Below, one piece after another: positions 1 through 50,731 of a DNA stretch of 50,731 nt (position 1 is its first letter; each line of letters opens with the position of its first letter). Made by a program: the position numbers and the translations under genes. Source of the DNA: Verrucomicrobiia bacterium (GTDB lineage: Bacteria > Verrucomicrobiota > Verrucomicrobiia > Verrucomicrobiales > Akkermansiaceae); assembly GCA_030432565.1 (NCBI GenBank), contig JAUIGV010000038.1, positions 1 through 50,731 on the forward strand, written 5' to 3'. Below the pieces are notes generated by a model. That model did no database searches. It was not told the DNA's origin and saw nothing but the letters and a program-made list of their open reading frames with translations.

Positions 1-43
1 GGCCAAGACGGTCAGACTTCAGAAGCGAACAATTCTCGTTAAT

Positions 44-80
44 ACGATCAGTCATATCCGGTGATCCTATGACTGATCGT
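44..80. repeat. Perfect 13-bp inverted repeat (hairpin)
   Basis: The arms ACGATCAGTCATA (44-56) and TATGACTGATCGT (68-80) are exact reverse complements around an 11-nt loop. The repeat sits just upstream of the transposase-like remnant. It could be a hairpin at the end of an old mobile element or a terminator for a gene left of the window. No T-run follows, so a classical rho-independent terminator is not supported. Confidence 0.7.
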
Positions 81-300
81 CCCTACAGCTCAATCATCGT
101 CGATAGGTGCTACGCGTGACGCTTACGATGAACGTGATGAAAATGCTGTTGAACTGCTCAAGACGAGCCGGGATGGCCGAGTGCGATACAGCCTAGAGCA
201 GAAGGAAAGGGTTCTCGATCTCTTTGAGCAGAGTGGAATGAGCGGCAGGGCCTTTGCTGAAGAGCATGGTAAAAATAAAAATATGCCGGGCATAGTTTGA
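73..300 (+). pseudogene. Transposase N-terminal remnant (helix-turn-helix)
   Basis: The frame is open from the TGA at 70-72 to a TGA at 298-300 but has no ATG, GTG or TTG start before the conserved part. It encodes RYSLEQKERVLDLFEQSG followed by MSGRAFAEEHG, which resembles the helix-turn-helix at the N-terminus of IS66/IS3-type transposase accessory proteins. Resemblance stops near position 270, where an AT-rich unrelated tail ends the frame. A second short frame starts at the ATG at 69 and stops at 118, so the original start may have been lost by a frameshift. I read it as a truncated, non-functional transposase gene; the family assignment is tentative. Confidence 0.45.
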
Positions 301-409
301 AGAGAAATGTCGTAACCTGTTCTAAGGGAGTGGTGTAAGGCGATTTGGCGTCGGGGGGACTCGAGCAGAATTTCATTCTGTGACCCAGAGACTGATGCGG
401 TAGCTCCCC

Positions 410-1375
410 TTAGGACTTTCGGAATTCGTAGGCCGTTTGGGCCTTTTCTCCCTGTTTCTGGAGGAGGCCGGATTCGACGCCATGTTTGAGGTCGCGGCTG
501 GCGGTGGCGGTGGAGATGGTTTTGAAGAGGGCGAGGTAGTCTTTGCGGGAGAATGTTTGCTTGGAAAATTCCTGGGCGGCCCGGTTGAGTCGTTCTTCGG
601 CGGTGAGGGGTTTGGGGCTGAAGTTTTGGAGGAAGTCTTCGAGGGCGCGGTGGATCATTTCCAAGGCGAATTCGACGAAGTGGGTGGAGTCACCGTCGTG
701 GTCGGATTTTTCCAAGGCTTGGTAGTAGTCTTGCTGATGGTCCTTGATGAGGGATTCGATGGGGATGAACTCGAAGGCGGGATGGTAGTGGTAGAGGAGG
801 ACGCTCTGCCAAAAGCGACCGATGCGGCCATTGCCATCCTGGAAGGGGTGGATGAATTCGAGTTCGTAGTGGAAGACACTGGAGCGGATGAGGGGGTGGA
901 GGTCGTCGTTCGCGAGGAAGGCGAAGAGGTCGTCCATGAGATAGGGAACGCGGTCGGCCTGGGGGGCGATGTGGGAGACTGCTGAGCCTTTGAGGATACC
1001 GACGTTTTTGAGGCGCCATTTTCCGGCATTGGGGATGAGGCCCTGCATCATTTGCTTGTGGGCTTTGAGGAGGGACTTGGATTGGAGTGGATCGAAGGCG
1101 GCCAGGTCATCGTAAGTCTGGATGGCATTGAGGACTTCGCGGATTTCTTCCTGGGGGCCGAGGACGCGCTTGCCGTCCATGAGGGCGGTGATTTGATTGA
1201 GGTCAAGGGTGTTTCCCTCGATGGCAAGGCTTCCGTGGACGGTGCGGACGCGGTTGGTCTTGCGGAGATGAGGCTGGGGCTTGGGGTGCTCAAGGCCTTC
1301 GATCCGCCCGATCAATCGCTCGATCTGGCTGACCCTGCGAAGGATGAGAGGGGTGATGGTGAAGGGAGGATTCAT
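410..1375 (-). CDS. Fic family protein (AMP transferase) with C-terminal winged helix
   Basis: The 321-residue protein has the full Fic catalytic motif HPFQDGNGRIGRF at residues 176-188, with catalytic His176, which normally transfers AMP from ATP to a target hydroxyl. Residues 49-54 (SLAIEG) fit the inhibitory helix motif S/TxxxEG; because it lies N-terminal to the Fic core, this is a class II, self-inhibited Fic. The last ~65 residues, with STATASRDLKHGVESGLL, look like a winged helix-turn-helix, as in Fic proteins thought to control their own transcription. A perfect 22-bp palindrome lies five bases upstream of the ATG. No antitoxin gene is adjacent, which agrees with inhibition from within the protein. 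It stands alone between a transposase remnant and the cytochrome genes. Confidence 0.93.
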   Translation of the reverse strand: MNPPFTITPLILRRVSQIERLIGRIEGLEHPKPQPHLRKTNRVRTVHGSLAIEGNTLDLNQITALMDGKRVLGPQEEIREVLNAIQTYDDLAAFDPLQSKSLLKAHKQMMQGLIPNAGKWRLKNVGILKGSAVSHIAPQADRVPYLMDDLFAFLANDDLHPLIRSSVFHYELEFIHPFQDGNGRIGRFWQSVLLYHYHPAFEFIPIESLIKDHQQDYYQALEKSDHDGDSTHFVEFALEMIHRALEDFLQNFSPKPLTAEERLNRAAQEFSKQTFSRKDYLALFKTISTATASRDLKHGVESGLLQKQGEKAQTAYEFRKS

Positions 1376-1380
1376 GGAGT

Positions 1381-1402
1381 GATAGTATCACGTGATACTA
1401 TC
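1381..1402. promoter_or_regulatory. Perfect 22-bp palindromic operator of the Fic gene
   Basis: Half-site GATAGTATCAC is followed directly by its exact reverse complement. It lies 5 nt upstream of the Fic start codon and overlaps the spacer and -10 of the predicted minus-strand promoter. It is a good candidate for autoregulation by the winged-helix tail of the Fic protein. Confidence 0.75.
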
Positions 1403-1411
1403 GGGAGTCAA
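1384..1411 (-). promoter_or_regulatory. Predicted sigma-70-like promoter of the Fic gene
   Basis: On the minus strand TTGACT (1411-1406) and GATACT (1389-1384) are separated by 16 nt. The expected transcription start falls at about 1376-1378, nearly on the ATG at 1375, which would give a leaderless mRNA. No Shine-Dalgarno sequence precedes the ATG, in agreement with this. Prediction by motif only. Confidence 0.45.
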
Positions 1412-1609
1412 GGAGAGGGAGATGAAGTTTGAGCAGAGAGCAGGGAGATTTGAACGTTGAAGGTCAGAATCACGCCAAGCGTATTACAAATGCTAGCTGC
1501 TCCATCTCTATCAATTCAATGGATCACGGCTGTTTGGCGAATGACGAAATGGGGCGGAATCCGGAATCTTTAGAGCGTTTCAGGTGGCCTTGCCATTCGA
1601 CGGGCCGAA

Positions 1610-4078
1610 CTATCTTTGTGTGAAGTCGTCCGAGGACACGATTTCGAGGAGGATGTCCCGGAGTCTGAAGTTTTTTTCAGCGGACTGCTTGTAGAGGCGC
1701 CCGATATGAGCGCGGTCGAGAAAGGTGAGTTCCCGGGCCATGGCATAGGCCAAAATGTTCTCGATGAAAGACCGGGAGAACCGTTCTTTGTCTTCCATGA
1801 GGATTTTCTTCAGCCCTTGGGGACCTTCGAATGAGCGACCGTCCAAATGGACTGTTCTGGTATCGACAGGAAAGCGTTCCCCTTTCTTGTTGTTCGAAGT
1901 GTAGTTGCTCACGTCGGTGTAGTGGTCCCGCCAGCGGCCCATGACATCGAAGTTTTCCAGCGCGATTCCCAGGGGATCCATCTTTTTGTGACAGATGTTG
2001 CAACTGACCTCTTCACGATGGGCGTCGATCGTTTCTTTGATCGTCACCGTCTTCGTGGGCGGGCTGAGGGCGGAGATTTCGAGGTCCTCCGGGGTCTCCA
2101 GATGATCTCCGTAAAAACTCTTCAACACCCAGGCGCCTCGATAAAACGGATTGGTGTATTCGCCGTTGTTGGTGGTCATCAGCATAAAACCGGCCTGGGT
2201 CAGGAGACCTCCGCGATAGCGATTTTTTTCGTCCAGCCTTACCTTGGTGAACTCGGAGTTGATCTGCTTGGGGCGGTAGTCTTTGGGTGAAATCTTGCTG
2301 GCTCCGGGTCTCTTTCCGGGCTTTGCGACCGGATGCCCCTTGATTCGATAGATGTAGTTGAGTTCCGGTGTGATCATCACGAAGTCGGAATCGATGAAAT
2401 TCGTCAGGCTCAAGTTGCTCGAAAGGACTTCTTTGAAGAACTCAACCGGCTCTTCTTTGATCTGTTGCCGGACAAGGTCGAATTCCTCGACACTGAAGAT
2501 GTTGAGGTCGGGTTCGATCATCTTGAGCTTTTCCAGATCAAGCCATTGATGGACAAAGTCCTTGATAAACCGAATGGCCCTTTCGTCCTGCAACATGCGG
2601 AGAGCCTGCTCGCGCCGAACTTTCGGGTCCTTCAACATCCCTTTGGCCGATAGCTCGAAAAGGGTTTCGTCGGGCAGGGAATTCCAGAGGAAATACGACA
2701 TGCGTGCCGCGATCGCGTGGTCATCCAAAGTACCTGATTCACCTTCCTTCTTAAAAAGGAACTTCGGGGAGCAAAGCATTCCGCGAATCCCGGCCTGCAG
2801 ACCGGAGTAGATGCTTCGCCCCTGGGCGAGCTCTTGCTTCGCCTGCTGGTAGAATCGCTGCATCCCGGCATCGGAGACGGGTCGGCGGAACAGTTTATGA
2901 GCAAGCTTCTTCAAAATGGCCCGGCAGGTTTCATCGTCGGAAGAGCCATCGAGGTCCTTGCAGTAGGTTTGGTAGAAGGGTGTCTCGGGCGGCCATGACT
3001 CGTAAACGGGGCCCGTCAAGATGGCCGTCTCGATGCAGAACATCCTCTGGAGTCCCGCGCCACCAACTGAATTGCACCTGAGAACGATGGTGTCGGTGGG
3101 CGACAGTGCCGCCGTGAATCCTTCGCGGGGATCGAATTCCTGCCAGGCGGCGTTTTTGGGAACGGCGTTGACGATACTCTGTCCGACTCCGGAGTTTTTC
3201 CGGAGGAAGTAACTCATGGAGTGTTCGGTTTGCGGTTGATCGCTGGCACTCCACTCTGTCAGGTCGGTGACGGCAGGGAGCCTCTCTTTGGCCCGGTTTC
3301 CGGGGACAAACCTGGCCCGGATGTAGAATCCCGTGGGCACAATCCGATAAACCCCACTGGTTTTGACCGACGGATTGATTTTGATTTGAATCGACGGGGC
3401 CGAAAAAACCAGAGGGCGCGAAGGGCGGTCCAGCGACGGCGCAAAGCCCTTGGTGTCGTCCTTGTGGCTGTGGGTGTCAATGTCCGTGTTTTTGGTGGAG
3501 TAGACCACTTTATGTGGAGCAGGTTTGTCGCTCACGACACTTTCGGCAATCCGGTTGGCGACATGGAAGTAGGACTCCATATCAACCGTCGAGATGTGCA
3601 GGTTGTCGGCATTGTTATCAAAGCCGGCATCAATGTTGTCCATTGGGAGCTGGTCGAGCAGAGAAAAATCGGTCCCGAAGACATCATTGACGGTGTTCTG
3701 ATACTCGACGCGGCTCAATCGTTTCAGCATTCCCGGCTTTTGCTTTTCGCCAAGGGTCCGCAGTTGGTTGCCCAAACGCTCTTGAAATGCGCTGGACTCT
3801 TGAGATGTGGGGAGTTTCCGGGCATCTTCGGGCGGCATGTCGCCGGACTCGAGGGCAGCATGAAGATCATCCAGGAGGCCCGGGTCGTTCCATTGCGACG
3901 CGTCAAAACGGTCCAACCGGAGATCGCCCTTGCTTTTTTTCTCTCCGTGACAGGCCACGCAGTAGGTGTTGAAGAACTGCTGGGCCTGCGCACGGTCGTC
4001 CGCAAGGCAGTCGGAAGCGCCGGAACCGGCAAGAAGCAACACCAGAGCTGCCGCTTTTGAGAGTCTTTGATCGAACAT
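1610..4078 (-). CDS. DUF1592-family diheme c-type cytochrome (PSD type)
   Basis: With the start at ATG 4078 the protein has 822 residues and begins with a Sec signal peptide (MFDQRLSKAAALVLLLAG). A longer frame from 4135 would put 19 extra residues before it and overlap the upstream gene. The first heme motif CVACH is at 40-44 and a second, CNICH, near 694. Between them lie the family blocks in the usual order: DUF1587 (RLSRVEYQNTVNDVFG), DUF1595, DUF1592 (MSYFLWNSLPDETLFEL), DUF1588 (YRGGLLTQAGFMLMTT) and DUF1585 at the C-terminus. Such proteins are periplasmic and their reaction is unknown. It starts 4 bp after the stop of the DUF1552 gene, so the two are cotranscribed and probably translationally coupled. 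Confidence 0.9.
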   Translation of the reverse strand: MFDQRLSKAAALVLLLAGSGASDCLADDRAQAQQFFNTYCVACHGEKKSKGDLRLDRFDASQWNDPGLLDDLHAALESGDMPPEDARKLPTSQESSAFQERLGNQLRTLGEKQKPGMLKRLSRVEYQNTVNDVFGTDFSLLDQLPMDNIDAGFDNNADNLHISTVDMESYFHVANRIAESVVSDKPAPHKVVYSTKNTDIDTHSHKDDTKGFAPSLDRPSRPLVFSAPSIQIKINPSVKTSGVYRIVPTGFYIRARFVPGNRAKERLPAVTDLTEWSASDQPQTEHSMSYFLRKNSGVGQSIVNAVPKNAAWQEFDPREGFTAALSPTDTIVLRCNSVGGAGLQRMFCIETAILTGPVYESWPPETPFYQTYCKDLDGSSDDETCRAILKKLAHKLFRRPVSDAGMQRFYQQAKQELAQGRSIYSGLQAGIRGMLCSPKFLFKKEGESGTLDDHAIAARMSYFLWNSLPDETLFELSAKGMLKDPKVRREQALRMLQDERAIRFIKDFVHQWLDLEKLKMIEPDLNIFSVEEFDLVRQQIKEEPVEFFKEVLSSNLSLTNFIDSDFVMITPELNYIYRIKGHPVAKPGKRPGASKISPKDYRPKQINSEFTKVRLDEKNRYRGGLLTQAGFMLMTTNNGEYTNPFYRGAWVLKSFYGDHLETPEDLEISALSPPTKTVTIKETIDAHREEVSCNICHKKMDPLGIALENFDVMGRWRDHYTDVSNYTSNNKKGERFPVDTRTVHLDGRSFEGPQGLKKILMEDKERFSRSFIENILAYAMARELTFLDRAHIGRLYKQSAEKNFRLRDILLEIVSSDDFTQR

Positions 4079-4082
4079 GGCC

Positions 4083-5315
4083 TTACAACTCGAGGAGCTT
4101 GCTGCTGTTGCCGAAGCGTTCCCGTTCGATGCCAAATTTCTTCAGGATCGAAAGGTAGATGTCGCAAGTTGTCTCTCCTTTGCGAACGACGTGGCCGCCA
4201 TGGTTTGGAAGGTTTCCGCCTGCCACAAACACCGGGATCTCATTCCCGTTGTGGGGTCCCATTCGCTGGCTCACACTGTTGTTGCCGGTGGAGACGGTAA
4301 TCGTTTCATCCATCAGTGTTTTGCCCGACTCGGTTTTGGTGCCGGAGAGTTTGTCGTAGAAGTTTGCCATCAGTGAGAAGAAAGAGGAATCATACTTCGT
4401 GAGACTGTTACGAGCATCCTCCGACTTGGGAACGTTATGCGTCGTCAGGTGGTGATCATTGTCCAGTCCCACCATGTAGAAATTGACCACCCGGGTGACG
4501 TCGAACTTGAAGGCCTTGTAGATCATGTCGAAGGCGATTCCCCGTTGAATTTGGCGGGGGTTTGAGAGGAAGCGTTTTTTATCGACATCGGTCGCGAGGA
4601 ATTCGTTTTCGAAGGATGGGGCGACCGGAAACTCGACATCCTGGCGGGGCCGGCTGAGCCACTCGATTGATTTGTTGAGTTCCTGTTCCGATTCACGCAA
4701 GGCTGCGAAATACTCCTCCAGCTTCTGCTTGTCGCGGCCCGAGACCCGTCTCATCAGGGATTTTGCCTCTTCGAGTGAGCTGTCGAGGACGCTTTTCTTG
4801 TGTGCCAGCAACCGCTCCTCCGTCTTCCGGTCGGTTTTGGCGAAGAGAGTTTCAAACAAGACCCTTGTCGATTGGATCGGCATCACAGGAAGTCGGTCCC
4901 GCCACGATGCAACGATGTGGTGATGGGCGTGTCCCATGAAGGTCACGACGTTTCGGACGCGGGTTTGATGGCCCACGTGTTCCGCCACGATTTGGTCCAG
5001 CGAGTCCGGATTTGTGTTCGTGTTTCCGACGAAGCATCTGTGATCATTATGATGGTTCCCTCCGAACTTCATTTTCGAGTAGAGGGTGAAATGGTCACGG
5101 TGTTTTTTCAGAGGTGCCATATGGTCACTGAAGACGTATTCAGCGCCGCCGGTCTGCGGCAGGACATCGGTGAACAAGCCGTATCCCATACTGACACAGA
5201 AAAGACGTTTCACCTCGGCGTCGGATTCGGGCGTGCGACCCTTCCCGAAGCTCTCCAGGGCCGGCAGGAAAAGGGTGCAGCCGGCAGTTCTCAAAACATC
5301 GCGACGTCTCATCAT
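4083..5315 (-). CDS. DUF1552 family Tat-exported protein
   Basis: The 410-residue product starts with MMRRRDVLRTAGCTLFLPAL, a Tat-like signal, so it is probably folded with a cofactor or metal before export. Conserved DUF1552 features are GHAHHH, the DNDHHLTTHN segment and MGPHNGNEIPVFVAGG near the C-terminus; the histidine clusters suggest a metal site in an alkaline-phosphatase-like fold. Function is unknown; the family is almost always next to a DUF1592 cytochrome, as here (gap of 4 bp). It is the first gene of its operon, divergent from a second DUF1592/DUF1552 pair across a 222-bp spacer. Confidence 0.88.
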   Translation of the reverse strand: MMRRRDVLRTAGCTLFLPALESFGKGRTPESDAEVKRLFCVSMGYGLFTDVLPQTGGAEYVFSDHMAPLKKHRDHFTLYSKMKFGGNHHNDHRCFVGNTNTNPDSLDQIVAEHVGHQTRVRNVVTFMGHAHHHIVASWRDRLPVMPIQSTRVLFETLFAKTDRKTEERLLAHKKSVLDSSLEEAKSLMRRVSGRDKQKLEEYFAALRESEQELNKSIEWLSRPRQDVEFPVAPSFENEFLATDVDKKRFLSNPRQIQRGIAFDMIYKAFKFDVTRVVNFYMVGLDNDHHLTTHNVPKSEDARNSLTKYDSSFFSLMANFYDKLSGTKTESGKTLMDETITVSTGNNSVSQRMGPHNGNEIPVFVAGGNLPNHGGHVVRKGETTCDIYLSILKKFGIERERFGNSSKLLEL

Positions 5316-5537
5316 ATTCGGTCTTTTTGGTTAGTAGGGGTCCTTTGAATTTTGTGGGGTCCGGGCCCCCGGTCGCAGCCTTTTCAACAAGAGGTTCTTG
5401 AAGAATTGACTGACCACCGGACACAGATACGGGGCCGGTGGAGGTTTTTTTGCTGGAATTCGCTTTAACGAAGGTAGCCCCCCTTGATCTTGTCAACAAA
5501 AGGCACCTCTGAGAGATCTGGACGGGAGGTGTCGTAA
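5316..5537. promoter_or_regulatory. Divergent intergenic region between two DUF1592/DUF1552 operons
   Basis: The 222 bp must hold both promoters. On the minus strand a TTGACA lies at 5496-5491 but I found no good -10 at the right distance. GGGAGG at 5523-5528 is the ribosome-binding site that decides the TTG start at 5538. No clear shared operator is visible. Confidence 0.4.
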
Positions 5538-7478
5538 TTGGATTCCGTGCGGGTTTTCCTCTTTTTCTTTTTTGTCGCAACTTCCTTATCAGCTTTCGAG
5601 GAAAAGGTGCGCCCGATTCTGGAGAAATCCTGCCTGAAGTGTCACGGTGGTAAGAAAGTAAAGGGGAAGGTGGACTTCTCCAGAATCCTGACGGAGAAGG
5701 ATGCCGATGCCAATTTCGAGCTTTGGGAAACGGTGGTTGAAGTCATCGAAGCCGGAGAGATGCCTCCGGAAGATGAAACGCCACTCAGTGAGGCTGACCA
5801 GAAAACAATCATCGCTTGGTATCAGGAACGTTCGCAAGTGGGCATCGAGGCGGAGGCGTCTGTCTTCAAACCGCGTCGCCTTTCGGGACCCGAATATCGC
5901 AATACCCTGCGCTCGCTCTTTGGATTTGATCTCGAAGTCGCGGTGGCCAAGGCCGAGCAAACCGTAGTGAGCGACTCATCGCTGGTGCTCAAACTACTTC
6001 CCACCGATCCGCCCGGTGAGAGCGGGTTTATCAATGATACGCATCGCGCGCGCCTCTCTCCAAACATCTGGGATCAGTACCTTCACCTGGGTAATGCGGC
6101 ACTTGAGAAGCTCTTTTCAAAAAGCAGCCGGAAGCAGCTCAGTGATCTGATGGGTGAACCTTTGGCCGACGATTGGCAGCCGGATGATCTTTCGCAGCAG
6201 CAAGCGGAAAATTTAATTCGCAACTTCGTTCCACGGGCCTTGCGTCGTCCTGTTTCGGAGGAACAACTTTCGAAGATCTTTTTGGGAATCACCGGGAAGG
6301 AGGGAGTCGAACTCCTCGCCGCAACGAAGTTCGAGCTCAAGGCCATTCTGATGTCTCCCCGGTTTCTTTACCGGGGCCTTCTCATGAAAGGAGAGCCCGG
6401 CAGGCAGCAGGCGGTCGATCAGTTCGAACTCGCGGAACGTCTTTCGTATTTTCTGTGGGAGGACCGCCCGGATGACGAACTGACCCGGCTTGCAATCGCC
6501 GGATCGCTCGGCAACGAGAAGGTGCTCAACGCACAAGTCACCCGGATGCTTGCTTCTCCGAAGGCCCGGAGCCTTGCCGGGAGCTTCGGCACGCAGTGGC
6601 TTGGGATCAACAGTCTGGACGAATTGGTCGGCAAAGATCCCATCCGCCATCATGCCCTGAAAACCCAGGCGACTGATTTCCTCAACTACCTTTTCACCGA
6701 AAAGCGACCGGTGATGGAGTTGATCGATTCCAAGGTGACCTTTGTCAATCAAGGCACCTCCGGCTTCTATGGCAAGGACCGCCAGCGGATGAAACGCTAT
6801 CCGCACGCCAAAGGAATTGAACGCCAGCGAACGCCCCATCAAAAACTCGAATTGCGGCATGCCGAAGGCCGGGGCGGGCTGCTGACCATGCCCGGTATTC
6901 TGACCATGAACCAAGGTCCCATCCAGCGTGGAACGTGGATGTTGCGGCGTATTTTGGGTGTGGAGATCGGAGACCCCCCGGCGGACACTCCGCCGATCAA
7001 GGCCAGCCCGCGTGGTAAGAACCTGACTTTTCGGGAACGGTTTGAAGCCCATCGAAGTGACACCAGCTGTGCCCGCTGTCATGCGAAGATCGATCCCCTG
7101 GGGTTTGCCTTGGAGGGCTATGATCAAAACGGACAATTCCTTCTCGCCAGCGACCGGAAGAAGAATGCAAAGCAAGCGCCTCGAAAAATCGATACCTCGG
7201 GAAAGCTTCCCAGTGGGGAAGCGTTTGAAACTTTTGCGGAACTAAAGGAGATCCTGCTCACCAAAAAACGCGAACCGATCGTGCGCAACATCGTAGAGCA
7301 AACTCTCGCCTATGCCTTGTGTCGAAAGCTTGTCCGAAGCGATCAGGCGGTTGTCGATGCCCTCACCAAAGATTTGTGCGAGAACGACGGGACCTGGGAA
7401 AGCCTGTTTCAACAAATCGCAAACAGCCTTCCCTTTCGCGAAACCATCATCGAGAGTGTCAACATCAGCCATGAGTAA
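5538..7478 (+). CDS. DUF1592-family diheme c-type cytochrome (second copy)
   Basis: The 646-residue protein uses a TTG start; GGGAGG about ten bases upstream supports it over the in-frame GTG at 5547. A short hydrophobic Sec signal (VFLFFFFVATSLSAF) precedes CLKCH at 32-36, and a second motif CARCH is at 511-515. DUF1587 (RLSGPEYRNTLRSLFGFDL), DUF1595, DUF1592 (LAERLSYFLWEDRPDDEL), DUF1588 (GRGGLLTMPGILTM) and DUF1585 follow in the normal order. It is about 175 residues shorter than its paralogue at 1610-4078, mainly in the segment between DUF1587 and DUF1595. Its stop overlaps the next start in ATGAGTAA, so it is translationally coupled to the DUF1552 gene. Confidence 0.9.
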   Translation: MDSVRVFLFFFFVATSLSAFEEKVRPILEKSCLKCHGGKKVKGKVDFSRILTEKDADANFELWETVVEVIEAGEMPPEDETPLSEADQKTIIAWYQERSQVGIEAEASVFKPRRLSGPEYRNTLRSLFGFDLEVAVAKAEQTVVSDSSLVLKLLPTDPPGESGFINDTHRARLSPNIWDQYLHLGNAALEKLFSKSSRKQLSDLMGEPLADDWQPDDLSQQQAENLIRNFVPRALRRPVSEEQLSKIFLGITGKEGVELLAATKFELKAILMSPRFLYRGLLMKGEPGRQQAVDQFELAERLSYFLWEDRPDDELTRLAIAGSLGNEKVLNAQVTRMLASPKARSLAGSFGTQWLGINSLDELVGKDPIRHHALKTQATDFLNYLFTEKRPVMELIDSKVTFVNQGTSGFYGKDRQRMKRYPHAKGIERQRTPHQKLELRHAEGRGGLLTMPGILTMNQGPIQRGTWMLRRILGVEIGDPPADTPPIKASPRGKNLTFRERFEAHRSDTSCARCHAKIDPLGFALEGYDQNGQFLLASDRKKNAKQAPRKIDTSGKLPSGEAFETFAELKEILLTKKREPIVRNIVEQTLAYALCRKLVRSDQAVVDALTKDLCENDGTWESLFQQIANSLPFRETIIESVNISHE

Positions 7479-9084
7479 AAACTGGAACATCGAACGCCGG
7501 ACCTTTCTCCGCGGTGCCGCCGGCGCCCTCGTCCCGCTGCCTTTTCTCAATCTCATGGAGAACAGCGCGAAGGCCGCGACGGCTGACCTCGCGGGTGATT
7601 CCACCCCCCCCTTGCGGTTTGTGACCTTGTTCAAGCCGAACGGGGTTCACCCTCCGTCATGGAATATTGAGGGCGGGAAGGAGAATGATTTTCGCATGTC
7701 GCCGCTGATGGCTCCTTTCGCCAAGCATAAGGATGATTTGCTCATTCTCGATAACATGGGCGACTTCGGTTTTTCTTCGCACAGCAACTCGACGCGCCGC
7801 TTTCTTGCCGGGCATCATGAAAACCGGAAGTCGGCTTCGGTGGATCAACTCATCGCGGATCGGATCAAGGGCGATACCGCGCATCGTTCGCTTGAGCTCA
7901 CCACCGAGGGGCTTTTTACGAATCAGATCGATTGCAGCTACATTTCCTATAATGAAAAAGGCGACCGCATCCCGCGCGAAAGTGATCCGCAATTGGTCTT
8001 TGACCGTCTCTTCCGCAACCCGATGCGTGATGCGGGTCAGCGGCAGGAAATTTCAAGTCTTCTCGACCGCGTTCGCGATGACGCCAAGGGGCTGCAGCGG
8101 AAGGCCGGGCGCGAGGACCAGGAGACCCTGGAGGAATACTTCACGGTTGTTCGTGAGACCGAGCAACGGCTTGAAAAAATGACTCCGGTGAGCGGGCCGG
8201 GAGGAGTGGATTTCTCCAGCCTCAGAAGACCCGAAGGGTCCGCCGATATGAACGAGCAGGTTGAGGCCATGCTCGATGTCATGGCGATGGCCTTGTGGAC
8301 CGATTCAACCCGTTGCATCAGTTACATGCTCGGTAACAGTAATAGCCGCATGGTCTTCGACTTCCTCGGGATCAAGAAACAACACCACTATCTGTCTCAC
8401 TTTTTCCGAAACTTCAGCCGCGAAAACATTGATGCCCTGCTCAAGATCAGCCTGTGGCACATGGAGAAATTTGACTACCTCCTGACCAAGCTGAAATCCT
8501 ACAAGGACCAGAACGGGTCGCTGCTTGATCATAGTATCGTTCTCTTCGGATCAGGGATGGGGCACAGCGATAACCATACTGCCCAGCGTATTCCCATCGT
8601 CCTGGCGGGCAAGGGCGGCGGAAGGCTCAAAACAGGTCGTTATCTTCGTTATTCCAAGAACCAGGAGCTCGGACGACTTCATCTTGCCTTGCTTCAAAAG
8701 TTCGGGGTCGAGTCCGAATCCTTTGCCAATTCCTCGGCACCCCTGCCGGGACTCGATGGCGGGCAATTTGATGAATACAAGGAACGTCCGTTCGAAACCT
8801 GGGTGAAAACCGGGAAGGGTAAAATGACCGTTCAGGGACGTCTGCGAATGTCGGATAATCTGGATGAGGCCAAGGTTTTTTATATCGATGTTGACGACAA
8901 GCGGTCGGTGAGAATCGAGGTTAGCTTTGGCGACTTTCATGGCTTTAACCTCGCCTACCACGTCGGCACCCCGATCACCCTGACCGGAAACACCAGCGAG
9001 CGCAACGGGCGGGTCGTGTTGACCAAAGTGACCGGGTTGAAATCGATTTTCGGCAAGAGCAAGCCGGGCAAAGCAAACGGTTAG
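7471..9084 (+). CDS. DUF1552 family Tat-exported protein with C-terminal extension
   Basis: The start at ATG 7471 overlaps the previous gene by 8 bp; the frame is open further upstream but that part is only the shadow of the cytochrome. The 537 residues begin with a Tat signal (ERRTFLRGAAGALVPLPFL). The DUF1552 core runs to about residue 435, with GSGMGHSDNHTAQRIPIVLAGKG style C-terminal motifs and the paired DRVRD helix region. About 95 residues follow that the sister protein at 4083-5315 does not have; they are rich in beta-strand-like segments and end in a Lys/Gly tail. Function of the family is unknown; location and partner suggest a periplasmic complex with the cytochrome. Confidence 0.9.
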   Translation: MSKNWNIERRTFLRGAAGALVPLPFLNLMENSAKAATADLAGDSTPPLRFVTLFKPNGVHPPSWNIEGGKENDFRMSPLMAPFAKHKDDLLILDNMGDFGFSSHSNSTRRFLAGHHENRKSASVDQLIADRIKGDTAHRSLELTTEGLFTNQIDCSYISYNEKGDRIPRESDPQLVFDRLFRNPMRDAGQRQEISSLLDRVRDDAKGLQRKAGREDQETLEEYFTVVRETEQRLEKMTPVSGPGGVDFSSLRRPEGSADMNEQVEAMLDVMAMALWTDSTRCISYMLGNSNSRMVFDFLGIKKQHHYLSHFFRNFSRENIDALLKISLWHMEKFDYLLTKLKSYKDQNGSLLDHSIVLFGSGMGHSDNHTAQRIPIVLAGKGGGRLKTGRYLRYSKNQELGRLHLALLQKFGVESESFANSSAPLPGLDGGQFDEYKERPFETWVKTGKGKMTVQGRLRMSDNLDEAKVFYIDVDDKRSVRIEVSFGDFHGFNLAYHVGTPITLTGNTSERNGRVVLTKVTGLKSIFGKSKPGKANG

Positions 9085-9117
9085 ATGAGTTTGCCCTTGC
9101 CCAGGGATGGGCGGGCG

Positions 9118-9137
9118 GGCTACCCCTCAAGGTAGCC
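9118..9137 (+). promoter_or_regulatory. Hairpin abutting the start codon of the CotH-kinase gene
   Basis: GGCTACC (9118-9124) pairs with GGTAGCC (9131-9137) around the six-base loop CCTCAA. The stem ends on the base just before the ATG at 9138, and the only Shine-Dalgarno-like bases (AAGG, 9129-9132) are partly inside it. Folding would hide the ribosome-binding site. Confidence 0.5.
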
Positions 9138-12100
9138 ATGACGTATCTCTCCAACCGGCCGGCAGTGGCGGCATTTCTGTTCTCCCTTCTGCTTCCTGCG
9201 ATCGCCTCGGGCAATCTGAGTATCACCGAATTTGTTGCAGACAACGACGGCGCATATTTGGATCGTGATGGCGATGCTTCGGATTGGATTGAGTTGCACA
9301 ATTCCGGCGCGGTTCCAGTATCTACCAACGGCTTGTTTTTGACGGATAGCGCGTCGGATCCCACCCGGTGGTTGTTGCCCGATGTGATAATTCCGGCGGG
9401 AGGATACCTCGTTGTTTTTGCTTCGGGCAAGGACCGGCGTGATCCGCAGGGAGAGCTTCATACTAATTTTTCGCTCTCTGCCGGCGGTGAATACCTGGCG
9501 TTGGTCGACACGGACGGGAACACGCCGCTGAGTCAGTTTGCGCCGGAGTTTCCCCGGCAGTTCTACGGAGCGGCGTACGGGACAGGGACGAATGCTGCAA
9601 CCGAATCGGAAACCTTGGTTCCCTGGCCGACCGCGGGAAGTTGGATCGTGCCTTCATCCGATCTTGGAGATTCGTGGCAACTGCCGGGCTTTGATGATTC
9701 AGGCTGGAACTCTGCCCAGACCGGGATTGGCTATGGTTATAACTTCCCGAACTTCATTGGTGCGGGAGGGAATACGGACTCGGAAATGCGTGGTATCGCA
9801 GGCAGTGCCTACCTCAGGATTCCTTTTAATGTCTCCAATGCTACCGAAGTCGTCGGAATGACTTTGGAATTATTTTATGAAGATGGGTTTGCCGCATACC
9901 TGAATGGGGAACTCGTGGCTTCCGCCAGTCTGCCTGATTCTCTTGCCTTCGATTCCCTCTCCACCGATCGAGGGGAGGTTCGTGACGGAGACTCAATGGA
10001 AAGGTTTCCTCTCGATTTTGCAGGAAAGCTTCGGAACGGGGCAAATATTCTGGCATTTCAGGTTCTCAACGACAGTAAAGGCAGCTCGGACCTCTTAATG
10101 GTTCCCATGCTGACGGCCGAGACCCGTGATCTTTCCGGCGGAGTGATCGGAGGTTACCTGGCTGAGCCAACTCCGGGAGCTCCGAACGCTGGGATCGAGT
10201 TTTCTGATTACGTCCGCGATACCAGCTTCGATGTCGATCGCGGATTTTTTGATGCTCCCTTTGGTGTGACCATCGGAAGCGCAACTCCCGGAGCTACCAT
10301 TATCTACACCACCGATGGCAGTACGCCGACCCTGGCAAATGGCACTCAGGTCACTGCCGCAAATGACACCACGCCGCCATCCGCTCTGGTCGATGTCACC
10401 ACCAGCACGGTCTTGCGTGCCACGGCCATGAAGTCCGGATTCCGTCCGGCAAACGTCGATACCCAGACTTATTTGTTCCTCGACGACGTGCTCGACCAGC
10501 CGGCACAGCCACCGGGCTATCCCCTGCCCTGGAGATCGCGAAATGGAAATGCCATTCCCGGTGATTTCCAGATGGATCCCGATGTTGTGGGATCGGTTTA
10601 CACCCGGGACGAATTGAAGGAATCATTGCGCGATCTGCCCACGATTTCGATTGTGACCGACATTGCCAATTTGTTCGATCAACAGACGGGCATTCAAGTG
10701 AATCCGCAAGATTCCGGCCCCAACTCCGAGCGGCGGGTTTCGGTGGAAATGATCGATTTTGCTGATGGTTCTCCGATTCAGTTGGATGCCGGAATGCTCA
10801 TGAACGGTAATGCCTCCCGCAATCCAAACCGGGGCAAACACAACTTCCGCCTCGCATTCCGCAATGAATACGGGGCCGGGAAGCTACGTTTCCCGCTGTT
10901 TGGTTCCGATGCTCCGACCGAAACTTTCAACCAGATTATTCTGCGGGGGGGCAATGGGAATTCGTGGGTTCACCCAACAGCGGCAGTGCGACAATACGCG
11001 ATGTATATTCGCGACCAGTGGTTCCGTGATGCCCGCTTTGCGATGGGGTACCCCGAGGCTCTTCAAAATGAGGTGCATGTCTATATCAACGGTCTCTACT
11101 TTGGGATGCATCACCTCTTTGAACGGATCGAGGAAGAATGGACTGCCGAACGTTTTGGCGGGAAGGAAGATGATTGGGAGGGGTTTCGGATTGTTGGAGG
11201 AAACAATATCGAGGTGATCAAGGGAACCCAGGCGGAGGTGAATGCACGCATGCTCGACAGCTGGCGGGCCGTGCTCGATGCGGCCGAAGCAGGTGATCTG
11301 GCTGCCGTGGAGGAGTATCTCGACCTGGATAGTTTTATCGATTACCTTGTGCTGAATTTTCACGCCGGAAATACCGATTGGGATCAGAATAATGTGCGAG
11401 CCATGCGCCGCATCAACCCACCGGGGAAATACATGTTCTTCTGTCATGACGCCGAGCGGGCTGGACTCAATGGGCTTTCCACCGGAAACCTGAATATTAA
11501 CTCCATCACCCACGGCCGAAGTGGGACCGAGCATCGCCCGACTTCGGTCAATGCATGGTTGAGGAGTAATCCGGAGTATGCCCTCAGATTTGCGGACCGG
11601 GCTTACAAGCACATGTTTAATGGTGGAGCGCTGACTCCTGAGAATGGGGCTGCGCAGTGGGATGCGCGAGCGCAGGGCATCCGACTCGCGATGAAAGCCG
11701 AGAGCGCCCGGTGGGGCGATCACGTGGATGCAAGGCCGCGGACTTTGGAGGATTTTGATCGTGGACTTGAGCGGGAATACAACACCTGGTTCCCGAATCG
11801 CACTCCGATTAGCATCAGTCAATTTAGGGCGGCGGGACTTTATCCGGATCTTGACCCACCAGTCTTCAGCCAGCACGGGGGCAAGGTGGCGGCGGGCTCC
11901 GGGCTTCTCATTACCAATGATGCGGGAGATATTTACTACACCACCGATGGCAGTGATCCTCGTCTGGCCGGCGGCGGGATTCATCCGGGCGCGGTGAAGA
12001 TTGACGGGGCAAAAAGTGATCAGATTCTGATCGCTGCGGGAGCTCCGGGCTGGAGTTATCTCGATGACGGGAGTGATCAGGGAACTGCGTGGAAAGAGCC

Positions 12101-13460
12101 AGCCTATGATGATTCATCTTGGGTGGCCGGAGATGCTCCACTTGGTTTTGGCTCGATCAGCGATCATCCCTTTGGTGGGCCTTGGATAAATCCTGACAAG
12201 CATATCACGGTCTACTTTCGGAAGGAATTTGAAGTCGTAAATGCCAGTCTCATTACCGAAGCCAGGGCCCGGGTCATGTCTGACGGGGGAGCAATTGTTT
12301 ACTTGAATGGGACGGAGATTGCCCGTGACAACATGCCTGCAGATCCGGTTGATTTCGAAACCCTGGCGCTGAGTGATAGTAATGTCAGGGAGGGTCATAT
12401 TGATGTCTTCACTTTCCCACCGTCGGCCTTCGCGGAGGGCAACAATGTGATAGCGATCGAACTTCACAACGGAAGCGCCGGGAGTTCGGACATGGGTATG
12501 GATTTTCAATTGGATGTCACTGCGCTCAACACGCCGGGTGATGCCGTGACGATCAATGGTCCCACGACTGTTCGGACGAGAAGTTTCGATGGAAGCGAAT
12601 GGAGCGCCCTGAATTCGGCGACCTTCGTGACCTCTCTCCCGGCTTCGGCCGACAATCTCGTGATCTCCGAAATTTTTTACAATCCTTCGGGAGATCTTGA
12701 GCTTACGGAATACATTGAGTTGATGAATATTGCCGACGAGGCCATCAGTCTCGCGGGTGTGGTCTTCAACGGTGGCATCTCCTTTGCCTTCCCCGATGAC
12801 GCCGTTCTTGAAGCCGGCGAACGGCTTCTCCTGGTGGCGGATCTGGATGGATTTGTGGCGGCGTTTGGCAATGGGCTTCCGGTTGCCGGAACCTACACCG
12901 GGCGGTTGGATAACGGGGGCGAGAGTCTTTCGCTTGCTGGAGCCGACGGGACCTCGATCCGAAATTTTCAGTACGACGACCGGGCTCCCTGGCCGCTACC
13001 TGCGGATGGTGGCGGATACTCGCTCGCATTGATCGCGCCGACCGTGAATCCTGATCCGGGCGCTGCTGTGAGTTGGAGGTCGAGTTTGAATCCCGGTGGG
13101 AGTCCGGGAGGATCGGATGCGGTTCCGTTTGAGGGAATGAACGCCGAAGACTTGCTCGCATACGCTCTCGAAGATCCGCAGGCCGGGATTACAGTTTCGA
13201 TCAGAAATCTCGAAGATAACGGGTCGTTTGAGAACTATTTGGTCGCGACCGTTTCGATGAACGCCGGGGCGGACGATGCGGAGGTTGCGGTTGAGTTTTC
13301 ATCCGACCTCATCAACTGGCAGCGAGATGGTGCGGTTTTCCTGGGCTCGGATGAACCAAGTGGTGGAGCCACCCGGCTTGATTGGCGTGCACCGACCCCG
13401 TGGTCCGGGAACGAACCGTTGCGGTTTGCCCGCCTCGTGGTGACTGCCCGAACCCGGTAG
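9138..13460 (+). CDS. Secreted CotH-kinase protein with lamin-tail and chitobiase-like domains
   Basis: This 1440-residue protein has a Sec signal (AAFLFSLLLPAIASG). Visible domains in order are: lamin-tail domain (26-125; LSITEFVADNDGAY, DWIELHNSG), jelly-roll domain (about 150-325; FDDSGWNSAQTGIGYG), chitobiase C-terminal-like module (about 360-440; IIYTTDGSTP), CotH kinase domain (about 490-860), second chitobiase-like module (about 905-955; IYYTTDGSDP), second jelly-roll (about 960-1130), second lamin-tail domain (1170-1290; LVISEIFYNPSGD) and a short tail. In the CotH region GKHNFRLAF holds a likely ATP-binding Lys, and TDWDQNN and CHDAERAGL supply candidate metal-binding Asp residues of the atypical kinase fold. 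CotH proteins phosphorylate extracellular proteins in spore formers; here the target is unknown. A hairpin covers the ribosome-binding site. Confidence 0.9.
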   Translation: MTYLSNRPAVAAFLFSLLLPAIASGNLSITEFVADNDGAYLDRDGDASDWIELHNSGAVPVSTNGLFLTDSASDPTRWLLPDVIIPAGGYLVVFASGKDRRDPQGELHTNFSLSAGGEYLALVDTDGNTPLSQFAPEFPRQFYGAAYGTGTNAATESETLVPWPTAGSWIVPSSDLGDSWQLPGFDDSGWNSAQTGIGYGYNFPNFIGAGGNTDSEMRGIAGSAYLRIPFNVSNATEVVGMTLELFYEDGFAAYLNGELVASASLPDSLAFDSLSTDRGEVRDGDSMERFPLDFAGKLRNGANILAFQVLNDSKGSSDLLMVPMLTAETRDLSGGVIGGYLAEPTPGAPNAGIEFSDYVRDTSFDVDRGFFDAPFGVTIGSATPGATIIYTTDGSTPTLANGTQVTAANDTTPPSALVDVTTSTVLRATAMKSGFRPANVDTQTYLFLDDVLDQPAQPPGYPLPWRSRNGNAIPGDFQMDPDVVGSVYTRDELKESLRDLPTISIVTDIANLFDQQTGIQVNPQDSGPNSERRVSVEMIDFADGSPIQLDAGMLMNGNASRNPNRGKHNFRLAFRNEYGAGKLRFPLFGSDAPTETFNQIILRGGNGNSWVHPTAAVRQYAMYIRDQWFRDARFAMGYPEALQNEVHVYINGLYFGMHHLFERIEEEWTAERFGGKEDDWEGFRIVGGNNIEVIKGTQAEVNARMLDSWRAVLDAAEAGDLAAVEEYLDLDSFIDYLVLNFHAGNTDWDQNNVRAMRRINPPGKYMFFCHDAERAGLNGLSTGNLNINSITHGRSGTEHRPTSVNAWLRSNPEYALRFADRAYKHMFNGGALTPENGAAQWDARAQGIRLAMKAESARWGDHVDARPRTLEDFDRGLEREYNTWFPNRTPISISQFRAAGLYPDLDPPVFSQHGGKVAAGSGLLITNDAGDIYYTTDGSDPRLAGGGIHPGAVKIDGAKSDQILIAAGAPGWSYLDDGSDQGTAWKEPAYDDSSWVAGDAPLGFGSISDHPFGGPWINPDKHITVYFRKEFEVVNASLITEARARVMSDGGAIVYLNGTEIARDNMPADPVDFETLALSDSNVREGHIDVFTFPPSAFAEGNNVIAIELHNGSAGSSDMGMDFQLDVTALNTPGDAVTINGPTTVRTRSFDGSEWSALNSATFVTSLPASADNLVISEIFYNPSGDLELTEYIELMNIADEAISLAGVVFNGGISFAFPDDAVLEAGERLLLVADLDGFVAAFGNGLPVAGTYTGRLDNGGESLSLAGADGTSIRNFQYDDRAPWPLPADGGGYSLALIAPTVNPDPGAAVSWRSSLNPGGSPGGSDAVPFEGMNAEDLLAYALEDPQAGITVSIRNLEDNGSFENYLVATVSMNAGADDAEVAVEFSSDLINWQRDGAVFLGSDEPSGGATRLDWRAPTPWSGNEPLRFARLVVTARTR
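10304..10322 (+). repeat. 19-nt direct repeat, copy 1 (chitobiase-like module)
   Basis: CTACACCACCGATGGCAGT occurs here and again at 11936-11954 inside the same gene. Each copy encodes the core of an IYTTDGS strand, so it marks two homologous modules, not a mobile sequence. Confidence 0.85.
11936..11954 (+). repeat. 19-nt direct repeat, copy 2 (chitobiase-like module)
   Basis: Identical to 10304-10322, encoding the YYTTDGS strand of the second chitobiase-like module. Identity at DNA level may reflect domain duplication or recent gene conversion. Confidence 0.85.
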
Positions 13461-13519
13461 ATTTGGGTTTCGCTCACTTTTGAATTCACCCCCCGGGTGG
13501 CTTGTGATAGGTCAACAGG

Positions 13520-15712
13520 ATGAAGGCACACACACTTCCTGTTTTATTGTTCAGTCTTGCCCCGGTTGTCAGCCAGGCTGAGTTGGTGGCGCATTGGACC
13601 CTTGATGAGGGCAGTGGCACGACCGCCGGAGACAGCTCGGCAAATAACAATGTTGGAACGGTTGCCGGCGGGGCGCTTTGGAGCACGACTAATTTGCCAC
13701 TTGTTCCTTCGGGGACAACTGCGGCACTGCAAATGGATGGCGTTGATGATCAGGTCAACATCGTGGGATACAAGGGGATTACCGGCACTGGCGATCGGAC
13801 GATTGCCGCTTGGATCAAGACCTCGATCAATAGTCCGATGCAAAACAAGGGGATTGTCTCTTGGGGCGCGAACGTGGCCACCCAGAAGTGGACATTTCGG
13901 GTTCAAACCGGCAATGGAACCCAGGGTGCAATCCGGATTGAGGCGAATGGCGGATTCTTTGTGGGGAACACTGTTGTGACCGATGGGGACTGGCATCACG
14001 TTGCGGTGACTTGGGCCAACGATGGAACTCCTGACATCCAGGATGCCAAGCTTTATGTCGATGGTGTGCTTGATGCTGATTTCAATAGTCCTGACACACC
14101 TCCGAGCGCGAGTCAAAGCGTCGCGATTAATACAGCCTCCAGCGCCGATGTAAGGATCGGCGATAATTTCCAGCTCACTCACAACTGGGATGGCTGGATG
14201 GATGACGTGAGAATTTATGACGAGGCTCTGGACGCGGCCGCGATTGCCAACCTTGCGATCGGCATTCCAATCGTCGCGAACTTTGCGGCTTCCGAAGAAG
14301 TGGTGGCAGGAGGCTCGCCTGTCGTCCTCAGCTGGGTGAATGATCCGGGCAATGACAGTCTTACCATTGATAACGGAGTGGGCGATGTGCTGGGAAGCTC
14401 CATGGTGACGGTCAATCCCACGACGACCACGACTTATACCATTACCGGAATACGAGGGGGGAGGACATTGGAGCAGGAAGTCACCGTCCTTGTTGACAGG
14501 GCACCTCTTATCAATGGATTCGCCAATATCGATTCGGACACCTTGCTGGAGGGGCAATCGACCATCTTTCGCTGGGATGTCCTGGGAGAAAGCGCGCTGA
14601 GCATCAACGGGACCGAGGTGACCGGGGAGAATTCCTTTGAAGTGAGGCCCACTGAAACCACGACCTACACCCTGACCGCGACAAATCAGTTTGGCTCTGA
14701 AACTTCGGAGGTTACGATTACCGTGATCGACGGAAGTATTCCCGAGCTGGGATGGACGGTAATGGATTTACCGGATGGCTCGCTCGCGCAGTGGGACCCG
14801 GCAATCAATAGCACTGGGAACGATGGGATTACCTTGATCAATACCACGGGTGGCACGGTAGTCAGCGGGACCAGCAATTTTTCCGGAGTGAGCGCGTGGG
14901 TCAATAGCCCGGGATATAATCTTTCCTCCAACCCTCTCGACTCGTGGCAGGACGGCCTGGGTGACTCTGTCACCAAGCAAGATGTGACTTGGGAAATGGT
15001 CTTCCGTCCCGGAGACTTCACCGGCACCCATACTCTTTTCAATACCGGCGGAAACGGCTCGGGGACTGCGATTGTCCTCACCGGAAGTGTCGTCGATTTC
15101 CGCTATCAATCGGCGGACTTGGATGATCAGCGAATCATCGTGTCTTTTGATCTTGCCGAACTGGGAACGGCAGCCGACTTCTTCCATATCGTGGCAACGG
15201 GCGAGGTTGGTTTGGGGACCCCGGGCGTAGGTCGCCTTTACGTCAATGGCGTGCTTGCCGGGGGGCCGGTCACAAGCGTCGGGGTGATCAACGATTGGGA
15301 TGGCGGCGATCTCGCCGAGCTCGGCAAGGGGTCAAATCTTCCAACCAGTACCGCTTTTCCCTTTGAGGCATTCACCGGAGATATCGCAGTGTTCAATTAC
15401 TACCAAAACCGGATTCTCAATGAGTCACAAATTTCCGCCAAGTATGACAAAATTTCCGGGGGAGCGGGTGGCTTGGCGATCACCTCGATCGACTTTGACC
15501 CCGCTGCCGATGAGATTCGCCTCACCTTCAAATCGGTTCCCGGCCGGACTTACTCACTCGATACCATCATCGATCTCGCGTCGCCAAACTGGCTGGAGAT
15601 CGACGATTCGATTGAGGCCAGTGAAGCCGAGACCACATTGACAATCACCGAGAGTTCCTTGCCCGATGCCGGATCACTTCAGCGCTTTTTCCGGATCCGG
15701 CCGGGGATTTGA
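13520..15712 (+). CDS. Secreted protein with two LamG domains and two Ig-like repeats
   Basis: The 730-residue product has a Sec signal (LPVLLFSLAPVVSQA). A first LamG/concanavalin-like domain covers about 24-245 (LVAHWTLDEGSGT, DGDWHHVAVTW, DDVRIYDEALD). Two Ig-like beta-repeats follow at about 250-400, each ending in a TTTYT(I/L)T strand. A second, more divergent LamG-like domain runs from about 405 to 645, and the C-terminus is the short module ending in QRFFRIRP that many verrucomicrobial secreted proteins carry. No catalytic domain is seen, so binding or adhesion to carbohydrates is the likely role. It is codirectional with the CotH gene, 59 bp downstream. Confidence 0.88.
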   Translation: MKAHTLPVLLFSLAPVVSQAELVAHWTLDEGSGTTAGDSSANNNVGTVAGGALWSTTNLPLVPSGTTAALQMDGVDDQVNIVGYKGITGTGDRTIAAWIKTSINSPMQNKGIVSWGANVATQKWTFRVQTGNGTQGAIRIEANGGFFVGNTVVTDGDWHHVAVTWANDGTPDIQDAKLYVDGVLDADFNSPDTPPSASQSVAINTASSADVRIGDNFQLTHNWDGWMDDVRIYDEALDAAAIANLAIGIPIVANFAASEEVVAGGSPVVLSWVNDPGNDSLTIDNGVGDVLGSSMVTVNPTTTTTYTITGIRGGRTLEQEVTVLVDRAPLINGFANIDSDTLLEGQSTIFRWDVLGESALSINGTEVTGENSFEVRPTETTTYTLTATNQFGSETSEVTITVIDGSIPELGWTVMDLPDGSLAQWDPAINSTGNDGITLINTTGGTVVSGTSNFSGVSAWVNSPGYNLSSNPLDSWQDGLGDSVTKQDVTWEMVFRPGDFTGTHTLFNTGGNGSGTAIVLTGSVVDFRYQSADLDDQRIIVSFDLAELGTAADFFHIVATGEVGLGTPGVGRLYVNGVLAGGPVTSVGVINDWDGGDLAELGKGSNLPTSTAFPFEAFTGDIAVFNYYQNRILNESQISAKYDKISGGAGGLAITSIDFDPAADEIRLTFKSVPGRTYSLDTIIDLASPNWLEIDDSIEASEAETTLTITESSLPDAGSLQRFFRIRPGI

Positions 15713-15762
15713 CGGTTAACAATTTGAAGTTCTTGCGGGTTGGCGGCGTATGGGAATCCCAC

Positions 15763-18456
15763 ATGGGATTTACATACTGCCGCTTTCTCTTTGCCGGGGC
15801 CTTGGCTCTTCCGCTTTCCAGCCAGGAACCTTTTGATGCCGTGGCGTATGGCCGGGAGGTTTTTTCCTCGATGGGATGTGTCGAATGTCACGTGGTTGAG
15901 AAGGGCGACAAGTCGATGAAAACCGGCCCAAATCTTTACGGGCTTTTTCTCACCCGGCCGCGGACGCGTGAAGTTGGAGTGGAAGGGGGCCGGGAGAAGG
16001 TCAAGGCGGACAAGGACTATTTCATCAAGTCCGTCCGCCAGTCATGGGATCAACTTGCGGTTGCCGAAAATGGTCCCGCGAAGGGCGCGACTTATCCCCA
16101 GGTCATGCCGCAGTATGGGTCCACCGTGATCACCGGGCAGGATCTCGAGTCACTTTGGCATTACCTTCGAACGCTGGCTGACGAGGGAGAAGCCGGGCCG
16201 GCGAAGGTGATGCTCACGAGGGAGAAAACCTTACCCATCAAATATCTCATCGATGTCCCGGGCGAGATTCCTGTGACTGACCGGCCGCGGGTTTTCCGTG
16301 CCATGCTGTCCGGGACGAGCGGGCGGGCCCTGCATGTCGGCTTGCCCAATGGCATGAGCTACACCTTTGATCCACGGATGCTGTCAGTCCGCCGGGTTTG
16401 GAGCGGGGGCTTTTTGAATCTGCGTGAGGAGCGGGCGGGCCGAGGCAAGCGACCTTCAACGACGGGTCGGGACGCGGTGGTCTTTCTTGAAGATGAACCC
16501 TTGCTTGCGCCCCTAACCCGGAACGGAATTGTGGTTGATTTTGAGTTTAAGGAACCCGACGTGCAGGATCATCCCGGGATCGGAAAATATCTCCGGGATG
16601 GCATTGATTTCGCGACCAGGTTGGCTGCTCTTGATGCGGAGTTCCGCGGGCACCAACTTGAGCCGGAATCAGGGCTGCCAACCTTCGAATTTCGAGTTGG
16701 GAAAAACGTTCTCACGGAATCCATCTCGCTTGCAGTTGACGGAGGAGTGGAGATTCGCCTAGAGGGAAATTTGGCGGAGGCTCAGAGTTTTCGTCTCAGG
16801 TCCGGCGGGTTGGACGCGGTGACGGTCGACGGAGGGAGGATCGAGAATGGACTTTGGAAGCTGCCTGCTTCGAGTGAGTCGAAGGTCTATCGTCTGAAGG
16901 CCAAAATTCCCGGAGTGGTGGTGGTTCGCCCTGTCATTGATCGCAAAGAAAACTTCGAACCCCAGGCGGTTTTCTCCGCACCAACCGTCGTGCTGCAACC
17001 GGATCTCAATCGTCGCCGTCGCAAGGGGAAACCTCTCGCCGTGCAGGCGGGCTACTCGGCTTTCACCATCGATCCGCCGCTTGATTTGTATGGCCGAAAG
17101 CAACCTTTTGAAGCCACTGGAATTGCGCAAGCCAAAGATGGCACCATCGTGCTCGCTACCCGGGCTTCGGGGATTTGGCGGATTCGTGATGATCAGTGGA
17201 CACTCTTTGCCGAGGGCATCTTTGAGTCCCTCGGAGTATGCATTGAGGATGACAGGGGTGACCGGATCGTGATTACCCAGAAGCCGGAGTTAACCCGATT
17301 GGTGGACACCGATGGCGACGGTCGGGCCGACCGCTTTGAGACTCTTTGTGATGATTTCGGCTTTCATGGAAACTATCACGAATACACCCACGGACCGGTT
17401 CGCGATACCGGAGGCAATTACCACTTTAATTTGAATTTGTCCGATGCCTCGGGAGTTGAAGAGGCGGCCTTCCGGGCCGGAGGAAAATTCATGGGATCGA
17501 TGGGTGGCTATCGTGGGTGGTCGTGTGTGGTGACGCCGGAGGGAGAGATGTCGCTTTTTGCCAATGGCCTGCGCAGCCCGGCGGGGATGGGTTTGGATCC
17601 CGATGGTCGTCTTTGGTATTCCGAAAACCAAGGTGAGTTTGTCGGGTCTTCAAAGTGGGTGCCGCTCGAGAAAGGCAAATTCTATGGTCAACTGTCAGGC
17701 TTGATCGACCTGCCTGGTATCACTCCTGAGAGTAGATTGGATGGAGAAATGTGGGCGGGAAGACTTCGCAAAGGTGCGGTCTGGCTGCCTCATAACAAGA
17801 TCGCCAATTCACCCGGGAATCCGGCGTGGGACCTTACAGGAGGAAAATTCGGAGTCTATCAGAATCAGGTCTTCATGGGTGATCAGACGCTTTCCCAACT
17901 TTTTCGAGTGGTCACTGAACGGGTGAACGGAGTGGATCAAGGGTGTGCCATCCTCTTTGCCGAGGGGTTGGCTTCGGGACCGATACGGCCCTGCTTTTTG
18001 GCCGACGGAAGCATGATGCTTGGCCAGACCGGTCGTGGCTGGTATGCCACCGGGGGATTTGCTCATGCCCTGCAACGTATGGTCTGGGATGGGGAAACAA
18101 TTCCCGGAGATATCCTGTGTGTGGCCTCCAATCCGGATGGTTTCGAAATCCATTTCACCCGTCCGTTAAAAGGGGCTGGTGTTGCAAACTCCGTTCAAGT
18201 GAAGTCATGGTTCTACACCAACACTGTGGAATATGGTTCACCCGAGCACGACGTTCGCGAGGATGCGGTGGCCGCCACAGAACTTTCCGGAGACGGTTTG
18301 GTTCTGCTTGTGAAATTGAAGGATTTTGGAAAAGGGGATTTCTGGCTGGATCGAATCTATGAAATTACCCTTCCGGAAACGGCGGAATCCTTCGGCGAAC
18401 AATCGGCTTGGACCAAACTTCAGGCCTACTTCACCCTGCGTGCCATTCCCGAGTGA
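15763..18456 (+). CDS. Cytochrome c fused to a PVC-type beta-propeller dehydrogenase
   Basis: I place the start at ATG 15763, directly before a Sec signal (CRFLFAGALALPLSS); the frame is open back to a TTG at 15709, which overlaps the previous stop. The 897 residues hold a mono-heme cytochrome domain with CVECH at 39-43, then a beta-rich middle region resembling the DUF6797-type module of verrucomicrobial cytochromes, then from about 440 a sorbosone-dehydrogenase-like propeller (LTRLVDTDGDGRADRF, GNYHEYTHGPVRD, GLRSPAGMGLDPDGRLWYSE). The propeller half is clearly homologous to the protein at 22861-24387. The fusion suggests oxidation of a sugar-like substrate in the periplasm with electron transfer to the attached heme. 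Substrate unknown. Confidence 0.85.
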   Translation: MGFTYCRFLFAGALALPLSSQEPFDAVAYGREVFSSMGCVECHVVEKGDKSMKTGPNLYGLFLTRPRTREVGVEGGREKVKADKDYFIKSVRQSWDQLAVAENGPAKGATYPQVMPQYGSTVITGQDLESLWHYLRTLADEGEAGPAKVMLTREKTLPIKYLIDVPGEIPVTDRPRVFRAMLSGTSGRALHVGLPNGMSYTFDPRMLSVRRVWSGGFLNLREERAGRGKRPSTTGRDAVVFLEDEPLLAPLTRNGIVVDFEFKEPDVQDHPGIGKYLRDGIDFATRLAALDAEFRGHQLEPESGLPTFEFRVGKNVLTESISLAVDGGVEIRLEGNLAEAQSFRLRSGGLDAVTVDGGRIENGLWKLPASSESKVYRLKAKIPGVVVVRPVIDRKENFEPQAVFSAPTVVLQPDLNRRRRKGKPLAVQAGYSAFTIDPPLDLYGRKQPFEATGIAQAKDGTIVLATRASGIWRIRDDQWTLFAEGIFESLGVCIEDDRGDRIVITQKPELTRLVDTDGDGRADRFETLCDDFGFHGNYHEYTHGPVRDTGGNYHFNLNLSDASGVEEAAFRAGGKFMGSMGGYRGWSCVVTPEGEMSLFANGLRSPAGMGLDPDGRLWYSENQGEFVGSSKWVPLEKGKFYGQLSGLIDLPGITPESRLDGEMWAGRLRKGAVWLPHNKIANSPGNPAWDLTGGKFGVYQNQVFMGDQTLSQLFRVVTERVNGVDQGCAILFAEGLASGPIRPCFLADGSMMLGQTGRGWYATGGFAHALQRMVWDGETIPGDILCVASNPDGFEIHFTRPLKGAGVANSVQVKSWFYTNTVEYGSPEHDVREDAVAATELSGDGLVLLVKLKDFGKGDFWLDRIYEITLPETAESFGEQSAWTKLQAYFTLRAIPE

Positions 18457-18536
18457 TCACTTCTTCGGATCGGAACTGATGATTTCGATCCTTGCAGAAT
18501 GGACAAGATGGGCAAACACTCGCCCACGAAATACTT

Positions 18537-21383
18537 ATGTTTCGAGGACTTCTCATTCGTTCAATCGCCTGCGTTTCAGGTTCACTTCTGGTCCTGCCGG
18601 AAGCATGGGCCGGGTCAACACGCGTAGAGTTCAATCGCGACATTCGTCCGATTCTTTCCGACAAGTGTTTCGCATGCCACGGATTCGATGCGAAGACCCG
18701 TAAAGCCAAGCTCCGTTTGGATACTGCGGAGGGCGCTTATGCCCTGAGGGATGGCGCCCAGGCAATCAAGCCTGGCGTCCTCGATCGCAGTGAAGTCTGG
18801 CATCGCATCACCAGCACGGATCCTGAAGTGGTCATGCCGCCTCCGGAGAGAAACAAAAATCTCTCTGAAGCTGAAAAGGATCTTCTTAGGCGATGGATTG
18901 AGCAAGGAGCCGAGTATCAACCCCACTGGGCTTTTACCCTTCCAAAAAAAATAAAACCGGACGTGGTGGCAGGGGGGGAGAACCCGATTGACCACTATAT
19001 TTTGAGTAGGCTGAAGAAGGAAGGTATGGCTCTGTCGCCGGAAGCTGATCGTCCCACCCTGATTCGCCGGGTCACTCTGGATCTCACCGGACTTCCACCA
19101 ACGCTTGCGGAAATCTCGGCCTTCGTAAACGACCGTGCCCCTGGAGCCTACGAGCGAGTGGTTGATCGCTTGCTTTCGACCCGCGATTATGCCGAACGCC
19201 GGGCCCAGGACTGGCTTGATCTCGCCCGCTATGCGGATACGCGGGGATTCGCCGATGACAAGATGCGCCAGATCTGGCCCTACCGGGACTGGGTCGTTCG
19301 TTCGCTGGACCTCAACATGCCCTTCGATCAATTCACCATCGAGCAATTGGCTGGCGACATGTTGCCAAATGCAACCGATGAGCAGCGTCTTGCCACCGGC
19401 TTCCACCGCAATGCACCACAGGCCCGTGGTCAAACCTACCCGGTGGAGGAATACCGCCTGAAAGGGGTCACCGACCGGGTCAATACAACGGCCCGGGTCT
19501 GGCTTGGATTGACCATGGAATGTGCGGAATGCCACGACCACAAATTCGACCCCATCAGTCAGCGTGAGTATTTCTCGATGTTTGCGATATTCAACAACAT
19601 CGAGCACCATGGAAAGGGTCACGAGCAAGGTGGGCCGACGATGAACTATCGCGCTCCCACTGCTGAATTGGATCCGAAGCTTCCGGCCGAGCGAGCCCGC
19701 CTCAAGACAGAATTGATTGAGGCGCGCAAACGGCTCTCTATGCCAAAGCCCCTTGGTGAAGATGGATTATTGGGGAAATGGGATTCTCCCCACCTTGAGG
19801 CTGACGCTGAAAAATTCAGCCTTACGGGAAATCTCACACTCACTGCGACGATACGCACCAAGCAAGAGGTGGCCACCATTGCATCGAAGAACGATTGGCC
19901 TGGGAAGCAGCGGAGTTATTTGTTCGGAATCGGTGGCGAAGGCCAGGAAGAAGCAACGCCCGGCCACCTTTTCTTTTGGGTGTCATCGAGCACCGAACCG
20001 TTCTCAGGTGCGGCCGTCTATGGAAGCAAGGCTGTTAATGACGGGCAGGTTCACCGGGTTGCAGTTGTTTTTGAAGCGGGCCGGTCGGTGCGTCTTTTCG
20101 TCGACGGGATCGAGGACACCGCTGTCCGGATGATCGGGAAAGTACCGGATACCATCGCGGTCTCGGAGCGTCGCCTTGCGATTGGAAAGAGCTATGAGAA
20201 TTCCAGCGAACCGAACGGTTACCAGTTTGAGGGGGCGCTCACAGATGTCAGGCTGTATGACCGTGCTCTCGATCTCGGGAAGGAGGCCGAGGAAATCAGG
20301 AAACTCGAGATGGAGCTGGACGAGCTCGATCGAAAATTTTTGGCTTCTTCCTGGGAGGTGTCCGAGGTGCCTGTCATGAAAGAGAGAGACAACGCTCGTG
20401 ACACATATGTTCATTTGCGTGGAAGCTTTTTGAATCGTGGCGACAAAGTGTTTCCTGCAGTACCGACCGTGTTGGCTTCGGAGGAAAGTTCGCAGCCAAA
20501 GAACCGGCTCGAATTCGCCCGGTGGTTGGTCGATGGGAGGAACCCGCTCGTGGCCCGGGTGGTGGTGAATCGTTTTTGGCAGAGCTATTTCGGTCACGGG
20601 CTGGTCCGCACTCCGGACGACTTCGGTTCGCAGGGTGCTTTTCCTACCCATCCCGAATTGCTCGACTGGTTGGCCAGCGAGTTCGTCGAGAGCGGTTGGG
20701 ATATGAAACACATCAATCGCTTGATTGTGACCTCGGCGACCTACCGTCAGTCGACAAAGATCACCCCGGCACTGAGGGAAAAAGATCCCAAGAACATGCT
20801 GTTCTCCCGGCTTCCAAGAGTCAGATTACCTGCCGAACAAATTCGCGACCAGGCGCTTGCAATTGGCGGGCTACTCAAGCCTTCAGTCGGCGGCCCCGGC
20901 GTATTTCCCCGTCAGCCCGATCACTATTGGGAAGACCGGGACTTGCCCGGAAAATGGATCGCCAGCAGCGGCGACGACGTCTATCGCAAGAGCCTTTACA
21001 CCTACCGGCGTCGCATGGCCCTGCACCCGACGTTGGAGCTTCTCGACGCCCCGGCCCGAGCCGTGTGTGTCACGAAGCGCAACTCGGCAATTCTGCCCAC
21101 CCAGGCCTTGATGACCCTAAACGCTCCGGTTTTTGTTGAGTCTGCGACGGGGCTGGCCCGGAGAATCATTTCGGAAGATGTTACAGATGAAGTCCGGTTG
21201 GATCTAGCCTTTCGGTTTTGCCTTGGTCGCCCACCCACTCGTGTCGAGCTGGCAAAATTTATGGACTATCTCAAAGCCCAATGGCTAACCCGTTACGCGC
21301 GCGCCGACTCTCCCGAACTGAGTATCTGGCAGAGTGTGGCGACCGTGCTTCTGAACCTCGACGAAACGATCACGAGACCATGA
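18537..21383 (+). CDS. DUF1549/DUF1553 cytochrome with inserted LamG domain
   Basis: The start at ATG 18537 gives 948 residues with a Sec signal (IRSIACVSGSLLVLPEAWA). PSCyt1 with CFACH is near residue 41; DUF1549 follows (DLTGLPPTLAEISAF, CAECHDHKFDPIS, a second heme motif), and DUF1553 fills the C-terminal third (NPLVARVVVNRFWQSYFGHGL, PTHPELLDWLASEF). Between them, at about 411-580, a LamG-like domain is inserted (DGQVHRVAVVFEAGRSV, LTDVRLYDRALD), flanked by two charged helices. LamG folds bind carbohydrates, so the module may tether the cytochrome to a glycan. The stop overlaps the start of the DUF1501 gene (ATGA), so the two are translationally coupled. Confidence 0.92.
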   Translation: MFRGLLIRSIACVSGSLLVLPEAWAGSTRVEFNRDIRPILSDKCFACHGFDAKTRKAKLRLDTAEGAYALRDGAQAIKPGVLDRSEVWHRITSTDPEVVMPPPERNKNLSEAEKDLLRRWIEQGAEYQPHWAFTLPKKIKPDVVAGGENPIDHYILSRLKKEGMALSPEADRPTLIRRVTLDLTGLPPTLAEISAFVNDRAPGAYERVVDRLLSTRDYAERRAQDWLDLARYADTRGFADDKMRQIWPYRDWVVRSLDLNMPFDQFTIEQLAGDMLPNATDEQRLATGFHRNAPQARGQTYPVEEYRLKGVTDRVNTTARVWLGLTMECAECHDHKFDPISQREYFSMFAIFNNIEHHGKGHEQGGPTMNYRAPTAELDPKLPAERARLKTELIEARKRLSMPKPLGEDGLLGKWDSPHLEADAEKFSLTGNLTLTATIRTKQEVATIASKNDWPGKQRSYLFGIGGEGQEEATPGHLFFWVSSSTEPFSGAAVYGSKAVNDGQVHRVAVVFEAGRSVRLFVDGIEDTAVRMIGKVPDTIAVSERRLAIGKSYENSSEPNGYQFEGALTDVRLYDRALDLGKEAEEIRKLEMELDELDRKFLASSWEVSEVPVMKERDNARDTYVHLRGSFLNRGDKVFPAVPTVLASEESSQPKNRLEFARWLVDGRNPLVARVVVNRFWQSYFGHGLVRTPDDFGSQGAFPTHPELLDWLASEFVESGWDMKHINRLIVTSATYRQSTKITPALREKDPKNMLFSRLPRVRLPAEQIRDQALAIGGLLKPSVGGPGVFPRQPDHYWEDRDLPGKWIASSGDDVYRKSLYTYRRRMALHPTLELLDAPARAVCVTKRNSAILPTQALMTLNAPVFVESATGLARRIISEDVTDEVRLDLAFRFCLGRPPTRVELAKFMDYLKAQWLTRYARADSPELSIWQSVATVLLNLDETITRP

Positions 21384-22795
21384 AATTGCCTTTGCACTCC
21401 TCCGCAGATCTCACCCGCCGCTCCTTTCTGGGCCGCTCGGCCGGAGGTCTTGGCTCGGTGGCCCTGGCTTCCTTGATGAACGGCGAGTTGTTTGCCGGTC
21501 AGGGAAGTTTGCGCCGTTATCATCACACGCCAAAAGCAAAACGTGTCATTTTTCTCTTTATGGCGGGAGGGCCCTCGCACATCGATCTTTTTGATCCTAA
21601 ACCCAAGCTCAACGAACTCGATGGCAAGCCGATCCCACAGGACTTGCTGAAAGGCCATCAGCAGTTTGCGCTGATTCGCGGGACCCCTGGGCTTAAAGGA
21701 TCTCCCTATGCCTTTCGTCAGCACGGAGAATCAGGGACTGTGGTTTCCGAGCTCCTTCCTCACCTCGCGAAGGTCGCCGATGAGTTGACGGTCATCCGCT
21801 CGATGCACACTGACACCAATATCCATGACCCCGGGGTGAATTTTATGAACAGCGGAACCTTGTTGGGTGATCGGCCGACTCTTGGATCATGGTTGTCCTA
21901 TGGACTCGGGTCAGCCAACGATGCCCTTCCCGCCTATACCGTTCTGACTTCCGGAGTGAGCGATGGCCAACCGCTTTTGCAGAGCTTTTGGGGCAACGGA
22001 TTTCTCGACTCCCGCCACGCCGGGGTACCGTTCCAAAACAGCGGAGCCCCTGTGCTTTACCTCGAAAACCCAAAAGGCATCACGACGAAAGACCGTCGAC
22101 GGGAGCTCAATCTTCTGAAGTGGATGAACCACCGCCAGCACTATGTTCTCGGTGATCCAGAGATTGCCACTCGTATTGCCTCCTATGAACAGGCTTTTCG
22201 AATGCAGGAGAGCGTACCCGAGCTTGCCGACCTGGGCAATGAATCGGACAAGACGATGGAGCTTTACGGAGCAGACCGGGTCAAGCCCTCCTTCGCCCGC
22301 AACTGCCTGATGGCCCGCCGCCTTGTAGAGCGCGGAGTGCGCTTCGTGCAATTGTATGATCGCGGTTGGGATTCCCATACCGACATCGACCGGGAGCACC
22401 GGCGACAGTGTGGCGCAGCCGATCAACCGATTGCGGCCCTCATTTCTGATCTGAAACAACGTGGACTTTTAGACGACACGCTCGTCATCTGGGGCGGCGA
22501 ATTTGGTCGAACTCCGGTTGCCCAGGTAATGGGTAAAACCTGGGGACGGGACCACCATCCGCATGGCTTTACGATGTGGATGGCTGGTGGTGGAATGAAG
22601 CCTGGTCTGACATACGGAGCCACCGATGAGTTTGGCTATCACGCGGTCGAGAACAAGGTCCATGTCCACGACCTTCACGCGACCATCCTGCACCAGCTTG
22701 GTATTGACCACAAACGCCTCACTTTCCGCAGCCAGGGCCGCGACTTTCGGCTCACCGATGTCCATGGCCGCGTCGTTAAGGACCTGTTGGCTTAA
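21380..22795 (+). CDS. DUF1501 family Tat-exported protein (sulfatase-like fold)
   Basis: The start at ATG 21380 overlaps the preceding stop by 4 bp. The 471 residues begin with a Tat signal (LTRRSFLGRSAGGLGSVAL). DUF1501 hallmarks are visible: [48 protein letters not shown] and VHDLHATILHQLGIDH. The fold is related to alkaline phosphatases and sulfatases and the conserved Asp/His residues probably bind metal, but the reaction is not established. It pairs with a DUF1549/DUF1553 cytochrome here and again at 41342-45507, the standard arrangement of the family. Confidence 0.93.
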   Translation: MKLPLHSSADLTRRSFLGRSAGGLGSVALASLMNGELFAGQGSLRRYHHTPKAKRVIFLFMAGGPSHIDLFDPKPKLNELDGKPIPQDLLKGHQQFALIRGTPGLKGSPYAFRQHGESGTVVSELLPHLAKVADELTVIRSMHTDTNIHDPGVNFMNSGTLLGDRPTLGSWLSYGLGSANDALPAYTVLTSGVSDGQPLLQSFWGNGFLDSRHAGVPFQNSGAPVLYLENPKGITTKDRRRELNLLKWMNHRQHYVLGDPEIATRIASYEQAFRMQESVPELADLGNESDKTMELYGADRVKPSFARNCLMARRLVERGVRFVQLYDRGWDSHTDIDREHRRQCGAADQPIAALISDLKQRGLLDDTLVIWGGEFGRTPVAQVMGKTWGRDHHPHGFTMWMAGGGMKPGLTYGATDEFGYHAVENKVHVHDLHATILHQLGIDHKRLTFRSQGRDFRLTDVHGRVVKDLLA

Positions 22796-22796
22796 A

Positions 22797-22858
22797 CGAT
22801 CAGGAATTTCAGGAGGAACTGAAGGCCCTGGTGGGGTGTTCCATTCAAAGCCTGATCG
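22797..22858. terminator. Inverted repeat between convergent genes
   Basis: CGATCAGG (22797-22804) and CCTGATCG (22851-22858) can pair across 46 nt that contain a smaller stem (TTCAG/CTGAA). The position, between two convergent stops, suits a bidirectional terminator, but no T-tract follows on either strand. Confidence 0.35.
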
Positions 22859-22860
22859 GG

Positions 22861-24387
22861 CTATTTACCGGGAATCCGGTTAAGAGTGTACCACGCGTTC
22901 GGGTGTTTGAGCCTTTGGCCGGAGTTTGATTTCAGGCCATGGGTGCGAAGCTCGAAGACATGATGGGCTCTTAAGCCATCGACTTGAAAACGCACAGATT
23001 TGCTGTCCGGAGAAAGCCGGATGTTGCTAACACTGTGTGAAGTGGTATCGACCTCATCACCTCCGTAACGCGGGGAATACTGATAGGTAAAACTACTCAG
23101 CTCCAAAGTCGCGAGACTCAGTGACTCCGGGTTGAGCGGTTCGGTAAAGACCAGTTCGAAGCCATCCGGCTTGGCTCGCATCTCTCCAATTGCAAAAGGA
23201 GTGCGCTTGTTGAATCGAATGCGCTGCAAGCCATAGCTGCGATTGCCCAGTGATGACCAACCCCGGTTGCTCATTCCCACAAAAAGTGAACCATCCGGCG
23301 CAAACTGGAGACGCAATACCGCCGCCGGGAAATTGTTCAAAAACGGAAAACACGCGCCCTGGTATTCACCATCCACTTGTTCGAGGAAGACACGATTCAC
23401 TGCGGAGTTGGTGAATTCTCCGACGAGCAATTGACCGTCGAAAGGCCCGAACTTTCCCTGCTGATCGATGACCTGCACGTCAGTTGCAGAACGTCCCATT
23501 TTATTGTAGGGGAGCCAGACTGCCGGCGGGACAAATCTTTCAGAGCTGGCCAGTGCCTTGCCATATGCTTGGTTGGCCTTCGGGATCACCTTCATGGCGA
23601 AGGGAGCTCCTGGCAAATCCAGGCTGGCGAGTGATTCCTGGTTTCCATAAAACACGCCGGGCCTCAGATGATAGATCGGGGTGGCGGGAATCCAGGTCCC
23701 TTGCTGGTCCGAGAAGAACAAGTCACCCCTCAGATTGGCTCCCATTCCGGAGGGCGAACGCATGCCCAGGGACTTGGGTTGAAAGGAGCCATCTTTCCCA
23801 ATGGTTCCTGCCCAGCCGCGCCAGCCGATCTTATTATTGGCAAGCTTGCCCATGCCGAGATTAAGGGACACCCAGAGGTCGCCGTTTCCATCGCGAACCG
23901 GTCCGTAGGCGTAGGCATGGTAATTGCCCGAGACATTCCAACCGTCGCACTCGGTGAGATAAGCATCCGCCCTGCCGTCGCGATTGTTGTCCTGCAGGCG
24001 AGTTACTTCCGACCGCTGCGCGACCAGAAGATCATCACCATCTTTCAGCAAGCCAAGTGGTTCGTGCAAACCGGATGCAAAGAGGTGAAACTTGATTTCT
24101 TTTCGGTCTTCGGAGAGCGGATTCTCAAGCATCCAGACTTCTCCCTTGCGAATACAAACCGCCAGTCGATCTCCCATCCATTCCATCCCGCCCACCTCCA
24201 TCGGAATGCCTTCGGCGGGTGTCCAGGACGGGTCGCGGGAATCCTTTTCCACACCCGCAGAGAGAATTTCGAAGCGTTCGTATGATTCAGGAATCAGAGC
24301 CTCCTTTGCCAAGACGCTGCTGGTCATCGCAACGACCATTAGGCGAAGCAAAACAGATTGATGCCGGTTCGAATTTTTCACTTCCAT
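22861..24387 (-). CDS. PVC-type beta-propeller dehydrogenase (sorbosone/glucose dehydrogenase-like)
   Basis: The 508-residue protein carries an N-terminal Sec signal (LLRLMVVAMTSSVLA) and propeller motifs shared with the fusion at 15763-18456: VTRLQDNNRDGRAD, GNYHAYAYGPVRDGNGDLWVSLNLG, MRSPSGMGANLRGDLFFSD and AVWLPYNKMG. It has no heme motif of its own. The start overlaps the stop of the pentaheme cytochrome by 10 bp, so the cytochrome may be its electron acceptor. It is the last gene of a four-gene minus-strand operon. It probably oxidises a sugar or polyol in the periplasm; the substrate and whether it uses PQQ cannot be told. Confidence 0.82.
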   Translation of the reverse strand: MEVKNSNRHQSVLLRLMVVAMTSSVLAKEALIPESYERFEILSAGVEKDSRDPSWTPAEGIPMEVGGMEWMGDRLAVCIRKGEVWMLENPLSEDRKEIKFHLFASGLHEPLGLLKDGDDLLVAQRSEVTRLQDNNRDGRADAYLTECDGWNVSGNYHAYAYGPVRDGNGDLWVSLNLGMGKLANNKIGWRGWAGTIGKDGSFQPKSLGMRSPSGMGANLRGDLFFSDQQGTWIPATPIYHLRPGVFYGNQESLASLDLPGAPFAMKVIPKANQAYGKALASSERFVPPAVWLPYNKMGRSATDVQVIDQQGKFGPFDGQLLVGEFTNSAVNRVFLEQVDGEYQGACFPFLNNFPAAVLRLQFAPDGSLFVGMSNRGWSSLGNRSYGLQRIRFNKRTPFAIGEMRAKPDGFELVFTEPLNPESLSLATLELSSFTYQYSPRYGGDEVDTTSHSVSNIRLSPDSKSVRFQVDGLRAHHVFELRTHGLKSNSGQRLKHPNAWYTLNRIPGK

Positions 24388-26465
24388 GAGTAGATGTATT
24401 TTTTGCTTCGATCTCCGGTGACCATCTCAACATTAACTCCGGCCGGGTGGGCAGTCGCAGGGGGCGAGCCTTGATTCCACTTCACGGTCCGGATCAATTG
24501 ACCGCCTTCGACCCGATAGCTGTCTTCGATCAATTGGTCACCCGGCTGGGACAAGAAGGTTGGATTGCCACGGGGGCCAATCTGATAGCCTCGAAAACGG
24601 GCGGGCTTGAGACCGGCATGATCAACCGGATAGAGCTCTTTACCCAGGGGTTTCCCGAACGGAGCGAATCTGGAGAACCAAGTGTCATAGGCATCAAAAA
24701 ACCGGCCACGCCACACCAGCGACGGTTGCGATTTCTGCCCGTCGTAAGCGAGATGAATGTCTCCCGGGAATCCGACCAGAATGGCCTTTGTTCCGGTCTT
24801 TTCAAAAAAGGTGCGCTGGATGATAGGGCGGTCTTTTGGAGTAAGCTCAAAACGTCCACTCCGATGATCCGGGAATCCGGTGGGTAGGCCTTCCCCTTTC
24901 TGAATAAATGCCCAAAGGGCCGCGATTTGGCGTTCCGTGTCTCCATCGAGAATATCTGGAAGTGACGAATGACCATTGGGCCATAGCGAGGGCATCAGGG
25001 TGCCGGGGCGATAGGCGGGAGGATCGAGAAGGTAGGAACGGAACCAGCCGGGTTGGAGTCGCCGATCGAGTGAACTGAGATCGAGAGCCGGAATTCCCAG
25101 AGATTTTTGCTCGCCCCAATTGTGACAAGTAATGCAGTTGAAGCCGCCCTGACTGCCGAGGAGCGTGCGACCCGCCTTGAGGTCTTTGGGTTGTAGAACG
25201 ATTGGCTTGGCTCCGGGTGCGGCATCAAGTTTGGCAAGCCATTTGGCCAGGACCTCCGCATGCGCAGGATAAGCCGGCATTTGAGTTTTCAAGTAGGGGC
25301 GAACCCGACGGTCCCCGCGTCCTTCCAGCACGCCCACCAACCAATCGTGCTGGAGTTTGTGACCGATGCCAGTGAGGGGTGGCGGCACGCGACCGGAGTC
25401 ACCAAGGCTTTCGTTGCCGATGAAGAAGGGATCAGTTTCTACTCCCGGTCCGCCTTTTCCATCGCGACTGTGACAGGCGTAGCAATTCATGGCCGCGAAG
25501 GTCAGGTGACCCTTGCCAAAGTCTGGCGTATTGGATTGCTCTCCCTTGAGATAAAGCGCCAGGGAAGCTCGTTGTCCGGCAGTGAGGTGATAGTGTGGCT
25601 GTCCCTTGACGGGCTCGCCTGAAATACAGGATCCGGAGTTGAAAGAAGACGAGGGTGGGATCGGACGCATCTTTGTTCCTTCAACCCCAGGAAAATCGTG
25701 GCACGAGGCACAGTTCATTTTGGCGACGAGCGATTTTCCCTGGGCGACTTGATCCCGATTGACCTTTGGCCAGGGAGCCAGATCCCGCTCTTCCCGGGGA
25801 TCGCTTGACTGGAAGTCGAGCAAATGAGCGGAAATGTCGATGATCTCCTGCTTTTCGAGAGGAATATGGGGCATTCGCCCATCGGGACGATACCTTGAGG
25901 GGTCATTGAGGAAACGTTCCAGTGCCGTTAGAGTCGTCTTCTCCTTGAGATCAGGGAGAGAAATTGCGAGAGCCGATTTTAGAGTCAAGCCACTGCCTCG
26001 GGGCCCCTGAAAATCACTCGTCGGAGCGTGGCACGCCACACAACCTTTCTCATGATAGAGCGCACTCCCTCGTTCGGCATTGGCATGACGGGCTTTTTTG
26101 AATTTGAGCCCTTTCCCAAGAGAACCAAGGTAGGAAACGACGGCATCGACTTCCGGCCCGGCAAGTCCATGGGTCATGTGCGGCATTGTTGATCCCTTGC
26201 GACCGGCTTCAGGATTCTTAAGAAATTTCACCACCCAGTCACGACTCACGCGGCTGGAAATATTTTCAAGGGAAGGGCCTTTTCGCGGAATAACCACTTC
26301 GGATTCCCCGTGGCAATTGGCACAGCCAAGTTCGGAGAAAAGAATCGCCCCGCCAACTGCGGAAGGAGCCTGTGAATGGAAGCGCTCATAACCAACCACC
26401 AGGGGTTCGGCCTGGGCAAAGCCAAACGTCATGAGCGCTATCGCGGGAATGAATTTTTTCTTCAT
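24378..26465 (-). CDS. Multiheme c-type cytochrome (five CXXCH motifs)
   Basis: The 695-residue protein has a clear Sec signal (MKKKFIPAIALMTFGFAQA) and five heme motifs: CANCH (48-52), CVACH, CASCH, CYACH and CITCH. Several sit in ordinary cytochrome c domains ending in 'MPH' or 'MPAY' segments that can supply the axial Met. The last ~160 residues have no heme motif and look beta-rich (FRGYQIGPRGNPTFLSQPGD). Its start overlaps the isomerase stop by 4 bp and its stop overlaps the propeller dehydrogenase by 10 bp, so it is likely the electron carrier of this operon, taking electrons towards the respiratory chain. Confidence 0.88.
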   Translation of the reverse strand: MKKKFIPAIALMTFGFAQAEPLVVGYERFHSQAPSAVGGAILFSELGCANCHGESEVVIPRKGPSLENISSRVSRDWVVKFLKNPEAGRKGSTMPHMTHGLAGPEVDAVVSYLGSLGKGLKFKKARHANAERGSALYHEKGCVACHAPTSDFQGPRGSGLTLKSALAISLPDLKEKTTLTALERFLNDPSRYRPDGRMPHIPLEKQEIIDISAHLLDFQSSDPREERDLAPWPKVNRDQVAQGKSLVAKMNCASCHDFPGVEGTKMRPIPPSSSFNSGSCISGEPVKGQPHYHLTAGQRASLALYLKGEQSNTPDFGKGHLTFAAMNCYACHSRDGKGGPGVETDPFFIGNESLGDSGRVPPPLTGIGHKLQHDWLVGVLEGRGDRRVRPYLKTQMPAYPAHAEVLAKWLAKLDAAPGAKPIVLQPKDLKAGRTLLGSQGGFNCITCHNWGEQKSLGIPALDLSSLDRRLQPGWFRSYLLDPPAYRPGTLMPSLWPNGHSSLPDILDGDTERQIAALWAFIQKGEGLPTGFPDHRSGRFELTPKDRPIIQRTFFEKTGTKAILVGFPGDIHLAYDGQKSQPSLVWRGRFFDAYDTWFSRFAPFGKPLGKELYPVDHAGLKPARFRGYQIGPRGNPTFLSQPGDQLIEDSYRVEGGQLIRTVKWNQGSPPATAHPAGVNVEMVTGDRSKKYIYSWK

Positions 26466-27370
26466 TTCCTGAGACAGTGATCGAGATATGCCCTTGAGGT
26501 GTTGATGGCCTTGGTGATTTCAACTGCGGATCCGAGCATGGGAATGCCTCTCGGCACGGGATGGCTAAAAATCTCCACAAGTCCGGAGAACTTGATGTCA
26601 CGCAAGGCCCGCAGGATCGGGACGTAATCCAGTTTGCCAAATCCGGGAAGTTGCTTGAGTTGGTCCTCTTGGGACATCTTCTTCTTTGATGATGGATGAT
26701 GCTCTTGAAAGTAGATGAAAGGAATGTGCCTGTTTCCCCCTTCCCTGAGGAGCGCGGGGATCTGGTCAATGGCATCGTGGAGATGGTGGGGGGCAAAGGC
26801 CACCCCGACGTTTTTCGAAGGATTTAACTCGTAAAAATAGCGGATGGAATCGGGCGAGGAGAGCATCGAGTTCTTGTGGTTTTCGATAGCCATGGTCACA
26901 CCAAGTTCCTCGGCCAGCTCATAGTGGGGTTTTAGTTTTTCAAAGAAAGCCTTCACCTGTTTCCTGGCTTCTTTGCCCACCGGATCCTTCGGTCCCATGC
27001 CTCCGGAGCCACAAACGGTCATCGTCCCGCCGTTCTTCTTGGTCCACCGCATCTCGTCATCCTGCCGAAAAGGGCCAAGCGGATAGCAGGTCGAAACCGA
27101 CATCTTGGTCTGATGTTTTTCAAGGAGCTTCTGAAAAGCCTCATCTCCCACCTTGCTGATCTGCTCTCGATGAGTGGCGTGCACTTTGCGCCAAATATCG
27201 ATCGATTCACTTCCGGTCTTTTTAACCTCGGCCAAGACTTCGTCGAGGAGCATGTTGCCATACATCGCCGAGGACATGACGTAGCGGAGAGCCCATTCCT
27301 GTTCCGTTCCTTTGGCAGAGCGGACGAGGGCTGCTGCGCCGACGATTTTCGAGAAGTCTCTTCGGTTCAT
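26462..27370 (-). CDS. Tat-exported sugar phosphate isomerase/epimerase-like TIM barrel
   Basis: The 302 residues fit the xylose-isomerase-like TIM barrel family. A Tat-type start (MNRRDFSKIVGAAALV) suggests export, as is common for PVC members. Candidate metal ligands are the Glu in VTMAIENHKN, the His pair in VAFAPHHLHD and the Glu in GLVEIFSHP. Members isomerise or epimerise sugars such as hydroxypyruvate, tagatose or inositol derivatives; this one cannot be assigned a substrate. It lies 3 bp after the DJ-1-like gene and overlaps the cytochrome gene by 4 bp. Confidence 0.87.
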   Translation of the reverse strand: MNRRDFSKIVGAAALVRSAKGTEQEWALRYVMSSAMYGNMLLDEVLAEVKKTGSESIDIWRKVHATHREQISKVGDEAFQKLLEKHQTKMSVSTCYPLGPFRQDDEMRWTKKNGGTMTVCGSGGMGPKDPVGKEARKQVKAFFEKLKPHYELAEELGVTMAIENHKNSMLSSPDSIRYFYELNPSKNVGVAFAPHHLHDAIDQIPALLREGGNRHIPFIYFQEHHPSSKKKMSQEDQLKQLPGFGKLDYVPILRALRDIKFSGLVEIFSHPVPRGIPMLGSAVEITKAINTSRAYLDHCLRK

Positions 27371-27373
27371 GAT

Positions 27374-27955
27374 TCAAGAGCCGGTTGAGGCTGCTTCCTC
27401 CAGCATCTTGATCCAGGGACCCACGTAGTGTCCGTTATCGTGATAGGTTCTTCCCGAGACCAGATTGCCATCGATCACACAGGCTTCATTGACATAAATT
27501 CCGCCACAGATTTCGAGGTCGAACTGACACTTCGCCACGGTGGCCATGCGCCGCCCCTTGACCCGATCGGCACGGGCAGGAATCTCGACGCCATGACAAA
27601 CACTCGCAATCGGTTTGTTCCGGTCAAAAAACCATTGGGTCAGTTTGATGAGGTCCGGATCCTCACGAATGTATTCCGGTGCCCGTCCCCCGGAGAACAA
27701 AATTCCAAGGTAGTCCTCCGGGTTCACCTCTGAAAAGGCGAGATCTGCAGCCAACTGATAGCCCTCCCACTCCCGCGTGATGGTCCAGCCGGGCCGAATT
27801 TCATGCATCACCATTTGGTAGAGTCTCTTCTCGGGAGCAATCACCACCGGTTCAATTCCCGCTTCCTGCAGCCGATAGTAGGGATACAGGGTGTCGACCG
27901 TTTCGCTGGCATCTCCAATTACAATCAGAGCCTTGCCAATCACCTTGTTTGTCAT
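27374..27955 (-). CDS. DJ-1/PfpI family protein
   Basis: The 193-residue protein has the DJ-1/PfpI nucleophile elbow IASVCHG with Cys120-His121 and a conserved acidic residue near 18 (GDASET). FSGGRAPEYIREDP is the usual strand-turn before the active site. There is no signal peptide, so it is cytoplasmic, unlike the other three products of the operon. The family includes glyoxalase III, amidase and chaperone-like members. A role in detoxifying reactive carbonyl products of sugar oxidation would suit the context but is inference. It is the first gene of the minus-strand operon and diverges from the XylR-type regulator. Confidence 0.88.
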   Translation of the reverse strand: MTNKVIGKALIVIGDASETVDTLYPYYRLQEAGIEPVVIAPEKRLYQMVMHEIRPGWTITREWEGYQLAADLAFSEVNPEDYLGILFSGGRAPEYIREDPDLIKLTQWFFDRNKPIASVCHGVEIPARADRVKGRRMATVAKCQFDLEICGGIYVNEACVIDGNLVSGRTYHDNGHYVGPWIKMLEEAASTGS

Positions 27956-27976
27956 TTCGGCATCTTATCTCTTTCT

Positions 27977-27999
27977 TTTAACGAGTCTATCCAGTTAAA
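27977..27999. promoter_or_regulatory. Candidate operator between the regulator and DJ-1-like genes
   Basis: TTTAAC (27977-27982) and GTTAAA (27994-27999) form an inverted repeat with an 11-bp spacer, so centres are 17 bp apart, in the only noncoding stretch between the divergent genes. AraC-type regulators usually bind here, but the match is short and could be chance. Confidence 0.3.
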
Positions 28000-28027
28000 G
28001 TCCACCAAACATCAGGTTTTTCGTCAC

Positions 28028-29206
28028 ATCAAATCTCCGCAAAATCCCTCTGTTCGCCGGGTTGCGATTCTCATCGAAACCACCCGGACCTACTCCCGTG
28101 AGATGCTCGCCGGAGTCAGTCGATACATCCACCGTCATGGTCCCTGGTCGACCTTCCTCGAGCTCAGATCTCTGGAATCATCTGTTCCCCCGTGGTTGGA
28201 GAACTGGGATGGAGATGGAATCCTGACGAGAACCCAGACCGATGGGATGGCCCGGGCCATCGCCTCGACGGGTGTTCCGGCGGTCGAGTTGCGATCCTCG
28301 AACTTGAATCGACAGCTTCCCTTTATCGGTATGGATAACCGGATGATCGGACAATTGGTCGCCGACCACTTCATCAACCGGGGCTATCGTCACTTCGCGG
28401 CCTACACCCTCGACACCGAATCCTTCTTCCGGGAACGAATTCAAAAATTCGTCAACTACTTGAAGGAGAGCATTGGCGCCGGGTGTTCGCTCCTTCCATC
28501 TCATGGCGAAGCGACGCCAGACGACTGGGAGGACCATCAAGACAAGTTGATGGCGTGGTTGCAATCACTCCCAAAACCAGTGGGAATCTTTGCGACAAAC
28601 GACCAACTCGCCACCCGCCTTCTCGATGCCTGTCAACGTGCCGGAATCTCAGTCCCCGAGGAAGTTGCAGTGGTGGGTTGCGAGAACGAAACCACCCTGT
28701 GCAGATTCGCATCACCTCCGCTGACCAGTGTGAGATTCGATGGCGGGGCGGTGGGCTACCGTGCCGCCGAAGTGTTGGATCAGATGATGAAGGGCGGTCC
28801 CGGTGTGAATCCCGGGACCATCTTGATCCCGCCGAAAGGCATCGAAATCCGGGCTTCATCGGATGAATTCGTGATCGATGATCCCATCGTTCTTCAGGCG
28901 GTGAAGTTGATCCGGCAGCAGGCCTTCTCAGGAATGACGGTGGCAGAAATCTGTGCTCAGCTTGGAGTCTCGCGCAGCACCCTGGAAAGACGAATGAAAG
29001 CAACCCTGAAACGAGGTGCGAAGGCCGAGCTACTCCGCGTTCGCTTTGGAGAAGTGAACCGCCTTCTGCAAAATACCGACCTCACGATCGAAGCGATCGC
29101 GGAAGTGACGGGCTTTACTTATGCCCACTATCTTCAAACGAGCTATCGTGAACGCTACGGGATCTCTCCAGGTAAATTTCGCCAGAAGCTGAATCGAGTA
29201 ACCTGA
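28028..29206 (+). CDS. XylR-type AraC family transcriptional regulator
   Basis: An N-terminal sugar-binding domain of the LacI/periplasmic-binding type (RRVAILIETTRTYSREMLAG, VGIFATNDQLATRLLDACQ, VPEEVAVVGCENE) is followed by a C-terminal AraC HTH pair (MTVAEICAQLGVSRSTLERR, TIEAIAEVTGFTYAHYLQT). This is the XylR architecture, which senses a sugar and activates a neighbouring catabolic operon. The start is a problem: between the divergent gene and ATG 28103 there is no in-frame ATG, GTG or TTG, yet the conserved first beta-strand lies before 28103. The nearest canonical starts are 27803 and 27815, inside the opposite gene. I place it at an ATC (28028) with AGG 11 bp upstream as the simplest reading; this is uncertain. 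Confidence 0.85.
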   Translation: MKSPQNPSVRRVAILIETTRTYSREMLAGVSRYIHRHGPWSTFLELRSLESSVPPWLENWDGDGILTRTQTDGMARAIASTGVPAVELRSSNLNRQLPFIGMDNRMIGQLVADHFINRGYRHFAAYTLDTESFFRERIQKFVNYLKESIGAGCSLLPSHGEATPDDWEDHQDKLMAWLQSLPKPVGIFATNDQLATRLLDACQRAGISVPEEVAVVGCENETTLCRFASPPLTSVRFDGGAVGYRAAEVLDQMMKGGPGVNPGTILIPPKGIEIRASSDEFVIDDPIVLQAVKLIRQQAFSGMTVAEICAQLGVSRSTLERRMKATLKRGAKAELLRVRFGEVNRLLQNTDLTIEAIAEVTGFTYAHYLQTSYRERYGISPGKFRQKLNRVT

Positions 29207-29212
29207 GGGGCT

Positions 29213-30076
29213 TCATTCTTTGCCGGAAATCTCACCGGCAAGTTTGACATACTCGTGGCTTAGACTGCCTCTTTTCTTCGCGGTCCACTTGCGGAAGCCG
29301 AGCGGACGCTTGTCGAAGTTTTTGCTGGTCGTTTCTCCATTCACCATCTGAATGCCCTGGTAGTCGTTGATGACCAATTTGTGGGTGTGGCCTGCGAGCA
29401 TCGCAACCACTCCGTTGGCTTTGAACAATTCGAGCAGTTCCTTCCGCTTTTCGGGTTCGATGTTGTAATAGTTCTCCTTTTCGTCCGGAGCCTTCACAAA
29501 GAGCGGGTAGTGGGTCACGACGACAACCGGGCTGTTCTTTTCCTTGGCGGTTCTCAAAGCGGCCTTGAACCAGACGTCGTGCTTTTCTGACTCGCCTTCC
29601 AGAGGAGCCTTCCAGAGTTGGGTGTTTGCCACGACGAAGGTGTAGCCCTTGTGTTCCAGGGTGTAGTAGTCTTTGCCGACTTTTGCTCGATAGCTTTTGA
29701 GTGATTCGGTGGTGGGCTTGTTGCCGACGTCATGATTTCCGGCGGCACAGTGACAGGGGATTTTGAAGCCAGCCTTGATTCGGTTGAAGTCGGCAAAGGA
29801 TTTATCGTTGGCCTTCCCGACCAGATCACCACAGATGAGCACAAAGTCGGGAGCCATGTCATTGATCTGCGCGACCGCGAGCTCGAAGGTTTTGACATCG
29901 TGCTCGTAGCCGCCCATGCCCAGTTGGGTGTCGCACATCTGAACGAAGGTAAACTCTTTCGAGGTCCCGGCCTTAGTCTTTTCCACTTCGTCTGCCATTC
30001 CCCGGTGATTGGTCAGGAGGATTCCGCCAACGAGGGCGGTGGCAGCAAGCAAAGGCAAGACGCGGGACAGCTTCAT
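29213..30076 (-). CDS. CPPED1-like calcineurin-type metallophosphoesterase
   Basis: The 287-residue protein has a Sec signal (LSRVLPLLAATALVGGILL). The five metallophosphoesterase blocks are present: CDTQ (49-51 region), GDLVG (83-87), GNHDVG (113-118), VVVTHYPLF and GHTHK. In the first block the usual DxH is D-T-Q, as in the CPPED1 branch, where Gln replaces the His. It therefore probably binds two metals and hydrolyses a phosphoester, but with that branch's altered site. It ends 6 bp from the stop of the convergent XylR-type regulator and diverges from the esterase at 30175 over 98 bp. Confidence 0.9.
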   Translation of the reverse strand: MKLSRVLPLLAATALVGGILLTNHRGMADEVEKTKAGTSKEFTFVQMCDTQLGMGGYEHDVKTFELAVAQINDMAPDFVLICGDLVGKANDKSFADFNRIKAGFKIPCHCAAGNHDVGNKPTTESLKSYRAKVGKDYYTLEHKGYTFVVANTQLWKAPLEGESEKHDVWFKAALRTAKEKNSPVVVVTHYPLFVKAPDEKENYYNIEPEKRKELLELFKANGVVAMLAGHTHKLVINDYQGIQMVNGETTSKNFDKRPLGFRKWTAKKRGSLSHEYVKLAGEISGKE

Positions 30077-30174
30077 GATGCTCCTTGAGTAACCACCAGG
30101 AGTCGATCCGTCGAGGGGCGATTCCCTGATGATTTAAAATTTGGAAGTGATCTTGAGATGAAGCATGCTGGGGC

Positions 30175-30903
30175 ATGAAGGTGAAGGAAGTCGTGCTTAG
30201 CATCCGGGTCCTTTTATTGTCTTGGGCAGGAAACGTCGGAGCGGATGAGGGGAAGCACCTTTTTATTCTTTCCGGTCAATCGAACATGGCGGGGATGGAT
30301 GAAAGCATTTCCTTCGTTCCCGCGGTGACCAAGGCATTTGGGAAAGAGCAGGTCATTGTGGTGAAGAGTGCCAACAGCGGGCAGTCGATTCGCAGCTGGG
30401 CCAAGACGAATCATGAAAACCCTCCACCCACGCGAGGACGGGTGCCGAAGGTGAGGGGAGAGCTTTATGATCCCTTGATTCAAAAAGTGAAGACGGCGAT
30501 CGAGGGGAAACAGCTTAAGACAGTGACCTTGGTCTGGATGCAGGGTGAATCCGATCTCAACAACACGGCTTACGATTCCTATCTCAAGGAGTTGCTGGAA
30601 CAGCTGCAGAAAGACCTGTCTTTTAAAGACATCAATATTGTCATCGGCCGGATTAGCGACAGTGGCCTCGACAATCCGAAGCGTCTTGAGGGGCGCCTCA
30701 ATATCAGGAAGGTTCAGAAAGATTTCGCCGAGGCTCATCCGAGGGGAGCGTGGGTGAATACCGATGACTTGAATGATCGCGAGGTGGACGGCAAAGTGAT
30801 TCACGATCTTCACTACACCAAGGCAGGGTATCGAACCCTGGGAGCGAGATTTGCAGAGAAGGCCATCGCCCTGATCAAACAGCTGTCTTCGAAAGCGAAG
30901 TAA
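30175..30903 (+). CDS. SASA-type SGNH carbohydrate esterase
   Basis: The 242-residue protein has an N-terminal Sec signal and the sialate O-acetylesterase (SASA, formerly DUF303) motifs: LSGQSNMAG with nucleophile Ser36, VWMQGESD, and the C-terminal DLHYTKAGY with the catalytic Asp/His. Such enzymes remove acetyl groups from sugars, including plant and algal glycans. It is the first of three SASA domains within about 7 kb (also 35147-36205 and the N-terminus of 36298-39342). It is followed by the BlaI operon after a gap of about 160 bp. Confidence 0.87.
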   Translation: MKVKEVVLSIRVLLLSWAGNVGADEGKHLFILSGQSNMAGMDESISFVPAVTKAFGKEQVIVVKSANSGQSIRSWAKTNHENPPPTRGRVPKVRGELYDPLIQKVKTAIEGKQLKTVTLVWMQGESDLNNTAYDSYLKELLEQLQKDLSFKDINIVIGRISDSGLDNPKRLEGRLNIRKVQKDFAEAHPRGAWVNTDDLNDREVDGKVIHDLHYTKAGYRTLGARFAEKAIALIKQLSSKAK

Positions 30904-30988
30904 GTGACTGACTTCGATTGGGGGAGTGGGGCTGGTCCGAAAAATCCAGTCTGACCCTTTCGTCATTTCCAGTTTTTAAAACTTCCTC

Positions 30989-31017
30989 TTGTCAACATAC
31001 GACGCTTGTCGTAAATC
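30989..31017 (+). promoter_or_regulatory. Promoter of the BlaI/M56 operon
   Basis: TTGTCA (30989-30994) and TAAATC (31012-31017) are spaced by 17 bp. The first BlaI-type operator lies in the spacer and the second covers the expected start site near 31024. This is a repressor-overlapped promoter of the bla/mec kind. Confidence 0.55.
30998..31013. promoter_or_regulatory. BlaI-type operator 1
   Basis: TACGAC and GTCGTA are separated by 4 bp (gctt), a perfect inverted repeat that closely follows the TACxxx/xxxGTA dyad bound by BlaI/MecI repressors. It lies between the -35 and -10. Confidence 0.8.
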
Positions 31018-31022
31018 AACAC

Positions 31023-31038
31023 TACGACAGTCGTCGTA
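31023..31038. promoter_or_regulatory. BlaI-type operator 2
   Basis: The same TACGAC-4-GTCGTA dyad (spacer agtc) is repeated 25 bp downstream of operator 1, that is, on nearly the same side of the helix after about 2.4 turns. It overlaps the predicted transcription start. Confidence 0.8.
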
Positions 31039-31066
31039 TATTGATCTTTCCCGTCACAACCTTCCC

Positions 31067-31474
31067 ATGGCTTCCAATCGAAAAAATTTAAACTCTTCAC
31101 CTCAGCCCACTGGTGCCGAGTTGGAAATTCTGCGAGTCTTGTGGGATCGCGGCGCGAGTACGGTGCGCGAAGTTCACGAATCATTTGGTCCAAAAAAGGA
31201 TGTTGGCTATACCACGACCCTAAAACTTTTGCAGAGAATGTCGGAGAAAGGACTGGTGGAGCGTGACCAGTCGCAACGATCGCATGTTTATCAGGCAGTG
31301 TTGAAGGAAGAGCCAACCCAGCGACGCATGGTGGCAGATTTGCTGGCGAAGGCCTTTGCCGGAAGTACGCCTTCGCTCGTGATGCAGGCCTTGAGCGCCA
31401 AGAAAGCAAGTAAGGCGGAACTTGCGGAGATTCGAAAGCTTCTCGATGAAATGGAGAAAGGGGCCGGGAAATGA
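31067..31474 (+). CDS. BlaI/MecI/CopY family repressor
   Basis: The 135-residue protein has the winged-helix N-terminal domain of BlaI (TGAELEILRVLWDRGASTVREV, GYTTTLKLLQRMSEKGLVER) and the C-terminal dimerisation helices (ADLLAKAFAGSTPSLVMQAL). I start it at ATG 31067, after the two operators; an upstream in-frame TTG (30989) is part of the -35. In the family the repressor is inactivated by the membrane protease encoded next, whose start overlaps its stop by 4 bp (ATGA). Confidence 0.92.
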   Translation: MASNRKNLNSSPQPTGAELEILRVLWDRGASTVREVHESFGPKKDVGYTTTLKLLQRMSEKGLVERDQSQRSHVYQAVLKEEPTQRRMVADLLAKAFAGSTPSLVMQALSAKKASKAELAEIRKLLDEMEKGAGK

Positions 31475-33954
31475 GCGATCCTGTGATCGAAGCCGCCGCG
31501 TGGACGATGCTCCATTTCTTTTGGCAGGGTGCTCTCATTGGAAGCGTTTATGGACTCGTCCTCATGTTTGTCCGCAAGCGACCTCAGGTGCGCTACCTTG
31601 CAGGTTGCCTGGCGATGTTGGTGATGCTTGGGGCGGTCGCGATGACTTTCGATTCTCGCTATGCCGGGCTTTCCAGGACCTCACCGATTGTTGAAGACTC
31701 TGTTGAGGAAGCTTTGACCGTGACTCATGCTCCTCTTGATTTTTCGAAATGTCTTCCGTGCCACATGATGCCGGGTGTCGATGGAAATCCCATCGCCACC
31801 TGGAGTCCAGGCGCAGGATGCCCGTCGGGGACCAGTGGATTGATTTCTGCGGGAGACATCGAAGGTGAGGTTTCTTCGATTGCTTTCGTCAAGGAAGAAT
31901 CCGGGATTGAAAAATCAGAACCCCAGTCTTGGATTTTTGATTGGATGGTGGGGATCTGGATCCTTGGGGTGGCCCTCTTGTCGCTACGGTTTTGCATTTC
32001 GTTGGGATTTGCGCAGCGACTGCGAAGTCGAATGAACGTGAACGCTCCGCTTCCTCTCGTGCAGTGTTTGAAGCGGATCGCTAATCAAATTGGGGTGAAT
32101 CGTTCGGTATCTCTATCTATTTCGGCGGCGGCCACGGTGCCGTCCGTGATTGGTTGGCTGCGACCAGTCATTCTTCTACCAGTGGCTTCGGTAGCGGGTC
32201 TTTCGAGGCCGCAGCTGGAAGCAGTTCTGGCTCATGAGCTGGCCCATGTTCGTCGTCACGATTACCTTGTGAATCTACTGCAACACGGGATCGAAACTCT
32301 TCTCTTCTTTCACCCCGTAGTCTGGTGGGTTTCGAGGAAGGTTCGTGAGGAACGTGAATTTTGTTGTGACGATATCGCGGCCCGGGTGGCGGGAAACACC
32401 ATTGATTACGCACGTGCCCTCGCCACCCTTGAGGAGCAACGCGCCGGCTTGATGACTTTGGAAGTGGCGGCAAGTGGTGGGTCCCTTCAGGCGCGTATTC
32501 GGCGCTTATGCGGAGTGGAGAATCCGCGACCTCTATCAGCTGCGGCGTTTCCGGCCCTCCTTTTCCTTCTTGCTGCCGTGATTCCTTTTGCAATGGCTCA
32601 TTCACAGGAAGCAATCGAGCCGAAGGCAGGGGAAGAAAGACTCGAAGAGCGTGCGCTGACGTCGGACGATGCGGAGCAGGGGCTCCGGCATTTACTCAAA
32701 AAAACGCCTGAACCGAACATCATGTTCAGCGACGTTGTGATGTTGGCGCGGGCTCTCGACAAAGACTCCATCATCGTTCTTCTCGATGAGATTGGTTTGC
32801 AACGTCGCGATGGCTACTGGGCCTGGGCTCGCTCGGCGATCTATGCCGAGTTGGCGAGCCGTGATCTCGATGCTGCGCTTGACCATTACCGGAGAAATTA
32901 TGGAGGTTATTTGGGAGTTCGTGAGCATATTCCTCATGCCATTTATGTGGGCTCGCGGCCGGAGGATCCATGGGCCGCACTCGTCTACCTTCGAAGTATT
33001 CCGGAAGACCCCCGCTTTCGGCTCACCGGGAGAGAGAGCGGAATCAACGGCCCGATGGTCTATACGAATGCCAATTGGTATCAGGAAAGCTATCGGCGTC
33101 TCTTCAAAAAGCTTGCCGCAATCGATCCGGAGCGTGCCTGGAAGGAACTACCCGGGCAGGCGGATGGGGTGGAGAAGCCTGTCGATCACAATCAATTGGC
33201 GAATGCCTATTATCCCTACCGGGACATGTTGGATGGATTTTTCTCAGGGCTGAAGGACGACAAAACCTTTCAGCATTACTTCGAGAGGCTTGGTCTAGTG
33301 AGGGGGCCTTATACCGATATGATCGCGATTCCAATTGTGAAAGCCTGGATGAACTTTGACATGACCACCGCGCTGGCTTGGGCACCGCCGGAGCGGACTC
33401 CTACGCTGGAGCACGGATCGATCATGGCCCATGGTGTCGATGGAAATGCCGTCACGAGCTGGGCCCGGGAGAATCCAAAAGCGGCACTTGAAGCTATTCG
33501 TGCCAACACTGTTCCAAAGTGGAAGTTTGGAATGGCGGGATCTCTCCTTCGGGGTGATCCCTCCCTTGCAAGCGAAGTGGTGGCCCTCATCGGCAACGAA
33601 CGCCCGATGAGCCAAGCTACCCGTCCAATACCTTGGAAAGGTTCCGATGGAAGAGTCATTCCCGGGATTAAGCTGCCTATTCCGGTTCCAGCGAAGGAGG
33701 AGAAACCGCCTTTTGTTTTCCATACTTTGAAGGGAGCCATGAACAGCAATGCCAGCCTTCAGGAATGGGATTCCTTTCCTGAACCGGGCCGAAACAACCG
33801 CCCGCTGGACTACCGAGCTCGATACGATGCCTTCCGCAAAGCCATCGCCAACGAACTGTTCTCAAAAGAGGAGCAGGCCCAGTTGCGAGCGCATTTGGAC
33901 GATGCCTTCCGCAAAGTTCTCAATCTCCCAAGCCCTAAAACCCACCAAGAATAA
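31471..33954 (+). CDS. BlaR1/MecR1-like M56 membrane metalloprotease with novel sensor domain
   Basis: The 827-residue protein has transmembrane segments at about 13-34, 42-60, 156-175 and 356-375. The M56 protease domain between the third and fourth holds the zinc motif HELAH at 255-259 and EREFCCDD at 294-301. In the first outward-facing loop (about 61-155, expected outside by BlaR1 topology) is a perfect heme c motif, CLPCH, at 94-98. The C-terminal ~450 residues, expected in the periplasm, are not a penicillin-binding domain; they are helical with repeats of the kind ARSAIYAELASRDLDAALDH, similar to TPR-like arrays. The protein is expected to sense a signal outside and destroy the BlaI-type repressor inside. 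The next gene begins within its stop codon (TAATG). Confidence 0.9.
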   Translation: MSDPVIEAAAWTMLHFFWQGALIGSVYGLVLMFVRKRPQVRYLAGCLAMLVMLGAVAMTFDSRYAGLSRTSPIVEDSVEEALTVTHAPLDFSKCLPCHMMPGVDGNPIATWSPGAGCPSGTSGLISAGDIEGEVSSIAFVKEESGIEKSEPQSWIFDWMVGIWILGVALLSLRFCISLGFAQRLRSRMNVNAPLPLVQCLKRIANQIGVNRSVSLSISAAATVPSVIGWLRPVILLPVASVAGLSRPQLEAVLAHELAHVRRHDYLVNLLQHGIETLLFFHPVVWWVSRKVREEREFCCDDIAARVAGNTIDYARALATLEEQRAGLMTLEVAASGGSLQARIRRLCGVENPRPLSAAAFPALLFLLAAVIPFAMAHSQEAIEPKAGEERLEERALTSDDAEQGLRHLLKKTPEPNIMFSDVVMLARALDKDSIIVLLDEIGLQRRDGYWAWARSAIYAELASRDLDAALDHYRRNYGGYLGVREHIPHAIYVGSRPEDPWAALVYLRSIPEDPRFRLTGRESGINGPMVYTNANWYQESYRRLFKKLAAIDPERAWKELPGQADGVEKPVDHNQLANAYYPYRDMLDGFFSGLKDDKTFQHYFERLGLVRGPYTDMIAIPIVKAWMNFDMTTALAWAPPERTPTLEHGSIMAHGVDGNAVTSWARENPKAALEAIRANTVPKWKFGMAGSLLRGDPSLASEVVALIGNERPMSQATRPIPWKGSDGRVIPGIKLPIPVPAKEEKPPFVFHTLKGAMNSNASLQEWDSFPEPGRNNRPLDYRARYDAFRKAIANELFSKEEQAQLRAHLDDAFRKVLNLPSPKTHQE

Positions 33955-34475
33955 TGACGACCAAACAGACTAAAACACCCCATCGAGTTTCGCTGGCAAT
34001 TGCACTTCTCGCCACTTGCGCGACGAATGCCGAAAGTTTTGCTTTTCCCTCTCCGGAGCCAATTCGAGTGGGTAGGATCGAGGTGGATCCATTGACGGGA
34101 TTGGTAACCCTACAATGGAATTCGCAGATCGGAAGCAGGTATGCCATTGAGGAAACCACTCAATTTGCAATCGGGTGGCAAGAGAGTCGAAAAGACATTG
34201 AGGCAAACTCTCCTCAAACGACTCTCTCGTTTCTTCCCCAAGGTTCAAGCGACGGAGCAAGAGCCAAGTTTTTCCGTATTCGAATGGTGGAGGAATTCGG
34301 AAATGTCGAGGTGAATACGAAAGTGACTTCCGAAAAGAAGGCCGTTGAAACGACAGATTATAGAATTCATGAGACTTATGCCGAAGCGAAGTCACAAAGT
34401 GGTAAAAGATCTTCCAGTTTGAATACGGCGAGAGATCAAACCGCTTTGTTGTTGGGCGCAAATGTCTTTGGATGA
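33954..34475 (+). CDS. Small secreted protein, third gene of the BlaI/M56 operon
   Basis: I do not recognise a named family. The 173 residues have a Sec signal (LAIALLATCATNAES) and a short beta-rich segment (LVTLQWNSQIGSRYAIEET, AKFFRIRM) like the C-terminal module of verrucomicrobial LamG-type proteins. The remainder is Lys/Thr/Ser-rich and hydrophilic. It shares one base with the M56 stop (TAATG), so translation is coupled and the product likely belongs to the same system, perhaps as a ligand or partner of the sensor. The TGA at 34473 is followed by a similar frame, so the gene may once have been longer. Confidence 0.65.
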   Translation: MTTKQTKTPHRVSLAIALLATCATNAESFAFPSPEPIRVGRIEVDPLTGLVTLQWNSQIGSRYAIEETTQFAIGWQESRKDIEANSPQTTLSFLPQGSSDGARAKFFRIRMVEEFGNVEVNTKVTSEKKAVETTDYRIHETYAEAKSQSGKRSSSLNTARDQTALLLGANVFG

Positions 34476-34922
34476 CCGATCGGAACAAAAGGGCTGGTGG
34501 TTCCACCAGCTAAGACGATAAGTCCGACTGGTTTTCAGAGAGTCCCGAAACCTACGGCGAGTTCGCCTGTTGCACCGATCAACAAAACAGAATTTCAAGT
34601 CATTCCAAAGCGGGGAGTCTTCTGATCAACAGGTCCCATGCCTGCAAGTTTGCAGGAAAAATACGGAGCTTTTGCAACCTTTACCAATGTTGATCAAGGT
34701 AAAGAATCCTTGGCGAAAGGCTCCGCCTCATCGGACTCAAATCCCACGAAATGGAAGACCGTGCATTCTCAATTGATCAGTGAGATCGCAGGCCGGACAT
34801 GAGGATCGTGTCACAGTTCAGTGGTTCCACTGAAGAAAGAGACGAAGGTGCCGACAATTATTCCGGTGCCAGAACAAGCGGTGGAGTATAAGGTGATTTC
34901 TAGACTGTATCAGGGTGGATGA
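34476..34922 (+). pseudogene. Decayed in-frame continuation of the operon's third gene
   Basis: After the TGA at 34473-34475 the same frame continues for 49 codons to TGA 34623-34625, 58 codons to TGA 34800-34802 and 39 codons to TGA 34920-34922, with no TAA or TAG. The encoded segments share composition with the gene and with each other: VVPPAKTISPT ... TEFQVIPKRG resembles VVPLKKETKVPT ... VEYKVISRLY. This suggests a repetitive protein tail lost to nonsense mutations, or recoding of TGA. Chance cannot be excluded. Confidence 0.35.
34493..34510 (+). terminator. Hairpin 17 nt after the first TGA
   Basis: GCTGGTGG and CCACCAGC pair perfectly around TT (or 7 bp around GTTC). It could be a transcription terminator of the BlaI operon, but no T-run follows. 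Confidence 0.4.
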
Positions 34923-35146
34923 CGGCCTTGTCATGACCCGGCGAGTTCGCCGGCTAAATGAGGTGCCGTGATTAGTATCAGTTCCGCTCCTCAGCGGGCG
35001 GTGGCTGGATAGGATTGAGGGCGAAGGAAGCGAGCCCGTTTTCATCGAGCGGGAAGTGTCTCATTTGAGCGGAAGTGATCCGCAAAATAGCGAAGAATCG
35101 TCGCAAGAGTCCAGCCCACTGAAGCCGTATGTCCTGTCTCCGATTT
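34923..35146. other. Noncoding stretch before the second esterase gene
   Basis: I see no gene, clear promoter or strong Shine-Dalgarno sequence here. Together with 34476-34922 it makes about 670 bp without an intact gene. Confidence 0.5.
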
Positions 35147-36205
35147 ATGAAAATGAAAAAAGTAAGAAACGTAACAAGCCTGCTGGCTGTCCTGAGCTTT
35201 GGCTTTGCTGGCCCTGCAAGCGCTGAACTTCCTGATCCCGACGGCAAGCCCGCCGACATGAGCAAGCCCGTGAAAGTGTATATTCTCATGGGCCAGTCCA
35301 ATATGCTCGGCTTCGGCAAGGTGGCTGGTGACAAGGACGGGACTCTCGAGCACGCCGTGAAGAAAGAGAGCCTCTACCCTTTCCTCGTGGATGAGGCCGG
35401 CAATTGGACCGAGCGGAAAGATGTCCGAAATGTCTTCACAATGGGTAGCGGTGGCCCCGGCGGCGGGGTCAAGAAAAGCGAGTGGCTGACCATCAAGGGT
35501 GGAAAAATTGGCCCGGAGGTTGGCATTGGTCATCACATGGGAAATCTCCACGACGAGCCGGTACTTATTCTCAAGAGCTGCATCGGCAACCGGAGCCTGG
35601 GTTGGGACATCCTCCCTCCCGGAAGTCCTTCCTATGAATACGAGGAGACCGACAAAAAAGGCAACAAGACGACCATGGTCTATGCCGGTTACGGAGAGTC
35701 GCCCTTGAAGTGGGAGAAGGGGACCGAGCCCAAGCCAATCGGCTGGAAAGCGGGTGTGCAGTACGATGGAGATGTTGATCGTGCCAAAAAGGTGCTGGCT
35801 GATCTGACCAAACACTATCCCGAAGCGACCAAGTTTGAAGTGGCCGGCTTCTTCTGGTGGCAGGGTGACAAGGACCGCTACAATGAGGGGCACGCAGCCA
35901 TGTATGGTAAAAATCTGGGTAATCTTCTCAAGGCCCTGCGCAAAGAGTTCAATGCTCCCGAAGCCAAGATGGTCGTTGCCACTCTTGGTCAGACCGACAA
36001 GGAAACTGCCGCCGGTAACGAGAAGCTCATCATTGATGGAATGTATTCCTTTGCCGAAGCGAACAAAGGGGAGGCGGCCGTCGTTTACAGTCATCCCCTT
36101 TCCCAGGGTGGAGCTTCCAATGGTCACTACGGCGGCAATGCCAAGACCTACATGAACATTGGCCTTGCCATGGGCGAGGCAATGGTCGAGTTGCTTAAGA
36201 AGTAA
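35147..36205 (+). CDS. SASA-type SGNH carbohydrate esterase
   Basis: The start at ATG 35147 (or 35153) leads directly into a Sec signal (VRNVTSLLAVLSFGFAGPASA); the frame is open to 35129 but those residues add nothing. The 352-residue protein has YILMGQSNMLGFG with nucleophile Ser51, GFFWWQGDKDR in place of the usual WMQGESD, and a C-terminal SNGHYGGN that may carry the catalytic His. It is larger than the 30175-30903 esterase and belongs to a different SASA branch. A good terminator lies just downstream, so it is probably transcribed separately from the fusion gene at 36298. Confidence 0.85.
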   Translation: MKMKKVRNVTSLLAVLSFGFAGPASAELPDPDGKPADMSKPVKVYILMGQSNMLGFGKVAGDKDGTLEHAVKKESLYPFLVDEAGNWTERKDVRNVFTMGSGGPGGGVKKSEWLTIKGGKIGPEVGIGHHMGNLHDEPVLILKSCIGNRSLGWDILPPGSPSYEYEETDKKGNKTTMVYAGYGESPLKWEKGTEPKPIGWKAGVQYDGDVDRAKKVLADLTKHYPEATKFEVAGFFWWQGDKDRYNEGHAAMYGKNLGNLLKALRKEFNAPEAKMVVATLGQTDKETAAGNEKLIIDGMYSFAEANKGEAAVVYSHPLSQGGASNGHYGGNAKTYMNIGLAMGEAMVELLKK

Positions 36206-36218
36206 ATCAAGTTAAGAC

Positions 36219-36258
36219 AAGGGTGGGTCCGCGAGCTTGCCGGCCCACCCTTTCTTTG
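36219..36258 (+). terminator. Rho-independent terminator after the esterase gene
   Basis: AAGGGTGGG (36219-36227) pairs with CCCACCCTT (36244-36252), a 9-bp GC-rich stem, followed by TCTTTGT. It lies 13 bp after the stop codon at 36205. Confidence 0.75.
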
Positions 36259-36297
36259 TACAAACAGACCGGAATCTTCGAACCAAGGAATGAACCA

Positions 36298-39200
36298 ATG
36301 AAAATGATGAGATCCACATTGCTCGTGGTTTGGATGATGTTAATCGCGATCCAAACTCCGGTTGTGGCGGTGGATCTCGGCAAGAGACCCGTCAAGTTGT
36401 TCCTGCTCGGTGGCCAGTCCAATATGGATGGTTGTGGTCGTGGGGAGGAACTCCCGGCGATGTTTCGTTCGCACCCGAAGAACGTCGTCACCTGGGACAA
36501 CCAAAAGAAATTATGGGTCGAGTTGACCAAGGATTCCATGGCAACGGCCCGCCGCCAGCAATTCGGCCCCGAGATGGCTTTTGCGCATCGCCTCGCCAAG
36601 ACTTATCCGAATCACACCATCGCGATCTCCAAGACCTCGGCCGGCGGCACGAAGCTCCACACCCAGTGGGTTCCGGGGAAGGGGATGTATGAAAGGTTCA
36701 TCCGTAATTTTCGCAATGCGAGCGCGCAACTCAAAGACTCGGGTCTTGAATATGAAGTGGCCGGGATGCTTTGGATGCAGGGCGAATCCGATTCCGAGAC
36801 GGTGGAGATGGCCGGGGCTTATGAGGAGAACCTGAAGCTCCTGATCGCCGATGTGCGAAAGCAAACCGGGAATGCCAAGCTTCCGTTCGTGATGGGGCGG
36901 ATCTCTTCGAGCCTGTTGAAAAAGACTCCCTGGAATTTCGACCAGGCCAGAACGGTGCAGGCCGCACAAGAAGCCGTGGCCGCACAGGATGAGCAGGTTC
37001 ACCTCATTAACACCGACAAGCTTGGCACGCGAAAAGACAATACGCACTTCGACACCAAGGCCCAATTAACCCTGGGAGGCCAGATGGCCGGGATTATGAT
37101 TCGAGTTTTGGCGGGCGAGAAAAAGTTGCCGAGAAAGGCGAACTACATTCGACCCGAAATTAATGGGCCGGTTCTCGATCCGGTCGAGGCCATCTCGAAG
37201 ATGCATGTGGCCGATGGATTTGAGCTCAACCTCTTCGCTGCGGAGCCCCGGGTCATCAATCCGGTCGTGATGCGCTTTGATCACCTCGGGCGTCTCTGGG
37301 TGGTCGAGATGGTGGGTTACATGACTGATCTCAGTGGAAGCAAGGAACTCGAAAAGCTTGGGCGCATCAGCATTTTGGAAGACACGACCGGCGACGGCAA
37401 GATGAACAAGTCCAAGGTCTTTTTAGACGAACTTGTTGAACCCCGGGCCATCGCTTTTCACAAGGATGGCATTTTGTGGGCCGATTATCAGAAGCTTTAT
37501 CACACTTTGGTTGGTCCCGATGACGAGCCGGGCGAGACCGTGGTGGTGGACGAGGGGTATTCGACCGGGCATAGTGTGGAGCACAAACCAAACGGTTTGG
37601 TCCGGGCTCTCGACAACTGGTATTACAACGCCAAAAGCAATTATCGCTACAAGGAGGTTGATGGCAGGTGGCTCATTGAGAAGACCGAGTTTCGCGGACA
37701 ATTTGGGATGTCCGCCGACAACCACGGGCGGCTCTACCATGGCCAGCAAAACACCCTTATGAGAGCGGAGGTTTTCAGTCCGAACTTTTTTCTGGGAAAC
37801 GCGAATCTGAATTTGAGGATGTCGCAACTTGCGACCGAGTATAATGAGATCCAGCCAAATTGCTTTAACATTAAAGCCTGTGAGCGGCCTGTTTTCCCGG
37901 TGAGGCGTTCCCGGGATATCCGGGATGGCTATCATGAGGCCTTGGATTGTGACATCGATGAAGAAGGCTTCGCCTTCCGGTGTACCTCGGCATGCGGCCA
38001 CTTCTTCTATCGTGGAAACCAATTCGGAGAGGGCGTGAATGCCTTCGTGGCGGATCCCGGAATGCACTTTGTGAAGGCGATCAAGATTCGGCGGGAAGAA
38101 GGGATTCCCTTCGGAAAAAATGTTTATGCGGACCAGGAAATCGTGGCCAGCCCCGACACACGATTTCGGCCGGTGGATCTTCAATCGGCTCCGGATGGCT
38201 CTCTTTATATCGCCGACATGTATCACGGCATTAACCAGCATCGCTTTTTCATGAGTGCGCATTTGCGGGCCTTCATTGAAAAGAACAACCTCGAGACCCC
38301 GCCGGACCTTGGGCGGATTTACCGGCTCTCCGCCAAGGAAAAAAAACCGGCTGCCTGGAAGCCCTTTACGAATCCAAACGTTTCCGAATTGGCGACAGCC
38401 CTGGCCAGTGACAACCCGTGGATGAGAGACACCGCGCAGCGGATTCTCGTCGACCGCAAACCGGCGGGCGCCAAAGAAGCGATCGAATCGGTTTATCGGA
38501 AAAGCACTTCTTCACTGGGTAAAATTCATGCCTTGTGGACGCTGGAAGGAATCGGAAAACTCACCGCAAAGCATGTTCTGGAGGCTTTGTCGGAGAAGGA
38601 CCGCGATCTCGTCATGCACGCCGCCCGGCTTTCGTGGCGTTTGGAAAATTCCGATGATCTGATGCATGCGTTGATTGAAGCCACTCCCGAAACCTTCGAT
38701 GGATCTTCGTATTACCTGTACCAACGACTGGCAAATTTCAGCCAGGCCATGGCACAAGAATTCTTGATGAAGGCTTACGTGAAATGGACGGATAAACCGT
38801 TTCTGGTTCCGGCTCTTTTGAGCGGCTCCGGAGATCATCTTGAATCATGGATTTCCAAAATCCCCAATCCCAGAAAACAAGGCGCCCTTCGTGAAGTTTA
38901 CTTGAAAAGCAAAAAGGTGAACCGCGACCTGTCGCCGGAATTACAGGATGATTATCTGAAGAGTTATCATCGTGGTAAGAAGATCTACCTCGTGAATTGT
39001 TTCTCCTGTCACGGGAAGGATGGTCGTGGTTTGCTCGGCATGGGTCCGCCGCTCGCCAAGTCCGACTGGGTCACTGGCGACCCCGATGTCATCACTAAAA
39101 TCGTTCTGAAAGGCATGCAGGGTGCGATTGAGGTGTCGGGCAAAAAGTATCAACCCAAGATCCCGATGCTGGCGTTTGAAGCGATCATGACGGATGAGCA

Positions 39201-39342
39201 GATCGCCGATGTCAGCACTTACATCCGAAATAGCTGGGGAAACAAAGCGTCTCCGGTTGGGGGAAATTCGGTGCGCGAAGTTCGTGAGAAAGTCTCTGAA
39301 CGAGAAAGCCATTTTCAGGAATCGGATTTTCGGGCAGAGTAG
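36298..39342 (+). CDS. Esterase-dehydrogenase-cytochrome c triple fusion
   Basis: The start at ATG 36298 has AAGGA upstream and opens a Sec signal (RSTLLVVWMMLIAIQTPVVA). The 1014 residues contain a SASA esterase (about 30-275; LLGGQSNMDG with Ser41, LWMQGESDSE), then a PVC-type membrane-bound dehydrogenase propeller (about 295-700; FAAEPRVINPVVMRFDHLGR, LQSAPDGSLYIADMYH), a helical HEAT-like segment (about 700-880) and a C-terminal cytochrome c domain with CFSCH at 901-905. One polypeptide thus combines a deacetylase, an oxidase and its electron acceptor. Substrate unknown; acetylated sugars are the natural guess. The next gene begins 5 bp after its stop. Confidence 0.9.
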   Translation: MKMMRSTLLVVWMMLIAIQTPVVAVDLGKRPVKLFLLGGQSNMDGCGRGEELPAMFRSHPKNVVTWDNQKKLWVELTKDSMATARRQQFGPEMAFAHRLAKTYPNHTIAISKTSAGGTKLHTQWVPGKGMYERFIRNFRNASAQLKDSGLEYEVAGMLWMQGESDSETVEMAGAYEENLKLLIADVRKQTGNAKLPFVMGRISSSLLKKTPWNFDQARTVQAAQEAVAAQDEQVHLINTDKLGTRKDNTHFDTKAQLTLGGQMAGIMIRVLAGEKKLPRKANYIRPEINGPVLDPVEAISKMHVADGFELNLFAAEPRVINPVVMRFDHLGRLWVVEMVGYMTDLSGSKELEKLGRISILEDTTGDGKMNKSKVFLDELVEPRAIAFHKDGILWADYQKLYHTLVGPDDEPGETVVVDEGYSTGHSVEHKPNGLVRALDNWYYNAKSNYRYKEVDGRWLIEKTEFRGQFGMSADNHGRLYHGQQNTLMRAEVFSPNFFLGNANLNLRMSQLATEYNEIQPNCFNIKACERPVFPVRRSRDIRDGYHEALDCDIDEEGFAFRCTSACGHFFYRGNQFGEGVNAFVADPGMHFVKAIKIRREEGIPFGKNVYADQEIVASPDTRFRPVDLQSAPDGSLYIADMYHGINQHRFFMSAHLRAFIEKNNLETPPDLGRIYRLSAKEKKPAAWKPFTNPNVSELATALASDNPWMRDTAQRILVDRKPAGAKEAIESVYRKSTSSLGKIHALWTLEGIGKLTAKHVLEALSEKDRDLVMHAARLSWRLENSDDLMHALIEATPETFDGSSYYLYQRLANFSQAMAQEFLMKAYVKWTDKPFLVPALLSGSGDHLESWISKIPNPRKQGALREVYLKSKKVNRDLSPELQDDYLKSYHRGKKIYLVNCFSCHGKDGRGLLGMGPPLAKSDWVTGDPDVITKIVLKGMQGAIEVSGKKYQPKIPMLAFEAIMTDEQIADVSTYIRNSWGNKASPVGGNSVREVREKVSERESHFQESDFRAE

Positions 39343-39347
39343 AGATC

Positions 39348-40586
39348 ATGAGTAAAACGGAAGAGAACCAGGGAGCACTATCGAGAAGAGGATTTTTGCA
39401 GGGGCTCGGTGGTGCCGGAGCTTTTGTCGGGATGAGCGAGATGGCTTCGGCTGATGAGGCCCCGAAGGATGCCGACGGAAAAATCATTCCCGGTTTTGAG
39501 AAGACCAAAGACGACTCCAAGGCGGCGAAGGGCTGGCAGCCGGTTTCGGATCGTAGGATTCGTGTGGGAATTGCGGGATATGGGCTCTGCAAGTTTGGAG
39601 CGGCATTCTTCTACCAAAACCATCCCAACGTTGAAGTGGTGGCGGCTACTGATCTTGATCCCGGGCGCTGTGCCGCTTTGGCCAAAGCCGTGGGCGCGAA
39701 AAAGACCTATCCGTCCTGTGAAGAGATGATCAAGGACACGAGCATCGAGGCAATTTACATTGCCACTGATGCGCCAAGTCATGCCCGTCTCGCCATTATG
39801 GCGCTCAATCATGGCAAGCATGTTTGCTCGGCGGTGCCGGCGGTTTTCGGATTTGAAGCAGAAGGTGAGGCGGAGGACTTGTTCAACGCGGTGAAGAAGA
39901 GCGGGATGAAGTACATGATGAACGAGACTTCTGCTTTTCACGCCGCCCTCTACGAAAAAAGAGTCCAGTATCAGGCCGGTGCTCTTGGAAAGATCATCTA
40001 CTCGGAAGGCGAATACTGGCACGATGGGGTCGGCACCCTCGGGAGCTACAATCCCAAGAACGGGAAGATTGATCAATTTGGATGGCGTCGCTCTGTCCCG
40101 CCGATGTGGTATCCCACGCATGCGACGGCCTATTACGTCTCCGTCACCGGCGGTCGTTTCACCGAGGTTTCAGGATTGGGGACAAAGAGTCTGTATCCTG
40201 AATACCAGGATGGAAACAACCAGCACAAGAATCCCTTTGGAACGGAGTTGGCAATGCTTAAAACCAGCGAGGGCGGGATCTCCCGCATGGGAGTCAGTTG
40301 GGACATGAAAGATGCCCACGGAGAACAGGGCCGGGTTTATGGACAGAAGCCGCACGATAGGAAAATCGATGGCAGCCGGCCTCCGATGCCCCCGACTGTC
40401 AAGGGGGGCGGGCACGGTGGTTCCCATGGTCAGCTCACCAACAATTTTATCGAGTCCATCTTGTTGGATCAAAAGCCCATCGTTGATATTGGCGACGCTT
40501 TGAACATGACATTGGCCGGAGTGATCGCTCACAAGTCAGCGCTCAAAGGAGGGGAATGGATGACCATTCCCCGGTATGATTTGTAA
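39348..40586 (+). CDS. Tat-exported Gfo/Idh/MocA family oxidoreductase
   Basis: The 412-residue protein begins with a Tat signal (LSRRGFLQGLGGAGAFVG). The Rossmann dinucleotide motif is VGIAGYGLCKFG near residue 72; ATDLDPGRC and IYIATDAPSHARLAIMAL follow as usual. The lysine of the normal EKP motif is missing (HGKHVCSAVPA), typical of exported PVC members and possibly tied to a different mechanism. NAD(P) would need to be bound before Tat export. It lies 5 bp after the triple fusion, so the pair may act on the same sugar. Confidence 0.9.
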   Translation: MSKTEENQGALSRRGFLQGLGGAGAFVGMSEMASADEAPKDADGKIIPGFEKTKDDSKAAKGWQPVSDRRIRVGIAGYGLCKFGAAFFYQNHPNVEVVAATDLDPGRCAALAKAVGAKKTYPSCEEMIKDTSIEAIYIATDAPSHARLAIMALNHGKHVCSAVPAVFGFEAEGEAEDLFNAVKKSGMKYMMNETSAFHAALYEKRVQYQAGALGKIIYSEGEYWHDGVGTLGSYNPKNGKIDQFGWRRSVPPMWYPTHATAYYVSVTGGRFTEVSGLGTKSLYPEYQDGNNQHKNPFGTELAMLKTSEGGISRMGVSWDMKDAHGEQGRVYGQKPHDRKIDGSRPPMPPTVKGGGHGGSHGQLTNNFIESILLDQKPIVDIGDALNMTLAGVIAHKSALKGGEWMTIPRYDL

Positions 40587-40698
40587 GGCCCGACATGTTA
40601 CCGCTTCCGTCTCCGGGATGGTTGAATCTTTGATCTCAATTGATTGTTTCGCTTCAAACTGGTAAGCAGGGCGGGGTCAAAAACCGACCAAGCGAATC

Positions 40699-41319
40699 AT
40701 GAATTTCCAAAATATTGTCTCTCTCCTTGTAGGTGCCTCTTTCGTCACATCTTGTCAGGACGCCGAAAAGAAAGTGGAAACCGGGTCCACTGAGGCCTTT
40801 ACCGAGGGCGAGCGCCAGCAATTCTCCGGTAAAGGAAAAGAGGCGGTTGGAGATTTGGCCGGGACATTGGGCTCGCAACTCAAGGCGGCGATGGCAAGCG
40901 GCGGGCCGGTGGCTGCCGTCAAGGTCTGCAAGGAAGTCGCCCAACCGCTTACGAACTCAACCGGAGCAAAGCGCGATGGAGTGACGATCGGACGAACCGC
41001 GCTAAAGGTTAGAAATCCCCAAAATGCCCCTGATGACATTGACAGGGAAGTTTTGGAGGCGTGGGAGGCGCTTAAGGGAAAGGGCGATGCCCTTCCGGGC
41101 CACGAACTGGTTCGCCTCGATGACGATACCGTTCGATTCTACAAGCCCATCATCCTGCAAGAGGTCTGCCTCAATTGTCATGGCTCTGACGAGCAACTCC
41201 TACCTGAATTGAAGAAGACACTCGATGAACTCTATCCCGGGGATCAGGCTCGCGGTTTTCAGGTAGGAGATCTCCGGGGAGTCTTCCGGGTCGAGATGGA
41301 AGTCAGCTCAGCCGAGTGA
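40699..41319 (+). CDS. DUF3365 (Tll0287-like) heme-binding lipoprotein
   Basis: The 206 residues start with a lipoprotein signal (lipobox VTSC, Cys19). The rest fits the DUF3365/Tll0287-like domain: an all-around fold with the heme c motif CLNCH at 157-161 and the segment YPGDQARGFQVGDLRGVFRVE at the end. Such domains bind heme and often act as redox or gas sensors on kinases; here it stands alone on a lipid anchor, so it may be a small periplasmic electron carrier or heme store. It is codirectional with the oxidoreductase after 112 bp and converges with a DUF1501 gene. Confidence 0.88.
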   Translation: MNFQNIVSLLVGASFVTSCQDAEKKVETGSTEAFTEGERQQFSGKGKEAVGDLAGTLGSQLKAAMASGGPVAAVKVCKEVAQPLTNSTGAKRDGVTIGRTALKVRNPQNAPDDIDREVLEAWEALKGKGDALPGHELVRLDDDTVRFYKPIILQEVCLNCHGSDEQLLPELKKTLDELYPGDQARGFQVGDLRGVFRVEMEVSSAE

Positions 41320-41341
41320 TTAGGAGGGAGCCTTCAAATAT

Positions 41342-42736
41342 TCAGGCGATGATGCCGTGCTCGACGTTTCCGGCGACGTCGGTGAGGCGGAAGTCGCGGC
41401 CGGCGTAGTTGTAGGTGAGGCGTTCGTGATCGAGGCCGAGGAGGTGGAGCATGGTGGCATGGAGATCGTGCATGTGGAGGCGATCGGTGACTGCGGTGTC
41501 ACCGACTTCATCGGTGGAACCGTGGGCGTAGCCGGGTTTGGTGCCGCCACCGGCGAGCCAGGTGGTGAAACCGCGCGGGTTGTGGTCGCGGCCGTCCTTG
41601 CCTTGTGAAAAGGGAGTGCGTCCAAATTCGCCGCCCCACCAGACGAGGGTGTCTTCGAGGAGGCCGCGTTGTTTGAGATCTTGCAAGAGGCCGGCGACGG
41701 GTTGGTCGGTGGCGTGGGCGTGGACCTTGTGCTTGGGCATGTTGGAGTGTTGGTCCCAACGTGGGTTGACTGATTCGTCGGAGTAGTTGACTTGTATGAA
41801 GCGGACGCCGCGTTCGGCGAGGCGGCGGGCCATGAGGCATTGACGGCCATAATCGTCGGTCGATTTTTCGCCGATGCCATACATGGATTTGGTGGCTTCG
41901 GATTCTCCCGAGAGGTCGAGAATGTCGGGCGCATTCATCTGCATGCGGAAGGCGAGGTCGAAGGAGTCGATGGCAGCGTTCAGGTTTTGGTCGTTCTTGG
42001 TTTGCGCCTGCTGCCGGTTGAGTTGCTGGAGGAAGTCGAATTGCTTCGACTGGGAGTTGAGCGGGAGGTGGGGATTGTTGAGATTTCGAATCGTTGCCTG
42101 GGCAGCGGGAAGGCCGGCGCGTCCGATGCAGGTGCCTTGGTGGATGGCGGGGAGGAAGGCGTTGGAGTAGTTGCGCGGTCCGCCTTTGCTGGCGGATGGC
42201 ATGATGGTGACAAAGCCGGGGAGGTTTTCGTTTTCGGTCCCGAGTCCGTAGGTCACCCAGCTGCCCATGGAGGGGCGGACGAGATTGGTCGCTCCGGTGT
42301 GGAGGAAGAGGGTGGAGGGGCCGTGCGCCACGCCCTCGGTGTGCATGGAGTGGATGAAGCAAAGGTCGTCGACGTGCCTGGCGATGTGGGGAAAGAGGCT
42401 GCTGACCCAGCGGCCTGATTGGCCGTGTTGTTTGAAATCCCAAAGCGGTTTGAGGAGCTTGCGTTGGCTCTTCTTTCCAAAGGTGTTTTTGCGAACGCCA
42501 ACAAAGTCGAAGGTTTGGCCGTCCCGTTTGATGAGTTCCGGCTTGTAATCGAAGGAATCGACGTGGGAGGGGCCGCCGGCCATGAAAAGGAAAATGACTC
42601 GTTTGGCGCGGGCCGGAAGTCCGGGAGATTTCGGAGACAAGGGGTTGGTGGCGCCCTGGCCGAGGAGTGAGGAGAGCGCAAGGGATCCGAATCCACAGCC
42701 GGAGGATTTTAGGAATTGGCGTCGGTTGGGGACCAT
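41342..42736 (-). CDS. DUF1501 family Tat-exported protein (second copy)
   Basis: The 464-residue protein has a Tat signal ([20 protein letters not shown]) and the DUF1501 motifs [48 protein letters not shown] and [21 protein letters not shown]. It is a paralogue of 21380-22795. It lies 53 bp downstream of its DUF1549/DUF1553 partner, without the ATGA overlap seen in the first pair. Probably a periplasmic metal-dependent enzyme of the sulfatase-like fold; reaction unknown. Confidence 0.93.
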
Positions 42737-42789
42737 GGGGAGAAAAAACTTGGATGGGGGAGCCGAATCAAAATTTCAGGCTCCCCAGG

Positions 42790-45507
42790 TTAGTCGATAA
42801 AGCGGAAGTCGACGGTGGCGAAAAGAGTTTGAGTGAGCTGGGTCCAGGCTTCGGATTGTTCGTCGGGAGGAAAACTGGCGAGAAAGGTTTGGGTGGTGGT
42901 CAGTTCGCTTTCGGAAGGCGGGCGGGAGAGAATGAGTTGGTAAATGTCGGTGATGGTGGCCTTCCCGGCGAGAAGTCTTTTGGCGGTGAGTTGTGATTGC
43001 TCGCGAATGAAGGGGCTGTTCATGAGGAAGAGCGCCTGGGTGGGGAGATTGGTGGTGGGACGCCGCCCCACGACGAGATTGGGGTTTGGAGCGTCGAAGA
43101 CCTCGAAAAGGGGGAGCATGGAGTTGCGAAACCACGGCACGTAGATGCTGCGGCGACTGGATTCGAATTGATAGTTGAGATCGTATTGCCCGGCCTCGCG
43201 GATGGTGGGGCCACCGCGGGTGGGGTCGAACTGTCCGCTGATTCGCAGGACGGTGTCGCGAATGGCCTCGGCTTCGAGGCGCTTGCGGTTGGCGCGACCA
43301 AAGAGGCGGTTTTCAGGGTCGTTCTCGTGAGTGATTTGTGAGGATAGCTGGTAGGTTCGGCTGAGAACGATTTTACGGATGAGTGATTTGACCGACCAAT
43401 TGTTATCGGTGAACTGGATGGCGAGATAATCGAGGAGTTTGGGATGGCTTGGGAGTTCTCCGGTTTCGCCAAAGTTGTCGACGGTTCGCACGATGCCTTC
43501 GCCGAGGAGATACTTCCAGATGCGGTTGGCCATGACCCTGGAAGTGAGCGGATGTTGCGGGTCGGTGATCCATTCGGCGAGTTCGAGTCGTCCGGAACGA
43601 TCATCGGGAATCTCGATGAGTGCGCCGGGCCTGGTGGCAACGGTGATGAAGCCGCGGGGAACCTTGGGTCCTTTGTTGCGAACCTGTCCCCGGATGTGGA
43701 CGTGCCCGTCGGCGATGGTATCGCCTTCGGTGGGAGCCATGGTGACGGGGTGCAGCTTTTTCAACCTGGCTGTCAGTGATTTATGTTGGCTCTCAAGCTT
43801 CTTGAGGTCGGGGTTGGATTTTTGGGGAGCGGGAGCGCCTGTCCTGGCCGAGCCTGGTTTGATGAAGGCGACAGCGTCGGCGATGACGAAGGCGGAGGTG
43901 TTTTCGGTGGAGATGATGACGGTGGCCGGCTTGTCTTTTGAGAATGAAAAGGTGCCTGCACTACTGAAGGTTCCCCGAATGGGCGCTGGCTTCGATTGAT
44001 CAATGGTGACGGTCGTTTCTCCTTTGGCGTGGTGGATGGTGACGGGGACGTTTTCGGCGCGGTTGCTACCCGGACTGTAGGAGACGAGGACCTCGTAGTC
44101 TTTGGTCTCCGGAAGAGTTGTGGTGAACCCGGCCTTTTTTTCTCCCTTCCCGGTATTTTCGTCGTGAAGGTAACTCCTGCCTATCCAGGGTTTGTTCGAA
44201 GTGGATTCCCGCCACGTGCCGGTGAGTTTCGCTTCGCTTGAATCAATGAGAATGCCTGGAAGTTGTTTCGCGTCAGGTGAGTTTTTGAGGGTCGCGATTT
44301 GATCTTTGAGGGAGGCAAGTGAATTGCGGATTTTTTCGATTTCTTCGCGGTTGGAGATTTCGAGCGGGGTGGTGGCAAAGGAAGTGACTCCGGAGGCAGC
44401 GCTTCCTTTGCCCATTGAGCGTGTGCTTTGAAAGATGCCGGCGAGGGCATAGTAGTCGGAGGTTGGGATGGGGTCGAACTTGTGATCGTGGCAGCGGGCA
44501 CAGCCGAGGGTCATGCCAAGAAAGGTGCGGCCGACGGCATCGATTTGTTCGTCAACGAATTCCATTTTGAGGAGTTCGTGATCTTGCAGCTCGTAGTTGA
44601 GGGCACCGAGAACGAGGTATCCCGAGCCGATGAGTTGGGAGTTTCGTTGGGCGGGTGACGAGTGGGGAAGCAGGTCGCCTGCGAGGTGTTCGCGGACGAG
44701 TTGGTGGTAGGGTTTGTCCTGATTGAAGGAGTCGATGACATAGTCGCGGAATCGCCAGGCATCGGGAAAAACAAGGGAGCGACCTCCGCCGGAGGACTCG
44801 GCAAAGCGGGTAACGTCGAGCCAGTGGCGGCCCCATCGTTCCCCGAATTCGGGCCGGGCGAGGAGTTGATCGACCACCTTTGCAAAGGCGTCAGGTGAGG
44901 TGTCGGCGAGGAAGGTTTTCATTTCCCCGGGCGAAGGAGGGAGGCCGATGAGGTCGAAGTAGATGCGGCGAAGAAGAGCGGTTTTGGAAGCATCGCCAGC
45001 GGGGGCAATTTGCTCTGATTCAAGTCGCGCGAGGATGAAGCGATCAATGTCGTTTACCGGCCATGTGGTATCGCTGACCCTTGGGAGCGGGTGGGCGACA
45101 GCAGGTTGGAAAGACCAAAACTGGCGGCCTTTTTCGATATCGATTGTGGAAGTGGAGCGTTTGATTTTTCCCTCGCGTGGATCGGGCGCTCCCATTGCGA
45201 TCCATGATTTGAGGTGTTCGATTTCCGGGTCCGCGAGGCGGTTCTTGGGCGGCATCTCCAGGTCGCCATTCGTGTGGGAAACGGCGTGAAAGAGAAGGGA
45301 ATCCTCAGGCTTTCCGGGGATGATGGCGGGGCCGGAGTCGCCACCGGTTTGCCATCCGGCGCGCGAATCGAGGTAAAGGTTGGCTTTCAACTTTTTGGCA
45401 TCGGCCGAGTGGCATTCGTAACAGTGCTCGACGAAAAGCGGGCGAATGTGGGTTTCGAAATACTCAATTTCTTCTTGATCGCCCGCGCGCAGCAAGGAAC
45501 CGCTCAC
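42790..45507 (-). CDS. DUF1549/DUF1553 cytochrome with inserted golvesin-like domain
   Basis: Starting at GTG 45507 the protein has 905 residues. PSCyt1 with CYECH lies near 29; DUF1549 has CARCHDHKFDPIP; DUF1553 is C-terminal (HPLTSRVMANRIWKYLLGEG, LPSHPKLLDYLAIQF). At about 425-550 there is a domain like the golvesin/Xly carbohydrate-binding module (GRSYLHDENTGKGEK, YEVLVSYSPGSNRAENVP, SAFVIADAVAFI), in the place where the paralogue at 18537 carries LamG. The GTG leaves only half a signal peptide; the frame continues upstream as HLKCLIFATLFVSGSLLRA, a good signal, but offers only ATT (45543) or CTG (45528) as starts. Confidence 0.9.
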   Translation of the reverse strand: MSGSLLRAGDQEEIEYFETHIRPLFVEHCYECHSADAKKLKANLYLDSRAGWQTGGDSGPAIIPGKPEDSLLFHAVSHTNGDLEMPPKNRLADPEIEHLKSWIAMGAPDPREGKIKRSTSTIDIEKGRQFWSFQPAVAHPLPRVSDTTWPVNDIDRFILARLESEQIAPAGDASKTALLRRIYFDLIGLPPSPGEMKTFLADTSPDAFAKVVDQLLARPEFGERWGRHWLDVTRFAESSGGGRSLVFPDAWRFRDYVIDSFNQDKPYHQLVREHLAGDLLPHSSPAQRNSQLIGSGYLVLGALNYELQDHELLKMEFVDEQIDAVGRTFLGMTLGCARCHDHKFDPIPTSDYYALAGIFQSTRSMGKGSAASGVTSFATTPLEISNREEIEKIRNSLASLKDQIATLKNSPDAKQLPGILIDSSEAKLTGTWRESTSNKPWIGRSYLHDENTGKGEKKAGFTTTLPETKDYEVLVSYSPGSNRAENVPVTIHHAKGETTVTIDQSKPAPIRGTFSSAGTFSFSKDKPATVIISTENTSAFVIADAVAFIKPGSARTGAPAPQKSNPDLKKLESQHKSLTARLKKLHPVTMAPTEGDTIADGHVHIRGQVRNKGPKVPRGFITVATRPGALIEIPDDRSGRLELAEWITDPQHPLTSRVMANRIWKYLLGEGIVRTVDNFGETGELPSHPKLLDYLAIQFTDNNWSVKSLIRKIVLSRTYQLSSQITHENDPENRLFGRANRKRLEAEAIRDTVLRISGQFDPTRGGPTIREAGQYDLNYQFESSRRSIYVPWFRNSMLPLFEVFDAPNPNLVVGRRPTTNLPTQALFLMNSPFIREQSQLTAKRLLAGKATITDIYQLILSRPPSESELTTTQTFLASFPPDEQSEAWTQLTQTLFATVDFRFID

Positions 45508-45778
45508 GAAGAGCGTTGCAAATATCAGGCACTTTAAGTGAATCTCGATCTGGGAAGATACTGAGGTTTGACCTGTTTTTATTCCAGATTTTTTGGGTAT
45601 TTCTCCCGCAAATTCAGGAGGATAAGGAGATTCGAGGACTCCAATATTGGTTTTCCAAGCCCGGTGCCATACGAGCTTTCCGTCAAGAAGAATGACGATG
45701 CGCCAAAGAGGGGGCGCCCCGATGGAAGCTGGCCTGCTGTAATGTCCGGTCGCTCATGCGCGTATTAGGGTTCTTCCT
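45508..45778. other. Divergent intergenic region
   Basis: It holds the likely true start and signal-peptide codons of the gene at 42790-45507 (up to about 45543) and the upstream region of the gene at 45779. A short GGGGCGCCCC palindrome lies near 45710. No clear promoter found. Confidence 0.4.
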
Positions 45779-47215
45779 ATGAAAACCCGCCTGATCCTCC
45801 TGACTGTAGCCCTGGTTGCCACGATTCCTCCCGGCCATGCTCTCCGCAAAAACGCCACCTGGAACAAGCAAACCCGGGCGGTCTCCGATGCCGAAGCGGG
45901 TGGTTGGCTGATCAATCTTGGCGTCACCGGGGCACGGGCGAAAATCCACCTCGAACGACCGCAGGAATTCGAAGTCGCCTACCTTTTCCCGGACACTCCG
46001 GCCCATGCCGCCCTGAAAGTCGGTGACCGTATTGTGGGAGTGAATGACACTCCGTTTTCCGAACCCCACAAGTTCGGCTACGGCCCCAAATTTTTCGGCT
46101 ACGAAGGCCCCATGATGGAGCTTGGCCAGGCGTTGGACTCGGCAAAAGGAAAGATTTCGCTTCAGATCATTCGGAATGGAAAGAAGGAGAACGTTACCCT
46201 CGCCCTCCCTACGAAATACGGCTCGTTTTCCAAGACTTTCCCCTACAAATGCCCCAAGACCGATCTGATTCTCAAGGAATGCTACGCCTTTCTCCTTAAA
46301 ACCCAGCGTCCCGATGGCCTCTGGAATGGGCGTCCTGATGCCGATACCTTCGCCGCCCTCGCCTTACTGGGTAGCGGGAACAAGGACTTCCTCCCTGCAG
46401 TTGAGAAATCGATGCGTAGCTTCGCGAAATCAACCAACGACAAGATCGACTACGGCGGACTCGATTGCTGGAAATACACCCTCTACGGCACCGCCCTTTG
46501 CGAGTACTACATTCTCACCCGACAGGAGTGGATCAAGCCCGAGCTCGAGCAGATCAAAACGTGGCTTTTGAAAGCACAGATGGACAACGGGGGTTGGGGA
46601 CACCGCCCTGCGAACAGGCCTGGCGGAAACGGCTACGGAGCGATCAATGCGATCACGATGCAGGCGAAAATGACCCTTGGCATGATGATGCGCTGTGGTC
46701 TCGAAGTCCCCGCCGACCAATTCCGGGCCACCCATGACTTCGTCGCCAAAGGGACCAACGACATCGGCTATGTTTGGTATAAGGATGGTGGTCGCAGAAA
46801 TCCCGGTTACGCCGACATGGGTCGCACCGGCATCACCGCGCTCGCCCACCACGTCAGTCCCGTCGGCGGGAAGGAGTATCGTGAATTTGCCCTCCTCACC
46901 GCCGGATGTATTGGAAATTATCCCAAGACCTTTCCCGATACCCACGGCTCGCCGCTTCTCGGTCTGGCCTGGACCGGCCTGGGAGCCCTCGCCGACCCCG
47001 TTCAGTTTCGCAAGCTCATGGACTACAACCGTTGGCACTTCGCGATGGCCCACACTCCCGAGGGAAACTTTTACTATCAACCCAATCGCGATAACAATCC
47101 GCAGGATTACAGCGCCGGACCCCGGATCAATGCCACCGCTGCCAACGCTCTGGTTCTCACCGCCAGGTTCAAGAAACTCCAAATCACCGGGGCCAAACCC
47201 GTGCTGATCAAATAG
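45779..47215 (+). CDS. Secreted PDZ protein with alpha-toroid (DUF6288-like) domain
   Basis: The 478-residue protein has a Sec signal (RLILLTVALVATIPPGHA). Residues about 50-140 look like a PDZ domain (LFPDTPAHAALKVGDRIVGVN, KGKISLQIIRNGK). The rest has repeated helix-hairpins with QxxDGxW-type motifs (LLKTQRPDGLW, LKAQMDNGGWGHRP) as in prenyltransferase/squalene-cyclase toroids; this combination matches DUF6288-type proteins of planctomycetes and verrucomicrobia. Their function is unknown; the toroid may bind a peptide or sugar. It stands alone before the two-component system. Confidence 0.82.
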   Translation: MKTRLILLTVALVATIPPGHALRKNATWNKQTRAVSDAEAGGWLINLGVTGARAKIHLERPQEFEVAYLFPDTPAHAALKVGDRIVGVNDTPFSEPHKFGYGPKFFGYEGPMMELGQALDSAKGKISLQIIRNGKKENVTLALPTKYGSFSKTFPYKCPKTDLILKECYAFLLKTQRPDGLWNGRPDADTFAALALLGSGNKDFLPAVEKSMRSFAKSTNDKIDYGGLDCWKYTLYGTALCEYYILTRQEWIKPELEQIKTWLLKAQMDNGGWGHRPANRPGGNGYGAINAITMQAKMTLGMMMRCGLEVPADQFRATHDFVAKGTNDIGYVWYKDGGRRNPGYADMGRTGITALAHHVSPVGGKEYREFALLTAGCIGNYPKTFPDTHGSPLLGLAWTGLGALADPVQFRKLMDYNRWHFAMAHTPEGNFYYQPNRDNNPQDYSAGPRINATAANALVLTARFKKLQITGAKPVLIK

Positions 47216-47267
47216 CACGCCCTCGTTCTTTTGATAAATTCGGGTGGTCTTTGACGGGTATTTTTTT

Positions 47268-47288
47268 CTTCATTCATCTTCTATTCAT
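47268..47288 (+). promoter_or_regulatory. 11-bp direct repeat upstream of the two-component operon
   Basis: ATTCAT at 47272-47277 and 47283-47288 lie exactly 11 bp apart within CTTCATTCAT / CTTCTATTCAT. Tandem sites with 11-bp period are the usual targets of OmpR/PhoB response regulators. They sit just downstream of a TTGACG (47251-47256). Confidence 0.45.
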
Positions 47289-47314
47289 GGTGTCGATGAT
47301 AGCCTGACTCGTTT

Positions 47315-47971
47315 ATGAGAGTGCTTGTTGTTGAGGACCAGGATGATTTGCGGGAAGTCGTGGCGGAGACGCTGCGGGAGGAATCGTTCGCGGTCGACGA
47401 ATCGGCGGATGGCGAGGAGGGGCTCTACAAGGCACTGAACTGGGACTACGATATTGTCGTGCTGGACGTGATGATGCCGGTGATGGATGGTTGGGAGGTT
47501 TTGGAGAAGTTGCGCAGGGAGAAGCAAACCCCGGTCTTGATGCTAACGGCTCTTGACCAGGTCCGCGACAAGGTGAAGGGGCTGAATCACGGGGCGGACG
47601 ACTATTTGGCAAAACCATTTGATCTGACGGAACTGGTGGCGCGGGTGCGGGCGGTGATGCGGAGAAAGGGCGGGGACCATCGTCCGGAGGTGACGGTCGG
47701 CAATGTCACCATCAACACGACGGCCAAGACCTTGCGCTTGGGTGACAAGGAAGTGGAGGTGACGGCGCGGGAATTCGCGATGGCCGAGCTCATGATCAAG
47801 CATCGTGATGAAGTCGTGACGCGTGATTTTTTATACGATCATCTTTTCGATGAGAACGACGAGTCGATGTCGAACATGCTCGATGTCTATGTTTACAAAC
47901 TCCGCCAGAAATTCGGGAAGAATTTTATCAAGACGCGGCGTGGCCAGGGTTATATTGTCGAATCAATCTAG
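47315..47971 (+). CDS. OmpR/PhoB-family response regulator
   Basis: The 218-residue protein has a receiver domain with acidic pocket VEDQDD, phosphoacceptor Asp51 (VVLDVMMP) and Lys101 (AKPFD), and a C-terminal winged-helix output domain (VTAREFAMAELMIKHRDEVV, VYVYKLRQKFGKNFIKTRRG). Its stop TAG is directly followed by the ATG of the histidine kinase, so the two are one operon. An 11-bp direct repeat upstream is a candidate autoregulatory site. Confidence 0.95.
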   Translation: MRVLVVEDQDDLREVVAETLREESFAVDESADGEEGLYKALNWDYDIVVLDVMMPVMDGWEVLEKLRREKQTPVLMLTALDQVRDKVKGLNHGADDYLAKPFDLTELVARVRAVMRRKGGDHRPEVTVGNVTINTTAKTLRLGDKEVEVTAREFAMAELMIKHRDEVVTRDFLYDHLFDENDESMSNMLDVYVYKLRQKFGKNFIKTRRGQGYIVESI

Positions 47972-49480
47972 ATGAGGATTTTTCCGCAATCGATTCGCTG
48001 GCGGATCCAGCTTTGGTATCTCCTGCTTTTGGCGGGTATCATCGCGGCCTTGTTGGTGGCGTTTTATCGCAACCAGCGGGAGATCAAATATCAGGTGCTG
48101 GATCGTGAATTGAATAATCCGATCACGCGTCTTTTGCCGAGAATGGAGAGACGTCGGGAGCTGCCGCCACGCAACCGACGTCTTCCGAGACCCGATCCGC
48201 TTGATGGGATGGGAGTTGATTTTGAAGCCCAATCCGGTCCCGGGCCGGAAGGTGGTCGGCGCGGTCCCGGACCCGGTCCGGGCGACAGGCGGGACGAACT
48301 TGAGGATCGAGGGCCGACCTTGGATGAGGTGATCGGGGAACTTGCAGAGGAGAATATCTTCGTCATTCACTGGGATCGGGAGGGCGACGTTCGATTTGCC
48401 TCGGAGAATGCACCGGAGGGATTGAGCCCCCTGCCGGATGGAGTTTTGGGCGGTGGGGATCGGGTTTCGAAAAGAACGAGGCAAGGGTACCGTGAAGTCA
48501 TTCATGCCAGCCCGAATCGAGGATTTTTATTGATTGGAACTTCGATCGAGCCGATCGAAACCGAGCTCTCCAAGCTGGAAAAGAAGCTGGCTGGAATTGG
48601 GCTTCTTATTGTTGGCGGCGGATTCCTGGTGGGGTGGCTGTTGATCGGGAGGTCACTGAAACCCATCGAGGCGATCAGTGATGCCGCCCATCGGATTGCC
48701 GAGGGCGATCTTTCGCAGCGAATTGCGATCAGCGAGAACGGGAGTGAATTGGGCCAGCTTTCCAGCGTGCTCAATGAGACTTTCGATAAGTTGGAAACTT
48801 CGTTTGAGCATCAGGTTCGATTTACGGCGGACGCCTCTCATGAAATGCGGACACCGATCGCGGTGATACTCGCCAAAAGCCAATTTGCGTTGAGTCGTGA
48901 ACGGTCGGTGGAGAAGTATCAGGAGGCTTTGCAAACCTGCATGGATTCAGCCCAACACATGCGAACTTTGACCGATGGTTTGCTGGAGCTTTCCAAGGTG
49001 GATTCCGGGGAGTTTGATCTTCGCCCGGAGCGTGGAAACTTCGAGGATCTAACCCGTGAAGTGGTGAAGATGATCGAGCCGTTGGCTGATGAGCGGGGGA
49101 TCAAAATTCGATGCGATCTGGAGTCAGTAAAATCGGAATTTGACTCGCAGAAGATGCGGCAGGCTCTTTTGAACCTCTTAAGCAACGCTGTGAAGTACAA
49201 CCGGGAAGGTGGAGCGATTCTGGTTGGCTTAAAAAAAGAGGAAGGCAAAGCCCACTGGTCGGTAAGCGACACCGGAAATGGAATGGATGCGGAAGCGATC
49301 GAACATGTCTTCGAGAGATTTTATCGGGTGGACAAGGCGCGGACGCGAAGTGGCCGAAGCGGCACTGGGTTGGGACTTCCGATCACCAAGGCAATTGTGG
49401 AAGCTCATGGAGGAATGATTTCTGTAGAAAGCGCAGTCGGGCAGGGAACGGTGTTTCGGGTGATTCTGCCGGCAAAGTGA
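47972..49480 (+). CDS. Sensor histidine kinase with Pro/Gly/Arg-rich periplasmic loop
   Basis: The 502-residue protein has transmembrane segments at about 13-32 and 205-225, a HAMP domain (RSLKPIEAISDAAHRIAEGD), the H-box FTADASHEMRTPIAV with His290, the N-box LLNLLSNAVKYN and G-boxes SDTGNGMD and GRSGTGLGLPITKA. The periplasmic loop begins with about 50 residues of low complexity (62-112) rich in Arg, Pro and Gly, including GPGPGPG, then a more ordered part (115-200). The loop suggests a sensor for a polyanion or metal, but this is inference. It is the partner of the regulator just upstream. Confidence 0.93.
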   Translation: MRIFPQSIRWRIQLWYLLLLAGIIAALLVAFYRNQREIKYQVLDRELNNPITRLLPRMERRRELPPRNRRLPRPDPLDGMGVDFEAQSGPGPEGGRRGPGPGPGDRRDELEDRGPTLDEVIGELAEENIFVIHWDREGDVRFASENAPEGLSPLPDGVLGGGDRVSKRTRQGYREVIHASPNRGFLLIGTSIEPIETELSKLEKKLAGIGLLIVGGGFLVGWLLIGRSLKPIEAISDAAHRIAEGDLSQRIAISENGSELGQLSSVLNETFDKLETSFEHQVRFTADASHEMRTPIAVILAKSQFALSRERSVEKYQEALQTCMDSAQHMRTLTDGLLELSKVDSGEFDLRPERGNFEDLTREVVKMIEPLADERGIKIRCDLESVKSEFDSQKMRQALLNLLSNAVKYNREGGAILVGLKKEEGKAHWSVSDTGNGMDAEAIEHVFERFYRVDKARTRSGRSGTGLGLPITKAIVEAHGGMISVESAVGQGTVFRVILPAK

Positions 49481-49644
49481 TCTCTCATTTCAAAGGGATG
49501 TAGATCGAAAAAAACAGGCTCTGGCTGGCTACCAATCTACGTTGAGAGTTATTGAGCCACTTCCTTTTGTCTTTCCCGATTCCTGTCCGCCTTCTTTGAT
49601 TGCCGGGTGGAAGATTTGGGTTCAAATTGCTGTCCCCCTTGCTT

Positions 49645-50472
49645 ATGAAATATCGAATCACTTTCCGATCCATTGCCACCATGATCCCTCTGCTGGTTGG
49701 CTTTAGTGCCAATGCCAGTACTACTTTAGTGGATATCGATTTTGATTCACTCGAACCTGGAACCAATCCAGATACATCCGGGGTGGCCGGACCTGGTGAC
49801 CTCCCCATTACTCGCTTTGTGGAGACTGTGTTTGGCACCCAGGTGGTTACGAGTGCCGGGAATCCTCTGGACTCCAGGGCCATTCGGTTTCTCACAACCG
49901 ATGCGATATCCCCCAACTTTAGCTACAGTCAGGTCAGGGCATTCGACCTGGCCAACAGTTCTGGTGCCTCTGATCGATACCTGCTCACGATGGACTTTAG
50001 ATTGTCCGGTTTTGAGAAGCGCCTTCCTGCGTTGGTTCGCAGTGTTGATGAATTTTCCATCCTGTTTGATTTCCCTGAAACCCGGAGGCTCGATTTCACC
50101 ACGAATGGAACAACCGGGCAGATTTCCTACAACCATACTCCTGTGTATGTCGGTGAATTTTCCTTCGATACCACCCACTCGCTCCGAATCTTGATAGACA
50201 CCCGGCAGAATCAATGGTCCGTCGGGCTTGATGGTGAGGTGCTCTTCGAAAACGTGGAATTTTTCAACCCGGACCGGATCCAGCAATTGGAGGGCATTCG
50301 ACTTAACCTCACTGACGACGCCACGCTCGCCAGCCAGGCCGGTGCCTTTATTGACAATATTGTCTTGATCGAATCTCCTTCTGCAATACCCGAGCCATCG
50401 AACGTGATTCTTATCGCAACCGGGGTCGCCATGGGCCTGTTTCGCCGCCGAAATCAATTCAAGGGGTCATAG
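49645..50472 (+). CDS. PEP-CTERM sorting-domain protein
   Basis: The start at ATG 49645 gives 275 residues with a Sec signal (RSIATMIPLLVGFSANA). The C-terminus has the PEP-CTERM signal: PEPS, then a hydrophobic stretch (VILIATGVAMGLF) and RRR. Exosortase is expected to cleave near PEP and deliver the protein to the surface or biofilm matrix. The body is beta-rich and resembles LamG-like folds (RYLLTMDFRLSGF, HSLRILIDTRQNQWSVGLDG) but with no clear family. No exosortase gene is in the window. Confidence 0.85.
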   Translation: MKYRITFRSIATMIPLLVGFSANASTTLVDIDFDSLEPGTNPDTSGVAGPGDLPITRFVETVFGTQVVTSAGNPLDSRAIRFLTTDAISPNFSYSQVRAFDLANSSGASDRYLLTMDFRLSGFEKRLPALVRSVDEFSILFDFPETRRLDFTTNGTTGQISYNHTPVYVGEFSFDTTHSLRILIDTRQNQWSVGLDGEVLFENVEFFNPDRIQQLEGIRLNLTDDATLASQAGAFIDNIVLIESPSAIPEPSNVILIATGVAMGLFRRRNQFKGS

Positions 50473-50520
50473 GAAGATCTTTCAGGCAAGATCTTGAATC
50501 GGATTGCGTTCTTAGGGTCC

Positions 50521-50731
50521 TCACTTCGTTTCCCATCCGTTAACGGTGGTTTCGCCGTGAACACCACACTGAAAATTGAGGGGTTTTTCGAGACCAACTG
50601 TGGCGTCGGTTTGGGGGTTTTGGTAGCGGCCGGTATCAGCGATATTGACGAGCCTGTTGTTGCTGATTTTAGCGCCGGCGCTTTCGTCGTTACGGAAAAG
50701 CGGGCGGGCCTGGCCTTGGCATTCGATGAGG
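50521..50731 (-). CDS. 3' end of an unidentified gene, cut by the window edge
   Basis: From the window end to the stop at 50523-50521 the minus strand has an open frame of about 70 codons with coding character: RLVNIADTGRYQNPQTDATV, then GLEKPLNFQCGVHGETTV. The pattern recalls the end of a right-handed beta-helix such as a pectate-lyase-like protein from this phylum, but I cannot confirm it. Confidence 0.5.
   Translation of the reverse strand, partial: LIECQGQARPLFRNDESAGAKISNNRLVNIADTGRYQNPQTDATVGLEKPLNFQCGVHGETTVNGWETK

What the first reader, a model, noticed from the sequence alone, without database searches (positions are those of the whole stretch)
31471..33954. BlaR1-like protease with a heme c motif in its outer loop and a new sensor domain
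CLPCH (residues 94-98) is a perfect heme-attachment motif in the first outward loop, and the C-terminal ~450 residues are a helical repeat domain, not a beta-lactam sensor. In a region full of c-type cytochromes, this suggests a redox- or heme-responsive version of the BlaR1/BlaI switch. The CXXCH could also be chance.
Basis: partly seen in the sequence, partly recalled or inferred. Interest (0 to 1): 0.65.

Follow-up and report, generated by a model that had tools for sequence, protein, structure and literature searches.

The report
Membrane protease switch with heme-attachment motif
A bacterial on-switch related to the one that senses penicillin carries, in the outer loop that passes on the signal, a short conserved motif of the kind to which cells normally attach heme, so it may switch genes in response to heme or redox state rather than to antibiotics; that heme is really attached has not been tested.

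Summary
The 827-aa ORF is an intact M56 (BlaR1-type) membrane protease with CLPCH at 94-98, in the extracytoplasmic loop between TM2 and TM3. This corresponds to EL1, the loop that carries the signal in S. aureus BlaR1 (model vs 8exs: Z 19.3). The motif is not chance. All three members found (window; two paralogues in one other genome of the genus) keep H-x7-C-x2-C-H in a loop that otherwise diverged, while 0 of 130 other distinct M56 ORFs held have CXXCH there. All three lie in the same operon layout: two TACGACnnnnGTCGTA sites, BlaI, protease, small exported-looking protein. Best reading: a BlaI/BlaR1-type switch gated by a metal or redox group in EL1, most likely covalent heme c. Heme itself is unproven: no cytochrome family matches the loop, and controls with shuffled flanks hit cytochromes about as well. 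Zinc or a disulfide remain rivals. Known kind of system, new variant, so far seen in two genomes of one genus.

The parts
30998..31013 (.). Operator 1, TACGACGCTTGTCGTA, just downstream of a conserved TTGTCA
   Evidence: Exact pattern; paired sites at the same place in both other copies. The sigma-70 scan finds no promoter in 30900-31120.
31023..31038 (.). Operator 2, TACGACAGTCGTCGTA, 9 bp after operator 1
   Evidence: spacing 9, 9 and 10 bp in the three copies.
31067..31474 (+). BlaI-type repressor, 135 aa, no cysteine; ends in a 4-base ATGA overlap with the protease gene
   Evidence: PF03965 Penicillinase_R E 4.7e-28; 81% and 66% identical to the repressors of the other two copies; cysteine count 0.
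31471..33954 (+). M56 (BlaR1-type) membrane metalloprotease, 827 aa
   Evidence: PF05569 E 2.3e-30; model vs BlaR1 8exs Z 19.3, 251 residues aligned.
31681..31920 (+). Extracytoplasmic loop (EL1 equivalent), residues 71-150
   Evidence: Between predicted helices 38-70 and 151-186; 5 K/R against 14 D/E in residues 61-150; low confidence, no fold predicted.
31726..31728 (+). His86, the only other invariant likely metal ligand (His, Cys or Met) in the loop (H-x7-CxxCH)
   Evidence: Invariant in 3 of 3.
31750..31764 (+). CLPCH (residues 94-98), motif of the heme c attachment type
   Evidence: Kept as CLPCH, CRPCH and CRSCH in 3 of 3; absent there in 130 of 130 other distinct M56 ORFs.
32233..32247 (+). 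HELAH zinc protease motif, residues 255-259
   Evidence: H255, E256 and H259 invariant in the 26-sequence alignment, as are E296 and D300.
32536..32604 (+). TM4, residues 356-378
   Evidence: Model and hydropathy.
32656..33951 (+). C-terminal extracytoplasmic all-helical region, residues ~396-827
   Evidence: All-helical model, modest confidence; distant relatives are helical-repeat proteins with an N-terminal hydrophobic segment; mostly missing in the G021:C111 copy.
33954..34475 (+). Small protein, 173 aa, with an N-terminal hydrophobic stretch like an export signal (by eye); third gene of the operon
   Evidence: Start overlaps the protease stop by one base; homologues at the same place in both other copies, 40% and 30% identity; no significant Pfam hit.

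Best explanation
A BlaI/BlaR1-type repressor-protease switch in which the signal enters through a chemical group on the extracytoplasmic loop EL1. BlaI binds two palindromes in front of its own operon. When the state of the EL1 group changes, EL1 moves TM3 and the cytoplasmic zinc protease domain becomes able to cleave BlaI, which frees the operon (repressor, protease, small exported-looking protein). The group is most likely a covalent heme c on C94/C97 with H98 as one ligand and perhaps H86 as the other, made by the cell's cytochrome c synthase; the signal would be redox state, NO or another small ligand, or heme supply. Shown from sequence: gene order, paired palindromes, protease motif, conservation of H-x7-CxxCH; by model: BlaR1 fold and topology. 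Inferred from BlaR1: operator binding, cleavage of BlaI, signalling through EL1. Not shown: heme.
For: Motif conserved in 3 of 3 members while EL1 is only 26/82, 13/61 and 13/59 identical in the three pairs; 8 of 59 ungapped EL1 columns are invariant, among them H86, F91, C94, C97 and H98. 0 of 130 other distinct M56 ORFs have it. The motif lies in the loop that in BlaR1 is EL1, the signalling loop (PMC9834060, passages; fold match). The own genome holds two cytochrome c assembly family proteins (PF01578 over cut-off; best NCBIfam model CcsB, under its cut-off), and purified bacterial CcsBA attaches heme to 9- and 11-residue CXXCH peptides, needing both thiols and the His but no helix (PMC8112865, passages). 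The operon layout and operators are conserved; the only exact operator sites in G021 are the two pairs in front of its two copies, and 2 of 3 in the own genome are this pair. The repressor has no cysteine, so it is unlikely to be the redox or metal sensor itself.
Against: Only three sequences from two genomes of one genus. No Pfam family matches the loop in a scan up to E 10. A profile of the motif region does hit cytochromes c (best E 0.0084; 12 of 24 hits), but three profiles with shuffled flanks and the same CXXCH do so too (best cytochrome E 3.4, 0.011 and 0.0016; c-heme proteins 3 of 3, 6 of 11 and 3 of 5 hits), so this adds nothing beyond the motif. For the C129 loop alone the best solved-structure hit is a zinc ribosomal protein, ahead of a cytochrome c3, both insignificant. 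The loop is predicted disordered (pLDDT about 40), with no evident heme pocket. The ResB half of a CcsBA synthase was not seen by Pfam in the 702-aa protein and was not searched for elsewhere. No target gene beyond the operon itself was established.
Confidence: 0.5

Rival explanations
1. EL1 holds a metal site without heme: H86, C94, C97 and H98 bind zinc, copper or iron, and metal binding or loss gates the protease.
For: All four possible ligands are invariant in 3 of 3. Zinc proteins (PINCH, L40e, eS27) appear among the weak hits of the motif region, L40e being the first of two for the C129 loop. The repressor superfamily includes the copper repressor CopY; TIGR02698 matches below its cut-off.
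Against: In an extracytoplasmic loop of a cell with cytochrome c assembly proteins a CXXCH is a possible substrate for heme attachment. The repressor lacks the Cys-X-Cys metal motif of CopY. No metal transporter family among the 25 window ORFs scanned (not all ORFs of the window).
Confidence: 0.2
2. C94 and C97 form a reversible disulfide: a thiol redox switch in EL1, with H98 and H86 tuning it.
For: CXXC is kept in 3 of 3; extracytoplasmic cysteine pairs are readily oxidised (general knowledge).
Against: It does not by itself explain the invariance of H98 and H86, and an exact CXXCH could compete for heme attachment.
Confidence: 0.15
3. The C-terminal helical-repeat domain is the real sensor (for a protein or polymer outside the membrane) and the CXXCH has a merely structural role.
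For: The domain takes the place of the penicillin sensor of BlaR1 and is 57% identical between the window and the C129 copy, more conserved than EL1 (26/82).
Against: The G021:C111 copy keeps the motif, the operon layout and the operators but only about the first 70 residues of this domain.
Confidence: 0.12
4. The CXXCH is chance or a neutral remnant.
For: Few sequences; another genome of the genus has an M56 protein with a CXXCH in its C-terminal tail that 0 of 5 relatives (one cut by its contig end) keep, so such motifs can come and go.
Against: Expected about 1e-4 per loop; invariant in 3 of 3 at 44-59% overall identity to the window protein, in the most divergent part shared by all three. 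If invariant columns were placed at random, C94, C97 and H98 would all be invariant with a chance of about 0.002 (ignores that Cys and His change slowly in general).
Confidence: 0.03

Closest known systems
BlaR1/MecR1 with BlaI/MecI (Staphylococcus, Bacillus), structures 8exp-8ext
   Same: Protease family, membrane topology and fold, adjacent BlaI-type repressor, palindromes in front of the operon, an extracellular loop EL1 between TM2 and TM3.
   Different: No penicillin-binding sensor domain found, no beta-lactamase or PBP gene in the operon, EL1 longer (about 80 against 41 residues) and carrying H-x7-CxxCH, helical-repeat C-terminus, different palindrome (TACGACnnnnGTCGTA; BlaI/MecI and CopY sites are given as TACA/TGTA in PMC7253601, passages).
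sCache_heme (DUF3365/Tll0287, PF11845) sensors
   Same: An extracytoplasmic sensor thought to have gained a short CXXCH segment; a preprint reports c-type heme and NO binding (PMC12889525: abstract and the section on the origin of the motif).
   Different: Different scaffold, a Cache domain. No PF11845 match in this protein.
CopY/CopR copper repressors
   Same: Repressor of the same superfamily, palindromic operators.
   Different: CopY senses metal itself through Cys-X-Cys (PMC7253601, passages); this repressor has no cysteine and sits beside a protease gene.
Helical-repeat proteins of the same bacterial family (G082:C105, G051:C54, G350:C94)
   Same: Distant similarity to the C-terminal region (best E per genome 1.7e-8, 1.8e-7 and 7.7e-4).
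   Different: Not fused to a protease in the frames seen, and no CXXCH in those frames.

Membership tests
BlaR1/MecR1 beta-lactam sensor | M56 zinc protease domain with HExxH | tested here: met
   PF05569 E 2.3e-30; H255, E256, H259, E296 and D300 invariant in 26 sequences.
BlaR1/MecR1 beta-lactam sensor | BlaR1 membrane fold with EL1 between TM2 and TM3 | tested here: met
   Model aligned to 8exs over 9..337, Z 19.3, rmsd 3.8, 251 residues.
BlaR1/MecR1 beta-lactam sensor | Adjacent BlaI/MecI-type repressor | tested here: met
   PF03965 E 4.7e-28 in the gene directly upstream.
BlaR1/MecR1 beta-lactam sensor | C-terminal penicillin-binding sensor domain | tested here: not met
   No Pfam match in residues 377-827 in a scan up to E 10; all-helical model; NCBIfam blaR1_generic 75.7 bits against a cut-off of 400, best stretch 152-348.
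BlaR1/MecR1 beta-lactam sensor | Cleavage of the repressor by the protease | not testable with these tools
   Inferred from BlaR1 (PMC9834060, passages).
c-type cytochrome | CXXCH in an exported segment | tested here: met
   CLPCH 94-98 between TM2 and TM3.
c-type cytochrome | Recognisable cytochrome c domain | tested here: not met
   No Pfam hit of the loop in a scan up to E 10 for 3 of 3 members; motif-region hits no better than shuffled-flank controls.
c-type cytochrome | Covalently bound heme | not testable with these tools
   Needs expression and spectroscopy.
sCache_heme (PF11845) | Cache domain match | tested here: not met
   Not among the families matching the protein at E<=1.
CopY copper repressor (for the BlaI-like gene) | C-terminal Cys-X-Cys | tested here: not met
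   No cysteine in the 135-aa repressor.
CopY copper repressor (for the BlaI-like gene) | Curated CopY model over cut-off | tested here: not met
   TIGR02698 57.3 bits against 121.95.

The most novel reading that the evidence does not exclude
EL1 is itself a substrate of the cytochrome c synthase, and its heme-loaded or heme-free state is the signal: the switch reports whether the cell can still make c-type cytochromes, or the redox state of the heme it received. It would be a heme c-gated protease that destroys a repressor, in a bacterium rich in c-type cytochromes.
Probability: 0.15. Interest if true: 0.85.

Novelty: new variant of a known kind. Interest (0 to 1): 0.55.

Why it matters
BlaR1-type proteases are widespread beyond antibiotic resistance, but what most of them sense is unknown (general knowledge). 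Here the candidate sensing group is a defined four-residue site on the very loop that carries the signal in BlaR1, and the output is a defined operator pair, so the question of what is sensed becomes directly testable. If heme is attached, it would to my knowledge be the first heme c-dependent repressor-cleaving protease. Full-text searches of the held open papers for BlaR1 with heme c and CXXCH and for BlaR1, metalloprotease, heme and redox sensing returned no paper; BlaR1, M56 and Verrucomicrobi returned two, seen as a listing only. Most subscription papers are not in that library.

Tried and rejected
Cytochrome homology of the loop: a Pfam scan to E 10 gave nothing for any of the three loops. 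A profile of 32 residues around the motif hit cytochromes c best (single sequences: window 6 of 6 hits cytochromes, C129 1 of 2 and not the best, C111 15 of 17), but three controls with the same CXXCH and permuted flanking columns also hit cytochromes, so I do not use these hits as evidence for heme.

Regulon: exact operator sites in the own genome are this pair plus one at C21:313-328, 84 bases before a reading frame for a C-5 cytosine DNA methylase (PF00145 E 2.9e-52). With up to one mismatch there are 8 sites on the forward strand against 10 for the reversed control pattern, and G021 has no exact site other than its two pairs, so I regard the C21 site as probably chance. No target gene outside the operon is claimed.

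More family members: N-terminal profile A2 in 386 genomes of the order, 387 of the phylum, 260 of the family and 384 of the class, overlapping sets; beyond the window and G021 the matches end at profile position 91 or earlier, before the motif. In each genome only part of the first-look candidates was scored, and not every match was opened: one search lists 18 places and gave loci for 10. Viral contigs: 82 pattern matches, none confirmed. Plasmids: 17 records with distant matches, not examined for the motif. Genome contigs: of 75 loci, 74 have no CXXCH before HExxH (rows counted by hand; the attempted recount returned no rows); the one with it is L032. Its contig name number, contig length and tblastn alignment are those of G021:C129, so I count it as the same gene (inference).

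The M56 count: 158 reading frames matched the M56 profile among the 172 loci held; 1 was dropped for lack of the HExxH pattern used, 157 kept, 133 distinct by the 105 residues ending at HExxH; 3 have CXXCH within 230 residues before it. The set is dominated by Burkholderiales and Verrucomicrobia/Planctomycetes relatives, so '0 of 130' is no survey of all M56 proteins. L069 has a CXXCH only in the frame upstream of its likely start.

Fold of the C-terminal region: no solved-structure match at E<=0.001; VIA rows for this part (Z about 5.5-7) are within the range of common helical-repeat arrangements. Inconclusive, not evidence of a new fold.
Full report
What is there. The window is contig C53 of a 5.9-Mb genome; the one close relative among the named genome records is an uncultured Verrucomicrobiales MAG. 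ORF 31471-33954 (+) encodes an intact 827-aa protein. Pfam finds the BlaR1 peptidase M56 domain at 155-326 (E 2.3e-30). The AlphaFold2 model (mean pLDDT 64.9; ten-residue means 77-96 in residues 1-70 and 151-320) shows helices 3-33, 38-70, 151-186 and 356-378 around the protease domain. Against solved structures, BlaR1 of S. aureus ranks first by Foldseek (8ext, E 3.4e-5) and by VIA-align (8exs, Z 19.3, 251 residues aligned over 9..337; the best other protein is ZMPSTE24 at 12.7). CLPCH, residues 94-98 (31750-31764), thus lies in the loop that corresponds to EL1 of BlaR1. In BlaR1, EL1 (residues 56-96, between alpha2 and alpha3) occupies the sensor groove, and its displacement is proposed to start the signal (PMC9834060, passages read).

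Is the motif more than chance? At local amino-acid frequencies about 1e-4 CXXCH are expected in such a loop. Two further members were found, both in genome G021 of the same genus: C129 (59% identity over the full length) with CRPCH and C111 (44% over residues 1-468) with CRSCH. EL1 is otherwise poorly conserved (26/82, 13/61 and 13/59 identical residues in the three pairs), yet 8 of 59 ungapped columns are invariant, among them H86, F91, C94, C97 and H98. Of 133 distinct M56 reading frames among the 172 loci held at that point, 3 have CXXCH before HExxH, exactly these three. A search with the N-terminal profile in 386, 387, 260 and 384 genomes of order, phylum, family and class (overlapping sets) gave no further member, with the limits told under Tried and rejected. 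So the motif is a fixed feature of a small, apparently rare subfamily.

The operon. Upstream is a BlaI-type repressor (31067-31474, 135 aa, PF03965 E 4.7e-28) whose stop overlaps the protease start. Before it are two perfect palindromes TACGACnnnnGTCGTA, 9 bp apart, next to a conserved TTGTCA. The promoter scan finds no consensus sigma-70 promoter there. Downstream, overlapping by one base, is a 173-aa protein with an export-signal-like N-terminus (by eye; 33954-34475). All three copies have the same layout: paired palindromes, repressor (81% and 66% identical to the window's), protease, small protein (40% and 30% identical). In G021 the only exact palindrome sites are the two pairs in front of its two copies, and in the own genome 2 of 3 are this pair. 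The circuit looks self-contained: the switch would control its own operon, with the small protein as the only candidate output found. The repressor has no cysteine, so it lacks the Cys-X-Cys metal site of CopY.

The C-terminal region. Residues ~396-827 are all-helical in the model (mean pLDDT 60.5), match no Pfam family in a scan up to E 10 and no solved structure at E<=0.001. In 386 genomes of the order, 5 match this region: the own genome, G021 and three others. In those three the matching frames have an N-terminal hydrophobic segment and helical-repeat-like sequence, stand alone, and hold no CXXCH (segment and repeats judged by eye). The C111 copy ends soon after the first ~70 residues of this region but keeps motif, operon layout and palindromes.

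How it most likely works. By analogy with BlaR1, a change in EL1 moves TM3 and releases the protease to cleave BlaI, which frees the operon. The H-x7-CxxCH group is placed to be the trigger. Heme c is the most likely cofactor because the motif is exact, lies outside the membrane, and the genome holds two cytochrome c assembly proteins (PF01578 over cut-off; TIGR03144 CcsB at E 1e-34 and 9e-18, both under that model's own cut-off); and because purified bacterial CcsBA needs both thiols and the His of a CXXCH but not the neighbouring helix, and modifies 9- and 11-residue peptides (PMC8112865, passages read), so the lack of a cytochrome fold need not prevent attachment. A precedent for a sensor gaining a short CXXCH segment is the sCache_heme family (PMC12889525, abstract and one section read).

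What speaks against. There are only three sequences, from one genus. No cytochrome family matches the loop. Hits of the motif region to cytochromes (best E 0.0084) are matched by shuffled-flank controls (best cytochrome E 0.0016, 0.011 and 3.4). The model shows no pocket in EL1 (pLDDT about 40). The ResB partner of the synthase was not seen nor searched for separately. Zinc or copper binding by H86/C94/C97/H98, or a disulfide, cannot be excluded. A second M56 protein of the genus, in G008, has CSACH in its outer C-terminal tail, but 0 of 5 relatives at about 40% identity (one cut by its contig end) share that motif; this is either a separate case of the same idea or a warning that such motifs can arise without being kept.

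Verdict. The protein probably works like a BlaR1 but does not qualify as a beta-lactam sensor. It is a new variant of a known kind of switch, and whether heme is bound is the one experiment that decides its interest.

Noticed in passing
window 40699-41319 (+): Stand-alone Tll0287-like protein (PF11845, E 4.3e-22) with CLNCH: a match to the family that a 2026 preprint describes as c-type heme Cache domains.
   Followed up: partly
L022:1182-2507 (-), genome G008: Another BlaI-like/M56 pair of the same genus whose protease ends in an outer tail with CSACH, followed by a helical-repeat-like protein (by eye); five relatives at about 40% identity, one cut by its contig end, have a different tail without CXXCH.
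   Followed up: partly
window 36223-39342 (+); L164:7121-10615 (-): Large proteins joining an esterase (SASA in the window, GDSL in G021), DUF7133 and an electron-carrier domain: cytochrome c in the window, a plastocyanin-type copper domain in G021, where it lies directly upstream of the operon.
   Followed up: no
L107:313-328, genome contig C21: A third exact operator-like palindrome, 84 bases before a reading frame for a C-5 cytosine DNA methylase; probably chance.
   Followed up: partly
window 31774-31803 and 33433-33462: The stretch after the CXXCH (GVDGNPIATW) and one in the C-terminal domain (GVDGNAVTSW) are similar and share their first 15 bases; not tested against chance.
   Followed up: no
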